This document shows, piece after piece, positions 1-64,000 of a stretch of 64,000 bases of DNA. The stretch comes from Pseudomonadota bacterium. Its GTDB lineage: Bacteria; Pseudomonadota; Gammaproteobacteria; Burkholderiales; Rhodocyclaceae. Below the pieces are notes generated by a model. That model had not been told where the DNA came from, did not search any database, and saw nothing but the letters and a program-made list of their open reading frames with translations. The stretch lies in the NCBI GenBank assembly GCA_018241695.1, contig JAFEDH010000007.1, positions 1-64,000 on the forward strand. The letters run 5' to 3'. Position numbers and translations under genes: made by a program. Position 1 is the first letter of the stretch; each line of letters starts with the position of its first letter.

Positions 1-10
1 CCACCAATTC

Positions 11-41
11 AAAAACCCAACCCTTATCGGTTGGGTTTTTT
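11..41. terminator. Rho-independent terminator, 12-bp stem
   Basis: A perfect 12-bp inverted repeat (positions 11-22 and 29-40, loop CTTATC) has an A-run on one side and a T-run on the other, so it can stop transcription from either direction. The window opens with CCACCA just before it, which would fit the 3' end of a tRNA gene lying to the left, but six bases cannot prove that. Confidence 0.8.
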
Positions 42-43
42 CT

Positions 44-73
44 GCCCCGCCGCGCCAGTGTTGGCGGGGCTTT
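44..73. terminator. Second GC-rich hairpin, tandem terminator
   Basis: An 8-bp perfect stem (44-51 with 63-70, 11-nt loop) is followed by TTTC. It lies directly after the first terminator, so together they look like a double terminator. The U-tract is short, so on its own it is a weaker call. Confidence 0.5.
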
Positions 74-255
74 CGGTGTGTTCTGGTGTTTCGCCATCAA
101 CCCGGCGGCGCATTTTCCTGCCCACCGGGCGCCAGACGCTTCTCTTTTCTCCATTCGACCTGTGGCTGGCCGACGCGCTCCCCCTCGATTTCATGCGGGT
201 TTCGCGCCGATGGTTGGGCGTCAACCGCGCCGACCAGAAACCTTGCAAACCATTT

Positions 256-675
256 CTACGCATCCAGTCCATCGAACAATGCGTGCTGATTGTCCCAGTC
301 CGGCGGCAGCAAATGGTTCTTCAGCCAGATCAGGCTCAAGGTTTTCGGCTGGTGCCCATCGAGGATGCCACGCACCACCGCCGGCGAGAGCAATGCCAAT
401 CGCAGCAGTTCATTCACGGTCGTCTGGTGCAGCCCCTCGCGCCGGGCAATGTCCGACCCGCTACTGACGATGCCATCGTCACTGAGGCGCTGCCAGTGAA
501 ACGCCTTGGCCAGCGCCGTCAGGATCGGCGCATCGTGCTCTGGCATCTTGTCCCCGGTCGATGCCGGGATCACCACCTTGCGCCCACCGTGCTGCTTGAT
601 GCGCACCGGAATGAAGGTTGTCAGCTTCGCGCCCTGCCGATTGACCGCCGCGCCTGTCTGGATGATCCGTGTCAT
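256..675 (-). CDS. Small recombinase-associated HTH-like protein
   Basis: A protein of 139 residues. Its N-terminal half has a basic stretch (VRIKQHGGRKVVIPA). The C-terminal half contains a segment resembling a helix-turn-helix (IARREGLHQTTVNELLRLAL, about residues 76-95) followed by a SPAVVRGILDGHQP stretch. Small proteins of this kind are commonly found directly downstream of large serine recombinases in integrated elements, where their role is not established. The start codon overlaps the recombinase stop by 4 nt (ATGA), indicating translational coupling. The reading frame looks intact although the partner recombinase is truncated. A DNA-binding or directionality role is inference only. 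Confidence 0.7.
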   Translation of the reverse strand: MTRIIQTGAAVNRQGAKLTTFIPVRIKQHGGRKVVIPASTGDKMPEHDAPILTALAKAFHWQRLSDDGIVSSGSDIARREGLHQTTVNELLRLALLSPAVVRGILDGHQPKTLSLIWLKNHLLPPDWDNQHALFDGLDA

Positions 676-1412
676 GCCGCTACCTCCGCACCACTCTCCT
701 GCTGTTCCAGTTCCAGTAATTCCGCCCCAATCATGCCCGGCCGCATCTCGCCGGCCAGGGCGTGCCAGCCGGTATCCCGCCAGGTGATCTCGATACCTTC
801 CTCCCGGAGCGTCACGCGATCCACCAGCAACTGCACGATGCGTTGCCGTTCGGCGGGAAATAGCTGCGCCCAGACCTGGCCCATCTGCCGCAACGGCAAC
901 ACCACTTCTGGCTCGGTCAATTCCGGATATTTCTCCCGGGCCACATCCCATATCGACTGCACCATCTCGGGCGACATCAACGCGGCATGGACCTGCGTCA
1001 GCACCATCTGCTCGATGGGTTCCGCCGGCACCCGGCCCGCCAGGCTGGCATCGGCACCAAAGCGCACCTTGCGGTTGGGCACGTAGTAGCGATAGCACTT
1101 GCCGTTCGGCTTGCGCGTGAAAGCCGGCTGATACTTCTCGCCGTCGGCGGTGTAGAACAGGCCGAGCAGCAATGCCTCCGGCTGGCGCCGCTGCCACGTC
1201 TCGGAGGCGCGCTGGCGATTGTTCTGGGCGATGATGGTGTGCGCGGCGTCCCACAGGGCCTGATCGATGATCGGTTCGTGCGTGCCAGGATGGAACTGCC
1301 CCTTGTGGGGAATCTCGCCCCGGTAGACGCGGTTGTGCAGCAGCTTGTAGAGCATCTGCTTGCTGAAGGGTTTCCCGCCCATTCTTGGCCACTCGATGCG
1401 GCGATTAGCGAC
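672..1412 (-). pseudogene. Serine recombinase, 5'-truncated remnant
   Basis: About 246 residues of the C-terminal part of a large serine recombinase are readable. The recombinase domain begins near MGGKPFSKQMLYKLLHNRVY and continues through GEIPHKGQFHPGTHEPIID, the linker region and a C-terminal tail. The N-terminal resolvase catalytic domain, with its nucleophilic serine and roughly 200 residues, is missing. Upstream of about position 1412 the frame runs into sequence belonging to the divergent fic gene and has no recombinase similarity. The fragment is therefore inactive as a recombinase. The coupled small gene at 256-675 survives downstream. This looks like the remains of an integrated element whose left part was deleted when, or before, fic came to lie next to it. 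Confidence 0.8.
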
Positions 1413-1443
1413 ATCATTCACCGCACAAGACGCGGCGAATGAC

Positions 1444-1492
1444 TTGCTCTTGCGGCGAATTGGGTGTTTAATCTCCGCATGTATAGCGGAGA
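1444..1492 (+). promoter_or_regulatory. fic promoter with palindrome over the start codon
   Basis: A -35-like TTGCTC (1444-1449) and a -10-like TTTAAT (1467-1472) are 17 bp apart. A perfect inverted repeat TCTCCGC-N7-GCGGAGA covers 1472-1492 and contains the fic ATG at 1479 in its spacer. If this promoter is used, transcription would start at or next to the ATG, giving a leaderless mRNA, and the palindrome would be an ideally placed operator. Both points are inferred from spacing alone. Confidence 0.45.
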
Positions 1493-2606
1493 AAAACTCT
1501 ACATCTGGCAAGCCGACGATTGGCCCGCCTGGCGCTACGACCTGTCTGCGTTGATGTGGCCGTTGACCGAGGTCAGCCGAACCCAAGGTGTGCTGCTGGG
1601 CCGACTGGCCGACGTCGGGCTGGCGCTGCGCGATCAGGCCAGCCTCGCCGCCTTGACCGAGGACGTGGTCAAGACCAGCGAGATCGAAGGCGAAGTGCTG
1701 AACGTGGAATCCGTGCGCTCGTCCATCGCCCGGCGTCTGGGTGTGGATATCGGCGCGGTGGCTCCGGTGGATCGGCACGTCGAGGGCGTGGTCGAAATGG
1801 TGCTCGACGCCACATCCCACAGCGCCGAACCACTGACCGCCGAGCGCCTGTTCGGCTGGCACGCGGCCTTGTTCCCGACCGGGTATTCGGGCATGAACAA
1901 GATCGCCGTGGGCCAGTGGCGCGATGATGCGGGTGGGCCGATGCAGGTCGTCTCCGGCCCGATGGGGCGGCGCAAGGTACATTTCCAGGCGCCGCCCGCC
2001 GACATTCTGCCCGCGGAGGCGGCGCGGTTCCTGGCGTGGGCGAATGCGGAAACCGGCGAGCCTGCGCTCGTCAAAGCCGGGCTGGCGCACCTCTGGTTTG
2101 TGACGCTGCATCCGTTCGACGACGGCAACGGGCGCATTGCCCGCACCGTGGGCGACCTGTTCCTCGCGCGCGCCGACGGCAGCCCGCAACGCTTCTACAG
2201 CCTATCGGCCCAGATTCAGCGTGAGCGCAAGGATTACTACGACGTTCTCGAACGCACGCAGAAGGGAACGCTCGACGTCACCGGCTGGCTGTCATGGTTC
2301 CTCGGCACGCTCGGGCGCGCCGTCACCAGCGCGCAATCCACGCTGGACGCGGTGCTGGTCAAGGCGCGCTTCTGGCAACGCTGGGCGCTCATTGAACAAA
2401 AACGGTCGTTGAACGAACGGCAGGTGAAACTGCTCAACCGCCTGCTCGACGGCTTCGAGGGCAAGCTCACGAGCAGCAAGTGGGCCGCCATCGCCAAGTG
2501 CTCGCCCGACACCGCGCTGCGCGACATCACGCAGTTGTTGGAAGTGGGTGTGCTGAAGAAGTCGCCCGGCGGCGGGCGCAGCACCGGCTACGAGCTGGCG
2601 GATTGA
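1479..2606 (+). CDS. fic: Fic family AMP-transferase with winged-helix C-terminus
   Basis: A protein of 375 residues. The N-terminus (YIWQADDWPAWRYD) matches the DUF4172 domain that precedes many Fic domains. An inhibitory-helix motif of the [S/T]xxxE[G/N] type is visible as TSEIEG near residue 66, so this is a self-inhibited class II Fic protein. The active-site loop HPFDDGNGR is intact (near residue 212) with the catalytic histidine. The last 70 residues look like a winged helix (SSKWAAIAKCSPDTALRDI). Fic proteins transfer AMP to hydroxyl side chains of target proteins; the target here is unknown. A GTG at 1464 is in frame, but the ATG at 1479 gives the usual N-terminus. No antitoxin gene is adjacent, consistent with intramolecular inhibition. 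Confidence 0.9.
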   Translation: MYSGEKLYIWQADDWPAWRYDLSALMWPLTEVSRTQGVLLGRLADVGLALRDQASLAALTEDVVKTSEIEGEVLNVESVRSSIARRLGVDIGAVAPVDRHVEGVVEMVLDATSHSAEPLTAERLFGWHAALFPTGYSGMNKIAVGQWRDDAGGPMQVVSGPMGRRKVHFQAPPADILPAEAARFLAWANAETGEPALVKAGLAHLWFVTLHPFDDGNGRIARTVGDLFLARADGSPQRFYSLSAQIQRERKDYYDVLERTQKGTLDVTGWLSWFLGTLGRAVTSAQSTLDAVLVKARFWQRWALIEQKRSLNERQVKLLNRLLDGFEGKLTSSKWAAIAKCSPDTALRDITQLLEVGVLKKSPGGGRSTGYELAD

Positions 2607-3118
2607 AGTGCATCGACGGGCGTGCCCGCACCGATGCGGCACCCAACAAGGAAGCCGTGCTCAAGCGCTATGCCGAACTGAGCAGCAAGGGCAGCTGCGC
2701 GCTGGCTTTTTTATCGCCCCGTGAAGGGCTACCAGTGACGGAATTCCCCGGGTGGTGCGAATTTCGCTGATCGCCGAAGGCCGTGTTCTCGCCTCCCGGG
2801 CCACACGAATTCTTCCCTTTTCTCTGTTTGTGCGCAGATCGACCTAAGCATCACCCCACGTAACCAATCTCTCTGGATTCACGGTCACACCCACGTTGCC
2901 GCTGATTACGAAATGGCGGGAACGCGGGCCGTCTGCAACCCTCGGGGCTAGTCTTGCTGCTTCCAGGGACAAGAGCTTCACGTCATTGGCGGTCACGCGG
3001 ACGCGCACCACTTTGGATCGTGGCGAGCGCGTGCCGCACCAACAAGAATCGTTCAGCAGGAGCGGGGAATTCCTCGTAATGCCTTGTCCTTAGCGGGTTT
3101 CAGGTCAATGTTCGGTAT
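2607..3118. other. Intergenic stretch without a recognisable gene
   Basis: About 510 bases between fic and the nirB promoter. Short open frames exist on both strands, including a minus-strand frame open from about 3009 to 2847 (peptide ending VNPERLVTWGDA), but none resembles a family I know or has a convincing start and ribosome binding site. The stretch may hold degenerate remains of the neighbouring element. Binding sites for an NtrC-type activator would be expected here, but none could be assigned with confidence. Confidence 0.5.
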
Positions 3119-3133
3119 TGGCACGGAGATTGC
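3119..3133 (+). promoter_or_regulatory. Sigma-54 promoter of nirBDC
   Basis: TGGCACGGAGATTGC matches the sigma-54 consensus, with GG at 3120-3121 and GC at 3132-3133 separated by exactly 10 bp. Transcription would start near 3145, about 28 nt before the nirB ATG. This indicates activation by an enhancer-binding protein such as NtrC, and the short leader leaves no room for a NasR/NasT-type antitermination hairpin. Confidence 0.85.
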
Positions 3134-3172
3134 GAAAAGAACATCGTTCAAGGAAATCAGAGGAGTGGACTC

Positions 3173-5674
3173 ATGAGGAAATCCAAACTCGTCCTCGTTG
3201 GAAATGGCATGGCCGGTGTTCGTACCATCGAGGAACTGCTCAAGCTGGCACCGGATCTCTATGACATCACGGTGTACGGTGCCGAGCCGCATGGCAACTA
3301 CAACCGCATCCTTCTTTCGCCCGTGCTGGCGGGCGAGATGAAGCTGCCCGAGATCATGCTCAACGACGTTGACTGGTACAGCGCGCATGGCATTACCCTG
3401 CGCAGCGGTCGGCAGATCACCCGTATTGATCGCATTCACCGCACCGTGATCGCTGATGACGGTAGCGAGGAGCCCTATGACCGCTTGCTGCTCGCCACCG
3501 GTTCGACGCCGGTGATGCTGCCGATCCCCGGCCACGATCTGCCGGGCGTTCTGGCGTATCGGGATATCGCCGATACGGAAGCAATCATCGCGGCATCCGC
3601 GAAGGGTGGCCATGCCGTGGTGATCGGCGCCGGCCTGCTCGGGCTGGAGGCGGCCAACGGGCTGAAGGCGCGCGGCATGGAGGTCACCGTGGTGCATCTC
3701 GCACCGTGGATCATGGAACGCCAGCTTGACCGTACTGCTGCCGACATGCTGCGGACCTCGCTTGAGGCTCGCGGACTCCGCTTCCTGCTGGAGAAGAAGA
3801 CCGTCGGGCTGGTGGGTGAACCGAAGGATTCGGGCGGTCGGGTGAGCGCCGTGCGCTTCGCCGATGGGGACGAACTGTCTGCCGATCTTGTCGTGATGGC
3901 TATCGGCATCCGGCCCAACATCCGGCTCGCCGAGGATGCCGGTCTGCATTGCAATCACGGCATCCTGGTGAACGACACCTTGCAGACCTATGACCCGCGC
4001 ATCTATGCCGTTGGCGAGTGCGTCGCGCACCGCGGCACCACCTATGGCCTGGTGGCACCGTTGTTCGAGCAGGCCAAGGTTGCCGCCAATCACCTGGCCG
4101 AGTTCGGCATCGCTCGCTACTCCGGCTCGGCGGTGTCCACCAAGCTCAAGGTAACCGGGGTTGACGTCTTCTCTGCAGGCGATTTCATGGGGGGGGACGA
4201 CACCGACGAGATCATCCTTGCCGACAGGAAGGGGGGCATTTACAAGAAGCTGGTGCTGCGGGACAACCGAATCGTCGGTGCCGTGCTCTATGGCGATACG
4301 GCCGATTCCGGATGGTATTTCCAGCTCATGAAGGAAAAGAAGTGTATCGGGTCGCTGCGCGATCGCCTGATGCTGGGCCAGTCGCACAATGCAGGTGCCG
4401 GCCATGAGGGCAGGAATCGTGCCGTGGCGTTGCCCGATGATTTCGAGGTGTGCGGCTGCAATGGCGTGAAGAAAATCTCCATCGTCAAGGCGATCAAGGA
4501 AAAGGGATTGTTCACCCTGGAGGATGTGCGCAAGCACACCAAGGCCTCCGTCTCGTGCGGTTCGTGTACCGGCCTTGTCGAGCAGATCCTCGCCTCGGAG
4601 GTGGGGGGCGCCTATCAGCCGGTCGTGGCGCAGAAGAAGCCGCTGTGCGGTTGCACCGATTTCACGCATGAAGAGGTGCGCAAGGCAATCATCGACCATC
4701 GTCTGATGACCATTCCGGAAGCCATGCGCTTTCTTGAATGGCGACAGCCGAGCGGCTGCCCATCCTGCCGTCCGGCACTTAACTTCTATCTGCTTTGCGC
4801 CTGGCCGAAGGAATATCGGGACGACCCGCAGTCGCGTTTCATCAACGAGCGCGTGCACGCCAACATCCAGAAGGATGGCTCATTCTCGGTGGTGCCGCGC
4901 ATCTATGGGGGTGTCACTTCGCCAGCCGAGCTGAAGCGCATCGCCGAGGTGGCGGAGAAGTATGCGGTACCGACGGTGAAGATCACCGGCGGCCAGCGCA
5001 TCGATCTGCTCGGTGTGAAAAAAGAGGATCTTCCCTCCATCTGGGCCGATCTCGACATGCCTTCGGGTTATGCCTACTCGAAGGGTCTGCGTACCGTGAA
5101 GACCTGCGTCGGCTCGGAGTGGTGCCGCTTCGGTGTGCAGGATTCGACCCGTATGGGCATCGACCTTGAGCACGACCTGGAACGGTTGTGGACGCCGCAC
5201 AAGACCAAGCTCGGGGTCTCCGGCTGCCCGCGCAACTGCGCCGAGGCCACCATCAAGGATGTCGGCGTGATCGGCGTCGATTCCGGCTGGGAAATCTACG
5301 TTGCCGGAAACGGCGGCATCAAGACCGAGGTGGCGCAGTTTCTGTGCAAGGTGAAGACGCAAGAAGAGGTGCTGGAGACGACTGGCGCCTTCCTCCAACT
5401 GTATCGTGAGGAGGCGCGCTATCTCGACCGCACGGTGCACTGGATCGGGCGCGTCGGCCTCGACTACGTGAGGAAGCGCGTGGTCGACGATGCCGATGGC
5501 CGGCGTGCCCTCTACGCACGCATGAAGGAGGCTCTCTCGGTGGAGAAGGATCCCTGGGCCGAGCGTGCGTCCGATCATTCCGATACCGAATTCAAACCGG
5601 TGAAATTCTTTGTCAAGAATTCCGTTTCCACAGGAGGCAGTGATGAACGACTGGCTGAAAATCTGTCCGCTTGA
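3173..5674 (+). CDS. nirB: Assimilatory nitrite reductase NAD(P)H, large subunit
   Basis: A protein of 833 residues, close to the usual NirB length. It reduces nitrite to ammonium with NAD(P)H in the cytoplasm. The N-terminal FAD/NAD(P)H module starts with VLVGNGMAGVRTIEEL. A BFD-like [2Fe-2S] region follows near residues 420-465 (CGCNGVKKIS, then CGSCTG), and a second cysteine pair CGCTD near 495. The C-terminal sulfite/nitrite reductase module carries the sirohaem-[4Fe-4S] cysteines in CVGSEWC and SGCPRNC. The gene is preceded by a sigma-54 promoter and a GAGGAG ribosome site. It overlaps nirD by 32 nt, so the two subunits are probably translationally coupled. It is first in a nirB-nirD-nirC operon. 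Confidence 0.97.
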   Translation: MRKSKLVLVGNGMAGVRTIEELLKLAPDLYDITVYGAEPHGNYNRILLSPVLAGEMKLPEIMLNDVDWYSAHGITLRSGRQITRIDRIHRTVIADDGSEEPYDRLLLATGSTPVMLPIPGHDLPGVLAYRDIADTEAIIAASAKGGHAVVIGAGLLGLEAANGLKARGMEVTVVHLAPWIMERQLDRTAADMLRTSLEARGLRFLLEKKTVGLVGEPKDSGGRVSAVRFADGDELSADLVVMAIGIRPNIRLAEDAGLHCNHGILVNDTLQTYDPRIYAVGECVAHRGTTYGLVAPLFEQAKVAANHLAEFGIARYSGSAVSTKLKVTGVDVFSAGDFMGGDDTDEIILADRKGGIYKKLVLRDNRIVGAVLYGDTADSGWYFQLMKEKKCIGSLRDRLMLGQSHNAGAGHEGRNRAVALPDDFEVCGCNGVKKISIVKAIKEKGLFTLEDVRKHTKASVSCGSCTGLVEQILASEVGGAYQPVVAQKKPLCGCTDFTHEEVRKAIIDHRLMTIPEAMRFLEWRQPSGCPSCRPALNFYLLCAWPKEYRDDPQSRFINERVHANIQKDGSFSVVPRIYGGVTSPAELKRIAEVAEKYAVPTVKITGGQRIDLLGVKKEDLPSIWADLDMPSGYAYSKGLRTVKTCVGSEWCRFGVQDSTRMGIDLEHDLERLWTPHKTKLGVSGCPRNCAEATIKDVGVIGVDSGWEIYVAGNGGIKTEVAQFLCKVKTQEEVLETTGAFLQLYREEARYLDRTVHWIGRVGLDYVRKRVVDDADGRRALYARMKEALSVEKDPWAERASDHSDTEFKPVKFFVKNSVSTGGSDERLAENLSA

Positions 5675-5957
5675 CGATATCCCGCGCCTTGGCGCCAGGG
5701 TGGTGAACACCGGAAAGGGCGACATTGCTGTATTTCGCAATGCCGAGGACGAGGTGTTTGCGCTCAATGACAAATGTCCGCACAAGGGTGGACCCCTTTC
5801 GCAGGGCATCGTCTACGACCGTCGTGTCGCCTGTCCGCTGCATGGCATGACGGTGCATCTCGATTCGGGAAAGGCACAGGCGCCGGATGAGGGGTGCACG
5901 CAAAAGTACCGTGTGCGCGTCGATAAGGGGGTGGTGTTCCTGAATCTTGGCCCATGA
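5643..5957 (+). CDS. nirD: Nitrite reductase small subunit, Rieske-type
   Basis: A protein of 104 residues and the small partner of NirB. The ATG at 5643 follows an AGGAGG ribosome site placed inside the 3' end of nirB. The fold is Rieske-like, and the iron-sulfur ligand pattern is preserved: CPH (near residue 41) and CPLH about 18 residues later. The enterobacterial NirD has lost these ligands, so this version may bind a [2Fe-2S] cluster. The gene overlaps nirB and lies before the transporter gene nirC, which supports an assimilatory nitrite reductase complex. Confidence 0.93.
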   Translation: MNDWLKICPLDDIPRLGARVVNTGKGDIAVFRNAEDEVFALNDKCPHKGGPLSQGIVYDRRVACPLHGMTVHLDSGKAQAPDEGCTQKYRVRVDKGVVFLNLGP

Positions 5958-6086
5958 ACATTCCGCTGTTGCTGCACAGGCGTGAGCCTGGCTCCGGAAG
6001 CCGGTTGTATGCATTCCCGCTTGCGACGGAATCACGGTAGACCGCCAACCCTGTTTTGTATTTTCTTCTTTGTCAGGAGACCCATC

Positions 6087-6908
6087 ATGTACCTCGATAC
6101 ACTGGACAACTTTGCTGCCGTGGCTGAAAAGAAGGCCTCATTGATCCGAAGCCATCCGCTGTCCTTTTTTGTCAGCGCCATGATGGCCGGTGCCTACGTG
6201 GGGTTGGGCATCATCCTTATCTTCAGCGTCGGCGCAACGATCGATCCGGCCTGGAAGCGCCTGGTGATGGGGGCCTCTTTCGGCATCGCCCTGACTCTGG
6301 TGGTCTTCGCGGGTTCGGATCTGTTCACCGGCCACACCATGTTCATGCCCATCGGCTGGCTGCGGCGGCGCATCACGGGGGGCGATGTTGCCTCCGGTTG
6401 GGCGTTGTCCTGGCTCGGCAATCTTGCCGGCGCGGTGGCCTTGGCCTGGATCTTTTATGCCGGGGGCGGAGGTACGCTTTTGAGCGAAGGTGCGCCCTTT
6501 CTCTACAAGGTCGCCGCGAGCAAGATGGCCGCACCGGCCGGAGAACTGTTCGCCCGCGCCGTGTTGTGCAACTGGCTGGTCTGTCTCTCCCTCTGGATGG
6601 CGGCGCGTACCACAAGTGATGCGGCTAAGCTCGTGGTGATTTTCTGGTGTTTGTTCGCCTTCATCGCCAGTGGCTACGAGCACAGCATCGCCAACATGAC
6701 ACTCTTCTCGATCGCCCTGCTCGGCGAACACCCCGAGACGATCAGCCTCGCCGGTATGGCGCACAACCTGCTGTGGGTGACCCTGGGCAACATCCTGGCG
6801 GGCAGTGTGTTCATGGCCGGTGGCTATTGGTACGCCTCACCATCGGCACGGGTGCAGGTGGCGAGGCACGCCGAATCGCCAGCGCTTGCACCGGCGACAC
6901 CGCGCTGA
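6087..6908 (+). CDS. nirC: Formate/nitrite transporter family protein
   Basis: A protein of 273 residues of the FNT family: an inner-membrane pentameric channel with about six membrane helices, moving nitrite or formate. Hydrophobic segments are evident at about residues 27-50, 62-80, 106-125, 155-175, 185-205 and 225-250. The segment FAGSDLFTGHTMFM matches the conserved FNT signature. The chosen ATG follows CAGGAGA; a longer upstream frame lacks a ribosome site. Third in line after nirB and nirD with a 129-nt gap, so it most likely imports nitrite for the reductase. The C-terminal tail is longer and alanine-rich. Confidence 0.9.
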   Translation: MYLDTLDNFAAVAEKKASLIRSHPLSFFVSAMMAGAYVGLGIILIFSVGATIDPAWKRLVMGASFGIALTLVVFAGSDLFTGHTMFMPIGWLRRRITGGDVASGWALSWLGNLAGAVALAWIFYAGGGGTLLSEGAPFLYKVAASKMAAPAGELFARAVLCNWLVCLSLWMAARTTSDAAKLVVIFWCLFAFIASGYEHSIANMTLFSIALLGEHPETISLAGMAHNLLWVTLGNILAGSVFMAGGYWYASPSARVQVARHAESPALAPATPR

Positions 6909-6978
6909 TGACCAGAATCCAGCTGGTTTTCCTTGTGCAACCGGGTGCGGTGTGTGACGCGGATTGGAGCGGGCCGGC

Positions 6979-8661
6979 TTATCCGGTGGGAATCTGTGAT
7001 TCTGCGGTGGACCGGCGGATATGACGACTCTCCTCGGCCTGTGTCAGGCTGAGTGCGACAGCTTCCGCCACGCGGATGCCGTCGACGCCGGCGGAGAGAA
7101 TGCCGCCGGCGTAACCCGCGCCTTCGCCCGCCGGGAACAGGCCACGGGTATTGATGCTTTGCAGGTTTTCGCCGCGCCGGATGCGGATGGGTGAGGAAGT
7201 ACGGGTCTCGACGCCGGTCATCACCGCATCGGCGAGATCGTAGCCGCGAATCTGCCGGGCGAAGGCGGGGATGGCTTCACGCAGGGCGGTCGTGACGAAT
7301 TCCGGCAGGTAGAGCGACAGATCGGTCCAGCGCACGCCGGGCCGGTAGGAAGGAGTCACATTGCCCTGTGCGAGGGAAGGCCGGCCCAGCAGGAAATCAC
7401 CGATCCGCTGGGCAGGCGCCGCATAGGTGCCGCCTCCGGCTTCGAAGGCGCTGGCTTCCCAATGACGCTGGAAGTCGATGCCGGCCAGGGCATGGCCGGG
7501 GTAGTCCCGCTCCGGATCGATGCCGACCACGATGCCGCTGTTGGCGTTGCGTTCATTGCGGGAATACTGGCTCATACCGTTGGTGACCACATGCCCCGGC
7601 TCCGAGGTGGCGGCCACCACCGTGCCGCCGGGACACATGCAGAAGCTGTACACGCTGCGGCCGTTGGCGCAGTGGTGCACGAGCTTGTAGTCGGCGGCCC
7701 CGAGCAGGGGATGGCCGGCAAACTTCCCCCAGCGCGCACGGTCGATCAGGGACTGGGGATGTTCGATACGCACGCCGATGGAGAAGGGTTTGGGCTCGAT
7801 GTGCACGCCTTTGTCATGGAGCATGCGAAAGGTGTCGCGGGCGCTATGGCCGATGGCGAGCACGACATGATCCGTCGTGATCCGCTCGCCATTCGCCAGT
7901 ATCACGCCTCGAACCTGCCTTTCTCCATCGGCATCGTGTTCGATGACGATCTCTTCCACCCGGCTCTGGAAGCGAATCTCGCCCCCGAGTGCGGTGATGG
8001 TGGCGCGCATTTCTTCCACCATGCTCACCAGGCGGAAGGTGCCGATGTGAGGGCGATAGACATAGAGGATTTCTTCCGGGGCGCCCGCCTTGACGAATTC
8101 CTCCAGCACCTTGCGCCCGTAGTGCATGGGGTCCGATATCTGGCTGTAGAGCTTGCCGTCGGAAAACGTGCCGGCGCCGCCTTCGCCGAACTGTACGTTG
8201 GATTCGGGGTCGAGCTGGCTGCGCCGCCACAGGCCCCAGGTGTCCTGGGTGCGCTCACGCACCGCCTTGCCACGTTCCAGGATCAATGGCCGGAAGCCCA
8301 TCTGCGCCAGCAGCAGACCGGCGAACAGGCCGCAGGGGCCGGTGCCGATCACCACGGGGCGGTTGGAGAAGCCCGCAGGTGCGCGGGCGACGAAACGGTA
8401 GCGGTCGTCCGGCCGCAGCATTGTCAGGGGTTTGCCCGACCGTTCCGGTACACGGCTCAGCGCGGCGGTTTCGTCGCGCACCGCCACGTCCAGGGCGTAG
8501 ATCAGCATGATCGCGCTTTTCCGCCGGGCATCCACGCTGCGGCGATATACCGTGCAGCGGAGCAGATCCGTGGTGGCGATGCCGAGACGTTCGCAGGCCG
8601 CAGCGCGGAGCGCATCCTCCGTGTGGTCGAGGGGAAGCCGGATATCGATCAGTCTGAGCAT
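6979..8661 (-). CDS. FAD-dependent dehydrogenase, COG2509 family
   Basis: A protein of about 560 residues. A short N-terminal domain of about 95 residues (MLRLIDIRLPLDH) is followed by an FAD-binding Rossmann fold (VVIGTGPCGLFAGLLLAQMG) and a long substrate domain ending in GLFPAGEGAGYAGGILSAGVDG. This architecture is the conserved uncharacterised FAD-dependent dehydrogenase family COG2509, whose substrate is not known. Two more upstream starts exist (8700 and 8679); the ATG at 8661 gives the conserved N-terminus, though no good ribosome site is seen. It lies 75 nt beyond the proB start side on the same strand and may be the last gene of the rplU-rpmA-obgE-proB transcription direction. Convergent with nirC. 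Confidence 0.85.
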   Translation of the reverse strand: MLRLIDIRLPLDHTEDALRAAACERLGIATTDLLRCTVYRRSVDARRKSAIMLIYALDVAVRDETAALSRVPERSGKPLTMLRPDDRYRFVARAPAGFSNRPVVIGTGPCGLFAGLLLAQMGFRPLILERGKAVRERTQDTWGLWRRSQLDPESNVQFGEGGAGTFSDGKLYSQISDPMHYGRKVLEEFVKAGAPEEILYVYRPHIGTFRLVSMVEEMRATITALGGEIRFQSRVEEIVIEHDADGERQVRGVILANGERITTDHVVLAIGHSARDTFRMLHDKGVHIEPKPFSIGVRIEHPQSLIDRARWGKFAGHPLLGAADYKLVHHCANGRSVYSFCMCPGGTVVAATSEPGHVVTNGMSQYSRNERNANSGIVVGIDPERDYPGHALAGIDFQRHWEASAFEAGGGTYAAPAQRIGDFLLGRPSLAQGNVTPSYRPGVRWTDLSLYLPEFVTTALREAIPAFARQIRGYDLADAVMTGVETRTSSPIRIRRGENLQSINTRGLFPAGEGAGYAGGILSAGVDGIRVAEAVALSLTQAEESRHIRRSTAESQIPTG

Positions 8662-8736
8662 GGCGGTATTGTGCGGCATGGCGCGGCCCGGTTCGGGCAT
8701 GGCGGAGATCCGGTGCGGGGAGCCGCCGTGGCGGAC

Positions 8737-10966
<2,230 letters not shown>

Positions 10967-10984
10967 CCGGCTGCCGGCGCCCGT

Positions 10985-11248
10985 TCAGGCGCTGGCAGGG
11001 ATGATATTGACCTGCCGGCGCTTCGCGGCGCCCTTGATGGTGAACTGGACGGTGCCATCCACCTTGGCGAACAGGGTGTGATCCTTGCCGATACCGACGT
11101 TGTCGCCGGGATGGAACTGGGTGCCGCGCTGACGCACGATGATGTTGCCGGCAGCGACCTGCTGGCCGCCGAAGCGCTTCACACCCAGTCGTTTGGCTTC
11201 CGAGTCGCGGCCGTTGCGCGAACTGCCGCCTGCTTTTTTGTGTGCCAT
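10985..11248 (-). CDS. rpmA: 50S ribosomal protein L27
   Basis: A protein of 87 residues with the invariant L27 N-terminus [20 protein letters not shown], whose tail reaches the peptidyl transferase centre, and the conserved core [15 protein letters not shown]. Full length for the family. It lies 22 nt downstream of rplU in the standard two-gene operon. Confidence 0.98.
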
Positions 11249-11270
11249 GAAATGACTCCTTCGCTAACGA

Positions 11271-11582
11271 TCAGCCGGCAATGCCGCTGATTTCCAGTTC
11301 GGTGTAGTTCTGGCGATGGCCCTGGTGCTTCTGGTAATGCTTGCGACGGCGCATCTTGAAAATCTTCACCTTGTCGTGACGACCATGGGCAACGACCCTG
11401 GCCGTGACCCTGGCATCGGCTACCAGGGGCGTGCCGATTCTGACCGACTCGCCTGTGCCGACCATGAGGACCTGGTCAAGGGTGATTTCCGTGCCCACGT
11501 CTGCCGGTATCTGTTCTACTTTGATCTTTTCGCCGGCCGCGACGCGATACTGCTTGCCGCCGGTTTTTATGACCGCATACAT
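11271..11582 (-). CDS. rplU: 50S ribosomal protein L21
   Basis: A protein of 103 residues, typical L21 length, beginning [14 protein letters not shown] and containing the C-terminal signature [16 protein letters not shown]. An ATG four codons upstream (11594) is in frame but would add a non-conserved MESI, so 11582 is chosen. First gene of rplU-rpmA behind a strong sigma-70 promoter. Confidence 0.98.
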
Positions 11583-11618
11583 GATGGACTCCATTACGGG
11601 GAATGCAAGAGGGGCCGG

Positions 11619-11647
11619 ATCATACGCAGCCCGTCCGATTTTGTCAA
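11619..11647 (-). promoter_or_regulatory. Sigma-70 promoter of rplU
   Basis: On the minus strand TTGACA (11642-11647) and TATGAT (11619-11624) are separated by exactly 17 bp, near consensus, and lie about 37 nt upstream of the rplU start. Divergent from the rpsF promoter a few bases away. Confidence 0.85.
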
Positions 11648-11654
11648 AGGGTTG

Positions 11655-11683
11655 TTGAATTTATGGGGAAATCCCTCTAGAAT
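11655..11683 (+). promoter_or_regulatory. Sigma-70 promoter of rpsF operon
   Basis: TTGAAT (11655-11660) and TAGAAT (11678-11683) are separated by 17 bp. The predicted start near 11690 leaves about 60 nt of leader before rpsF. The two ribosomal operons thus diverge from promoters whose -35 boxes lie only 7 bp apart. Confidence 0.75.
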
Positions 11684-11749
11684 CCCGCCCCTTTCCACCT
11701 TGCTCCACCCGTTCGCATGCGGGGGGGCTTTCAGCCACAAGGAGATTGC

Positions 11750-12124
11750 ATGCGCCATTACGAAATCGTATTCATTGTTCACCCGGATCAGTCCGAGCAG
11801 GTTCCGGCCATGATCGAGCGTTACAAGACGCTGGTCACCGGCAAGGGTGGCGCCATCCATCGCCTCGAAGACTGGGGCCGCCGGCAGATGGCCTATCCCA
11901 TCCAGAAGGTGCACAAGGCCCACTACGTGCTCATGAACATCGAGTGCGACGGTGAAACCCTGTCCGAACTGGAGCACGCCTTCAAGTTCAACGACGCGGT
12001 ACTGCGCCATCTGACCATCAAGATGAACAAGGCGGTCATCGCTCCTTCGCCCATGATGAAGGAAGAAAAGGCCAAGTCCCTGACTCCGCAGGCTGAACCC
12101 AAGGTGGAGGCACCGGCTGCCTGA
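11750..12124 (+). CDS. rpsF: 30S ribosomal protein S6
   Basis: A protein of 124 residues beginning [18 protein letters not shown], the standard S6 N-terminus, with [13 protein letters not shown] in the core and an alanine/lysine-rich tail typical of proteobacterial S6. The ATG at 11750 follows AAGGAG. First gene of the rpsF-priB-rpsR-rplI operon. Confidence 0.98.
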
Positions 12125-12176
12125 GACTTCGACGGCACCTGACGCTTCGGACAACCTGGCCCGCCTTGCGGGAAGG

Positions 12177-12467
12177 ATGCTGGAGCGGGGGGCGCTGCGG
12201 TACACCCCGGCGGGTCTGCCGGTGATCGATTTCAGGTTCGAACATCGATCGGAGCAGGCGGAGGCGGGCGTGATGCGGCGGGTGGAATGCGAGATGGCCT
12301 GCGTGGCCCTCGGCGCGAATGCCCACCTGCTGGCCGACAGCAAACCCGGCGACGGAATGCGGATCAGTGGATTCCTCGCCGCCAGAAGCCTGAAGAGTCG
12401 CAGCCCGGTACTGCACGTAACGACAATCGAATTTTTGGAAGGAAACCCAAATGGCTTTCAGACCTAA
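12177..12467 (+). CDS. priB: Primosomal replication protein N, start uncertain
   Basis: A single-stranded-DNA binding OB-fold protein that bridges PriA and DnaT during restart of stalled replication forks. Ninety-six residues from the ATG at 12177, with the family signature [16 protein letters not shown] and an EMACVALG strand. Its place between rpsF and rpsR is the conserved priB position. In other betaproteobacteria the first strand lies before this Met; here the matching residues ([10 protein letters not shown]) are encoded in frame upstream, but no ATG, GTG or TTG occurs back to the rpsF stop. A CTG start (12117 or 12156) or a truncated N-terminus are the options. The end overlaps rpsR by 17 nt. 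Confidence 0.85.
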
Positions 12468-12726
12468 GACCACCAACAAGCGCAAGGACGACAAGGGTCG
12501 TTCCCTGTTCAAGCGCCGCAAGTTTTGCCGCTTCTCCGCCGAGAAGATCGAGGAGATCGACTACAAGGATGTGGAAATCCTCAAGGACTTCATCACCGAA
12601 ACCGGCAAGATCATGCCTGCCCGCATCACCGGCACCAAGACCGGCTACCAGCGCCAGCTGTCCACCGCCATCAAGCGCGCCCGTTTTCTGGCCCTGATGC
12701 CTTACACCGACCTGCACAACGCCTGA
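12451..12726 (+). CDS. rpsR: 30S ribosomal protein S18
   Basis: A protein of 91 residues with the S18 core ([21 protein letters not shown] near residue 20, then [18 protein letters not shown]). The N-terminal extension is lysine-rich. An AAGGAA ribosome site precedes the ATG inside the priB 3' end. Third gene of the operon. Confidence 0.98.
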
Positions 12727-12736
12727 GGAATCCGCC

Positions 12737-13186
12737 ATGCAAATCATTCTTCTGGAAAAGGTGGTCAACCTCGGTGGCCTCGGTGACATCGTCAAGGTCA
12801 AGGACGGTTACGCCCGCAACTTCCTGATTCCCCAGGGTATGGCCAAACGTGCCACCGAAGAGAACAAGAAGGTTTTCGAGGCACGCCGTGCCGAACTGGA
12901 AAAGGTTCAGGCCGAGAAGCTGACTGCGGCCCAGGCCCTGGCCGGTAAGGTCGAGGGCCTGATGGTGCAGATCACCCGCAAGGCCGGGGTGGATGGCCGC
13001 CTGTTCGGTTCGGTCGGCAATGCGGACATCGCCGAGGCGCTCAAAGCCCAGGGCGTGGAAATCGAAAAGGCCGCAGTGCGCCTGCCCAACGGTCCGTTCA
13101 AGATGATCGGCGACAACGCCGTCGAACTGGCGCTGCATACGGACGTGGTGGCCAACATCACCGTATCCGTGCTGGGCGAGCACTGA
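12737..13186 (+). CDS. rplI: 50S ribosomal protein L9
   Basis: A protein of 149 residues with the L9 N-terminal domain ([19 protein letters not shown] and [11 protein letters not shown]), a long central helix and a C-terminal RNA-binding domain ([16 protein letters not shown]). Normal length. Last gene of the operon, 10 nt after rpsR and followed by a strong terminator. Confidence 0.98.
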
Positions 13187-13211
13187 TCCCTCCGCGTTCA
13201 TTTTCGCGGGT

Positions 13212-13239
13212 AAAAAGGCCGCCTTCGGGCGGCCTTTTT
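13212..13239 (+). terminator. Terminator of rpsF-rplI operon
   Basis: A perfect 12-bp stem (13212-13223 with 13228-13239) has a TTCG tetraloop and ends in five T residues. It lies 25 nt after the rplI stop. Confidence 0.95.
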
Positions 13240-13296
13240 CGTTTACCCTTTTTCGTCTGCCTTGCGTCTGTAAGGTGAATCTAGAGGATGTGCGAT

Positions 13297-14763
13297 ATGG
13301 CAGTGGAACTTTGCGACCCTGATCTGCTGCGGCAGCAGGCCTATATCGACGGCCAGTGGGTGGATGCGCGTGATGGAACCCGCTGTATCGTGCGCGACCC
13401 GGCCAGCGGTGTGCCGCTGGGTGGGGTGCCCGATCTGGGCCCGGAGGAAACCGGTCAGGCCATCGCCGCTGCCGCCCGCGCGCTGCCCGCCTGGCGGGCG
13501 CTGACGGGCAAGGCGCGCGGGGCCTATCTGCGCAAATGGTTCGAACTGGTGATCTCGCGTCAGGAAGATCTGGCCCGCATCCTGACCGCGGAACAGGGTA
13601 AGCCCCTGGCCGAGGCCCGTGGCGAGATCACTTATGGGGCGGCTTTTCTCGAATGGTTCGCCGAAGAAGCCAAGCGGGTGTACGGCGAGACGATTCCCGC
13701 CACCGTTCCGGGGCGCCGTCTGATGGTGATCCGCCAGCCCGTCGGGGTATGCGGTGCGATCACACCCTGGAATTTTCCCAGCGCCATGCTCACCCGCAAG
13801 CTGGGCCCGGCGCTGGCGGCCGGATGCACGATGGTGCTCAAGCCTTCGGAGCTGACCCCCTTTTCCGCGCTGGCCCTGACAGTGCTGGCGGAGCGGGCGG
13901 GGATTCCTCCCGGTGTGATCAATATCGTCACCAGTAATGATGCGGCGGCCGTGGGCCAGACCCTGTGTGCCAGTCCGACGGTGCGCAAGCTGAGCTTCAC
14001 CGGGTCTACCCGGGTCGGCAAGATCCTGTTGTCCCAGAGCTCCGGCACGGTGAAGAAAGTATCGCTGGAGCTGGGCGGCAATGCGCCTTTCATCGTTTTC
14101 GACGATGCCGATCTGGAACTCGCGGTGAAGGGAGCGATTGCCTCGAAATACCGCAACAGCGGGCAGACCTGCGTGTGCAGCAACCGGTTTCTGGTGCAGT
14201 CGGGGATCTATGAGGAGTTTGCGCGTCGCTTCGCGGCTGCGGTGGGGGAACTGAAGGTCGGTCCCGGGGATTCCCGGGGCAGCCAGATCGGTCCCCTGAT
14301 CAACGCCGGGGCGCTGGCAAAGGTCGAGGCCCACGTGGCCGACGCCATTGGCCAGGGAGGGCGTTTGCTCGCCGGTGGAAAGCGTCACGCCCTGGGGGAC
14401 AATTTCTTCGAGCCGACGGTGATCGCCGATGCCATTCCCGCCATGCGCGTTGCCCGTGAGGAAACCTTCGGCCCCGTGGCACCCCTGTTCCGTTTCGAGG
14501 ATGAGGCCGAGGCCATCCGGATGGCGAATGACACCGAATATGGCCTGGCGGCCTATTTCTACAGCCAGGATGTGAATCGGGTGTTTCGTGTCGCCGAAGC
14601 CCTGGAATACGGCATGGTGGGCATCAACGAAGGGGTCATGTCCACCGAGGTGGCGCCTTTCGGCGGTGTCAAGGAATCGGGGTTGGGACGGGAGGGTTCC
14701 CGCCACGGCATCGACGATTACCTGGAGATGAAATATCTCTGTCTGGGCGGCATGGAACGCTGA
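13297..14763 (+). CDS. gabD: Succinate-semialdehyde dehydrogenase-like aldehyde dehydrogenase
   Basis: A protein of 488 residues of the ALDH superfamily, closest in character to succinate/glutarate-semialdehyde dehydrogenases: it oxidises an aldehyde to an acid with NAD(P)+. The catalytic cysteine lies in NSGQTCVCSNRF, the general-base glutamate in SLELGGNAP, and the conserved PWNFP is present. The motif SGLGREGSRHG near the C-terminus is typical of the GabD group. ATG 13297 is preferred over 13288 because AGAGG lies 9 nt before it. It stands alone, ends 6 nt from the convergent efflux operon, and has no gabT neighbour, so the true substrate is open. Confidence 0.88.
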   Translation: MAVELCDPDLLRQQAYIDGQWVDARDGTRCIVRDPASGVPLGGVPDLGPEETGQAIAAAARALPAWRALTGKARGAYLRKWFELVISRQEDLARILTAEQGKPLAEARGEITYGAAFLEWFAEEAKRVYGETIPATVPGRRLMVIRQPVGVCGAITPWNFPSAMLTRKLGPALAAGCTMVLKPSELTPFSALALTVLAERAGIPPGVINIVTSNDAAAVGQTLCASPTVRKLSFTGSTRVGKILLSQSSGTVKKVSLELGGNAPFIVFDDADLELAVKGAIASKYRNSGQTCVCSNRFLVQSGIYEEFARRFAAAVGELKVGPGDSRGSQIGPLINAGALAKVEAHVADAIGQGGRLLAGGKRHALGDNFFEPTVIADAIPAMRVAREETFGPVAPLFRFEDEAEAIRMANDTEYGLAAYFYSQDVNRVFRVAEALEYGMVGINEGVMSTEVAPFGGVKESGLGREGSRHGIDDYLEMKYLCLGGMER

Positions 14764-14769
14764 TTTCGA

Positions 14770-16332
14770 TCAGTGCTCCATGCTGACCGTGGTTGGCCCC
14801 GCGTGGACCTTGCCGCCGGGTTTGGCCAGCCAGATGATGGGGATGAGTCCGAAAAACAGCATGGCCGATGCCCAGAACAGTTCGTTCGTTGCAATGGTCT
14901 GGGCCTGTACCGTGACCAGCCGGTCCACGATGGCGTAGGTCTGGGCCGGCTCCAGCCCTGCGGCGGCCAGGGCGCTGTACGTCTGCGTCGCGTTGGCATC
15001 GTAGAGCGTGAGGTGCTCTGCCAGCTGGGCGTGGTGCAGTGTGGAACGGTGTTCCCAGAGCGTGGCGACGATGGAGGTGCCGATCGCGCCGGTGGTCATG
15101 CGCAGCAGGGTGGCCAGCCCGCCGCCGGCCGTTGCCTTGTCCGGTGGCAGAACCATCATGATCATCGCGTTGAGGGGGATGAACAGTGTGGCGACCGGCA
15201 CGCCCACCAGCAGCTGGGGAATGATCACATCCCAGGGGGTGAGGTCCGGCGTGAACTGGGCGCGCAGCAGGGACACCAGCCCCAGCGTGGCGAGGGCGAA
15301 GCAGCTCATGGCGCGCACCCCGACCTTCGGCAGGAGCTTGGCCGCGATCGGGGTGAGTGCCATGGCAACGATGCCGTAGGGAGCGACGATCACACCGGCC
15401 ATGGTGGCGGAGAACCCCAGGGTCTGCTGCAACCAAAGAGGCTGGATCACCAGGCTGGTGTAGTACACGGCAAAGGACAGGCACAGCGTGATCACGCCGA
15501 TGGTGAATGCCGAGTTCTTGAACAGGCGCAGTTCCACTGCCGGATGCGCATCGTTCAGTTCCCACACCAGAAACATGCAAAAGCCCACCACGGCGGTCGT
15601 GGCCAGCATGCGTACCTCGGCGGACTCGAACCAGTTCAGCTCGCGCCCTTTGTCCAGCATGATCTGCAAGGAGGCGATCCAGACCACGGTGAGCAGGATG
15701 CCAACATAATCCACCGGCACCTTTTCCCGGTGGGATTCCCTGTCCTTGAGCAGGAACCAGCAGGCGGAGGCGGTGAAGATGCCCAGCGGAACATTGATGA
15801 AAAAGATCCACGGCCAGGAGAAGGTGTCGGTCAGCCAGCCGCCCAGGGGCGGCCCGACGACGGGCCCCACCATGGCCACCATGGAAAAGATGGCAACGGC
15901 CTGGGTCATCTTTTCACGCGGATAGCATTGCAGGATCAGGGATTGCCCCAGAGGCAGCATGGGGCCGGCGGCAAAACCCTGCAGTACGCGAAACCCGACC
16001 AGCATCTCGATCGAGGTGGACATTCCGCACATGGCGGAAGCGAAGGTGAACAGTGCTGTCGAAAGCACGAACAGTCGCACTTCGCCCAGACGTTTGGCCA
16101 GCCAGCCCGAAAGGGGCAGGATGATGGCGGTGGCCACCGTGAACGAGGTCAGTACCCAGGTGCCCTGGGTGGGCGAATTGCCCAGGCTGCCGGCGATATC
16201 GGAGAGGCAGACGTTGGCGATCAGCGCATCCATGACGTTCATCAGGATCGCCAGGGAAATGGCAAAGGCGGTGAATACCCGCAGCGAACCTTCCAGCGGC
16301 GGGTGGGTGGCCGCAGCCGCCGGTGCGGACAT
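14770..16332 (-). CDS. DHA2 family MFS efflux pump, copy 1
   Basis: A protein of 520 residues with about 14 membrane helices, of the EmrB/QacA DHA2 drug:H+ antiporter family in the inner membrane. It has the motif A-like SGWLAKRLGEVR and motif C-like GPVVGPPLGGWLTD. The ATG overlaps the stop of copy 2 (TGATG), so the two pumps are translationally coupled. Both copies have the same length and clear colinear similarity (for example PWIFFINVPLG against PWIFYINIPIG), so they arose by tandem duplication. It is the last gene of the marR-OMP-emrA-DHA2-DHA2 operon. The substrate is unknown. Confidence 0.92.
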   Translation of the reverse strand: MSAPAAAATHPPLEGSLRVFTAFAISLAILMNVMDALIANVCLSDIAGSLGNSPTQGTWVLTSFTVATAIILPLSGWLAKRLGEVRLFVLSTALFTFASAMCGMSTSIEMLVGFRVLQGFAAGPMLPLGQSLILQCYPREKMTQAVAIFSMVAMVGPVVGPPLGGWLTDTFSWPWIFFINVPLGIFTASACWFLLKDRESHREKVPVDYVGILLTVVWIASLQIMLDKGRELNWFESAEVRMLATTAVVGFCMFLVWELNDAHPAVELRLFKNSAFTIGVITLCLSFAVYYTSLVIQPLWLQQTLGFSATMAGVIVAPYGIVAMALTPIAAKLLPKVGVRAMSCFALATLGLVSLLRAQFTPDLTPWDVIIPQLLVGVPVATLFIPLNAMIMMVLPPDKATAGGGLATLLRMTTGAIGTSIVATLWEHRSTLHHAQLAEHLTLYDANATQTYSALAAAGLEPAQTYAIVDRLVTVQAQTIATNELFWASAMLFFGLIPIIWLAKPGGKVHAGPTTVSMEH

Positions 16333-17894
16333 CAGTGCTCCGCGGCGGCCATGGACACCTGCTGACCCTGTGGTTTGCCCGGGCGTGTCGTCCAGAAGAT
16401 GGCGATCACCACAATGTAGAGAATGAGGGATACCCAGTTGTAATCAATCGTGGCCATGGTCTGGGACTGGATCGTGGCCTGGCGGTCGATCATGCCCAGG
16501 GCCATGGTCGGGTCGACCCCCAGGCTGCCCAGCGCATCGATGTACTGCCCGGCAGGGGCGTCGTAGGCGGATACATGGGACACCAGCTGGCCATGATGCA
16601 GGATGGTGCGGTTGTCCCACACCGTGGTGGCGATCGAGGTTCCCAGCGCCGTGCCCATCAGACGGAAAAAGCTGCTGATGCCCGATGCGGCGGCGATCCG
16701 CCATTGCGGCAGGGCGCTGAAGACCATCAGGCTGCTGGCGAGCGTGAAGGCCGAGGAGCCGAAGCCATTGACCAGTTGCGGGTGAATGATGTTGATCGGT
16801 GCCATGTCCGGGGTGAAACCGGTGCGCATGAAGCAGGCGATGGAGAGAACGACCAGGCCGAAGGTGGCCAGGCCCCGGATGCCAACCTTATGCACCACCT
16901 TGCCGGCGATCGGCTGCATCAATACGGCGAAGAGTGCGCCGGGCGCCACCACCATCCCGGCCCAGGTTGCCGTGTAGCCCAGGGTCTGCTGCAGCCAGAG
17001 TGGTTGTTGCACCATCGCGCCCATGTAGGCGATGCTCCAGACACTGGCGGCCATTACGCCGACGGTGAAGCTGGGAACGGTGAACAGCTTGAAGTCGACG
17101 ATGGGATGGGCTTCGTACCATTCCCAGGCGGCGAACAGGCAAAAGCCGATCAGGGCGACCACGGCGAGCATCACGATCTCGCCCGATTCGAACCAGCCCA
17201 GTTCGCGCCCGAGGTCGAGCATCAGCTGCAGGGCGCCCACCCAGATCACGAGCAGGATGACGCCGATGTAATCCACCGGCAGCTTGATCCGGCGCGACTC
17301 CCGTTTTCTGAACAGCAGCACGGTCGCCCAGGCGCAGAACAGTCCGATGGGAATGTTGATGTAGAAAATCCAGGGCCAGGCAAAGTTTTCCGTCAGATAG
17401 CCGCCGATGATGGGACCGAAGATGGGGGCGAACATCATCGTGAACATGGAGGTGGCCATCGCCGTGGGCGCCTTGTTGGGCGGGTACGACTGCAGCAGCA
17501 GCGAGGTGGACATCGGCATCATCGGTGCGGCCACGGCACCTTGCAGACAGCGGCCGACGAGCAATAGCGGCAGATTGGGCGCCAGGCCGCACATCAGCGA
17601 CGTTGTGACGAACAGCAGGATGCAGTAAGCGAACAGGCGCACTTGGCCGATGCGCGCGGCAAGCCAGCCGGTGAGCGGCGTGACGATGGCGTTGGCCACG
17701 GCATAGGAGGTGATGACCCAGGTGGCCTGGCCCGGTGACACGCCGAGATCCCCGGCGATGGTGGGGATCGACACGTTGGCCACCGACAGGTCGAGGGCAT
17801 ACATGAATCCCGCGAGGGAAATCACCAGGGTGGCGAGCAGGCGCTGCCTGCCTTCCAGCGGGGGCAGCGCGACGTGAGTGGCTTGGGTGGCCAT
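16332..17894 (-). CDS. DHA2 family MFS efflux pump, copy 2
   Basis: A protein of 520 residues and about 14 membrane helices, the upstream member of the tandem pair. It has DLSVANVSIPTIAGDLG in helix 1, TGWLAARIGQVR as motif A and GPIIGGYLTENFAWPWIF as motif C. Paired with the EmrA-like adaptor (18032-19198) and NodT-type channel it would form an EmrAB-TolC-like tripartite pump exporting hydrophobic compounds to the outside. A 137-bp gap separates it from emrA; no terminator is seen in that gap. Confidence 0.92.
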   Translation of the reverse strand: MATQATHVALPPLEGRQRLLATLVISLAGFMYALDLSVANVSIPTIAGDLGVSPGQATWVITSYAVANAIVTPLTGWLAARIGQVRLFAYCILLFVTTSLMCGLAPNLPLLLVGRCLQGAVAAPMMPMSTSLLLQSYPPNKAPTAMATSMFTMMFAPIFGPIIGGYLTENFAWPWIFYINIPIGLFCAWATVLLFRKRESRRIKLPVDYIGVILLVIWVGALQLMLDLGRELGWFESGEIVMLAVVALIGFCLFAAWEWYEAHPIVDFKLFTVPSFTVGVMAASVWSIAYMGAMVQQPLWLQQTLGYTATWAGMVVAPGALFAVLMQPIAGKVVHKVGIRGLATFGLVVLSIACFMRTGFTPDMAPINIIHPQLVNGFGSSAFTLASSLMVFSALPQWRIAAASGISSFFRLMGTALGTSIATTVWDNRTILHHGQLVSHVSAYDAPAGQYIDALGSLGVDPTMALGMIDRQATIQSQTMATIDYNWVSLILYIVVIAIFWTTRPGKPQGQQVSMAAAEH

Positions 17895-18031
17895 GCGCTT
17901 ACACGGTGATGGGTGCGGGAACGCATGACCGGGAGAGGGCCGTGTTCCGGTCGTGGCATGTGGATGCGTTCATGGCCTGGGCTGAGAGTCTGATTGTGTT
18001 GCGGTTGGGCTGATCGAGCGGGAAAGTGGAT

Positions 18032-19198
18032 TTATTTCGGCGCACTCAGGTTGGCGGCGATGATCTGCCGGGTCCGGGCATCCGCTTCCTTGAGCAGGTC
18101 GCCATAGACATCGCTGGTGGCGACGGGATTCTCGCGCGGGGTTTCGGCGACCGGTTTGCCCTCGCGGTCGTGGGTATCCACATCGGCCAGCATGGAAAGC
18201 CCCACCCGCAGGGGATTGGCGGCAATCTCCTTGGGGTCGAGGGTCACGCGTACCGGCACGCGCTGCACCACCTTGATCCAGTTGCCGGTCGCATTCTGTG
18301 CCGGCAGCAGGGCGAAGGCGGCACCGGTACCGGCACCGAGTCCGACGATCTTGCCGTGGTATTCGACACTGTGGCCATAGACGTCGGCGGTGAGCTTGAC
18401 CGGCTGTCCGACACGCATGTACTTGAGCTGCACTTCCTTGAAGTTGGCATCCACCCACAGGGTGTTGAGCCCGACGACGGCCATCAGCGGTGTACCGGGA
18501 GCGACGCGCTGTCCGGCCTGCACCGCACGCTTGGCGACATAGCCATTGACCGGCGCAAGGATCGTGGTGCGGGCCTGGGCCAGATAGGCTTCCTTGACCT
18601 TGGCCGCGGCACGGACCACATTGGGATGGGTTTCCACCGTGGTACCGGCGGTCTGGGCGCGATTGCCGGCCAGATTTTCACGCGCCGCGGCGAGTGCGGC
18701 TTCGGCGGCCCGCAGCGCGGTTGCGGCATGCTCCTGCTCTTCCTTGGAAATGGCGCCGGTGCCGGCAAGGCTCTGCCGGCGTGCCGCATCCTCCTTGGCC
18801 TTGGCCAGTTCGACTTCACGCTGGGCCACCTGGGCGGCGAGGGCGGCCTCACCGGTAAACAGGCCGCGCACTTCACGCACGGTGCGGCCGAGGTCGCCCT
18901 CCGCCTGTTCCAGGGCGACCCGGGCATCGGCCGGATCGAGCTTGACCAGAGGGGCACCGGCCTTGACGAAATCGGTGTCCTCGACGTAGATGGCGTTCAC
19001 CGCGCCGGAAACCATGGGCGTGACCTGCACCACATTACCGGCGACGTAGGCGTCATCGGTGGTTTCGTGATAGCGGCTGTAGATCAGCCAGTAGGCGCCA
19101 TAGATGATGCCGGCACCGGCAAAGGCGGCACCGATCAGCTTGAGGGCACGGCTGCGGCGTTCCTCGTTGCCGTTGGAGGGGGCGGTTGCTTCGCTCAT
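18032..19198 (-). CDS. emrA: HlyD/EmrA family periplasmic adaptor
   Basis: A protein of 388 residues. One N-terminal membrane anchor (residues 20-42) is followed by TTDDAYVAGNVVQVTPMVSG, the classic EmrA lipoyl-domain entry, a helical hairpin of about 100 residues and a beta-barrel domain. It links an inner-membrane MFS pump to an outer-membrane channel. It lies 21 nt after the NodT-type gene and before two DHA2 pumps, so it may serve both. The symbol is given by family resemblance. Confidence 0.9.
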   Translation of the reverse strand: MSEATAPSNGNEERRSRALKLIGAAFAGAGIIYGAYWLIYSRYHETTDDAYVAGNVVQVTPMVSGAVNAIYVEDTDFVKAGAPLVKLDPADARVALEQAEGDLGRTVREVRGLFTGEAALAAQVAQREVELAKAKEDAARRQSLAGTGAISKEEQEHAATALRAAEAALAAARENLAGNRAQTAGTTVETHPNVVRAAAKVKEAYLAQARTTILAPVNGYVAKRAVQAGQRVAPGTPLMAVVGLNTLWVDANFKEVQLKYMRVGQPVKLTADVYGHSVEYHGKIVGLGAGTGAAFALLPAQNATGNWIKVVQRVPVRVTLDPKEIAANPLRVGLSMLADVDTHDREGKPVAETPRENPVATSDVYGDLLKEADARTRQIIAANLSAPK

Positions 19199-19219
19199 GG
19201 TTGCTCCTGATGGGTACGG

Positions 19220-20644
19220 TTAGCGTTGCGCGGTGGCAGCGGGGGATTCGATATAGCCGCCACCCAGGGCACGGGCAAGTTCGATGGCGGCGGCAAAACG
19301 CAAGGCACGAAGATCGGTGCCGCGCCGTTCTTCGGTAATGCTGTCGGCTTCTGCGGTGATGACGGCGAGCCGATTGCCCAGGCCGGCGGCTTCACGGCGA
19401 CGGGCATTAGCGAGGCTCCGGGTCATTTCGGTGGTGGCGGTATCCTGGGCTTTTTCCCGGCTTTCGGTCGCGCGCCAGACAGATATCACGTCGGCGATCT
19501 CGCGCAGTGCGCCGGATAGCGCATTGTTGTACTGGGCGACGGCGCCATCGTATTCCGCATAACGCGCATCCAGACGGGAGCGGATGGCGCCACCGGTAAA
19601 GATTGGCAGGTGGATGGCGGGCCCGATGCCGGCCACGCGGCTGCCATGATCGAGGAACTTGCTCGCGCCGATGGACTGGAAACCAAGGAAGGCGGAGAGG
19701 TTTACATTGGGATAAAAGTCGGCCTTGGCTACGTCCACGCCGCTGGCCGCGGCTTCCACATGCAGGCGTTGGGCGGTGATGTCGGGGCGGCGGCCCATCA
19801 GGTCGGCGGGCAGCAGCGAGGGCAGCCCCAGCGTGCCGGCGTTTTGCAGTTTCGGACGGGTGATATCGAGGCCGCGGTCCGGGCCGGCACCCAGCAGGGC
19901 GGCAATCTGGTGGCGTTGCTGCGCGATGGCATCATCATATGCAGTCAGATCGCTTTCACGCCCGGCGGCGAAGGCGTTGGCACGGGCAGCCGAGTCGTCG
20001 ATGCCGGCAGCGACACGTTTTTGCGCCAGAGACCGCTGGTCGCGGGCGAGGGTGAGCATGCGTTCGGCCAGTTCGCGCTGTGACATCAGGCGATCCAGTT
20101 CGACATAGCTGCGGCAGACCGCGGCCGCCAGCAGCAGGCGGGCGGATTGTTGCTCCAGCGCGCTGGCTTTCGCTTCGGACAGCGCCGCATCGAGCGCGGC
20201 GCGGTTGCGGCCCCAGAAGTCGATCTCGTAGGAAAAATCCAGCGCGGCACGATTGAAGGTGATCGCCGAACCGCCGAAGGGGGGCGGGTAGAGGAAGTTC
20301 TCGCTCATGCGTTCCCGATCGCTGGCGATATTGCCGGAGAGATCGGGGCGGGTGCCCGCGCGGGAAATGCCGGCCTGGGCCTGGGCCCTGCGCAGCCGGG
20401 CAGCAGCCAGTTGCAGCGAGGGGCTGGACTGGAGTGCCTCGGCCACCAGGGCATCGAGCTGCGGGTCACCAAAAGCGTGCCACCATTCCGCGGTGGGTGC
20501 GGCCTGCGGGGTATCGGCGAAGCTGCGGGCAGTGGCCAGGCTGGCCGGATCGGCGGGCTTGTTGGCAGCGTCAAGACCGCCGAAGCTGGAACACCCGGCG
20601 ATGAGTACGGCAGCGAATGCAAGAGGAGGCGCGAAGCGTTTCAT
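19220..20644 (-). CDS. NodT family outer-membrane efflux lipoprotein
   Basis: A protein of 474 residues with a signal peptide and lipobox (LIAGC, cysteine near residue 18). Two OEP repeats of TolC-type coiled coils are visible, with FSYEIDFWGRNRA and RPDITAQRLHVEAA as signature stretches. It forms the outer-membrane exit duct for the EmrA/DHA2 system. It lies 23 nt downstream of marR and is in the same operon. Confidence 0.92.
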   Translation of the reverse strand: MKRFAPPLAFAAVLIAGCSSFGGLDAANKPADPASLATARSFADTPQAAPTAEWWHAFGDPQLDALVAEALQSSPSLQLAAARLRRAQAQAGISRAGTRPDLSGNIASDRERMSENFLYPPPFGGSAITFNRAALDFSYEIDFWGRNRAALDAALSEAKASALEQQSARLLLAAAVCRSYVELDRLMSQRELAERMLTLARDQRSLAQKRVAAGIDDSAARANAFAAGRESDLTAYDDAIAQQRHQIAALLGAGPDRGLDITRPKLQNAGTLGLPSLLPADLMGRRPDITAQRLHVEAAASGVDVAKADFYPNVNLSAFLGFQSIGASKFLDHGSRVAGIGPAIHLPIFTGGAIRSRLDARYAEYDGAVAQYNNALSGALREIADVISVWRATESREKAQDTATTEMTRSLANARRREAAGLGNRLAVITAEADSITEERRGTDLRALRFAAAIELARALGGGYIESPAATAQR

Positions 20645-20667
20645 GGATTCATCTCCGGGGCAAACCC

Positions 20668-21144
20668 CTATTTCATGTTGGCGACCAGGCGGCGCAGGGT
20701 GATTTTGAGGGTTTCCAGCTCATTCGTGCTGAAATCCCGCACCGCGTGGTTGAGAATATTGACAACCGCGGCCAGACCTTCGCCGGTCATTTGCTGGCCG
20801 GCCCCGGTGAGGGCCAGTTCCACCACCCGCTTGTCGGCGTTGCTGCGTTCCCGCTCGATCAAGCCCTTTTCTTCCAGCTTGGTCAGCATACGGGTTACGG
20901 CGCCCGGATCCATGTCGTAGCGACGGCACAGATCGGCCGCGGTGCGCTCGCTACCTTCGTTGATCAACCGGAGAATGCCCCATTGGGCCGAGGTGAGTCC
21001 GTGCAGGGCCAGTTCGGCATCCAGGGCGGCAATACAGCGGTTGCGGGCGAGATTGATCAGATGAAGGATGTTTTCGTCCGGCGTGTAGCCTTCGACACTG
21101 TAATGTGCCTCGGGAACGGAATTGGATGCCTGGTGTCCGGACAT
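20668..21144 (-). CDS. MarR family transcriptional regulator
   Basis: A protein of 158 residues, winged helix-turn-helix dimer. The recognition region is TAADLCRRYDMDPGAVTRML, followed by the wing (LEEKGLIERERSNADKR). First gene of the efflux operon, so it very likely represses its own operon and releases on binding a phenolic or other lipophilic ligand. A palindrome overlaps its promoter just upstream. The divergent flavoprotein gene starts 213 bp away and could be under the same control. Confidence 0.9.
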   Translation of the reverse strand: MSGHQASNSVPEAHYSVEGYTPDENILHLINLARNRCIAALDAELALHGLTSAQWGILRLINEGSERTAADLCRRYDMDPGAVTRMLTKLEEKGLIERERSNADKRVVELALTGAGQQMTGEGLAAVVNILNHAVRDFSTNELETLKITLRRLVANMK

Positions 21145-21169
21145 GAAAAGAAGGAAGCGTGGCCGATAA

Positions 21170-21212
21170 ATTCAGAAGGCTGAATAATGATTGTATAGGC
21201 AAGGATTGTCAA
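21170..21212 (-). promoter_or_regulatory. marR operon promoter with palindromic operator
   Basis: On the minus strand, TTGACA (21207-21212) and CATTAT (21184-21189) are 17 bp apart. A perfect inverted repeat ATTCAG-AAGG-CTGAAT (21170-21185) overlaps the end of the -10 box and the start site, 26 bp before marR. Its size and position fit a MarR dimer site for autorepression. Confidence 0.65.
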
Positions 21213-21357
21213 GTCAATTATGCCTGTCAAAGAGAAAATTTTGCATTTGCCTGATGCCGATCCGTTGCCCATGCCGGGCGATGTGCCCCGGCCCTGCTCC
21301 TTTCTGATTTAAAATCGCAGGCTTAAAATATCCGCAACATTTTCGGAGGCCATGTCC

Positions 21358-22830
21358 ATGAGCGTCAGCTATTCCCCTTCCCATGTCTGTCGTACCAGCC
21401 AGGTTTCCCGTTGGGATGCGGAGACCGATGTGGTCGTGGTCGGTTTCGGCATTGCCGGCGCATGTGCCGCCATTGAAGCCAGCCAGGCCGGGGCCCGGGT
21501 AACGATATACGAGGTGGCGGCGGCGTCGGGTGGCAGTTCGGCACTTTCCGGCGGCGAGTTCTACCTGGGGGGAAATGGCGGTACGCCGGTACAGAATGCG
21601 GCCGGCTTCCAGGATAGTACGGAGGATTTTCGTACCTATCTCAGGATGGCTGGCGGCCCGGGTGCCGATTTGGCCCGTATCGACCTGTATGCCGATCATG
21701 CGGTCAGTCATTTTCAATGGCTCAAGGATCAGGGCGTGCCTTTCAAGGGGACTTTCCTTCCGGGCAAGTGGCTCGAACCGATGACCGATGACACCCTGAT
21801 CTGGTCTGGGAGCGAAGCCGCCTGGCCATTTTCGGCCAAGGCCAAACCTGCGCCGCGCGGCCATGCCGCGCAGATGGAAGGCATGGGTGCGGGCAAGCTG
21901 ATCATGGAAATGCTCACCGAGCGCGCCCTCGGCCTGGGCGCGGAAGCCCACTTCAGCACCCGTGTGCTGAGCCTGATCGCCGATGAGAACAACGCCGTGC
22001 ATGGTGTGGTGGTGCGTATCGACGGCGAGCCACGCTTTGTTCGCGCGAAAAAGGGTGTGGTGCTCTGTGCCGGTGGCTTCATCTGCAACCAGGACATGCT
22101 CAAGCGCTTTGCTCCTGCCGCCCTGGAGGCTGCCGAACGGCCCACCACGGGTGGCAATGACGACGGTTCGGGCATCCGCATGGGCATGTCGGTGGGGGGG
22201 GCGGTAACCCACATGGAGCAGTTCTTCGCCACCAAACCATCATTCCCACCGGACAACATGGTCAGGGGAATCTTCGTTAATGAACGCGGCCAGCGCTTCA
22301 TCAATGAGGACGCCTACCACGGTCGTGTAACCCAGTACATCATGCGTCAGCCCAATGGCCGCGCCTGGCTCCTGATGGACAATGCGATTTTTGCCCGCCC
22401 GGAATTTTTCCCCGATGTGCACATCGCCGCGGCCGGGGAAACCTGGGCCGAGGTGGAGCAGGAGTTGGGAATCCCCGCAGGAGAACTTCAGCACACGGTC
22501 GACGCCTACAACCGTTACGCCACTGCCGGCCAGGATCCGGTACAGCATAAAGATGCGAAGTGGATGCAGCCTCTGACCGAATCGCCCTTCGCTGCCCTGA
22601 GTTTTTGTGCGGAGGACTATCCCGCCACCGGTTTTACGCTTGGTGGTCTGGTCACCCAGCCTTCGGGTGAAGTGCTCGATGCCGATGGCGCACCGGTCGC
22701 CGGGCTGTATGCCGCGGGCCGTACCGCGTGCGGATTGCCACGCTGGGGCGAGGGTTACAGCTCGGGCATGTCCCTGGGGGATTCGAGCTTCTTTGGCCGT
22801 CAGGCCGGCATCAGTGTGGCCAGGCGCTGA
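21358..22830 (+). CDS. KstD-like FAD-dependent dehydrogenase
   Basis: A protein of 490 residues. The FAD-binding motif is DVVVVGFGIAGACAAIEAS, with the flavin-reductase-like cap domain of the fumarate reductase/3-ketosteroid delta-1-dehydrogenase group and a C-terminal GLYAAGRTACGLPRWGEGY segment where KstD enzymes place a catalytic tyrosine. The family removes or adds hydrogen next to a keto group; steroid or another cyclic ketone is possible but the substrate cannot be read from sequence. The ATG at 21358 has GGAGG eight bases upstream; the ATG at 21352 is too close to it. An EthD-domain gene follows 37 nt later. Confidence 0.82.
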   Translation: MSVSYSPSHVCRTSQVSRWDAETDVVVVGFGIAGACAAIEASQAGARVTIYEVAAASGGSSALSGGEFYLGGNGGTPVQNAAGFQDSTEDFRTYLRMAGGPGADLARIDLYADHAVSHFQWLKDQGVPFKGTFLPGKWLEPMTDDTLIWSGSEAAWPFSAKAKPAPRGHAAQMEGMGAGKLIMEMLTERALGLGAEAHFSTRVLSLIADENNAVHGVVVRIDGEPRFVRAKKGVVLCAGGFICNQDMLKRFAPAALEAAERPTTGGNDDGSGIRMGMSVGGAVTHMEQFFATKPSFPPDNMVRGIFVNERGQRFINEDAYHGRVTQYIMRQPNGRAWLLMDNAIFARPEFFPDVHIAAAGETWAEVEQELGIPAGELQHTVDAYNRYATAGQDPVQHKDAKWMQPLTESPFAALSFCAEDYPATGFTLGGLVTQPSGEVLDADGAPVAGLYAAGRTACGLPRWGEGYSSGMSLGDSSFFGRQAGISVARR

Positions 22831-22867
22831 TTGGCGATCCCCTGATTCAAAACAAGGAGAAAGTCTC

Positions 22868-23575
22868 GTGGAAAAAGTGATTTATGCCCTTTGGCGCGAT
22901 CCGCGCATCGCGCAGGAAGATTGGTGCAGCCAGTTGCGCGGCGCCGTGGCCGACAAGCTGGTGTCTCTCGGCGCCCGGGGTGTGCAGGTCAATGTCTGCG
23001 ACGCTCCGGCCGCACCCGGCGAACAGTATCGTCAGGGTCGCCAGCCCAGGATCGAGGGTGTCATCCTGCTCTGGCTGGACAGCGCCAACGACCAGCCGCG
23101 CAAGCCCTTCGACGCTGCCATCGAGGTGGTTTGCTGGCGTATGGCGGCCTACCTGGTGAGTGAATCCCATGTGCTGATCAACGATCGTCATCCGCCGCAG
23201 GTGGGGAAGCGCACCAAGTGCCTGGCCCAGGTGGCGCTGTTTGCCTGCCGCAAGGATGTGCCGCGGGACAACTGGATCGACATCTGGCGCAATTCCCACA
23301 GCCAGGTGGCCATCGATACCCAGGATACCTTCCACTACACCCAGAACCTCGTGGTGCGCGCACTGACTTTCGGCGCGCCGCCCTACGAGGCCATCGTCGA
23401 GGAAGGCTTCCCCGAAGAGGCCCTGACCAGCGTGCATGCCTTCTACGATGCCGTGGGCGACGATGCCAAGCTGGCCGAGAACCAGCGTCTGATGATGGAA
23501 AGCTGCACCCGCTTCATCGACTTCAACACCATCGATGTGGTGCCCACCAGCCAGTACCTGATCAAGCCGATCTGA
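22868..23575 (+). CDS. EthD-domain protein paired with the flavoprotein
   Basis: A protein of 235 residues with a GTG start at 22868, eight bases after AAGGAG. It looks like two ferredoxin-like alpha-beta halves; the second (PRDNWIDIWRNSHSQVAIDT) matches the EthD domain (Dabb-like superfamily), which occurs in ether, polyketide and aromatic degradation clusters. The first half (VIYALWRDPRIAQEDW) resembles the same fold. The catalytic role is unknown. The position right after the KstD-like gene, with a shared terminator, argues for one operon and a common substrate. Confidence 0.78.
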   Translation: MEKVIYALWRDPRIAQEDWCSQLRGAVADKLVSLGARGVQVNVCDAPAAPGEQYRQGRQPRIEGVILLWLDSANDQPRKPFDAAIEVVCWRMAAYLVSESHVLINDRHPPQVGKRTKCLAQVALFACRKDVPRDNWIDIWRNSHSQVAIDTQDTFHYTQNLVVRALTFGAPPYEAIVEEGFPEEALTSVHAFYDAVGDDAKLAENQRLMMESCTRFIDFNTIDVVPTSQYLIKPI

Positions 23576-23666
23576 ACGGCAATGTGGAAATAGAAAGGGC
23601 GCCCCGCGGGGCCAGTCCCTTTCAAAATCTGTGGGTTTTTGAGGGGCTAATCAGGATGGGTTGACG

Positions 23667-23696
23667 AAACCCCAGCCTTTCAATGTTGGGGTTTTT
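23667..23696. terminator. Terminator between convergent genes
   Basis: An 8-bp stem AAACCCCA/TGGGGTTT (23667-23674 with 23687-23694) has a T-run at one end and an A-containing other end. It separates the EthD gene from the convergent GIY-YIG gene and may work in both directions. Confidence 0.75.
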
Positions 23697-23702
23697 CCCC
23701 GC

Positions 23703-24395
23703 TTACGACGAACTGGGGATTACGTGCGCCGATGGCTGCACGAATTTGATGATGTTCTCGATCTCTTCGAGCGTCGTGTCGAACCATTCCGTTCCGGGTG
23801 ATTGCCTCTTCGCTCCACGGGCTTCTAAAGTGGAATGAATGGCATCTTCCATCGCCGCAACCCGTTGAACTTCCCAAACACCCAGGATGACGGGATATTC
23901 GAAGCAGCAAGTCGTTTTGCATTGCTGCATCACACGTGCTTCCGCATCGCCAGTCGTGGTCAAGCCAACTTTGATGGGGAAGCGGGAGCAATCTTTTCTG
24001 ACGATAGCCGGGAACGAGTAGGCGTAGATGATTCCTGCATCATCCGATTCGATATCGATGGCTGCCGCATCGGCTTCCGCCATTTCCTCTTCGAGCGGGA
24101 TGTTCTTGAACATCCCGCCACCAATGTTCTCGAAGACTTTCAGGTTCTCCGCAAGAAACGGGATATAGAACATGAAGATGGTACTCATCTTTTCCGTCGC
24201 ATCGCTCCTTGCCTTCTTGACATTGATTGCCAACTGCTCGGGTGTGTAGGTCTCGGCAAGTAGTTTCTTCGAGATATCACGCAGCAGGAAAGGCTCATCA
24301 CCGAAACCTTGGGCGATTTCCGCGATACGGGGCAGCAATTCGTATCTTGCGGCGTTGTAGACGTAGGAACGGGAAGCCTCGAAGGGGAGCGTCAT
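23703..24395 (-). CDS. GIY-YIG (T5orf172-type) nuclease family protein
   Basis: A protein of 230 residues. The C-terminal half carries a GIY-YIG-like core of the T5orf172 type: IIYAYSF, then IKVGLTTTGDAEARV with the arginine, and GTEWFDTTLEEIENII at the end. The N-terminal 110 residues are a helical domain I do not recognise. The region has lower GC and more A/T-rich codons than its neighbours, which suggests transfer. It stands alone, with no methyltransferase or helicase, so a restriction role is not supported. A phage, mobile-element or stand-alone defence origin is possible. Confidence 0.75.
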   Translation of the reverse strand: MTLPFEASRSYVYNAARYELLPRIAEIAQGFGDEPFLLRDISKKLLAETYTPEQLAINVKKARSDATEKMSTIFMFYIPFLAENLKVFENIGGGMFKNIPLEEEMAEADAAAIDIESDDAGIIYAYSFPAIVRKDCSRFPIKVGLTTTGDAEARVMQQCKTTCCFEYPVILGVWEVQRVAAMEDAIHSTLEARGAKRQSPGTEWFDTTLEEIENIIKFVQPSAHVIPSSS

Positions 24396-24399
24396 GGTT

Positions 24400-24585
24400 T
24401 CAATCTTGCGGCACGGAACTCGGAATTATGACAGGGTAGTGGACTACCTTACTTTGCGAGTAAGTTTTCAATATCCATCGGAACTTCGTCTTGATCCATT
24501 CCGTATATTCAGGAATGAAGCCTGTCATGTCCAAAACCCCGGCTTCGTTAAACCATAAGCTTTTCTCGGAGCCAATGTCGCTCAT
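24400..24585 (-). CDS. Small hypothetical protein
   Basis: A possible protein of 61 residues with aromatic-rich composition (GFIPEYTEWIKTKFRWILK) that looks more protein-like than random frames around it. It lies 5 nt upstream of the GIY-YIG gene on the same strand, so it could be its operon partner. There is no clear ribosome site and no family is recognised. It may be a remnant. Confidence 0.3.
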   Translation of the reverse strand: MSDIGSEKSLWFNEAGVLDMTGFIPEYTEWIKTKFRWILKTYSQSKVVHYPVIIPSSVPQD

Positions 24586-24788
24586 TTATTCGATGATGGC
24601 TGACAAGACGCCCATACCCTTCAAGTAGTCGGCAGGGGTATTCCTTGCTGTCGTCTGTCTGCTTCTTTGCTGCTTCGTCCAAACCGATTCTGATACGCTG
24701 TCATTGAGTCATACGGGTGATGGACGCCCAAGACTTCGCCAAGACAGTCGACGCCTAATTTTTGTACTTTACCCCGTAGACGAAGAAA
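24586..24788. other. Intergenic stretch, no gene seen
   Basis: Roughly 200 bases between the small hypothetical frame and the kor terminator. Lower GC than the kor genes. No recognisable gene, repeat or attachment site was found. Confidence 0.4.
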
Positions 24789-24824
24789 AGCCCCTCTTAA
24801 AACCAACAGGATTTGAGAGGGGCT
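24789..24824 (-). terminator. Terminator of korCAB operon
   Basis: A 13-bp stem (24789-24801 with 24812-24824, one G-T pair) is followed on the minus strand by TTTTCTTCG. It lies about 60 nt after the korB stop. Confidence 0.85.
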
Positions 24825-24883
24825 CGCCCATGGGGCGCCCTTTCTGTTTCCGGTTTCTTCCCGTTGCAGCGGGAAGGCCGGAG

Positions 24884-25939
24884 TCAGCGCAATGAGGCGT
24901 TGATTTTGTCCAGATTGCCCTGGCCCGGGCACAGCGCCTTGTCGCCGAGGATGCCCAGGGCGCCTTCCACGGTGTTGAGGTTGTCGTGCAGGGTATTGGG
25001 GGTGGCGTCCATGTAGAGCAGGCCGGTGACGATCTGCCCCAGGGCCTTGCGTTCCTCCAGGTAGCGCATCGCATGGATGCGGTCGGTGGGGGTATAGCTG
25101 TCGTGCAGCTTGTGCAGGCGCAGGATGGAGCCGTCGTGCTGGCGTACATCGGTCACCGAACCCGGAGCGTAGTCGGCGACGATCTCGTCCTTGCCGAAGA
25201 AGATGTCGAGCCGGTTGAGCGCGTCGTTGTGCTCGCGCACGAAGTCGTAGCTCTTGGTGGAGCCGGCATGGTTGTTGAAAGTGACGCAAGGACTCAGCAC
25301 ATCGATGAAGGCCGTGCCACCGTGCGTGAAAGCGGCCTTGAGCAGGGGCACCAGCTGGCCCTTGTCACCGGAGAAACTGCGGGCGACAAAGGTGGCGCCC
25401 ATCTGCAACGCCAAGGCGCACAGGTCGATGGCCGAGTCCTCATTCACCACGCCGCCCTTGCTTTTAGAACCCTTGTCGGCAGTGGCGGAGAACTGACCCT
25501 TGGTGAGGCCATACACACCGTTGTTTTCGACCACATACACCATTTGGACACCACGACGCATGGCGTGGGCGAACTGGCCCAGGCCGATGGAGGCGGAGTC
25601 ACCATCGCCGGAGATGCCCAGATAGAGCAGGTCACGGTTGGCCAGATTGGCTCCGGTCAGGACCGAGGGCATGCGGCCATGCACGGTGTTGAAGCCGTGG
25701 GAGTTACCCAGAAAGTAGTCAGGCGACTTGGAGGAACAGCCGATGCCCGAAAGTTTTGCGACCCGGTGTGGCTCCATGTCCAACTCGTAGCAGGTCTGGA
25801 TCAGGGCGGCGGATATCGAATCGTGGCCGCAGCCCGCACACATGGTGGAGATTGCGCCTTCGTAATCGCGCCGGGTATAGCCCAGCGCGTTGGGGGCCAG
25901 GGAGGGATGGTGCAGCTTGGGTTTGAGCAGATAGGTCAT
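24884..25939 (-). CDS. korB: 2-oxoacid:ferredoxin oxidoreductase, beta subunit
   Basis: A protein of 351 residues, thiamine-diphosphate subunit. The iron-sulfur/TPP region begins CAGCGHDSISAAL and continues SGIGCSSKSP; the TPP/magnesium motif is GISGDGDSASIG with VVENNGVYGLTKGQ downstream. With KorA it oxidatively decarboxylates a 2-oxoacid with CoA, passing electrons to ferredoxin or to KorC. It overlaps korA by 4 nt (ATGA). The set matches the 2-oxoglutarate:acceptor oxidoreductases of Azoarcus and Thauera; other 2-oxoacids such as branched-chain ones cannot be excluded. Confidence 0.9.
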   Translation of the reverse strand: MTYLLKPKLHHPSLAPNALGYTRRDYEGAISTMCAGCGHDSISAALIQTCYELDMEPHRVAKLSGIGCSSKSPDYFLGNSHGFNTVHGRMPSVLTGANLANRDLLYLGISGDGDSASIGLGQFAHAMRRGVQMVYVVENNGVYGLTKGQFSATADKGSKSKGGVVNEDSAIDLCALALQMGATFVARSFSGDKGQLVPLLKAAFTHGGTAFIDVLSPCVTFNNHAGSTKSYDFVREHNDALNRLDIFFGKDEIVADYAPGSVTDVRQHDGSILRLHKLHDSYTPTDRIHAMRYLEERKALGQIVTGLLYMDATPNTLHDNLNTVEGALGILGDKALCPGQGNLDKINASLR

Positions 25940-27786
25940 GACGCCACCTTCTTCATGGGCTTGACGTTGGATGCGGTGATACGCGAAGCGACCTCGCGGC
26001 TGATGAATTTCGCCGTGATGGTGCTGCCGTCATAGTGGAGCAGGGAGACGATTCGGGATGGGTCGATTTCGCCTTCATTGACCAGCAGGGTCTTGAGCTG
26101 GGCATCCCGGTTCTGTTCCACCAGAAACACGAAGTCGTGTTCGGCGATGAAGCGATAAACCTCGTCGTTGAAGGGGAAGGCGCGAATACGCATGGCGTCC
26201 AGATGGATGTTCTGGGCTTCAAGCTGGCTCAGCGCTTCGCGCATAGGCTCGCTGGTCGAGCCGTAGTAGAGGATGCCGGCATTGGTTTCCTGTTGTGCCC
26301 TGTGCACGACAGGAGCAGGAACGAGGCTGGCGGCGGTGCGGAATTTTTTCAGCAGGCGCTCCATGTTGGCCTGATAGACCGAACCGAGTTCGCTGTATTT
26401 GGCGTAGGGATCGCGGCTGGTGCCACGGGTGAAATAGGCGCCGCGGGCCGGATGGGTGCCGGGCAGGGTACGAAAGGGAATACCGTCGCCGTCTACATCC
26501 AGGTAGCGGCCGAAGTCCTTGCCGGCCTCGAGCATTTCGGCGGTCATGATCTTGCCGCGATCGTAGCCGCGGGTTTCGTCCCACCTGAAGGGATCGACCA
26601 GCCATTCATTCATGCCGATATCGAGATCCATCATCACGAATACCGGTGTCTGCAGACGTTCGGCGAGATCGAAGGAGAGGGCGCCGAAATCGAAGGATTC
26701 CTTGGGGTCCTGGGGAAAGAGCAGCACGTGCTTGGTATCACCATGGGAGGCATAGGCGCAGGAAAGCACGTCGGATTGCTGGGTCTTGGTGGGCATGCCG
26801 GTGGAGGGACCACCCCGCTGGATATTGAACAGTACCGACGGAATTTCGGCGAAGTAGGCCAGACCGAGGAATTCCTGCATCAGCGAAATGCCGGGGCCGG
26901 AGGTAGCGGTAAAGGCACGGGCGCCGTTCCAGCCGGCGCCAACCACCATGCCGATGGAGGCCAGTTCGTCCTCGGCCTGGACGATGGCGTAGTTGGCACG
27001 GCCGGTTTCGGGGTCGTGGCGCAACTGCTTGCAGTAATCGGTAAAGGATTCCACGAGGGAGGTGGAAGGGGTGATCGGATACCAGGCGCACACGGTGGCG
27101 CCACCGTAGACACAACCCAGGCCCGCAGCGGCATTGCCATCGATGAAAATGCGATCGCCGACGGCATCGCTGCGTTCGACATGCAGGCCGATGGGGGCGC
27201 CCACTTGCGTCCGGGCGGCTTCGTAGCCCAGGCGGACCGCCTTGTAGTTGGCATCGATCAGCTTCTGTTTGGAAGCGAACTGATCCGCGATCAACTGGTC
27301 GATCACGGCCAGCTCGATGCCCAGCAGAAAGGCCAGGGCACCCAGGTACATGACGTTCTTGAAGAGCTGCCGTTCGCGTGGGCTGGTGTATTCCCGGTTG
27401 CAGATCGCCGTCAGGGGGATGCCGAGAATGAAGATGTCGTCGCGGAATCTGGATTTGGGCAGTTCCCGGGTGCTGTCATAGAACAGATAGCCTCCGGGTT
27501 CGATCTCGGCCAGATCGCGATCCCAGGTTTGCGGGTTCATGGCCACCATCAGATCCACGCCGCCGCGGCGGCCGAGCCAGCCCTGGCCGCTGATGCGGAC
27601 CTCGTACCAGGTGGGCAGGCCCTGAATATTGGAGGGAAAAATATTCCGTGCCGAAGCCGGTACCCCCATGCGCAGGATGGCGCGGGCGAAGAGGCCGTTG
27701 GCCGAAGCCGAGCCGGAACCGTTGACGTTGGCAAACTTGACGACGAAATCGTTGGTACGCTGGAGGGGCTTGATAGTGGTGCTCAT
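25936..27786 (-). CDS. korA: 2-oxoacid:acceptor oxidoreductase, alpha subunit
   Basis: A protein of 616 residues. The N-terminal 190 residues form the gamma-type domain (NGLFARAILRMGVPASARNIFP), fused to the alpha domain with the substrate motif YPITPSTSLVESF and the pyrimidine-binding region TSGPGISLMQEFLGLA. The fused gamma-alpha layout is usual for 2-oxoglutarate-type enzymes in bacteria. It overlaps both neighbours by 4 nt, so korC, korA and korB are tightly coupled. Cytoplasmic. Confidence 0.9.
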   Translation of the reverse strand: MSTTIKPLQRTNDFVVKFANVNGSGSASANGLFARAILRMGVPASARNIFPSNIQGLPTWYEVRISGQGWLGRRGGVDLMVAMNPQTWDRDLAEIEPGGYLFYDSTRELPKSRFRDDIFILGIPLTAICNREYTSPRERQLFKNVMYLGALAFLLGIELAVIDQLIADQFASKQKLIDANYKAVRLGYEAARTQVGAPIGLHVERSDAVGDRIFIDGNAAAGLGCVYGGATVCAWYPITPSTSLVESFTDYCKQLRHDPETGRANYAIVQAEDELASIGMVVGAGWNGARAFTATSGPGISLMQEFLGLAYFAEIPSVLFNIQRGGPSTGMPTKTQQSDVLSCAYASHGDTKHVLLFPQDPKESFDFGALSFDLAERLQTPVFVMMDLDIGMNEWLVDPFRWDETRGYDRGKIMTAEMLEAGKDFGRYLDVDGDGIPFRTLPGTHPARGAYFTRGTSRDPYAKYSELGSVYQANMERLLKKFRTAASLVPAPVVHRAQQETNAGILYYGSTSEPMREALSQLEAQNIHLDAMRIRAFPFNDEVYRFIAEHDFVFLVEQNRDAQLKTLLVNEGEIDPSRIVSLLHYDGSTITAKFISREVASRITASNVKPMKKVAS

Positions 27787-29558
27787 GACTGACCCGCGTG
27801 GCTCATTTCAAGAAGGAATTTCTGCATGTCCCAGGCTCCGGTAGGGCAGCGCTCGGCGCAGAGACCGCAGTGCAGGCAGACATCCTCGTCCTTGACGGCA
27901 ACGCGGCCGGTCTGCAGGGTTTCCGAAACAAACAGTGCCTGGCCCATGTTTTCGGCGGGCGCCTTGAGGCGGGTGCGAAGCTCGGTTTCCTCACCATTGT
28001 CGGTAAAGGTGATGCAGTCCACCGGGCAGATGTCCACGCAGCCATCGCACTCGATGCACAGCTTGCTGGAAAAAACGGTCTGCACATCGCAGTTGAAGCA
28101 GCGCTCGGCTTCGGCATAGGCCAGTTTGAGGTCGAAGCCCAACTCGAACTCGCTCTTGGGGCTTTTCAGCGCCTTGGCAACGTCGAGCGTGGGAACCTTG
28201 TGGCGCAGATCGAGGGTGACCGGATTGCTGTAGCTCCACTCGTGGATCCCCATTTTCTGGCTTGCCAGGTTGGTATGGGGGGCGGGGCGCTGCCTGACGT
28301 CCCTGCCCTGACAGAACAGGTCGATGGAGACCGCCGCATCGTGGGCCTGAGCCACGGCGGTGATGATGTTCTTCGGGCCGAGGGCGGCATCGCCGCCGAA
28401 GAAGACGCGGGGCGCGGTGGATTGCAGGGTGACCTGGTCCAGTACCGGCATGTCCCATTTGTCGAAAGCGATGCCCAGGTCACGCTCGATCCAGGGGAAA
28501 GCATTCTCCTGGCCGATGGCCACCAGCACCGCGTCGCATTCCAGCAACTGATCCGGCTCTCCGGTGGGCACCAGATTGCGGCGCCCGTTCGCGTCGTACT
28601 CGGCCTTTACCTTTTCAAATACCACACCGATCAGGCGACCGGCATCGTGCCGGAATTCCTTGGGAACCATGAAGTTGATGATTTCCACGCCTTCATGCTG
28701 GGCATCCTCGCGCTCCCAGGGCGAGGCTTTCATTTCGTCATAGCCGGAACGCACCACCACCTTCACATCGCTGCCACCCAGGCGCTTGGCCGTGCGGCAG
28801 CAGTCCATTGCGGTATTGCCGCCGCCAAGCACGATGACGCGGGATGCGATCTTTTCGATATGACCGAAGGCCACGTTCGACAGCCAGTCGATGCCGATAT
28901 GGATGTGGGCGCCGGCCTCCTTGCGGCCGGGCAGATTCGCCTCGCGGCCACGCGGTGCGCCGGTGCCGACGAAAACTGCATCGTAGCCTTCGGCCAGGAT
29001 GTCCTTGAGGCTGCTGACCCAGGTGTTGAAACGGCGGGTGGCCCCCATCTCCAGGATGTAGTCCACTTCCTCGTCAATCACGGCTTCGGGCAGGCGGAAC
29101 TTGGGAATCTGGCTGCGGATCATGCCGCCGGCGCGATCCGCGCCATCGTAGATGGCGACGTCGTAACCCAGGGGAAGCAGGTCGCGGGCCACCGTGAGCG
29201 AGGCCGGCCCACCGCCGATGCAGGCGATGCGCTTGCCATTCTTCTGGGCTACGGGGGCGGGCAGACGGCTCTTGATATCGCTCTTGTGATCGGCGGCCAC
29301 GCGCTTCAGGCGGCAGATCGCCACCGGCTGCTCTTCCACCCGGCCACGACGGCAGGCCGGTTCGCAGGGGCGGTCGCAGACACGGCCCAGGATGCCGGGG
29401 AAGACATTCGACTTCCAGTTCACCATGTAGGCGTCGTCATAACGGCCGGCCGCGATCAGGCGGATGTACTCGGGCACGGGGGTATGGGCGGGGCACGCCC
29501 ACTGACAATCCACGACCTTGTGGAAATAGTCGGGATTACGCGTATCGGTTGGGTTCAC
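27783..29558 (-). CDS. korC: GltD-like FAD/NAD(P) iron-sulfur oxidoreductase subunit
   Basis: A protein of 591 residues with a GTG start after GGAGG. The N-terminus has GltD-type cysteines (CQWACPAHTPVPEY, CDRPCEPACRRG). An FAD site (ACIGGGPASLTVARDL) and a nucleotide site (VIVLGGGNTAMDCC) follow. The C-terminus carries ferredoxin-like clusters: CIECDGCVDICPVDC and CLHCGLCAERCP. It would move electrons between the KorAB core and NAD(P)H. The same three-gene set is known from Azoarcus evansii as 2-oxoglutarate:NADP+ oxidoreductase, linked to anaerobic aromatic degradation. First gene of the operon. Confidence 0.87.
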   Translation of the reverse strand: MNPTDTRNPDYFHKVVDCQWACPAHTPVPEYIRLIAAGRYDDAYMVNWKSNVFPGILGRVCDRPCEPACRRGRVEEQPVAICRLKRVAADHKSDIKSRLPAPVAQKNGKRIACIGGGPASLTVARDLLPLGYDVAIYDGADRAGGMIRSQIPKFRLPEAVIDEEVDYILEMGATRRFNTWVSSLKDILAEGYDAVFVGTGAPRGREANLPGRKEAGAHIHIGIDWLSNVAFGHIEKIASRVIVLGGGNTAMDCCRTAKRLGGSDVKVVVRSGYDEMKASPWEREDAQHEGVEIINFMVPKEFRHDAGRLIGVVFEKVKAEYDANGRRNLVPTGEPDQLLECDAVLVAIGQENAFPWIERDLGIAFDKWDMPVLDQVTLQSTAPRVFFGGDAALGPKNIITAVAQAHDAAVSIDLFCQGRDVRQRPAPHTNLASQKMGIHEWSYSNPVTLDLRHKVPTLDVAKALKSPKSEFELGFDLKLAYAEAERCFNCDVQTVFSSKLCIECDGCVDICPVDCITFTDNGEETELRTRLKAPAENMGQALFVSETLQTGRVAVKDEDVCLHCGLCAERCPTGAWDMQKFLLEMSHAGQS

Positions 29559-29711
29559 AACTCCTCCATGATCCTTGGCCCGGCCAGAACGGGCTCATAA
29601 ACAGCCGCGGCCACACCAGCAATTCCGGAAGCATGCCATTTGCGGGGACGCCCGGGACAGCGAAACAAAGCGCCGATTTTAAAACAATTCACCAAATCAT
29701 TCAGTTATTTC

Positions 29712-29723
29712 GGACGGCCGTCC
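29712..29723. promoter_or_regulatory. 12-bp palindrome between korC and tetR
   Basis: A perfect palindrome GGACGGCCGTCC lies in the 246-bp divergent region, about 80 bp upstream of the TetR gene. On the minus strand a weak promoter (CTGAAT, 17 bp, TAAAAT) toward korC lies just downstream of it. It is a candidate TetR operator; no second copy was found. Confidence 0.35.
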
Positions 29724-29804
29724 TGTTGCAGGTGGATTGCCATACCGGGTCGGCAGAACAGGGCACAATATCGGGATCCGATAACCCGCGCGACACCCAT
29801 TTGC

Positions 29805-30500
29805 ATGAACAAACCGATCAGGAAAGCAGTCATCCGCGTCGACCGGGCGCAGCGTGAGAGCGAAATCATGACCATGGCGCTCGACGTGTTTGCCGAACGG
29901 GGATATGAAGCGACCTCGATGGCGGAGATCGCAGCCCGTATCGGAGTGGTGGAGGGCACGCTGTACAAGTATTTCGAGAGCAAGCGCGAACTGCTCATCA
30001 AGGTGCTGGAAAACTGGTATGCAGCCCTGATCGACGCTTTCAGGCGCGATCTGGCCGGATTGTCCGGCGCCCGTGCACGCCTGCGCTATCTCGTCTGGCG
30101 CCATCTGCGCGTCCTGCATGAAGACCGTCTGCTGTGCCTGCTGCTGTTTCAGGAGGTGAGGGCCGAACGCGATTACTACCAGTCCGGGCTGCACCAGATG
30201 AATCGCCGGTATTCCCAGTTGCTCATGGACGTGATGCAGGAGGGGATGGACAGTGGCGAATTCCGCGCCGATGTTTCCCCTTCACTGATCCGCCATATGA
30301 TTTTTGGTGGCATCGAGCACCACGCCTGGGCGTTTCTGTGCGGCCATGGTGAACTGGATATCGAGCGACTCACCGGAGAGGTCTGTGCCATTGCGTATGC
30401 CGCCCTGATGCCGGTCGATGAATCCGCTGGTGATCCGGGCCGTATCGCGGCACGACTGGAAAATGTGGCAGCACGGCTGGAGAAACTGCTGCCCAACTAA
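29805..30500 (+). CDS. TetR family transcriptional regulator
   Basis: A protein of 231 residues. The N-terminal HTH (MALDVFAERGYEATSMAEIAARIGVVEGTLYKYF) is preceded by a basic tail; the C-terminal ligand domain is all-helical. A longer upstream frame exists, but ATG 29805 gives the family N-terminus. It lies between the divergent kor operon and the convergent atu-like operon and could control either. AtuR and LiuR-type control of terpene and leucine pathways makes an acyl-CoA ligand plausible; that is inference. Confidence 0.88.
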   Translation: MNKPIRKAVIRVDRAQRESEIMTMALDVFAERGYEATSMAEIAARIGVVEGTLYKYFESKRELLIKVLENWYAALIDAFRRDLAGLSGARARLRYLVWRHLRVLHEDRLLCLLLFQEVRAERDYYQSGLHQMNRRYSQLLMDVMQEGMDSGEFRADVSPSLIRHMIFGGIEHHAWAFLCGHGELDIERLTGEVCAIAYAALMPVDESAGDPGRIAARLENVAARLEKLLPN

Positions 30501-30544
30501 AGCGTAAAGCTGAGATCGATACCGGAGCAGTAGCGGCTGCGGGG

Positions 30545-32368
30545 CTATCCGTTCTTTACCCAGCCCCGCCCCACCCAGTCGCGGGGGATTTCGATGATGA
30601 AATCCATCAGCACCTGGGCCAGCAGCTTCCCCTGGGGATCGTAGCGCAGGGAGGCCACGCCGCCACCGCCCAGTGCGTTTTCGAGAAGGAAGTTGAAACC
30701 CATCAGGCCGGGTATTTCCCAGCGGGTGACGCGACCTTGCGCGATGTGGGCAAAATAGTCCTTCACCGCGTCGGCGGTGAGCACGGCCCCGAGCAGGGGA
30801 AGAAATTCGGCGCGCCGGGCGAGAATTCCGATATTGGCGTGATTCCCCTTGTCGCCGCTGCGCCCGTAGGCCAGGGCGATGAGGGGGACACGGAGGCCCT
30901 GCCCCGGCGTGACTCGCTCAATGGCGCTACCGGAGGTTGTCCCGGCCAGGCCGGTTTCATCCGCGCAAGCTGAAGGATTCGGGGGCGTGGAGGCTGCGGG
31001 CAGTGGCACGGGCAGGCCGTCCACCTCGACGCGGATGGGCACGGCGGCTTTCGGTGTGAGAAAGGAATACAGGCGTATCAGGGGGGTGATGGCCGGGCGA
31101 CCGCCGGCGAAGCCGGTAATGCCCTGGGCCATGGAGGTCGCCGAGGCGAAGAATTCCCGCGAAAAATATTCGAGTGCGTTCCTGTCATCGTGGTGCAGGG
31201 CGACCTTGAGAATGACTTCGCGCGTCATGGCCCGCGCGTGAGGCCCCCAGTTGGCTTCCGCGCCAAGAATTTCGACATCGGTGCGACGATAGTCGGCGTA
31301 GCCGTTGCCGGTCATCTGCGCACGGGTCCGGCGCAGCAGGGCATCCGCCACGCGGCGGGCCTTGGCGATGGCATCGATGCCACCGACGAGCAGGGTGCCG
31401 GTGCAGCGAAAACCATCCTGATGAGTGACCGAGACCTTGTAATCGGCAGGTGGAGGACGGCCTTTCGCACCCCGGACCAGCACCCGGTCCGGTCCTTCCT
31501 GAGTGAGGGTCACCTGCCGGAAGTCGCAGGTCACATCGGGCAGCAGATAGACACCCGGGTCACCAATCTCATAAACGATCTGCTCGGCCACGGTTTCCGG
31601 GACGATGCGGCCACCGCTGTCCCGGGGCCGGGTGAGAACGAAGCTGCCATCCGCTGCACATTCTGCGATGGGAAACCCCATCCGGTGCCAGTCATCGGCG
31701 ACCGCTTCCCAGTCGGTGCTGATGCCGCCCGTGGCCTGGCATCCGCATTCGATCACATGACCGGCGAGGCTGCCGGCAGCGAGGAGATCGAGATCGTTCT
31801 CCCGCCAACCAAATGTATGGATCAGCGGGCCCAGTACCAGGGCGCTGTCCACGCAGCGGCCGGTCAGCACGATATCGGCGCCGGCAGCGAGGGCGGCGGC
31901 AACGGGAAAGGCGCCCAGATAGGCGTTGATGCTCCAGGGGTGTGGCGGAAAGGGTGTGGCGTCGAACATCTCGGTCACGCTCTGGGCCTGGAAGGATGCG
32001 GCCCGGTCCAGCAGATCGTCGCCTTGCACCACGCCGATCCTGAGATCGATCCCCAGTGACCGAAGACTTTGTTCGATGGCGGCCTGGCAGGCGCGCGGAT
32101 TCACTCCCCCGGCATTGGTTACCACCTTGATGCCGCGTGCCTTGATCTGCGGTGCCAGTTCGGCAATCACCCGGGGAAAGTCGGTGGCATAGCCCAGCGT
32201 CGCATCCCTGGCCCGGGCCCGGGAAAGGATGGACATGGTGATCTCGGCCAGATAATCGAGAATGAGAAAATCGATCTGGCCTGATGCCACCAGCTGGCGC
32301 GGTCCTTCGGCGCTGTCGCCCCAGAAACCGGCGCCACCGCCGATGCGGATTGTCTTGTGGTCATTCAT
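30545..32368 (-). CDS. atuA: AtuA family protein (acyclic terpene utilisation)
   Basis: A protein of 607 residues. The N-terminal DUF1446 domain (IRIGGGAGFWGDS, DFLILDYLAEITMSILSR, NAGGVNPRACQ, TGRCVDSALVL) is the AtuA core, and the last 110 residues (VPLIALAYGRSGDKGNHANIG) match the ferredoxin-fold AtuA C-terminal domain. AtuA is essential for citronellol/geranylate growth in Pseudomonas but its reaction is not firmly established; a role with hydroxylated glutaryl-type CoA esters has been proposed. Last gene of the six-gene minus-strand operon. Confidence 0.88.
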   Translation of the reverse strand: MNDHKTIRIGGGAGFWGDSAEGPRQLVASGQIDFLILDYLAEITMSILSRARARDATLGYATDFPRVIAELAPQIKARGIKVVTNAGGVNPRACQAAIEQSLRSLGIDLRIGVVQGDDLLDRAASFQAQSVTEMFDATPFPPHPWSINAYLGAFPVAAALAAGADIVLTGRCVDSALVLGPLIHTFGWRENDLDLLAAGSLAGHVIECGCQATGGISTDWEAVADDWHRMGFPIAECAADGSFVLTRPRDSGGRIVPETVAEQIVYEIGDPGVYLLPDVTCDFRQVTLTQEGPDRVLVRGAKGRPPPADYKVSVTHQDGFRCTGTLLVGGIDAIAKARRVADALLRRTRAQMTGNGYADYRRTDVEILGAEANWGPHARAMTREVILKVALHHDDRNALEYFSREFFASATSMAQGITGFAGGRPAITPLIRLYSFLTPKAAVPIRVEVDGLPVPLPAASTPPNPSACADETGLAGTTSGSAIERVTPGQGLRVPLIALAYGRSGDKGNHANIGILARRAEFLPLLGAVLTADAVKDYFAHIAQGRVTRWEIPGLMGFNFLLENALGGGGVASLRYDPQGKLLAQVLMDFIIEIPRDWVGRGWVKNG

Positions 32369-32392
32369 CGGAATTGCTGGAATAGGCTGGAT

Positions 32393-32848
32393 TCAGGGAA
32401 GCTCGCGCGGCACCAGGCTTTTGGTGATGCGGGCGAGGCTGGTTGCCTTGCCGTCGACCCTCACCTCGGTTTCGAGCCAGGCCATGGATTTGCCCATGCG
32501 CAGGACACGGCCGATGGCGGAGTACTCCACCGCACCGGGCAGAGGCCGCAGGTGCTGGAGGAAGATGTCGTTGGTCACCGGCAGCAGACCGGCGGGGATC
32601 CGGGTGGCCAGGGCCAGATAGGCGGGCAGTTCCACCAGGGCATTGATCACGGCGCCATTCAGGGTGCCCCATGGAGTCAGCATCTCCGCACGCGGGGTCA
32701 GCACCACTTCGGTGGCGCCGTGCTCAAGGCGCGAGAGCCGTACACCCGCCCAGGCGAAGAATCCTGTTTCCAGTGCGTAGCCGAGCATGCGTTGCTGATG
32801 TTCTGCAAGCGGAATGCTGTCGGTCGGCAGCTCGAACGATGGAGGCAT
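32393..32848 (-). CDS. Hotdog-fold thioesterase, PaaI-like
   Basis: A protein of 151 residues with a hotdog fold resembling PaaI/YbgC-type thioesterases (TPRAEMLTPWGTLNGAVINALVELPAYLAL). It probably hydrolyses a CoA ester or clears dead-end CoA esters made by the pathway. An in-frame upstream extension exists but would overlap the hydratase gene and is not conserved-looking. It lies 11 nt after the hydratase gene. Confidence 0.75.
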   Translation of the reverse strand: MPPSFELPTDSIPLAEHQQRMLGYALETGFFAWAGVRLSRLEHGATEVVLTPRAEMLTPWGTLNGAVINALVELPAYLALATRIPAGLLPVTNDIFLQHLRPLPGAVEYSAIGRVLRMGKSMAWLETEVRVDGKATSLARITKSLVPRELP

Positions 32849-32859
32849 GCTGCGATTCC

Positions 32860-33648
<789 letters not shown>

Positions 33649-33668
33649 GCGAACTTCACCTTGGAGGG

Positions 33669-35272
<1,604 letters not shown>

Positions 35273-35276
<4 letters not shown>

Positions 35277-35776
35277 GGCCGGGGCTCCGCAACCAGATCG
35301 AGCAGCAACGTATCACGATCGAAGCTCTGGCCTTTGTCGAAGTGAACCGCATCCACCACGCCATCACGGGGTGCGGTGATGGTGGTTTCCATTTTCATGC
35401 TCTCCATCACCAGCAGGGACTGGCCACGCACCACTGCATCGCCGGCCCGGACCAGGACGGCCACGATACTTCCCGGCATGGGGGCGACGATGTGATCCGC
35501 AGCGCCGTCCTGATGCCCGGCGGCCAGCCGGTCAAGGGGATGTTGGTAGCGCAGGGTATAGGTCGAGCCTGCGAGATGAACGTGCAGCCAGTCGCCATCC
35601 ACCGCTACCCGGACGGGTTCGCTGTGGCCGCGCACTGTCAGTATCTGGCCTCCATCATCACCGGCGCGCAGGCTGAGCGGAATGACCTGTCCTTCGAAAT
35701 GCAGCCGGTACCCTTCGCGGGCACGGGAGAGTTCGACGTTGAACTCCTGGTCATCGAGCACGAATCCATGGTGCAT
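35273..35776 (-). CDS. Separate biotin carboxyl carrier protein
   Basis: A protein of 167 residues. The C-terminal biotinyl domain contains the lysine acceptor in VMESMKMETTI; the N-terminal 85 residues form the beta-barrel BT-type domain normally buried in long alpha subunits (EGYRLHFEGQVIPLSL). In LiuD, MccA and AtuF this unit is fused to the biotin carboxylase. Here a TGA and a fresh ATG divide them, with a GGAGG site and an out-of-frame shift. The split could be natural or result from a frameshift; the carrier is otherwise intact and coupled to the next gene. Confidence 0.85.
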
Positions 35777-35777
35777 C

Positions 35778-37271
35778 TCAGTTCCTCCATGCGCCCATGG
35801 CGGCGTGCAGGTCCGGTACGGCATCGGCGGCATCGCGCATGGGGCGGGTGAACAGCGCGGCGGCGGCGAGCAGCCGCTCCATGACGGCTGCTTCGGGTTG
35901 CGGTTCGGCGGCGATCTGCGGATGCATGTCGAGGAAGCCGGTGTGAATCTCTCCGGCAAGGAAGGCCGGGTGCCGCAGCAGGCGGCGCAGGAAAGCAATG
36001 TTGGTTTTGCATCCCAGGAGAACATAGTCGGCCAGGGCGCGGTCGGCCCGTTCGATGGCTTCGGCACGGTCGCGGCCATGGACGATCAGCTTGGCGAGCA
36101 TGGGATCGAAGGCGGCCGTGATCGCCTGGCCTGTCGCAATCCCACTGTCGATGCGGATACCTGCTCCCACCGGTTCGCACAATTCAAGCACCGGACCCGT
36201 CGTGGGGGTGAAGCCCCGGGCCGGGTCTTCGGCATAAATCCGGAATTCGAAGGCATGGCCCCGTGAGGGTATTTCGGTCTGGGCATAACCCAGGGCTTCG
36301 CCGGCGGCAATGCGAAGCTGTTCACGTACCAGATCGAAGCCGGTGGTTGACTCGGTCACCGGATGCTCCACCTGCAGCCGGGTATTCATTTCCAGAAAAT
36401 AGAACCCGCCATCGCCATAGACGAACTCGACCGTGCCGGCATTCCGGTAGCCGGCGCTGCGGGCGATGCCGGCTGCGGTTTCACAGATGGTCTGGCGCAA
36501 TCCGGGCGAGAGCGCGGGGGAGGGGGCTTCCTCCACGATTTTCTGGAAACGGCGCTGCACCGAGCATTCGCGTTCATGCAGATGAACCACATTGCCGTGG
36601 GCGTCTCCCAGCACCTGCACCTCGATGTGGCGCGGGTTCTCGACATAGCGTTCGGCATAGAGACGGCCGTCACCGAAATATCGCTGGCCTTCGCTGCGTG
36701 CGCGCGCAATCGCGGTTTCCAGCTGAGAGAGATCGCGCACGATATGCATGCCCTTGCCCCCGCCGCCCGCCGCGGGCTTGATGAGCAGAGGGGCGCCGAC
36801 ATCCCGTGCGCGTTCGACAAAGGTGGCGGGATCCTCGTCCTCGATGGCGGAGGGGGCCACGGGAAAACCGCTGCGGGCCACGAAGGCGCGGGCGGTGATC
36901 TTGTCGCCCATGAGATCGATCGCATCGGGTGTGGGGCCGACGAAAATAAGGCCGGCCTTCGCCACGGCGCGGGCGAAGGCGGCATTCTCCGCCAGGAAGC
37001 CGTAGCCGGGATGGATGGCGCCCGCACCCGTGGCGAGTGCGGCGGCGATGATCCGGGCACCGTCCAGATAGGCGGCCACGGGCGTGTCGCCGTGGATCTC
37101 GATGGCCCGGTCGGCCAGCTTTACGGCCGGTGTGGCGGCATCGACCGCGTGATAAACCACGATACCCTCCAGACCCAGGGCACGGACCGTGCACAATATG
37201 CGGACAGCGATCTCGCCACGGTTGGCCACCAGCACGGAGCGGAAGGGCCAGGATTGTGTGTCGGTACGCAT
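35778..37271 (-). CDS. atuF: Biotin carboxylase subunit of acyl-CoA carboxylase
   Basis: A protein of 497 residues carrying the ATP-grasp biotin carboxylase: VLVANRGEIAVRI, GGGGKGM, HIEVQVLGD and EMNTRLQVEHPVTE. It carboxylates biotin with bicarbonate and ATP. It ends at about residue 497 where fused homologues continue into BT and BCCP domains. The start at 37271 overlaps the stop of a 9-codon reading frame; an alternative start lies at 37340. First gene of the operon BC-BCCP-CT-hydratase-thioesterase-atuA. Confidence 0.85.
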   Translation of the reverse strand: MRTDTQSWPFRSVLVANRGEIAVRILCTVRALGLEGIVVYHAVDAATPAVKLADRAIEIHGDTPVAAYLDGARIIAAALATGAGAIHPGYGFLAENAAFARAVAKAGLIFVGPTPDAIDLMGDKITARAFVARSGFPVAPSAIEDEDPATFVERARDVGAPLLIKPAAGGGGKGMHIVRDLSQLETAIARARSEGQRYFGDGRLYAERYVENPRHIEVQVLGDAHGNVVHLHERECSVQRRFQKIVEEAPSPALSPGLRQTICETAAGIARSAGYRNAGTVEFVYGDGGFYFLEMNTRLQVEHPVTESTTGFDLVREQLRIAAGEALGYAQTEIPSRGHAFEFRIYAEDPARGFTPTTGPVLELCEPVGAGIRIDSGIATGQAITAAFDPMLAKLIVHGRDRAEAIERADRALADYVLLGCKTNIAFLRRLLRHPAFLAGEIHTGFLDMHPQIAAEPQPEAAVMERLLAAAALFTRPMRDAADAVPDLHAAMGAWRN

Positions 37272-37300
37272 CAGACGATTTTCTGCGGGTGCGTGGTCAT
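37271..37300 (-). CDS. Possible 9-residue leader peptide
   Basis: A short frame (MTTHPQKIV) has an AAGGTG site about six bases upstream, and its TGA overlaps the ATG of the biotin carboxylase gene (TGATG). The frame sits just upstream of the operon and could couple translation to the carboxylase. It may equally be chance. Confidence 0.25.
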   Translation of the reverse strand: MTTHPQKIV

Positions 37301-37323
37301 GGTGTTCACCTTGTCTGGGTAGA

Positions 37324-37342
37324 GGGTGAGTAATGCTCACCC
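37324..37342. promoter_or_regulatory. Operator copy 1, perfect inverted repeat
   Basis: GGGTGAG-TAATG-CTCACCC is a perfect 7-bp inverted repeat, lying 53 bp upstream of the biotin carboxylase start. A second, imperfect copy lies 93 bp away toward the acyl-CoA dehydrogenase gene. Size and symmetry suit a TetR-type dimer. Confidence 0.6.
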
Positions 37343-37416
37343 TTTACTGCTTGTCATGATCTGAAAGTGGGTAATTTTCCGCCTTGATTATGCGCAATAA
37401 GTCCTATTATCATGGG

Positions 37417-37435
37417 GGTGAGTTAGGCTCATTTT
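37417..37435. promoter_or_regulatory. Operator copy 2, imperfect inverted repeat
   Basis: GGGTGAG-TTAGG-CTCATTT shares the left half exactly and most of the right half with copy 1, with the same 5-bp spacer. It is 68 bp before the acyl-CoA dehydrogenase ATG, placing one copy near each divergent gene. Confidence 0.55.
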
Positions 37436-37502
37436 CATCGTGCAACAGTGCCGGCGTCAACCCCTGCTCGCCGGACTGCACTGCAACGCTTCGGAGGTTG
37501 TC

Positions 37503-38702
37503 ATGGTCCACAACAACGCCCAGAACGTCGCCCGGATTTTTTCCGGCCTGACCGACGCGGAACAGACAATCCTCGATCAGGCCGACCGCTTCGCCAGCCA
37601 CGAACTCTACCCGTTGGCGGCCCGCATGGATGCGGAGGAATGGTGGCCTGCCGACATATTCTCCAGAATGGGCAAGAACGGTTTCATGGGTGTGACGGCG
37701 CCCGAGGAATTCGGTGGTGCCGGGATGGACCTCTTCGCCAGCGGCCTGGTGTTGCAGGCGATCTCGCGCTGGAACCATGCCCTGGGGTTGTCCTGGGTGG
37801 CGCACGAAAACCTCTGCCTGCATAACATTCTGCGCAATGCCAGCGCGGAGCAGAAGACGAGGTACGCGCCGGATCTGGTTTCGGGCAGGCGCATCGGTGC
37901 CCTGGGCCTCACCGAGCCGGGCGCCGGTTCCGACGCTCTTGGCTCGATGCGCACCACGGCCCGCCGCGAAGACGATCACTATCTGCTCAACGGCACCAAG
38001 ATTTACATCACCAATGGCCCCGTGGCCGATGTGCTGCTGGTCTATGCCAAAACCGACAAGGAAAAAGGCGCCCACGGCATATCCGCCTTTCTGGTGGAAA
38101 AGGGTTTTCCGGGATTTCGCGTCGCACAGAAGCTGGTCAAGATGGGTTTCCGTGGCAGCCAGACGGCCGAACTGGTATTCGAGGATTGCAGGGTGCCGGT
38201 GGCCAATCGGGTGGGCAACGAGAACGAGGGCGTGAAGGTGGTGATGAGCGGCCTCGACCTGGAGCGCGCCATGATCTCTCCCATCTGCCTGGGCATTGCC
38301 GAGCGGGCGCTGGCGCTTTCCATCGATTACGCCAGGACCCGTCAGCAGTTCGGCAAACCCATCGCCAGCTTCCAGATGATCCAGGACAAGCTGGCCCGGA
38401 TGTACGTGGGTGTGGAGTCGATGCGTGTTTTCACCTACCAGACGTTGCGCGCCGCCAGCACGGTGGACGAGAGTGGTGGCGGGCGCGGTGAAATCCACAA
38501 ACTCTCCGCCGCCTCCGTGATGCATGCCGCGGATACCCTGAATGCGGTGCTCGACGATGCACTGCAGATCCATGGTGGCTCCGGCTATATCTGGGAATCG
38601 GAGATCAACCGTCTTTATCGTTCCATCAAGCTGCTGGAGATCGGCGCGGGTACCACCGAGGTGCGCAAGATGATCATCAGCGGCGAACTGCTCAGGACGT
38701 GA
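37503..38702 (+). CDS. atuD: Acyl-CoA dehydrogenase, isovaleryl/citronellyl-CoA type
   Basis: A protein of 399 residues, FAD enzyme introducing an alpha-beta double bond in an acyl-CoA. Signatures are LGLTEPGAGSDALG and GFRGSQTAELVFEDCRVP. At the usual glutamate of MCAD-type enzymes the sequence reads EIGAGTTEVRK, as in isovaleryl-CoA dehydrogenase, where the base instead lies in the helix segment here reading MSGLDLERAM. This fits a branched substrate such as citronellyl-CoA (AtuD) or isovaleryl-CoA (LiuA). ATG 37503 has GGAGG five bases upstream. Electrons go to ETF. Confidence 0.85.
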   Translation: MVHNNAQNVARIFSGLTDAEQTILDQADRFASHELYPLAARMDAEEWWPADIFSRMGKNGFMGVTAPEEFGGAGMDLFASGLVLQAISRWNHALGLSWVAHENLCLHNILRNASAEQKTRYAPDLVSGRRIGALGLTEPGAGSDALGSMRTTARREDDHYLLNGTKIYITNGPVADVLLVYAKTDKEKGAHGISAFLVEKGFPGFRVAQKLVKMGFRGSQTAELVFEDCRVPVANRVGNENEGVKVVMSGLDLERAMISPICLGIAERALALSIDYARTRQQFGKPIASFQMIQDKLARMYVGVESMRVFTYQTLRAASTVDESGGGRGEIHKLSAASVMHAADTLNAVLDDALQIHGGSGYIWESEINRLYRSIKLLEIGAGTTEVRKMIISGELLRT

Positions 38703-38707
38703 TCGGC

Positions 38708-39589
38708 ATGACCGGTACGGATGGGGCGCCGGGTGATCCGGCCGCCACGGATTGCGTAGAAGCGCTGTGGGCCGCGCCGACGGCCTTTCGCGCCGATCTG
38801 TTCAAGGATCGGGTTGTCCTGGTTTCAGGTGGCGGCAGCGGCATTGGCCGGGCCATCGCCCTGCTCTTTGCCCGACTCGGGGCCAAGCTTGCCATCTGTG
38901 GCCGCACGCCGGGGAAGCTCGAGAAAGTCGCCGCATTCTGCGCCTCCAGGGGAGTGAAGATACTGACCCAGCCCACCGATATCCGCCAGCCCGAGCAGAT
39001 CGAAACCCTGCTGGCGCGCATCGACGCCGAACTGGGGCCCCTTAATATCGTGGTGAACAATGCCGGCGGCCAGTTTCCCCAGCCTGCGATTGATTTCAGC
39101 CACAAGGGCTGGAACGCGGTCATCAACAACAATCTCAATGGCACCTGGTACATGATGCAGGCCGCGGCCCGCTACTGGCGCGACCACCAGCGGCCTGGCA
39201 ACATCGTGAACATCGTTGCTCCCATGGCGCGCGGCATGCCCGGTGTGGCGCACACCGTGGCGGCCCGGGCCGGTGTGGTGGGGGCCATGAATACCGTGGC
39301 TATTGAATGGGCGCCCCTGGGCATCCGTGTCAACTGTCTGGAACCCGGCCTCACTGCAACCGAGGGGCTTTCAATCTATCCGGCGGCGGCGCAGCAGGAG
39401 TTCCCCCGGGCCAATCTTTTCAAGCGCCCGGCCACGCCGCTGGAAGTGGCTGAGGCCGCCGTCTTCCTCGCCAGCCCCGCCGCGAGTTTCATTACGGGCA
39501 TCACCCTGCCGGTGGACGGCGGTTACCGGCTCTGGGGCGAGTTGTGGACGGCGGGCCGGCCCGACTACTTCAAGTTTCCGGCGGAGTAG
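38708..39589 (+). CDS. SDR family protein, enoyl-CoA-reductase-like
   Basis: A protein of about 293 residues. The cofactor motif is VVLVSGGGSGIG, with NNAGG and DGGYRLWG near the C-terminus. The classical YxxxK site is replaced: HTVAARAGVVG appears where YSASKAGVVG is usual. This pattern matches 2-enoyl-CoA reductase/2,4-dienoyl-CoA reductase relatives (PECR, DECR) rather than alcohol-type SDRs. In the cluster it takes the atuB or atuG position. A GTG at 38699 (4-nt overlap with the dehydrogenase stop) is an alternative start. Confidence 0.78.
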   Translation: MTGTDGAPGDPAATDCVEALWAAPTAFRADLFKDRVVLVSGGGSGIGRAIALLFARLGAKLAICGRTPGKLEKVAAFCASRGVKILTQPTDIRQPEQIETLLARIDAELGPLNIVVNNAGGQFPQPAIDFSHKGWNAVINNNLNGTWYMMQAAARYWRDHQRPGNIVNIVAPMARGMPGVAHTVAARAGVVGAMNTVAIEWAPLGIRVNCLEPGLTATEGLSIYPAAAQQEFPRANLFKRPATPLEVAEAAVFLASPAASFITGITLPVDGGYRLWGELWTAGRPDYFKFPAE

Positions 39590-39869
39590 CGTTCTCCACC
39601 GTCGATCGGTCGATAGACCCTGGTGCCTAATGCGGTGCCACACATCCCCGCCACCCGCTCACCGATCATTCCGCAGCCGTCATCTTTGGCCATGTGAGCC
39701 GCCAATCAATCCGCGAGAAACCGATGATGACAAGGACAAACATACCGCTGCCTTTTCGCATGTGAGGATGTCCGGGGCCTCACGCGCGTAATTTTCCGTT
39801 ACCGTCAGGCCCGGTAAGGTCGCCCTGTGTTAGCGTGGCCGCCCTTCATTTGGTCATCCGACGCAGTTT
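39590..39869. other. Intergenic stretch, no gene seen
   Basis: 280 bases between the SDR gene and the first TonB-like gene. Open frames on the plus strand look like shadow frames. No convincing terminator, promoter or operator was found. Confidence 0.4.
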
Positions 39870-40679
39870 ATGCTTACCCCTCCCGGCGCCGAGCGGGATC
39901 GGCTGGTACTGGCCCTGGCCCTCTCGGCGGTGGTCCATGTGCTGGTGCTGCTATTACGCATCGCCGCCCCTGCGTCGCCCGCCACGGGGGCTGCCGGACC
40001 TTCCCGTTTCGATGCGACTCTGGAGCCGGCGTCCCGCACCCGGCCCATGACCGTGCCGACCCCCTCGACCGCCGTCTCGCCCCGGGTCACCCGGGAACAT
40101 CGTGTGCTTACGGCGCCCGGTGTGCGCAGCAACTGGAGCGTGGCCGAGAAGGACGAAATGGACCGTTTCCTCCAGGATCTGTCGAGTACCCGCCAGCCTG
40201 CGCCGCCCAGTCTGGAGCAGCGCTCCCTGGCGGCGGCCCGGGCCCTGCCCGATCCTGAAACCGAGCCCGACCCTGAGCAGGCCGAGATCGCCCGTCGGCT
40301 GAAAACGGCCAGGGTCGAGCCTTTCAGCCTGGAGATGTATTTCGATGCTGTGTTCCGCAAGATGAATCGCAGCGCGGCTATGGTGGTCAATCGCAGCCGC
40401 AAGAAGGGGCGTCATGCCGCCGCCGTGCGCATCGCCCTCAACGCTGATGGCTCCCTGGACAGCTTCCGTATTCTCCGCACCGCCGATCAGCAGGACGAGA
40501 TCGACTACATCCGCACCGTGGTGGAACGGGCCGTGCCCTTCCCCCGTTTTCCCCAGGATATCCGCAACGCCACTGGCCGCATGGTGGTCGAGGTCTGCAT
40601 CCTGCCCGGGGCCGGCGACGATCCTTCCGGAGCCGTGTTCTCGCACATGGAGCCGGGCCAACGCTGCCGGGACCCCTAG
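39870..40679 (+). CDS. TonB-like C-terminal domain protein
   Basis: A protein of 269 residues: a membrane anchor near the N-terminus (residues 11-34, LVLALALSAVVHVLVLLL), a proline-rich linker (to about residue 140) and a C-terminal domain resembling TonB (SAAMVVNRSRKKGRHAAAVRI, then RMVVEVCILPG). TonB passes energy from ExbBD to outer-membrane transporters. No exbB or exbD is adjacent, and the C-terminal tail is long. It may be a TonB paralogue that borrows a distant ExbBD, or a structural relative with another job. Confidence 0.65.
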   Translation: MLTPPGAERDRLVLALALSAVVHVLVLLLRIAAPASPATGAAGPSRFDATLEPASRTRPMTVPTPSTAVSPRVTREHRVLTAPGVRSNWSVAEKDEMDRFLQDLSSTRQPAPPSLEQRSLAAARALPDPETEPDPEQAEIARRLKTARVEPFSLEMYFDAVFRKMNRSAAMVVNRSRKKGRHAAAVRIALNADGSLDSFRILRTADQQDEIDYIRTVVERAVPFPRFPQDIRNATGRMVVEVCILPGAGDDPSGAVFSHMEPGQRCRDP

Positions 40680-40697
40680 GCGATCTGTCTGGGGGGA

Positions 40698-41735
40698 TCA
40701 GCCCCGCTCGCGCAATCGGTAGGCCCGTGGCCCGACCCCGGTCCAGGCACTGAAGGCACGGTAGAAGGCGGCGGCATCGGCGAAACCCAGTTCGGCGGCG
40801 ATCTGCTGCAGGGGGCGTTCGCTCTTGGTCAGCCATTCCACCGCCAGGTCGCGGCGCAGGCCGTCGCGGATGGCGCGGTAGCTGCTGCCTTCCTCCTCCA
40901 GCCGGCGGTGCAGGGTGCGCGGCGACATGAACAGCGCCCGCGCCAGATCGGGCAGCGGGCGGATCTCGGGCAGGGCAGCCTTGAGTGCGTCGCGCACGTG
41001 CAGGGCGAGGGCGCGGTCGCCCTGGTAAAGCGTGGTGATGCTGGCTGGCGCTTCCTGCAGATAAGCTTGCAGGGCCGCCTCGTCGCGGCGCAGGGGAAGG
41101 TCCAGCAGATGGCGGGCGAAACGGGCTTCCAACTGTGTACCGCCGAAATCGCAATGGGGTGAAAAGATGCGGGCGTAGTCGGCGGCGTGGGTGGGGCGCG
41201 GGTAGGGGAAGATCACCGAGTCCAGGGCCAGGGGCCGTGCCACCAGCCAGGCGGCGAGGCCGTGGATCAGACGTAGCAGCCATTCGAAGGCGAATACCCT
41301 GCCCGCCTCGTTCACCGGCAGGGAGCGGACCTGGGCGATCACCAGCCGGGCGCTGTCCTCGTCGGCTTCCACCTGCACCGCCAGATCGTCCAGCAGCAGG
41401 CCCAGGCCCCGGGCTGTGCGCTCCAGGGCCTCGCCCAGCGTAGGCGCCGAGAGTACGGCACGGCAGAGGAATTCGAAGCTGCCCGGCTTGAGAGGGCGCG
41501 AGAAGAGGGCGAAGCCCTCGTCGGCCAGGGCCTCGCTTACCCGCCGATAGAGGGCGGCGTAGCGGGGCAGGGCGATGTGGGCCTCAGGATTGTGGAGCTG
41601 GGATTTGGCAATTTCTACCTCCCGGAGCACGCCATCGGTACTGCTGCCGGTCCGGTCAAATCCGGACAGCATGCCGGTCACGAAGCCGATACCAACGGTG
41701 GCGCGGCTGCCAGGGCAGTAGGGTCGCCTGTTCAT
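40698..41735 (-). CDS. AraC family regulator with arabinose-binding-like N-terminal domain
   Basis: A protein of about 345 residues. The C-terminal AraC double HTH is clear ([20 protein letters not shown] and [22 protein letters not shown]). The N-terminal domain resembles the PF12625 type of OruR-like regulators that sense amino-acid or CoA-derived metabolites. It diverges from icmF with about 110 bp between starts, so icmF is a likely target. Upstream in-frame starts exist but give arginine-rich, unlikely N-termini. Confidence 0.85.
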
Positions 41736-41847
41736 AATTGGCAATTTTTGCATAGTTTGCGTCCACCAGCGCCATAGCATTGCCGGAGTCGGCGACCTAG
41801 GATTGAGCATCCCTCGTTTTCTCCGCATTCCTTTTCGGAGCGTCGCC

Positions 41848-44800
41848 ATGACCGATCTTTCCGTCGCCACCAAGCTGGCCCCCTACAAGCCCAGGAACAA
41901 GGTGCGCTTCGTCACTGCCGCCTCTTTGTTCGACGGTCATGACGCCTCCATCAACATCATGCGACGCATCATCCAGAGCACCGGTGCCGAGGTGATCCAC
42001 CTGGGTCACAACCGTTCCGTGGAGGAGGTGGTCAATGCGGCCCTGCAGGAGGACGCCCACGGCATCGCCCTTTCCTCCTACCAGGGCGGCCACGTCGAAT
42101 ATTTCAAGTACATGATCGACCTGCTGCGAAGCCGCGGCGGCGAGAACATCCAGGTCTTCGGCGGTGGTGGCGGGGTGATCGTGCCCGCCGAGATCCGTGA
42201 ACTGCATGCCTACGGTGTGACCCATCTGTATTCGGTGGAGGATGGCCAGAAGATGGGCCTGCAGGGCATGATCAACGACATGGTGCAGCGCTGCGATCTG
42301 GACCTCGCCGTCCATGCGCCCACCGATCTTGCCGCCATCGAAACCGGTGACCGCCGTGCCCTGGCCCGATTGATTACCGCCCTCGAGGCCGAGGCCGTAC
42401 CCGCTGCCCTCAAGCTGGCTTTGATCGAGAAGGCTACCCGGCGCACCGTGCCCACCCTGGGGATCACCGGTACCGGCGGTGCCGGCAAGTCCAGTCTCAC
42501 TGACGAGCTGATCCGCCGCTTCCGCCTCGACCAGGGCGACAAGCTCAGGATCGCCATCATTTCGATCGATCCCTCACGCAAGCGCACCGGCGGCGCCCTG
42601 CTGGGCGACCGCATCCGCATGAACGCCATCGAGCATCCCAACATCTACATGCGCTCCCTGGCCACCCGCGACACCGGCAGCGAAATCTCCAAGGCCCTGC
42701 CCGAGGTGATCGCCGCCTGCAAGGTGGCGGGCTTCGATCTGGTGGTGGTGGAGACATCGGGTATCGGCCAGGGTGACGCGGCCATCGTGTCCCACGTGGA
42801 TCTTTCCATCTATGTGATGACGCCCGAGTTCGGCGCCGCCAGCCAGCTCGAGAAGATCGACATGCTGGACTTCGCCGATTTCGTTGCCATCAACAAGTTC
42901 GACCGGCGCGGCGCCAGCGATGCCCTGCGCGACGTGCGCAAGCAATACCAGCGCAACCGCGAGCTGTTCAACCAGGCACCGGAGCGGATGCCCGTCTTCG
43001 GCACCATGGCCTCCCGCTTCAATGACGATGGTGTCACGGCCCTGTACCAGGCCATCGCTCCGCGCCTGGCCGAATTTGGCCTGATCCTGGAGGGCGGACA
43101 CCTGCCCATCGCGGGTGTCAGGCATTCAACCCAGGGCCGCGCCATTGTGCCTGCCGAGCGTTCACGTTACCTGGCCGAGATTGCGGACTGTGTGCGCGGC
43201 TATCACAAGGACGTGCAGCAGCAGGCCACCATCGCCCGCGAGCGCCAGTCCCTGCGCATCGCCCGGGCGCTCTTCGAAAAGAGTGGCAGGCCGGTTTCCG
43301 GTTTCGACGCGATGATCACTGCCAAGGATGGCGAGCTTTCCCCGCACAGCCGCAGTCTGCTAGCCCGCTGGCCGGAACTGCAACAGGCGTATGCGGGCGA
43401 CGAATACGTGGTGAAGATCCGCGACAAGGAGCTTCGCACGGCGCTGACCTACGAATCACTTTCCGGTACCCGCATCCGCAAGGTATCCCTGCCCCGTTTC
43501 GAGGATGATGGCGAGATCCTGAAATTCCTCCTGCGCGAGAATGTGCCCGGCGATTTTCCTTATACCGCCGGCGTTTTCGCCTTCAAGCGCGAGGGCGAGG
43601 ATCCGACCCGCATGTTCGCCGGCGAGGGCGATGCTTTCCGCACCAATCGCCGTTTCAAGAAGGTGTCCGAGGGCATGCCCGCCCATCGCCTGTCCACCGC
43701 CTTTGACTCGGTCACCCTCTACGGCTGCGATCCGGACCGGCGCCCCGATATCTACGGCAAGATCGGCAATGCCGGTGTTTCCATCGCCACCCTGGATGAC
43801 ATGAAGGTGCTCTATTCAGGTTTCGATCTGTGCGCGCCCTCCACCTCGGTGTCGATGACCATCAACGGCCCAGCACCCATGATCCTGGCCATGTTTTTCA
43901 ACACCGCGCTCGATCAGAAACTCGACAGATTCCGTGCCGACAACGGCCGGGATCCCTTGGAGGAGGAGATCACAAAGATCCGTGAACGGGTGCTCTCCAA
44001 CGTGCGCGGTACGGTACAGGCCGACATTCTCAAGGAGGACCAGGGGCAGAACACCTGCATCTTTTCCACCGAATTCGCCCTCAAGATGATGGGCGACATC
44101 CAGGAATTTTTCGCACATAACCAGGTGCGCAATTTCTATTCGGTCTCCATCTCCGGCTACCACATCGCCGAAGCCGGCGCGAATCCGGTCAGCCAGCTCG
44201 CCTTCACCCTGTCCAACGGCTTTACCTATGTCGAGAGCTATCTGGCGCGGGGCATGCACATCGACGATTTCGCACCCAACCTCTCCTTCTTCTTTTCCAA
44301 CGGCATGGATCCGGAGTATTCCGTCATTGGCCGTGTCGCCCGCCGCATCTGGGCTGTGGCGATGAAGCACAAATATGGCGCCAGCGAGCGCAGCCAGAAA
44401 CTCAAGTACCACATCCAGACCTCCGGCCGTTCGCTGCACGCGCAGGAGATGGACTTCAACGATATCCGCACCACCCTGCAGGCGCTGATCGCCCTGTACG
44501 ACAACTGCAACAGCCTGCACACCAACGCCTTCGACGAAGCCATCACCACTCCCACCGAGGATTCGGTGCGCCGGGCCATGGCGATCCAGCTCATCATCAA
44601 CCGCGAGTGGGGGCTGTCAAAGAACGAAAATCCGCTCCAGGGTGCTTTCATCATCGATGAGCTGACCGATCTGGTGGAGGAGGCCGTGCTCAAGGAGTTC
44701 GAGGCCATCGCCGCCCGTGGCGGCGTCCTTGGCGCCATGGAAACCGGCTACCAGCGCGGCAAGATTCAGGAAGAGTCGATGTATTACGAGCACAGGAAGC

Positions 44801-45105
44801 ATGATGGCTCCTATCCCATCATCGGCGTGAATACCTTTCTCAATCCGCATGGCGCGGCGATTCCCGAAGAAATCGAACTGGCCCGCTCCAGCGAGGAAGA
44901 GAAGCAGTCCCAGCTGACCCGTCTGGCGGCGTTCCAGGGCCGCAATCCGGCCGAGACCGCAAGGTGGCTACAGAAGCTCAAGGACACGGTGATTGCCAAT
45001 GGCAACGTCTTTGTCGTATTGATGGATGCCGTGCGCCACTGTTCCCTGGGGCAGATCAGCAACGCCCTGTACGAGGTGGGCGGGCAGTACCGGCGCAATA
45101 TGTAG
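41848..45105 (+). CDS. icmF: Fused isobutyryl-CoA mutase
   Basis: A protein of 1085 residues. The B12-binding domain is first ([17 protein letters not shown]), the MeaI-like GTPase chaperone domain next (P-loop GTGGAGKSS, switch [16 protein letters not shown]), and the mutase domain follows (FPYTAGVF, then [19 protein letters not shown]). It interconverts isobutyryl-CoA and n-butyryl-CoA using adenosylcobalamin; some members also act on pivalyl-CoA. FPYTAGVF distinguishes ICM from methylmalonyl-CoA mutase. No cobalamin riboswitch is visible in the short leader. Monocistronic, beside the divergent AraC gene. Confidence 0.95.
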
Positions 45106-45160
45106 GGTACGGCATGATTCATGAGGTTCGGCACCATGATGCCGCTTCCAGTGCTGCCGG

Positions 45161-45685
45161 TTAACGCAGCTGGAACATCACCGGCAGGATCATCTCCCGC
45201 TGGCCGCCGGCATCGATCCTGCCCATGGCATAGGCAGCCCGCTGCGCGGCCTGATCGAGGATGACATGACCGCTGCTGGCCGCCACATCGGCATCCTGTA
45301 CGGTGCCGTCTTGTGCGAGGGTGAGCAGCAGCCGGGTTTCGCCTTCCCAGCCCCGGGCAATCGCCTCGGCCGGATAGTAGAGATGCTCGGCGAGCTTGCG
45401 CTGGGCCGCCGCCAGCGTTGGATGCCGGGGCGTTGCGGGTTTTGGGGCGCTGTCCGGAGAAAAGGAGCGTCGGATGGCGGGAGGTTCGGGAGGGGTCGGA
45501 TCGGTTTCCAGCGTGTTCTTCAGCAAAGGATCTGAGACGGGCGCTTCCCGCAGATGCACTTCGATCCGGGGCGGGGCAGGCGGTGGACGGGAGGTGTCGT
45601 GCCAGAGCGCCGGCAACACGAGGACGCCGTGAAGGAGCAGGGAAAGAATCAGCGCGCGGACGAGGGAACGGAGGGGAGCCTGCAT
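45161..45685 (-). CDS. TonB-like protein, second copy
   Basis: A protein of 174 residues: N-terminal membrane anchor (ALILSLLLHGVLVLPAL), proline-rich linker (SRPPPAPPRIEVH) and a TonB-type C-terminus (LYYPAEAIARGWEGETRLLLTL, then ASSGHVILDQAAQRAA). The motif YPxxAxxRGWEGxT is characteristic of TonB C-terminal domains. No exbBD nearby. Diverges 51 bp from the ankyrin gene. Confidence 0.75.
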   Translation of the reverse strand: MQAPLRSLVRALILSLLLHGVLVLPALWHDTSRPPPAPPRIEVHLREAPVSDPLLKNTLETDPTPPEPPAIRRSFSPDSAPKPATPRHPTLAAAQRKLAEHLYYPAEAIARGWEGETRLLLTLAQDGTVQDADVAASSGHVILDQAAQRAAYAMGRIDAGGQREMILPVMFQLR

Positions 45686-45736
45686 GTCTTGCGTATTATC
45701 CTTGGCCCGACGTTGCGCAAAACCACCGAATCCACG

Positions 45737-46840
45737 ATGTTCCGACGCCTATCTTCCCTCCCCGGCCTGTTTTTTTTCCTGGTTTTTTCCCATCCGGCGG
45801 CTTTGCATGCGGCCCTGCCTGATCCGGCCGCCCTCGGCGTGGCCGCCGAGGTGGGGGATACCGGCCGTATCGGCCGCTGGCTCGACGAGGGAATGTCACC
45901 GGATGCGCTGGCCGACCGGATCGGCACGCCGCTGATGATCGCGGCGTGGGAAGGAAACATTTCCCTCATGGAATATCTTGTGTCCCGCGGCGCCCGGGTG
46001 AATGCGATGAATGCCCATGGCGAACAGGCGCTGATGATGGCGGCCTGGAAGGGGCAGAAAGCCGCGGTGGCGTGGTTGCTGGATCACGGCGCCCAGGTCA
46101 GTCGCCCGGGCTTGCAGTGGAGCGCGCTGCACTATGCCGTGTTCGCGGGTCATGGCGAGGTGGCGCAATTGCTCATGGCGCGTGGCGCCGACGTCAATGG
46201 CAGGGCGCCCAACGGCTCGACGGTACTGATGATGGCGGCGCGTGAGGGACACGAGGCTCTCGCCCATACCCTGCTGGAAGCCGGCGCCGATCCGCGTCCG
46301 GTCAACGAGCGGGGGGACAGCGCGCTCAGCTGGGCGATGCGTTACAACAATCTGCGGATCGCCCGGCTGATCTCCTCGCCGGAAGAATTCGCCCGGGCGG
46401 CCCGGCTGCCGCCTGAATCGTTTGGCGTGGCAATCCGCTCGGTGCCTCCCCCGGGGGAGATCGCGGAAATCCTTCGCCAGATCCGCGTTGCCCAGGCCGA
46501 GGGACGACCGGTGGAGGAATTGCGCCAGGCCTTGTTCGCGGCGGTGGACACCTTTCGTCATGATGCCGCGTCGACCCGGTCCCGCAGCAAGATCGTGGCG
46601 CCGCGCGGACTGGTCATTACGGCCGATCGCAAGCAGGCCGGGGCCGAGCGGGTGGAAGTGGTGAACGCCGGTGCGCGTTCCCGGGCGGGCGTTGCCCCCG
46701 CCTTGCCACCGACGGAGGATCCGGCCGAACTGCTGCGGCGTTTGCGTCTGGCCGATGCGGCAGGGCAGCCGACGGCGGAGTTGCGCCGCCAGTTTCTCGA
46801 CGCGGTACGCAAGTATCAGGGTGGCCCGCGCGCGCCTTGA
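45737..46840 (+). CDS. Ankyrin-repeat protein, exported
   Basis: A protein of 367 residues with a signal peptide (FFFLVFSHPAALHA, cleavage near residue 26). Four to five ankyrin repeats occupy residues 45-200 (for example TPLMIAAWEGNISLMEYLVSRGA and TVLMMAAREGHEALAHTLLEAGA). The C-terminal part has two related segments that are not ankyrin: IAEILRQIRVAQAEGRPVEELRQALF and AELLRRLRLADAAGQPTAELRRQFL. These look like an internal duplication. A periplasmic protein-protein scaffold is likely; the partner is unknown. Confidence 0.78.
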   Translation: MFRRLSSLPGLFFFLVFSHPAALHAALPDPAALGVAAEVGDTGRIGRWLDEGMSPDALADRIGTPLMIAAWEGNISLMEYLVSRGARVNAMNAHGEQALMMAAWKGQKAAVAWLLDHGAQVSRPGLQWSALHYAVFAGHGEVAQLLMARGADVNGRAPNGSTVLMMAAREGHEALAHTLLEAGADPRPVNERGDSALSWAMRYNNLRIARLISSPEEFARAARLPPESFGVAIRSVPPPGEIAEILRQIRVAQAEGRPVEELRQALFAAVDTFRHDAASTRSRSKIVAPRGLVITADRKQAGAERVEVVNAGARSRAGVAPALPPTEDPAELLRRLRLADAAGQPTAELRRQFLDAVRKYQGGPRAP

Positions 46841-46858
46841 GCGCGACCCGGGCAGCGC

Positions 46859-49006
46859 TCAGGTGCGGTTGCGGCGCGAACCGTTGCGTGCCGCTGCCGG
46901 AGGCATCCGGCCCTTGACGCCGGCGGCGATGCGGCGTGGTGTGCGCGGAGTCCCCGCCCCGGCCTCGCCCGGCTGCCAGGAGGGAATCAGGTGGCGGCGG
47001 CCGTTCCCGATCAGGTCGGCCCGCCCCATGGCCTTGAGGGTTTCCCGCAGCAGAGGCCAGTTGGCCGGATCGTGGTAACGCAGGAATGCCTTGTGCAGCC
47101 GGCGTTGGCGGCCGGTGCGGACAATGGGCATGGTTTCTGATTCACGGCTGACGCGGCGCAGGGGGTTCTTGCCCGTGTACCACATGGCGGTCGCCGTCGC
47201 CAGGGGCGTGGGCAGGAAGGTTTGCACCTGATCGAGGCGGAAGTCATTGCGCTTGAGCCAGAGCGCCAGTTCCAGCATGTCCGCATCGGAGGTACCGGGG
47301 TGGGCGGCAATGAAATAAGGAATCAGGTACTGCTCCTTGCCGGCTTCCCGCGAGGCTTTTTCGAACATCTGCTTGAAGCGCTCATAGGTGGCGATGCCCG
47401 GCTTCATCATCTTCGAAAGCGGGCCATCCTGGGTGTGTTCGGGAGCGATCTTGAGATAGCCGCCCACGTGGTGGGAAACCAGCTCCTTGACGTATTCCGG
47501 CGCGGTCACGGCCAGGTCGTAACGCAGGCCGGAGCTGATGAGGACTTTTTTCACACCGGGCAGGGCGCGGGCCTTGCGGTAGAGCTGGATCAGGGGAGTG
47601 TGGTCGGTGCCGAGGTTTTCGCAAATGCCCGGATAGACACAGGAAGGACGGCGGCAGTTTTCCTCGATTTTCTTGTCCTTGCAGGCCAGACGGTACATGT
47701 TGGCCGTGGGGCCACCCAGATCGGAGATGATGCCGGTGAAGCCCGGAGTCTTGTCGCGGATTTCCTCGATCTCGCGGAGGATCGAGGCTTCGGAGCGGCT
47801 CTGGATGATGCGTCCTTCGTGTTCCGTGATGGAGCAGAAGGTGCAGCCGCCGAAGCAGCCCCGCATGATGTTGATCGAGAAGCGGATCATTTCCCACGCC
47901 GGAATCTTCGCCGTGCCATAGACGGGGTGGGGGCGGCGTGCGAAGGGCATGCCATAGAGATAGTCCATCTCTGTCGTGGTGAGAGGGATGGGGGGCGGGT
48001 TCAGCCAGACGTCGCGCTCGCCGTGGCCCTGCACCAGGGCACGGGCGTTGCCGGGGTTGGATTCCAGATGGAAGGTGCGGCTGGCATGGGCGTAACGCAC
48101 CGGATCTTCTGCCACGCGATCATAGGAGGGCAGGCGCACGACCTGCCGGGCGCGCGCAGCGCGGCGGGCGGCGACACGCTCGACGGCGGGGACGATGCGG
48201 ACGACATGGGATTGTGGCCCGAGCGGCGGCGTGTCCGGTTTCTCCGCCATGGCATAGGGATCGGGATGGCGATCCACGCGCCCGGGCGTGTCCACGGTGG
48301 TGGAGTCCACTTCCTCCCAGTCCGCGTCCGGCCGCCAGCCGCGGGGAACCATGAAGGCGGTACCGCGGAGGTCGCGGATGCTTTCGATGGGTTCGCCCTT
48401 CGCCAGGCGATGGCTGAGTTCCACCAGGGCGCGCTCGGCGTTGCCAAAGATCAGCAGATCGGCCTTGCTGTCGGGCAGGACCGAGCGGCGCACCTTGTCC
48501 GACCAGTAATCGTAGTGGGCGATGCGGCGCAGGCTGGCTTCGATACTGCCGATCACGATGGGGGTGCCGGGGCAGGCCTCGCGCGCCCGCTGGGCGTAGA
48601 CAATGACGGCACGGTCGGGACGCCGGTTGGGTTCGGCGTTGGCGGTGTAGGCGTCGTCGGAGCGGATCTTGCGGTCGGCCGTGTAGCGGTTGACCATGGA
48701 ATCCATGTTGCCGGCGGTGATGCCGAAATAGAGATTGGGCTTGCCCAGACGCTGGAAATCGGTGGCGGAATGCCAGTCAGGCTGACTGAGGATGCCGACG
48801 CGGAACCCCTGGGCTTCGAGCAGCCGGCCTATCAGGGCCATGCCGAAGCTGGGGTGGTCGATGTAGGCATCGCCGGTGACGAGAATGATGTCGCACGAAT
48901 CCCAGCCGAGCTGATCCATTTCGGCGCGGGACATGGGCAGAAACGGGGCGATGCCGAATCGTTTGGCCCAGTGGGGCCGGTAGGAGTCGAGAGATTTTGC
49001 TTCCAT
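46859..49006 (-). CDS. ygiQ: YgiQ family radical SAM protein
   Basis: A protein of 715 residues. The SAM-binding cluster motif is [11 protein letters not shown] (CxxxCxxC), preceded by the conserved N-terminal domain ([21 protein letters not shown]). The C-terminal UPF0313 part has SSGLRYDLA and [16 protein letters not shown]. The family is widespread and its reaction is not known. The tail is basic ([10 protein letters not shown]). The start at 49006 is preferred over 49027. Confidence 0.9.
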
Positions 49007-49038
49007 CGGGGTGGGGCGCCGGAGCACCCGGGTCGGAT

Positions 49039-49617
49039 TTACGCGGCTGCCTTCCAGCGGCTCTGCGCAGGCACCTGACGGGCCAGAAAATCCATTTGAT
49101 CAGCCAGTATCTGGCGATTGCAAAGGATCAGGTACTCGGCCTTGTTGGGCACGTAGGGTGCGTATAGTAGCTCCATCCGGGCCTGTTCGGGCGTTCGGCC
49201 GCTTTTGAGCTGATTGCAGTCCTTGCATGCGGCCACCACGTTCATCCAGATGTCACGCCCGCCCTGTGAGACCGGAACGACGTGGTCACGCGTCAGGCGG
49301 CTGCCGGAAAGTTCCTCGCCACAGTAGGCGCAGATATGGCGGTCCCGGTGGAACAGTTCCCGGTTGGTCAGCGGCGGAGTCTGGCGCGCCGAGCGCCCCC
49401 CCAGTGTCTTGCCGCGGATGGCGATAATGCTGTTGGTACAGATTTCGGATCGTTCGCCGGTGACACGATTGATGCCGCCATGGAAGACAAAACTGTTTGC
49501 GCCGATCGCCCAGGCGACCAGATCCTTCGCGTAGTAGAAGCAGGCGTGCTGCCAGCTCACCCAGCGATGGGGTGCGCCGTGCTGGTCGAGCGTGAGGATC
49601 AGGGGATGGGTTCCCAT
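49039..49617 (-). CDS. HNH endonuclease family protein
   Basis: A protein of 192 residues with an HNH domain: [26 protein letters not shown], then [19 protein letters not shown]. The cysteine pairs CxxC are intact, so zinc is bound. The N-terminal 70 residues have no family I know. Close homologues of this size occur as stand-alone genes in many betaproteobacterial chromosomes. A role in DNA repair or genome housekeeping is guesswork. Confidence 0.85.
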
Positions 49618-49708
49618 GGGCGGTTCCGGTCACTCCAAATAAAATGTCCAGCAGTCCCTTCAGAATCAAGGCTATCAGAGCTTCGTGAATTTATATAGCG
49701 GATCGAGT

Positions 49709-50302
49709 ATGCGCCGTTGGTGTTTCGCGCTGGGAATTTCCCTGCTATTCCACGGTTTGGTGCTTGCCCCCGGGTTGCCTGCCGTTGTGACTCCGGTGGC
49801 TTCCCAGTGGCGCGTGACGCTGGCACCGCCCCGGCTCGGCCCGATGCCAGGCATCCCGCATTCCGAACACCGCGTGCTGTCAGCAGCGCACGGTGATGAA
49901 GATGCGCCCGCCAGCGTAGCCGGCCGATCCGGTACAACGCAAGCGTCGCATCCGCCTGTTCCGCGCGAATCCCGCTCCAAAGGCGCGGAGCCGGGTGAGG
50001 AGGTGGATGGAGAAGGGTTGCGCCGTTACCGCCTGGCCTTGGCCATACAGGCTCGGGGGGGGCGGTTTTCCGATCATGAGGCGGTGATGGCAGACCGGTC
50101 CGGGACCGCGATCATCGGCATCGGGGTGGGCGTGGGCGGAGCAGTATCTCCGCCCTGGCTGGAGCAGTCCAGCGGCCATCGGGAACTGGATGCGGCGGCC
50201 CTGGCATTGATTGAAGGGGCCGTGGCCAGAACGCCAGTACCCGTGGTCTTGCAGGGGAAGCGGTTCGTGCTGACACTGCCGGTAGTTTTCGGCCTCCGGT
50301 AG
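49709..50302 (+). CDS. TonB-like protein, third copy
   Basis: A protein of 197 residues: N-terminal membrane anchor (FALGISLLFHGLVLAPGL), a linker rich in Pro/Ser and a C-terminal region with TonB-like strands (GTAIIGIGVGVGG, then DAAALALIEGAVARTP). It is shorter and more diverged than the copies at 39870 and 45161. ATG at 49709 is chosen because the upstream in-frame start lacks a ribosome site. Confidence 0.6.
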   Translation: MRRWCFALGISLLFHGLVLAPGLPAVVTPVASQWRVTLAPPRLGPMPGIPHSEHRVLSAAHGDEDAPASVAGRSGTTQASHPPVPRESRSKGAEPGEEVDGEGLRRYRLALAIQARGGRFSDHEAVMADRSGTAIIGIGVGVGGAVSPPWLEQSSGHRELDAAALALIEGAVARTPVPVVLQGKRFVLTLPVVFGLR

Positions 50303-50323
50303 TGCGCAGGATCGGGATGTGGC

Positions 50324-50869
50324 TCAGGAGGGGAGCAGGTCTTCGGCGTGGAAGCCGAAGCTGCCACTCGTCCGGTCGGCAAAAAAATGCCGGAGGGTGA
50401 TGGCGACGGTGCGAAAGGCGATTTCCTCCCAGGGGATTTCGCTTTCGGAAAACAATGCGGTTTCCAGGGTCTCCTCGCCGGGAGAGAACTCGAGATCCTT
50501 GAGCCGGGAACGGTAAAACACATGAACCTGATTGGCCTGGGGGACGCTGATGAGAGAGTACATGTCGTGCAGATCCACCCGCGCGTTGGCTTCCTCCCGC
50601 GTTTCGCGGATCGCTGCCTGGGGTACGGTTTCGTCATTTTCCATAAAACCGGCGGGAAGCGTCCATTTCCCGTAGCGGGGGTCGATGGCGCGACGACACA
50701 GGAGAATTTTGTCTTCCCACTCGGGCAACGTTCCCACGACCAGGCGCGGATTACGATAGTGGATGGCACCGCAGGCGTCACAGAGATGGCGCGGCCGGGA
50801 ATCTCCGGGAGGGATTCGATAGGCGACGGGTGCGCCACAGGTGCAACAGTAATTGATGGCCGGGTCCAT
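50324..50869 (-). CDS. Nudix hydrolase with zinc ribbon
   Basis: A protein of 181 residues. An N-terminal zinc ribbon (CCTCGAP, CDACGAIHYRNPR) is followed by the Nudix box (GFMENDETVPQAAIRETREEANA). It would hydrolyse a nucleoside diphosphate linked to another moiety. It resembles the zinc-ribbon Nudix proteins in the NudC neighbourhood but is shorter than NudC (about 257). Convergent with the third TonB-like gene. Confidence 0.88.
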   Translation of the reverse strand: MDPAINYCCTCGAPVAYRIPPGDSRPRHLCDACGAIHYRNPRLVVGTLPEWEDKILLCRRAIDPRYGKWTLPAGFMENDETVPQAAIRETREEANARVDLHDMYSLISVPQANQVHVFYRSRLKDLEFSPGEETLETALFSESEIPWEEIAFRTVAITLRHFFADRTSGSFGFHAEDLLPS

Positions 50870-51070
50870 GGCGCTTGATTCTAGCCTGCCGGAGGTGAAT
50901 GGTGCGATCAGACGAAGCAGCCGAAGCCTGCTGAGGTGATAGGGGGAATACGGGGATTTCTTTCCATGAATCCTGCGTGACGCAGATTCGGGCGGGCGCT
51001 AGGATGCTGTCCGTGCTCCTGTGCAATGCAGGGGCGGCAGACAAGGTCAGACAATTTCGTTGAGGATTGC

Positions 51071-51098
51071 CATCCTGTAGGGAAAGCCCTACAGGATG
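51071..51098. promoter_or_regulatory. 12-bp perfect hairpin upstream of flhD
   Basis: CATCCTGTAGGG-AAAG-CCCTACAGGATG is a perfect inverted repeat 116 bp before flhD, in a 344-bp region between the Nudix gene and flhD. The rest of that stretch shows no gene. It could be an operator, an mRNA hairpin or a terminator (GTGTTTTTC follows on the plus strand). Confidence 0.5.
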
Positions 51099-51213
51099 AT
51101 TTGTGTTTTTCTTACGGAAGATTACCGGGTCTGCCTATCGTCATGGTACATGCCCTGACCCAGAATGTGCGCATCGTCCCGGGGGATCGGGGCTGTTTCC
51201 GGAGGAGCGCGCG

Positions 51214-51531
51214 ATGAAGGCAACGGATGTTTATAACGATATCAAGGAAGTCAATCTGGCCTACCTCATGCTCGCCCAGAGCATGGTGCGCGGAGATCGT
51301 GAGGCGGCTGTTTTCCGTCTGGGTATCAGTACCGAGATTGCCGATCTCCTGGATGGCTTGACTCCCGGGCAAATCCTCAAGATGGCAAGCACCGACATGC
51401 TGTTGTGCAGTTTCCGCTTTGACGATTCCCTGTTGCTGAATCTTCTTTCGGATCATGAGCGGGAGCGTGGTGTCGGTCATATCCATGCTGCCATTCTGGC
51501 GGCGGGAAAGCCGGTGGAAACAGTTTCCTGA
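51214..51531 (+). CDS. flhD: Flagellar master regulator FlhD
   Basis: A protein of 105 residues, normal FlhD size, with the conserved N-terminal helix (DVYNDIKEVNLAYLMLAQSM). With FlhC it forms the FlhD4C2 activator of class II flagellar operons through sigma-70. The ATG has GGAGGAG upstream. The gene lies 9 nt before flhC. Its presence indicates the beta/enteric type of hierarchy rather than the FleQ-led type. Confidence 0.93.
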   Translation: MKATDVYNDIKEVNLAYLMLAQSMVRGDREAAVFRLGISTEIADLLDGLTPGQILKMASTDMLLCSFRFDDSLLLNLLSDHERERGVGHIHAAILAAGKPVETVS

Positions 51532-51540
51532 GGAGCTACC

Positions 51541-52083
51541 ATGCGCAACAAGTCCGTTATCCTGGAAGCCCGTGATATCCGGCTCGCGATCGATCTGATC
51601 GAACTTGGCGCGCGCCTCCAGTTGCTGGAAGCGGAGACCAAGTTGTCCCGGGAGCGTCTGCTGAAGCTCTACAAGGAGGTCAAGGGAGAGTCCCCTCCCA
51701 AGGGCATGCTGCCCTTTTCGACGGACTGGTTCATGACCTGGCAGCCGAACATCCATGCCTCCCTGTTCATGGCCTATTACCGCTTTTTTCAAAAGCACAC
51801 CGAGTTGCGCGGACTGGAACTCATCATCAAGGCTTACCGCATGTATCTGGAACAGGTAAGGCGGGGCGGCATGGATGTGGTGTTGTCTCTCACCCGTGCC
51901 TGGACCATGGTCCGCTTCTTTGAGGCCGACATGCTGCAGACCGTGATTTGCAGGGAATGTAGCGGAGAGTTTGTTTCCCATGCCCACGATCCTCGGCGCG
52001 GATATGTCTGCGGCCTGTGCCACATGCCTGCCCGGGCGGGAAAAACCCGCAAAGCCAGGGAGTCCGCAGCAGTCGTCGCCTGA
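51541..52083 (+). CDS. flhC: Flagellar master regulator FlhC
   Basis: A protein of 180 residues, partner of FlhD, with a conserved helical start (ARDIRLAIDLIELGARLQLL) and a zinc site near the C-terminus (CRECSGEFVSHAHD then CGLC). Normal length. Ribosome site GAGGAG precedes the ATG. Confidence 0.95.
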   Translation: MRNKSVILEARDIRLAIDLIELGARLQLLEAETKLSRERLLKLYKEVKGESPPKGMLPFSTDWFMTWQPNIHASLFMAYYRFFQKHTELRGLELIIKAYRMYLEQVRRGGMDVVLSLTRAWTMVRFFEADMLQTVICRECSGEFVSHAHDPRRGYVCGLCHMPARAGKTRKARESAAVVA

Positions 52084-52102
52084 TCCCGCAGGAATTCCCG
52101 GG

Positions 52103-52152
52103 CATGAAAGACAAGACCCTTCTTTGTGCGAAGAAGGGTCTTGTCTTTCATG
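52103..52152. terminator. 22-bp perfect stem-loop after flhC
   Basis: A 22-bp perfect inverted repeat (52103-52124 with 52131-52152) with a 6-nt loop TGTGCG lies 20 nt after the flhC stop. The stem is far longer than usual terminators and lacks a clean T-run, so a terminator is only one explanation. The next gene, motA, starts 108 bp later. Confidence 0.65.
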
Positions 52153-52259
52153 CGATGCCAGTCGTAACGTTGCATCGAGATTTTTACCGTTATTATTGGC
52201 CCGCTCCGGCCATTGAAAGCCATTCCGAATAATTAAGAAAAACCCCGGGAGTCCGCCGC

Positions 52260-53120
52260 ATGTTCGTCATCATCGGCTATGTAGTTCTCGTAGGTGCCGT
52301 TCTCGGGGGCTTTGTGCTCGCCGGAGGGCATGTCCATTCCCTGATCCAGCCCACCGAACTGCTTTCGATCGGCGGTGCGACGCTGGGAGCCTTTTTCGTG
52401 GCCAACCCTCCCAAGGTGGTGAAGGCAACTTTCGCGGCCGTCCCCAAGGTGCTCAAGGGCTCACGCCTCAACAAGGCGTTGTACATGGATTTACTGGCGA
52501 TGCTTTTCGAGATTCTGTCCAAGGTTCGCAAAGAGGGCTTGATGTCCGTCGAAAGCGACATCGAGAATCCGGAATCGAGCCCCATCTTCTCCAAATATCC
52601 TGCCATTGTCGGAGATCATCATCTCGTCGAATTCCTGACCGATTATTTGCGCATGATGGTGGGTGGAAATCTGAATGCCTTCGAAATCGAGAATCTGATG
52701 GACAACGAGATCGAAACTCACCATCACGAGGGCGAACTGCCGATTCATGCCCTGGGCAAGGTTGCAGATGGTCTGCCTGCATTCGGTATCGTGGCTGCGG
52801 TGATGGGGGTGGTGCACACCATGGAATCGGTGGGCATTCCTCCGGCAGAACTGGGCAAGCTGATTGCGGCTGCCCTGGTCGGTACTTTTCTCGGTATTTT
52901 GCTTTCCTATGGATTTGTGGCGCCGGTGGGCACCGCCCTGGAACACAAGCTTCACGAAGAGGCAAAACTGTTCCAGTGCATGAAGGTGGTTTTGCTGGCG
53001 AGCATGAATGGCTATGCCCCGCAGGTGGCGGTCGAGTTTGGCCGCAAGGTGCTGTTTTCCACGGATCGTCCCAGTTTCCGCGAGCTGGAGGATGATCTCA
53101 AGTCCCGCAAGGGCAAGTAA
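52260..53120 (+). CDS. motA: Flagellar stator protein MotA
   Basis: A protein of 286 residues with four membrane helices; MotA surrounds MotB to form the proton-driven stator. Signatures are NPPKVVKATFAAVP and GVVHTMESVGIPPAELGKLIAAALVG. Same family as E. coli MotA. It starts the motA-motB pair just after flhDC, the usual place in betaproteobacteria. A second, distinct stator is at 60526-62083. Confidence 0.95.
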   Translation: MFVIIGYVVLVGAVLGGFVLAGGHVHSLIQPTELLSIGGATLGAFFVANPPKVVKATFAAVPKVLKGSRLNKALYMDLLAMLFEILSKVRKEGLMSVESDIENPESSPIFSKYPAIVGDHHLVEFLTDYLRMMVGGNLNAFEIENLMDNEIETHHHEGELPIHALGKVADGLPAFGIVAAVMGVVHTMESVGIPPAELGKLIAAALVGTFLGILLSYGFVAPVGTALEHKLHEEAKLFQCMKVVLLASMNGYAPQVAVEFGRKVLFSTDRPSFRELEDDLKSRKGK

Positions 53121-53146
53121 CTCCCGAAGGTGCATCGAGGCAGGCC

Positions 53147-54106
53147 GTGAGCGACGATACCCAGCAGCCGATAGTCGTCAAGCGTATCAAGAAGGGGGGC
53201 GGTGGCCATCACGGTGGCGCCTGGAAAATCGCCTATGCGGACTTTGTAACCGCGATGATGGCTTTCTTTCTCCTGATGTGGCTGCTGGGATCCACTACCC
53301 AGGGCGATTTGAAGGGAATCTCGGAATATTTCTCCACACCGCTCAAGGTGGCCATGGCCGGCGGTTCGGGCTCTGGTGACTCTTCTTCGGTCATCCAGGG
53401 AGGCGGGGAGGATTTGAGCCGTGCCCACGGTCAGGTGAAAAAAGGGGATATCGAGTCCGAAAAACGCTCGCTCAATCTCCAGGCGCTGCGGGCCGACTTC
53501 GAGCGCCAGGAGCGTGCCCGCCTCGAGGGCCTGAAAGGGGATCTGGAGCAGATGATCGATTCCACGCCGACGCTGCGGCAGTTCAAGAGCCAATTGCTGC
53601 TCGATCTGACCAGCGAGGGATTGCGTATCCAGATCGTGGACGAGAAGAATCGTCCGATGTTCGATTCCGCGAGTTCCGAATTGAAGCCTTATACCAAGGA
53701 AATTCTGCACGAGATCGGGCGTGCGCTGAACCGGGTGGATAACCGGATATCCCTTTCAGGGCATACGGATGCCACGCCATATTCGGGGGGCGACAAGGGA
53801 TTCGGCAACTGGGAATTGTCCACCAACCGGGCCAATGCTTCGCGGCGCGAAATGATCGCCGGTGGCATGCGGGAAAACAAGGTGATGCGTATCGTGGGGC
53901 TGGCCTCCACCATTCTGTACGATAAGCAGGACCCATACAATCCGACCAATCGGCGCATCAGTATTGTCGTGATGAACAAGCGTACCGAGGAGGCCATCCT
54001 TCGTGATGGCAACAATACCGATATCGGAGACGAAGGTGATGCTGGTCAGCAGGTCGAGCAGGCGGCATCCCGGCTGCCCGCCGCTTCCACCCCGGCAGCC
54101 CGCTGA
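53147..54106 (+). CDS. motB: Flagellar stator protein MotB
   Basis: A protein of 319 residues with a GTG start at 53147. The single membrane helix contains the proton-carrying aspartate (AYADFVTAMMAFFLLMWLL), and the C-terminal OmpA-like peptidoglycan domain has SLSGHTDATPYSGG and NWELSTNRANA. It pairs with MotA. Confidence 0.95.
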   Translation: MSDDTQQPIVVKRIKKGGGGHHGGAWKIAYADFVTAMMAFFLLMWLLGSTTQGDLKGISEYFSTPLKVAMAGGSGSGDSSSVIQGGGEDLSRAHGQVKKGDIESEKRSLNLQALRADFERQERARLEGLKGDLEQMIDSTPTLRQFKSQLLLDLTSEGLRIQIVDEKNRPMFDSASSELKPYTKEILHEIGRALNRVDNRISLSGHTDATPYSGGDKGFGNWELSTNRANASRREMIAGGMRENKVMRIVGLASTILYDKQDPYNPTNRRISIVVMNKRTEEAILRDGNNTDIGDEGDAGQQVEQAASRLPAASTPAAR

Positions 54107-54193
54107 ACTGCTGACCGCCACAGCGTGCGAGGCAGAGGCGCGCCGCAGGAATTGATTGGCCTAAAGCCGGTTATTCACGCCCTTTCATACACG

Positions 54194-54220
54194 CCATGAC
54201 GGCAATAATTGCCGTCATGG
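54194..54220. promoter_or_regulatory. 27-bp palindrome overlapping flhB ribosome site
   Basis: CCATGACGGCAAT-A-ATTGCCGTCATGG is a perfect 13-bp inverted repeat with a single central base. Its right arm runs into the ATGGAG ribosome site of flhB (start 54233). As DNA it is an operator candidate; as RNA it could hide the ribosome site. It does not match the FlhDC box or a sigma-28 promoter. Confidence 0.55.
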
Positions 54221-54232
54221 AGACGTGGGCTC

Positions 54233-55381
54233 ATGGCTGAAGACAGTGATCTCGAACGCACGGAACCTGCATCGAGCCGGCGCATCGAAAAGGCGCGCGA
54301 GGAAGGGCAGGTTCCCCAGTCACGGGAGCTGCAGGCCTTTCTGGTGCTGTTTGTCGCGGTTGGCGGAATCTGGATGATGTCCGGCTGGATGGGGCAGCAC
54401 GCCACGCATATCGTGCGCGAGGGATTGAGCTTCGGCAGGGCCGGCGCCTTTGATGCGCGTGTCATGCAGGCAACCATGGCATCCCTGGGATGGTCCGCGC
54501 TGCTGCTGGCGGCACCGGTCTTTATCTTGACATTCTTCGCAGCGATTCTGGCGCCGGCAATGCTTGGCGGCCTGGTGTATTCGCCCAAGGCACTCAATCT
54601 CAATCTCTCCCGTCTGGATCCTCTGGCCGGGGTTCGGCGCATGTTCTCCGTGCGCAGCCTGGGAGAGCTGGTCAAGGCAGTCCTCAAGGCCTTACTGATC
54701 GGCGGGGTCATCACCTGGGTCGTCCTGCATGACGGTGCTTCCCTTTTCGCCATGCTTCAGCAGACACCCGAGGGGGGGATTCATCACTTTTCCACCCTGG
54801 TCCTGCGCGCGGCGGTTGCCCTGCTGGCCGGTTTGGCATTCATTGCTGCCATCGACGTGCCGTTCCAGCTCTGGCAGTACTACTCGGGACTGCGCATGAC
54901 CAAAGAGGAGTTGCGCCAGGAGCACAAGGAAATGGAGGGCGACCCCCAGCTCAAGGCGCGCATCCGCAGCCAGCAGCGGGAAATGGCACGCAAGCGGATG
55001 ATGTCGGAAGTGCCCAAGGCCAATGTGGTGGTTACCAACCCCACCCACTTTGCCGTCGCCCTGAAGTATGAACAGGGCGCCATGGCGGCGCCCCAGGTGG
55101 TTGCCAAAGGCATCAATCTGGTGGCGCAGAAGATTCGTACCCTGGCCGAAGAAAATCAGGTACCGGTGCTGGAGATACCACCGCTTGCGCGGGCCCTTTA
55201 CCGCCACGCCGAGATTGGCGACCAGATTCCATCGAGCCTGTACACCGCTGTGGCCGAGGTCATGGCTTACGTTTATCAACTCGATCAGTTCGTGGCCGAC
55301 GGCGGGCGCACACTGCAGGCACCGGTGCTTCCGGCGGCGGTTGCAATGCCGGATGGAATGGATCCCGGAGCGGCTGAATGA
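54233..55381 (+). CDS. flhB: Flagellar export apparatus protein FlhB
   Basis: A protein of 382 residues with four membrane helices and a cytoplasmic C-terminal domain. The autocleavage motif NPTH (near residue 270) is intact; cleavage switches export from hook to filament substrates. ATG 54233 is chosen because the upstream in-frame ATG (54209) lies inside the palindrome. It overlaps flhA by 4 nt. Confidence 0.96.
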   Translation: MAEDSDLERTEPASSRRIEKAREEGQVPQSRELQAFLVLFVAVGGIWMMSGWMGQHATHIVREGLSFGRAGAFDARVMQATMASLGWSALLLAAPVFILTFFAAILAPAMLGGLVYSPKALNLNLSRLDPLAGVRRMFSVRSLGELVKAVLKALLIGGVITWVVLHDGASLFAMLQQTPEGGIHHFSTLVLRAAVALLAGLAFIAAIDVPFQLWQYYSGLRMTKEELRQEHKEMEGDPQLKARIRSQQREMARKRMMSEVPKANVVVTNPTHFAVALKYEQGAMAAPQVVAKGINLVAQKIRTLAEENQVPVLEIPPLARALYRHAEIGDQIPSSLYTAVAEVMAYVYQLDQFVADGGRTLQAPVLPAAVAMPDGMDPGAAE

Positions 55382-57471
55382 ACGAAGCTTTCGTGCTGAC
55401 GCTGAATCAGCTCTTCGGCCGCCAGAATCTGAAGGCATTGGCGGCACCGGGTCTCATCATCATGATTCTGGCGATGATGGTGCTGCCGTTGCCGCCATTT
55501 GTGCTGGATCTGCTGTTCACATTCAACATCGCCCTCGCGATCATGGTGCTGCTGGTGTCGATGTACACCGTGAAGCCACTGGATTTTTCCGTATTCCCAA
55601 CGGTATTGCTGGTGACCACGCTGCTCCGGTTATCCCTCAATGTGGCCTCCACCCGGGTGGTGCTGCTGGAAGGGCATACCGGTCCGGATGCTGCCGGAAA
55701 GGTGATCGAGGCCTTCGGTCATTTCCTGGTGGGTGGCAATTACACCGTGGGTATCGTGGTGTTCATCATTCTCACCGTGATCAACTTCATCGTGATCACC
55801 AAGGGGGCCGGCCGTATCGCGGAGGTTTCGGCACGCTTCACCCTGGATGCCATGCCGGGAAAACAGATGGCGATTGATGCGGATCTCAATGCCGGGTTGA
55901 TCGGAGAGGATGAGGCGCGCAAGCGACGCAGCACCGTTGCCCAGGAAGCCGACTTTTACGGCTCCATGGACGGTGCTTCCAAATTTGTCCGGGGGGACGC
56001 CATCGCCGGCATCCTGATCCTGTTGATCAACATCGTCGGTGGCCTGATTGTCGGTGTGATCCAGCACGATATGGCCGCCGCCCAGGCGGCAAAAAACTAT
56101 ACGTTGCTGACGATCGGCGATGGGCTGGTGGCGCAGATTCCGGCACTGATCATTTCCACTGCGGCAGGCCTGGTGGTGACCCGGGTGGGGGATGATGACA
56201 CGGACATCGGGCAGCAGTTCATCGGGCAGATCTTCGGCAATTCCACCGTTTTGATCCTGACCGCGGGCATTCTCGGGGTTCTCGGGTTGATTCCCGGCAT
56301 GCCTCATTTCGTGTTTCTCCTTCTGGCCGGGGCGATCGGGGGCTTTGCCTACTGGAAGATCACCGAGGCCGGCAAAGGCAGGAGTGCGCCGGATGTGGCA
56401 GCCGTCACTCCTGCTGCCACTTCCGAATCGCAAGAGGCGAGCTGGGCCGATGTGGCTCCTGTGGACGTGCTCGGGCTGGAGGTGGGCTACCGCCTGATTC
56501 CCCTGGTGGACCGGAGTCAGGAAGGTGATCTGCTCAAGCGCATTCGCGGCTTGCGGCGCAAGTTTGCGCAGGAGGTCGGATTTCTTGCGGCGCCGGTGCA
56601 CATCCGTGACAACCTCGAATTGAAACCCAATGCCTACCGGATCGCGTTGAAGGGGGTGGAAATCGGGACCGGCGAGGCCTATCCGGGAATGTTTCTCGCC
56701 ATCAATCCCGGTCGGGTGGCGGGGCCTGTGCAGGGTATCGCCACCAAGGATCCCGCTTTCGATTTGCCCGCCACCTGGGTCGAGGCAGGCCTCAAGGAAC
56801 AGGCAAATGTGCTCGGCTACACGGTAGTGGATGCCGGGACGGTGATTGCAACCCATCTGAATCACATCATCCTGCTCCACGCCGCCGAGCTTCTCGGCCG
56901 CCAGGAAACACAGGCGCTGCTCGATCATATTGCCAAGGATGCCCCCAAGCTGATCGAGGATCTGGTGCCCAAGCAGATTCCCTTGTCGGTGGTGCAGCGG
57001 GTGCTGCAAAACCTGCTGGAGGAGAGTGTCAACATACGCGACATGCGTTCCATCATCGAGACGCTGGCCGAGCATGCGCCACGAACGCAGGACCCGGCGG
57101 AACTGACTGCCGTTATCCGTGTGACCCTGGGCCGGGCCATCATCCAGCAGTATTTCCCGGGTAATGCCGAGTTGCAGGTGATGGCGCTCGATCCCGATCT
57201 GGAGCGCATTCTCGGGCAGGCCTTGCTGGGTGGGGGCGAGGGTTCCATCGAACCCGGGCTGGCCGATTCCCTGCTGCGCGAGACAGCCACGGCTGCCCAG
57301 CGCCAGGAAGACATGGGTCTGCCCCCGGTATTGCTTGTTCCAGGCCATCTTCGCTGGCTATTGTCACGCTTCCTGCGTCGATCCATCTCACAGCTCAAGG
57401 TCGTGGCCAATGCCGAAGTGCCGGATTCCCGCACGATCCGCATCACGACCCTCATTGGAGCGAAAGGCTGA
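55378..57471 (+). CDS. flhA: Flagellar export apparatus protein FlhA
   Basis: A protein of 697 residues with about eight N-terminal membrane helices and a large cytosolic C-terminal domain that docks chaperone-substrate complexes. Signatures are TTLLRLSLNVASTRVVLL and MPGKQMAIDADLNAGLI (the FHIPEP signature). Full length. It overlaps flhB (ATGA) and lies 3 nt before flhF. Confidence 0.97.
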   Translation: MNEAFVLTLNQLFGRQNLKALAAPGLIIMILAMMVLPLPPFVLDLLFTFNIALAIMVLLVSMYTVKPLDFSVFPTVLLVTTLLRLSLNVASTRVVLLEGHTGPDAAGKVIEAFGHFLVGGNYTVGIVVFIILTVINFIVITKGAGRIAEVSARFTLDAMPGKQMAIDADLNAGLIGEDEARKRRSTVAQEADFYGSMDGASKFVRGDAIAGILILLINIVGGLIVGVIQHDMAAAQAAKNYTLLTIGDGLVAQIPALIISTAAGLVVTRVGDDDTDIGQQFIGQIFGNSTVLILTAGILGVLGLIPGMPHFVFLLLAGAIGGFAYWKITEAGKGRSAPDVAAVTPAATSESQEASWADVAPVDVLGLEVGYRLIPLVDRSQEGDLLKRIRGLRRKFAQEVGFLAAPVHIRDNLELKPNAYRIALKGVEIGTGEAYPGMFLAINPGRVAGPVQGIATKDPAFDLPATWVEAGLKEQANVLGYTVVDAGTVIATHLNHIILLHAAELLGRQETQALLDHIAKDAPKLIEDLVPKQIPLSVVQRVLQNLLEESVNIRDMRSIIETLAEHAPRTQDPAELTAVIRVTLGRAIIQQYFPGNAELQVMALDPDLERILGQALLGGGEGSIEPGLADSLLRETATAAQRQEDMGLPPVLLVPGHLRWLLSRFLRRSISQLKVVANAEVPDSRTIRITTLIGAKG

Positions 57472-57474
57472 TCC

Positions 57475-58920
57475 ATGACCATCAAAAGATTCTTTGCTGA
57501 AAGTGCGCGCGAATGTCTGCGCAGAGTGAAGGAGGAACTGGGGCCGGATGCCATTGTTGTTTCCAACAAGGCGGTAACCGGAGGCGTGGAGATCACCGCC
57601 ATGTCTGCAGACAGCCTGGATGCGCTGTCACGACAGGCTGTCAATCCGGTGCGTGCCGTGGGGAACGGGGTACCGGTCAAAACCCTGTCTTCCCCACCGG
57701 TTGTTGGCGGTGACGATGACTACACCGTGAGTCTGTCCCCCAGGGTGCGAAAGCAGCCTGCCTTCCGTGACTGGCAACCACCAGCGGTCACTGCTGCAGT
57801 GGCATCCCGTCCAAATCCCCTGCAACCCCGTGATATGGCAGAAGCCGCTCATGCCAGGGTCCCGGTGCCCCCAGTGCCCCCGGCGGTCGTGCCGGGAGAA
57901 CGTCCGGTCCAGCCTGCTCCGTCGCCGGCGCATGTCAGAGAGAAGGCGGTTGATGCCGATGCCCAGGTTGATCATCTCATGAAGGAGATGCAAACTATTC
58001 GTGGCATGCTTGAGCAGCAACTGGCAGGATTTGCCTGGGGAGATTTATCGAGGAATGCGCCGGCACGGGCACTGCTGCTGTCGGAAATGCTGGCAGCCGG
58101 CTTTTCCGGTCAACTGGCCCGCCGTGTTGCGCAGGAACTGCCTGTGGATGTGGCCATCGACGAGGGCCGCAAACGGCTGATGGTGGGGGTCAACCGGCGC
58201 TTGCGAACCCTGGGTAACGAAGGTGATCTGATCGATCGTGGCGGTGTTTATGCCCTGGTAGGCCCCACCGGGGTCGGTAAAACCACGACTACGGCCAAAC
58301 TGGCTGCACGCTGCGTGGTGCGTTATGGTGCCGAGCGCGTTGCATTGCTGACCACCGATACCTACCGTATCGGCGCACATGAGCAACTGCGTATTTATGG
58401 CCGGATTCTTGGTGTTCCTGTCCATGTGGTTCGTGATGGTGACGACCTGCAGCATACCCTTGCCGACCTGCGTGAAAAGCACATGGTGCTGATCGATACC
58501 GTAGGCATGAGCCAGCGTGACCGGATGGTGGCCGAGCAGGCGGCGATGCTGATGCGATCCGGTGATGTGAGCCGGTTGTTGTTGCTGAACGCGACCAGTC
58601 GAGGGGATACGCTCGACGATGTGATCCGGGCTTACGCGGGGGAAGATCTGGCAGGCTGTCTGCTGACCAAGGTGGACGAAACAGCATCACTGGCACCGGT
58701 GCTGGATGCCGTGATCCGCCACGGCCTGCTGCTTTCCTACGTTACGAACGGTCAGCGGGTGCCGGAGGATCTGCATCTGCCGAATCGCAACTATCTTCTG
58801 CATCGCGCATTCAAACAGCCGGTCCCTGGCTCACCTCACCGTTTGCGCGAAAACGAAGTGGGCATGTTGCTCAATGCCAGAGCACAGGAACCATCACGCA
58901 AGGAGGGCAGCCTTGGTTAA
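57475..58920 (+). CDS. flhF: Flagellar SRP-like GTPase FlhF
   Basis: A protein of 481 residues. The basic N-terminal B domain (MTIKRFFAESARECLRRVKE) and a proline-rich linker precede the NG GTPase core: P-loop GPTGVGKTTTTAKLA, TTDTYRIGAHEQL and LIDTVGMSQRD, TKVDE. FlhF sets the place and number of polar flagella. Its gene is followed by flhG, its regulator. The combination implies polar flagellation, although flhDC is usually associated with peritrichous types. Confidence 0.96.
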   Translation: MTIKRFFAESARECLRRVKEELGPDAIVVSNKAVTGGVEITAMSADSLDALSRQAVNPVRAVGNGVPVKTLSSPPVVGGDDDYTVSLSPRVRKQPAFRDWQPPAVTAAVASRPNPLQPRDMAEAAHARVPVPPVPPAVVPGERPVQPAPSPAHVREKAVDADAQVDHLMKEMQTIRGMLEQQLAGFAWGDLSRNAPARALLLSEMLAAGFSGQLARRVAQELPVDVAIDEGRKRLMVGVNRRLRTLGNEGDLIDRGGVYALVGPTGVGKTTTTAKLAARCVVRYGAERVALLTTDTYRIGAHEQLRIYGRILGVPVHVVRDGDDLQHTLADLREKHMVLIDTVGMSQRDRMVAEQAAMLMRSGDVSRLLLLNATSRGDTLDDVIRAYAGEDLAGCLLTKVDETASLAPVLDAVIRHGLLLSYVTNGQRVPEDLHLPNRNYLLHRAFKQPVPGSPHRLRENEVGMLLNARAQEPSRKEGSLG

Positions 58921-59710
58921 CGCAAATTCGTTGCGCGATGATCAGGCAGCCGGACTACGCCGCCTGTTTGGCCATCAGGACGCGCGGACCGTCGCTTTCA
59001 TGGCGGCCGAACCCTGTGGCCTGGGCGCCCTGCTGGCGCGCACCGCCTACGTTCTGGCTGCTGGCGGCCGGGAGGTGATCCTGGTGGATGAGCGTGTGGG
59101 GTCCGCATCCCTGATTTCTGCCTTCGGTGCCACGCCGGGCCAGGAGGTGTATGACGTTCTTTTGGGCGACTGCAGTCTGGATCGGGCATTGATTCCGGTT
59201 GCCCCGCTGATCCGCCTGCTTGGAGCGCATCGTGCGGCAAGCGCCCTGGTCCCGGGGGAGGACGGTCCTGGCAATGCCTTGCCCTCCATGTTCCAGCGCC
59301 TGACTTGCGAGGCGGATTTCGTCCTGGTTGATGCGTTGTCACGGCGGGATGCCGTGGTATCCGCCGTGTCCCGGCAGGCACGGCATTGGGTGGTGGCTAC
59401 TCCTGCCCGACCCGAATCGGTGACCCGTGCCTATGCCTTGATCAAGCGTATCGCCCGTGAGCAAGGGCGTACCCGATTCCATCTGACCGTGACCGGAGCG
59501 CGGCGACCGGAGGATGCCCGGGCCATTTTTGGCAATATGCGCCAGGTAGCGGCCGACCATCTTGGTGTGGACCTGAAAGCCCTGCCGATGGAAATGGATC
59601 ACCTGGCCGGCAGTCTTCTGAACGATATGAAAGCCGAGGCACGTACTGCTCCGCCAGACCGGCAGGGGCGGGCCGCAGCAGGTCTGGAGCTGCTACATTC
59701 GATGGTATAG
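58913..59710 (+). CDS. flhG: FlhG-like protein with degenerate ATPase motifs
   Basis: A protein of 265 residues in the FlhG (YlxH/FleN) slot. The start is TTG at 58913, six bases after AGGAGG, overlapping flhF by 8 nt. The N-terminal DDQAAGLRRLFG keeps the DQAxxLR motif that stimulates FlhF GTPase. Colinear similarity with FleN continues to the end (RPESVTRAYALIKRIAREQGRTRF). The MinD-type P-loop KGGVGKT is replaced by EPCGLGALL, the LLDADLG motif by LVDERVG and VDTAAG by VDALSR. So ATP binding and hydrolysis are probably lost. Confidence 0.8.
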   Translation: MVNANSLRDDQAAGLRRLFGHQDARTVAFMAAEPCGLGALLARTAYVLAAGGREVILVDERVGSASLISAFGATPGQEVYDVLLGDCSLDRALIPVAPLIRLLGAHRAASALVPGEDGPGNALPSMFQRLTCEADFVLVDALSRRDAVVSAVSRQARHWVVATPARPESVTRAYALIKRIAREQGRTRFHLTVTGARRPEDARAIFGNMRQVAADHLGVDLKALPMEMDHLAGSLLNDMKAEARTAPPDRQGRAAAGLELLHSMV

Positions 59711-59740
59711 TCAGATCGACTTGATACACGCCAATTACAG

Positions 59741-60523
59741 ATGTACACCGCCCAGGGTGCTCTTGAAAGAGATCAGCTCGTTGTTCAATATGCTCCTTTG
59801 GTCAAGCGCATCGCCTTCCATTTGATGGCGAAACTGCCACCGAGCGTACAGGTGGACGATCTGATCCAGAACGGAATGCTGGGCCTGCTCGATGCGCTGG
59901 GCCGCTATGAGGAAGGGCTGGGCGCACAATTCGAAACCTATGCTGTGCAGCGGATCCGGGGCTCGATGCTGGATGGCCTGCGCGAGAATGACTGGCTGCC
60001 ACGAGGGATTCGACGCGAAATGCGCCGGGTCGAAACCATGGTCGTGCAACTGGAGCACGCGCAGGGCCGCCCGCCCGCAGAGGGAGAACTGGCGAATGCT
60101 TTGGGCATGTCTTTGGCGGACTACCAGAAACTGCTGCTTGACGCGCGTGGTCATCAACTGCTTTATCTCGAGGATCTGGGAGGAGAAGAAGGTGATGATT
60201 ACCTTGCGCGCAACACTACGGCGTCCTCTCTTCCCGATCCCCTCGCGCTGCTCGAAGACGCAAACATGCGGACTACCCTGGTCCGCGCCATCGAGATGTT
60301 GCCGGAGCGGGAAAAACTCATGATGGCGCTCTACTACGAGCAGGAGTTGAACCTGCGGGAAATCGGCGAAATCATGGGAGTCACCGAATCTCGGGTTTGT
60401 CAGCTTCATACGCAATCCATTGCCCGGTTACGTGCAACCGTGATGAACGCACCAGAAACACCGGTGGCCAAACGGGGGCGGAAACCCAAAAGTTGCGAAT
60501 CCGGCGCCCAGGGGGGAGGCTGA
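59741..60523 (+). CDS. fliA: Sigma-28 factor FliA
   Basis: A protein of 260 residues with sigma-70 regions 2 (LIQNGMLGLLDALGRYEE and FETYAVQRIRGSMLDGLRE), 3 and 4 (LNLREIGEIMGVTESRVCQLH). It directs late flagellar genes and is held by FlgM until hook completion. The C-terminal tail is longer and basic (KRGRKPKS). It lies 30 nt after flhG and 2 nt before motC. Confidence 0.96.
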   Translation: MYTAQGALERDQLVVQYAPLVKRIAFHLMAKLPPSVQVDDLIQNGMLGLLDALGRYEEGLGAQFETYAVQRIRGSMLDGLRENDWLPRGIRREMRRVETMVVQLEHAQGRPPAEGELANALGMSLADYQKLLLDARGHQLLYLEDLGGEEGDDYLARNTTASSLPDPLALLEDANMRTTLVRAIEMLPEREKLMMALYYEQELNLREIGEIMGVTESRVCQLHTQSIARLRATVMNAPETPVAKRGRKPKSCESGAQGGG

Positions 60524-60525
60524 GC

Positions 60526-61266
60526 ATGGATGTGATCAGCATTGTGGGTCTGTGGGTGGGGATATTGTCCATAGTTGGCGGACAACTGCTTGAGGGTGGG
60601 AATATCGGTTCCCTGGTTCAGCCTACGGCATTCATCATCGTGATTGGCGGCACTCTCGGAGCAGTATTGCTGCAAAGCCCGTTGCCGACCTTCATGGCGG
60701 GGATGCGCATGGTGCGTTGGGTTTTTACACCGCCAGCGATCAATCCCGAGGCATTGATCCTGCAGATCGATACCTGGAGCCATGTCGCCCGCAAGGAGGG
60801 GCTTCTGGCGCTGGAGAACCAGATCGGCACATTGAAGGATTCCTTTTTGCAAAAAGGCGTCCAGTTGCTGGTGGATGGAGCCGAACCCGAGCGCTTGCGT
60901 GAGGTGCTTCACGTGGAGATTTCCACGTATGAAGCCGGATTGAAGCAGGCCGCCAAAATATGGGAAGCGGCGGGAGGGTATTCACCTACCATCGGCATCC
61001 TGGGGGCGGTGATGGGATTGATCCATGTGATGGAGAATCTTTCGGATCCGTCCAAACTCGGTGCCGGGATTGCGGTTGCTTTTGTTGCCACGATTTATGG
61101 CGTGGGTTCGGCCAATCTGGTTTTCCTGCCGATTGCAAAAAAACTGATGGCCAATGTCAGCCGTCTGGTTTCTTTACGGGAAATGTACGTCGATGGACTG
61201 GTCGGTATCGCCAACGGAGATAATCCACGAGTGATCGAGGGGCGACTTCGAGGCTATCTCCCGTGA
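60526..61266 (+). CDS. motC: Second flagellar stator protein, MotC
   Basis: A protein of 246 residues of the MotA/PomA family with four membrane helices (GGNIGSLVQPTAFIIVIGGTLG, SPTIGILGAVMGLIHVM). It is clearly different from the MotA at 52260 and resembles Pseudomonas MotC. It lies right after fliA and pairs with motD. ATG 60526 follows GGGAGG. Confidence 0.9.
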   Translation: MDVISIVGLWVGILSIVGGQLLEGGNIGSLVQPTAFIIVIGGTLGAVLLQSPLPTFMAGMRMVRWVFTPPAINPEALILQIDTWSHVARKEGLLALENQIGTLKDSFLQKGVQLLVDGAEPERLREVLHVEISTYEAGLKQAAKIWEAAGGYSPTIGILGAVMGLIHVMENLSDPSKLGAGIAVAFVATIYGVGSANLVFLPIAKKLMANVSRLVSLREMYVDGLVGIANGDNPRVIEGRLRGYLP

Positions 61267-61303
61267 GACACGATATGTACGGTTTGTAGGCGGAGGATCA
61301 TCG

Positions 61304-62083
61304 ATGTCACGGCGCCGGCCTCATGAGGAAGAATACGAGAACCACGATCGCTGGCTGGTTTCCTACGCGGATTTCATTACCCTGCTGTTTGCTTTTTTTG
61401 TGGTCATGTATGCGATTTCTTCAGTGAATGAAGGAAAGTATCGCGTGCTGTCCGATGCGCTGACATCTGCTTTCAAAAATGTTCCTGGCAACAGCTCGGG
61501 TGCCCTGGTATCGATCAATCCGAATGCGCCGACACCGATTGCGATCCCCCTGCGCAAGCCACAACCCGGCATCAAGGCGGATGCCAATTTGCGTCAGAAC
61601 CGGGAACGGATGCAGACTATGGCCAAGGACATCAAGGAGGCCCTGTCCCCTCTGGTAAAAGATGGCATGGTCCGCATCACCGAGAACGGCAGGGGATTGA
61701 CGATAGAGATCAACGCCAGCGTCCTGTTTGCACCCGGTGATGCGACACTCGATCCGGTGGCGATCAAGGCCTTGACTGCGGTAGCAAAGGTCATGGCATC
61801 GGATGCGTTTCCAGTGGTGGTCGAAGGGCATACGGACAACTCGCCGATCAACAGTCCCATGTTTCCTTCCAACTGGGAACTGTCGGGTGTGCGTGCCTCC
61901 AGTGTGGTGCGGCTGTTCATTGCCAATGGAGTCGATCCCCGCCGCCTGACGGCCATCGGCTATGCCGACCAAAGACCGGTTGCCGACAATGTTTCGGCAG
62001 AGGGCCGCCAGCGTAATCGCAGGGTGGCCATCAATATCGAGGCACAAAGCCCGGATACGACTGTGGAAGTACCTGTGCGCTAA
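61304..62083 (+). CDS. motD: Second flagellar stator protein, MotD
   Basis: A protein of 259 residues of the MotB/MotD family. The proton aspartate is in SYADFITLLFAFFVVMYAI and the OmpA-like domain has VVEGHTDNSPINSP and LSGVRASSVVRLF. It pairs with MotC and suggests a stator set used at high load or on surfaces. The gene is convergent with flgN. Confidence 0.92.
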   Translation: MSRRRPHEEEYENHDRWLVSYADFITLLFAFFVVMYAISSVNEGKYRVLSDALTSAFKNVPGNSSGALVSINPNAPTPIAIPLRKPQPGIKADANLRQNRERMQTMAKDIKEALSPLVKDGMVRITENGRGLTIEINASVLFAPGDATLDPVAIKALTAVAKVMASDAFPVVVEGHTDNSPINSPMFPSNWELSGVRASSVVRLFIANGVDPRRLTAIGYADQRPVADNVSAEGRQRNRRVAINIEAQSPDTTVEVPVR

Positions 62084-62180
62084 CGAAGTGTCGAATTTGT
62101 GTCCGTGAAATGCGGCCAAAATCCGATTTGCCCGCAAGTGGGGAGCAGTTAAGGGTGTATCGTGACTTCGATTCCGGGCG

Positions 62181-62645
62181 TCAGGCCGAGCCCAGGGTAC
62201 GGCCGCCAGTGCTGACCTGAGTCTGCCCGTCAGGGCCGTAGAGTGCGGCCCGGTTGGAAGCGGCAGTCAATACCTGGAGAAGCTGCTGGTTACGTTGCAG
62301 GCGTTCGGTGATCAGCCGGCCATTCGTTTCATTCAGCCGTCGGGCTTCTGCTGCGGATTCGAGAAGGGAAGACCATCGGGCTTGTTCTGTCGCGTCCGCC
62401 CGTGCCTGCCAGATACTGATGCCTTCACGGCCTGCATCCAGGCCCAGGCTAGATAGTGCGGCTTCCCGCTGTTGTCCGGCGCCGGTCAGCTGATCGGCAA
62501 TCCGGCTTTTTTCCCGGGCGACCGCTTCGAGGTCTTCGGTCCTGCCTTCAATCAACAGGTGTTGCTCACGTTGCAACACCGTGATGAAGGCCTCCAGCAA
62601 CGCGCACTCTGCTTGGAGCAGCGTGGCGAGCGGGGTATTCGTCAA
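62181..62645 (-). CDS. flgN: FlgN-type flagellar chaperone
   Basis: A protein of 154 residues, all-helical with heptad-like pattern (LLQAECALLEAFITVLQRE, RLNETNGRLITERLQRN), the FlgN chaperone of hook-associated proteins. It overlaps flgM by 4 nt (ATGA), the standard flgM-flgN order. Confidence 0.87.
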   Translation of the reverse strand: MTNTPLATLLQAECALLEAFITVLQREQHLLIEGRTEDLEAVAREKSRIADQLTGAGQQREAALSSLGLDAGREGISIWQARADATEQARWSSLLESAAEARRLNETNGRLITERLQRNQQLLQVLTAASNRAALYGPDGQTQVSTGGRTLGSA

Positions 62646-62935
62646 GATTCCTGGGGCGCGTTGCGCAGAAGTTGGCGTACGCTGGTCAGCAGGCCATCGG
62701 CAATACGTTCCGGATTGATCTGGAAGCGTCCCTCGGCGATCGCCTGCCTGATCTCGGATACCCGGTCGGCATCAATCACACCTCCGGCATTGCCAAGCTG
62801 TGCTGATGCGGACGACAGTTGCACATCGGTCGTGGCTCCACCCTGTGGAGCAGGGGATTGCGGGGTGGTACGCGCAGGGACGGCCGGACCGCCGGCAAGA
62901 CGTCCGAGCGGCTTGAGGGTGTTGTCAATTTTCAC
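62642..62935 (-). CDS. flgM: Anti-sigma-28 factor FlgM
   Basis: A protein of 97 residues with a disordered N-terminal half and the FlgM C-terminal helices (VSEIRQAIAEGRFQINPERIADGLL), which bind FliA. First gene of flgMN, with a sigma-28 promoter 38 bp upstream, so FliA raises its own inhibitor. Confidence 0.92.
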   Translation of the reverse strand: MKIDNTLKPLGRLAGGPAVPARTTPQSPAPQGGATTDVQLSSASAQLGNAGGVIDADRVSEIRQAIAEGRFQINPERIADGLLTSVRQLLRNAPQES

Positions 62936-62972
62936 GGCTGCATCCTTTCCACTACGGGGTTACTCTTCGAGG

Positions 62973-62999
62973 GTAACGGCTGTGATCGCACAATCTTTA
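62973..62999 (-). promoter_or_regulatory. Sigma-28 promoter of flgMN
   Basis: On the minus strand TAAA (62996-62999) and GCCGTTAC (62973-62980) are separated by 15 bp, matching the sigma-28 consensus TAAA-N15-GCCGATAA in 10 of 12 positions. Confidence 0.8.
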
Positions 63000-63055
63000 G
63001 GGCAATGAACCGAAGAATGGGTGCGAAGCTGATTTTATCAGCAGCCTGACATGGC

Positions 63056-63739
63056 TTAGTAACCTACTTCCACTATTGCGCCCGCCCGGGCCAGACCACT
63101 GACAATCTGCCCATTGGACAGGCGGACCCTGACAACCTGGCCGTTGGCCCCGTTATTCAGTGCCTGGCCCTCGTTGGAAACCTGAAAACCGGGGCCACGA
63201 GAGAGTACCTTGACGTTCTGGCCCTGCAGAACCACGGGTGGCTGCCGCAGGTAATCACTGCGCAGGGGGCGCCCGGCAGCCAACGGGGCGGTCAGGGTTT
63301 TTCCCAGCGCCTGCGTGGGATCGAGAACGGCGTTCGAGGCCAGATCGGTGATGTCCCCGGTCTGAGTCAGCAAATCTTCGGCAGTAAGTAGATGACCCTG
63401 AGGCAGGGGGCGGGCAGCCACGATGTAGTGACCCTCGACTCTGACTTGCGCGGCGACATATTGCGTCCAGCCTGCTCCATCCCGGCACTGCACCTGAACC
63501 GTGGTGCGTCCCCAGGCGCGTGCGCCTGGAGGCAGGCCGATTTCCGGTGATGAGCACGCGGGAAGTTGGGTGGCCGCATCCACGGAACCCACCTCGATGC
63601 TGACTTTTCCGGGGAGGTTCCGTGTCTGCTCCCGGAGAAACACTTCTACGGCCTGTCGAATCGTGTTGGGTGCGGGAGCGGGTGCTGCAATCCCGGAGAT
63701 CGGGGATAGCAGGGCGAGACAGATCAGAAAAGAACGCAT
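63056..63739 (-). CDS. flgA: Flagellar P-ring assembly protein FlgA
   Basis: A protein of 227 residues with a signal peptide (FLICLALLSPISGIAAPA) and the SAF domain (AARPLPQGHLLTAEDLL) of FlgA, ending in the conserved GxxVRVRLSNGQIVSGLARAGxxVEV-type tail. It helps FlgI polymerise in the periplasm. The start at 63739 is preferred over 63751. It diverges from flgB. Confidence 0.92.
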   Translation of the reverse strand: MRSFLICLALLSPISGIAAPAPAPNTIRQAVEVFLREQTRNLPGKVSIEVGSVDAATQLPACSSPEIGLPPGARAWGRTTVQVQCRDGAGWTQYVAAQVRVEGHYIVAARPLPQGHLLTAEDLLTQTGDITDLASNAVLDPTQALGKTLTAPLAAGRPLRSDYLRQPPVVLQGQNVKVLSRGPGFQVSNEGQALNNGANGQVVRVRLSNGQIVSGLARAGAIVEVGY

Positions 63740-63888
63740 GGCCCGATTCAATCATGGCCGGCAAACCCTGGCAAGCTGGATGAGAGAGGCGGCAATAGTT
63801 GCCGATTGTGCGGACGGTTTTTCGTGAACCGGAACTGCGTGGCCCGTAAGTTCGTATGAACAGGCGGGATGGGTTTTATGTCAGTGGA

Positions 63889-63904
63889 TGGCACGAATAC
63901 TGCA
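63889..63904 (+). promoter_or_regulatory. Sigma-54 promoter of flgB operon
   Basis: TGGCACGAATACTGCA has GG at 63890-63891 and GC at 63902-63903, exactly 10 bp apart, matching the sigma-54 consensus with one change (CTGC for TTGC). Transcription would start near 63915, 23 nt upstream of flgB. Confidence 0.75.
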
Positions 63905-63937
63905 TGGAGGGTTGGGCAGTTACCTATCGAGGCGTTT

Positions 63938-64000
63938 ATGTCCGACCGAGTTGACCAGCATTTTCGTGTTATCCAGGCCGCCCTGGGGCTGCGCAATTAC
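63938..64000 (+). CDS. flgB: Flagellar rod protein FlgB, cut by the window end
   Basis: The first 21 codons of a protein beginning MSDRVDQHFRVIQAALGLRN. The pattern (a short helix with FxxxxxALxLR) matches the FlgB N-terminus. A GAGG ribosome site lies upstream. Its place beside flgA and flgMN fits the start of the flgBCDE operon. It continues beyond the window. Confidence 0.75.
   Translation, partial: MSDRVDQHFRVIQAALGLRNY

Follow-up and report, generated by a model that had tools for sequence, protein, structure and literature searches.

The window, by which we mean the whole analysed stretch of 64,000 nucleotides, contains on its reverse strand three adjacent genes that together carry the domains of a biotin-dependent carboxylase. 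The first (35778-37271) encodes a biotin carboxylase (BC) subunit of 497 amino acids with the Pfam domains Biotin_carb_N, CPSase_L_D2 and Biotin_carb_C. Its reading frame runs from an ATG at 37271 to a final sense codon reaching 35781, followed by TGA at 35780-35778; an alternative GTG start at 37340 is also permitted. The second gene (35273-35776), with an ATG at 35776 and a TGA stop at 35275-35273, encodes a carrier subunit of 167 amino acids with a Biotin_lipoyl domain. The third (33669-35276) encodes a carboxyltransferase (CT) subunit of 535 amino acids with a Carboxyl_trans domain. The BC, biotinyl and carboxyl transferase domains each scored above the Pfam cut-off, in the first, second and third open reading frame, respectively. 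The biotin attachment motif MESMKM is present in the carrier, its lysine being K128, and A98, M100, P101, E125, M127 and K128 of the carrier were invariant in 27 aligned sequences. The source genome also encodes BirA.

At the BC/carrier junction (35777-35780) the BC stop codon TGA and a single further base (35777) precede the carrier ATG, and the carrier stop overlaps the CT start codon as ATGA. A Shine-Dalgarno-like GGAGG (35784-35788, reverse strand) is placed 7 nt upstream of the carrier ATG and is composed of the BC codons TGG AGG, which specify Trp-Arg. The description in an earlier note on this DNA, that a TGA and an ATG divide the chain with a good ribosome site, therefore holds.

The genes downstream on the same strand encode an enoyl-CoA hydratase family protein (32860-33648; Pfam ECH_1), a hotdog-fold thioesterase family protein (32393-33064; Pfam 4HBT, TIGR00369), whose frame overlaps the hydratase gene and whose start codon is uncertain, and an AtuA family protein (30545-32368; Pfam AtuA, 471 bits, and AtuA_ferredoxin). 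The hydratase probably acts on the carboxylated product, and the AtuA protein is the probable lyase of a 3-hydroxy-3-alkylglutaryl-CoA intermediate. A passage in PMC4847356 assigns to AtuA the cleavage of the carboxylated, hydrated intermediate, and an excerpt of PMC9973270 gives the same lyase role as speculated. On the forward strand lie a gene for a TetR family regulator with uncertain start codon (29640-30500; Pfam TetR_N), a divergent acyl-CoA dehydrogenase gene (37440-38702; Pfam Acyl-CoA_dh), the product of which likely makes the beta-branched enoyl-CoA, and an SDR family oxidoreductase gene (38699-39589; Pfam adh_short_C2). The last two are recurrent neighbours in relatives. The label 'atu-like', used in the earlier note, is fair as to neighbourhood: Pfam matches in the window place AtuA, hydratase and acyl-CoA dehydrogenase genes beside the carboxylase.

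The divergent promoter region holds two candidate operators (37325-37341 and 37417-37433) with the palindrome GGTGAG-N5-CTCAYY. The pattern was derived from these same two sites, which are its only exact matches in the source genome. With two mismatches allowed, 8 further genome sites were found, compared with 6 in all for a reversed-pattern control. The candidate operators perhaps belong to the TetR protein encoded at 29640-30500. Near the operon a fused isobutyryl-CoA mutase/GTPase IcmF is encoded at 41803-45105 (1957 bits versus an NCBIfam cut-off of 1500), and adjoining the operon at 24884-29558 are genes with domains of the pyruvate-ferredoxin-oxidoreductase type, grouped with a flavin/iron-sulphur oxidoreductase.

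To describe where the alpha chain is divided we refer to the BT domain of fused enzymes, which according to a portion of PMC4673880 combines a helix and a hook loop with an eight-stranded barrel, one strand being absent in PaMCC. The same portion describes a Trp at the end of the hook that is mostly conserved in GCC and MCC and is buried at the CT domain interface. Residues 1-448 of the window BC form the BC domain, and the tail 449-497 contains a predicted BT helix (461-474) and the hook. The AF2 model of BC has a pLDDT of 90.3 and includes helix 461-474, with the hook (484-497) at low confidence and poorly defined. The carrier model (pLDDT 92.5) shows eight strands followed by a biotinyl fold; the barrel (residues 2-78) is not preceded by a helix. 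The helix and the eight-stranded barrel of a BT domain are thus both present in the predicted folds, divided over two chains; in Pfam the carrier matches positions 43-115 of the 118 of BT_MCC_alpha with a score of 22.3, below the cut-off of 31.

In fold alignments, where a range stands only for the two outermost residues aligned, the BC and carrier models covered residues 7-499 and 500-662 of M. smegmatis MCC alpha, 47-541 and 551-717 of human MCC, and 59-557 and 559-728 of human PCC. On 9yx0_A, 417 BC residues were aligned, as were 157 carrier residues with an rmsd of 15.6. The long structural matches of the carrier have rmsd values of about 15-17, which we put down to the mobile biotinyl domain. 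In the sequence alignment the window MGAWRN lies where many fused chains have DGWRLN or similar, and the first residues of the carrier open the barrel. In the Pseudomonas chain of locus L134, taken to be of atu type, the Trp at this position is numbered 485 or 488 according to which start codon is used, close to Trp483 reported for GCC. Since the two predicted folds tile a fused MCC or PCC alpha chain, BC and carrier are, on these models, jointly equivalent to one alpha subunit, with the break falling between hook and barrel. The earlier note had set the division exactly before the BT domain; Pfam, alignment and folds instead place it inside this domain, after helix and hook.

Related loci were obtained by a protein scan of genome contigs. 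The best 80 of at least 566 confirmed relatives were used, a sample that leans to near relatives, and a locus was called split or fused according to whether the BC and carrier matches lay in the same open frame. This gave 43 split and 29 fused loci, and 8 without a carrier match in the available DNA; L105 was fused in one count and had no carrier match in another, the BLAST settings being different. In a quick tree of 114 rows the window BC belonged to one clade of 36 (SH-aLRT 99), consisting of the window, 33 genome loci out of the best 80 (L068-L097, L099, L102 and L103) and the plasmid loci L148 and L149. The clade includes near-copies (L148 and L087, L080 and L081, L073 and L078), and both the BC tree and the CT tree discussed below are of the quick type, without bootstrap.

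Every one of the 36 clade members encodes BC and carrier in separate genes. Of the 33 genome loci, 29 have a carrier ATG or GTG no more than 4 nt from the BC stop, no such start codon being found at this distance in L071, L088, L092 and L103; in L149 the annotated carrier begins 84 nt past the BC stop. The carrier frame relative to BC takes all three possible relations: the 35 loci besides the window divide into 19, 13 and 3, a pattern that neither a frameshift nor a conserved slip would give. On the plasmids of Sphingopyxis macrogoltabida and Tistrella mobilis the genes are annotated as separate (PLSDB/RefSeq). Of 398 genomes in a phylum sample, 2 had such a CT at E values up to 1e-200, one being the source genome; in the other (L150) BC ends in WRN and the carrier open reading frame is separate. 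No split carrier of this kind was recognised among the matches listed for 100 other genomes of the genus, family and order. The earlier note had proposed a comparison of homologous loci, and 35 related loci indeed display the same two-gene arrangement, which goes beyond chance. The CT genes of L102 (9944-11567) and L140 (717-2349) match in two frames and the L088 carrier (9605-9958) was matched only from query residue 55, which are probably record errors or decay.

The neighbourhood varies among loci, which may mean more than one substrate in the clade. Among the 33 genome loci drawn from the best 80 of at least 566 relatives, 15 yielded an AtuA match, several of these loci being cut by contig ends. 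In some relatives (L069 and Tistrella) an AMP-binding ligase gene and branched-chain ABC transport genes adjoin the carboxylase, as for an imported acid.

More distant split relatives, such as L109, L111, L119, L126 and L131, have their cut at much the same position. Judged from their sequences, they show that cutting near this position extends beyond the clade, to loci with a Phe at the substrate gate discussed below in 6 of 7 cases. This recurrence would agree with the split state being the older one and the fused MCC, GCC and PCC alpha chains a later development, and a three-subunit ancestor of CoA carboxylases was proposed by Lombard and Moreira in a part of PMC3199775. Such an origin would be compatible with a natural three-subunit enzyme. 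We nevertheless regard it as rather unlikely, since the BC tree is poorly supported in its deep part (support 10) and since each half holds part of one domain, which is simpler to explain by fission.

BC, BCCP and CT are also separate chains in the three-subunit acetyl/propionyl-CoA carboxylases (archaeal; Chloroflexus BC and BCCP). In the archaeal-type enzymes BC stops after the BC domain and the BCCP is not known to have a BT barrel. The match of the Chloroflexus BC (8hz4, 469 aa) to the window BC ends at query residue 455. Two-subunit pyruvate carboxylase has a different cut site and a different CT. It resembles the window enzyme in being a usually single-chain biotin enzyme that occurs naturally in pieces (PDB 5ks8; described in a part of PMC5059739).

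Comparison of the CT subunit with solved structures gave PaMCC beta as the best match (621 bits), and only 434 bits with GCC beta. The enzyme further resembles MCC (LiuB/LiuD; PDB 3u9r, 3u9s, 9yx0) in that the MCC alpha chain of 9yx0 is the best BC match and that BT helix, hook and barrel follow in identical order. It differs from MCC in having alpha in two pieces, cut inside BT, in carrying Ala at the position of the gate Phe, and in belonging to a separate CT clade. With GCC (AtuC/AtuF; PDB 5ikl) it shares a small gate residue (Gly162 in GCC, Ala163 in the window) and the context of AtuA, hydratase and acyl-CoA dehydrogenase genes, whereas GCC alpha is a single chain. The CT of L134, classed as atu-type by its gene spacing and pocket sequence rather than by annotation, lacks the longer MCC-type loop before the gate; the window CT keeps this loop.

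In a quick CT tree the clade sequences formed one branch (31 main and 2 second CT genes among 70 rows, SH-aLRT 100), apart from an MCC group (99) and from the L134/L141 group (98). The tree contains 70 of 110 rows, near-copies and others having been dropped, and L083 was omitted from the CT sets as its CT is cut by a contig end to less than 300 aa. Descent from GCC was dismissed on this tree, which places the window CT outside the group holding the presumed atu-type CT of L134.

One position of the CT pocket, the gate, corresponds to Phe191 of MCC. This column was assigned via a GCC-type sequence and a three-residue insertion reported in a portion of PMC4673880. Ala163 occupies it in the window CT, and the main CTs of the clade (n=35, L083 omitted) have Ala in 26, Gly in 8 and a gap in 1. 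The 29 MCC-like CT genes drawn from genomes of the family and order, irrespective of the form of the neighbouring alpha gene, without exception have Phe. The CTs of fused loci in the genome scan (n=27) have Phe in 21, Tyr in 3, Ala in 1 and a gap in 2, those of the other split loci (n=7) Phe in 6 and Tyr in 1, and second CT genes in clade loci (n=7) Phe in 5 and Gly in 2. In locus L077 (1463-6713) a single pair of BC and carrier genes precedes two CT genes of the clade; the gate loop is shortened in the first of these CTs.

According to section 8 of PMC4673880, the F191G mutation in MCC conferred activity on geranyl-CoA while activity on 3-methylcrotonyl-CoA was essentially lost. In view of this effect and of the Ala or Gly at the gate, we expect the clade to act on a beta-branched enoyl-CoA longer or bulkier than 3-methylcrotonyl-CoA, the gate being one pocket position among many. 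The same mutant weighs against an ordinary 3-methylcrotonyl-CoA carboxylase of leucine breakdown that is simply split, as do the Ala at the Phe191 position of the window, the separate CT clade, and the AtuA and SDR neighbours. An MCC role would agree with PaMCC beta being the best CT match and with the source genome, in which no other MCC-like CT was found (the next matches have 32, 35 and 31% identity); an MCC-like CT occurs at E values up to 1e-150 in 53 of the 100 other genomes of the genus, family and order. On balance we consider such a role improbable. Separately, a steroid or bile-acid side-chain role was considered on account of L075, a MAG of Novosphingobium sp. Chol11, and was set aside as the literature search returned no titles or abstract starts that bear on it.

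The C-terminal end of BC is strongly conserved. The mean share of the commonest residue in the 36 BC sequences is 0.70 for residues 1-448, 0.47 for 449-490 and 0.73 for the last seven (491-497). W495 is present in 36/36 sequences, and G493, R496 and N497 each in 35/36, giving a G-x-W-R-N end. BC terminates in WRN in 33 of the 36, the remaining ends being WRP, WKN and WRNA. The codons of this motif are also biased: the terminal Arg is encoded by AGA or AGG in 23 of 35 cases, whereas these two codons account for 94 of the 1383 other Arg codons in the 36 BC genes, and AGG alone is used in 11 of 36 versus 60 of 1383 (Fisher p 5e-7, relatedness ignored). From these sequences TGG-AGR-AAY seems to double as protein end and as ribosome site for the carrier. 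CGN codons are used for the terminal Arg in 12 of 35 sequences and the motif is kept there, which argues that W-R-N is maintained for the protein too.

Tight junctions such as TGATG could also serve programmed frameshifting or stop readthrough, which would yield a short BC as well as a complete fused alpha chain; two loci, L094 and L102, indeed have the carrier ATG in frame behind the BC stop. We consider this very unlikely, since the frame relation (19/13/3) is not conserved and a ribosome site precedes the carrier ATG in the window. That the alpha gene is really fused, and looks split through a recent one-base frameshift, which the earlier note had offered as an alternative, or through faulty assembly, has a practically negligible probability: a single base would suffice to join the frames in the window and fused MCC alpha genes occur in genomes of the same family and order, but the fused relatives fall outside the BC clade of the window, which is split throughout, shows each of the three frame relations, and has a conserved BC end together with biased codon use at the carrier start. 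The other alternative in that note, a naturally three-subunit carboxylase, is supported by the split in the entire clade, the varied frame relation, the conserved BC end and the separate annotation of the plasmid genes.

We therefore think it quite probable that the locus encodes a three-subunit biotin-dependent carboxylase of a beta-branched enoyl-CoA, in an atu-like operon, with its alpha subunit cut inside the BT domain and with three proteins in place of the customary two. In such an enzyme the tail helix of BC would insert noncovalently into the eight-stranded barrel of the carrier, as suggested by the separate chain models, and the terminal W-R-N of BC would dock on CT. As in MCC, it would be the BT domain, here reassembled, that keeps BC and biotin attached to the CT core. 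BC would carboxylate the biotin on K128 of the carrier, after which CT would hand the carboxyl group on to a substrate that exceeds 3-methylcrotonyl-CoA in size. Translation of the three genes is probably coupled via their tight junctions, with the codons of W-R-N acting as the ribosome site of the carrier.

A more tentative proposal, which we hold to be plausible yet somewhat short of probable, is that the clade constitutes a third class beside MCC and GCC, characterized by an enlarged pocket, a helix donated into the barrel of another subunit and a G-x-W-R-N clip onto CT. If so, the separate carrier means that a single BC with its carrier could work with two or more CTs, L077 being an example of such a gene arrangement.

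In the parts of PMC4673880 and PMC3199775 that deal with these enzymes, the alpha subunit of MCC and GCC is treated as one chain and BT as the part joining alpha to beta; in the latter source, Lombard and Moreira give both enzymes as a BC/BCCP alpha and a CT beta. The statement in the earlier note that the alpha subunit is a single chain is thus correct for the enzymes of those papers, and does not extend to the present clade or to some distant relatives. A literature search covering titles and abstract starts of open-access papers yielded no description of a split MCC or GCC; other publications may contain one. The member genes are already known from public databases, some of them annotated as separate, and what is added here is the clade, the site at which the chain is divided, the terminal BC motif and the altered pocket.

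The natural cut within BT provides ready pieces to probe how BT, hook and biotin carrier cooperate, and the short C-terminal motif may be a portable clip in the building of carboxylases. A reader who expects a fused alpha chain may mistake the split genes for broken ones; the recurrence of the same cut in many bacteria looks like a real design and not like a sequencing error. The clade marks operons in Alphaproteobacteria, Burkholderiales, Desulfobacteraceae and others, of which the predicted substrate is bulkier than that of MCC.
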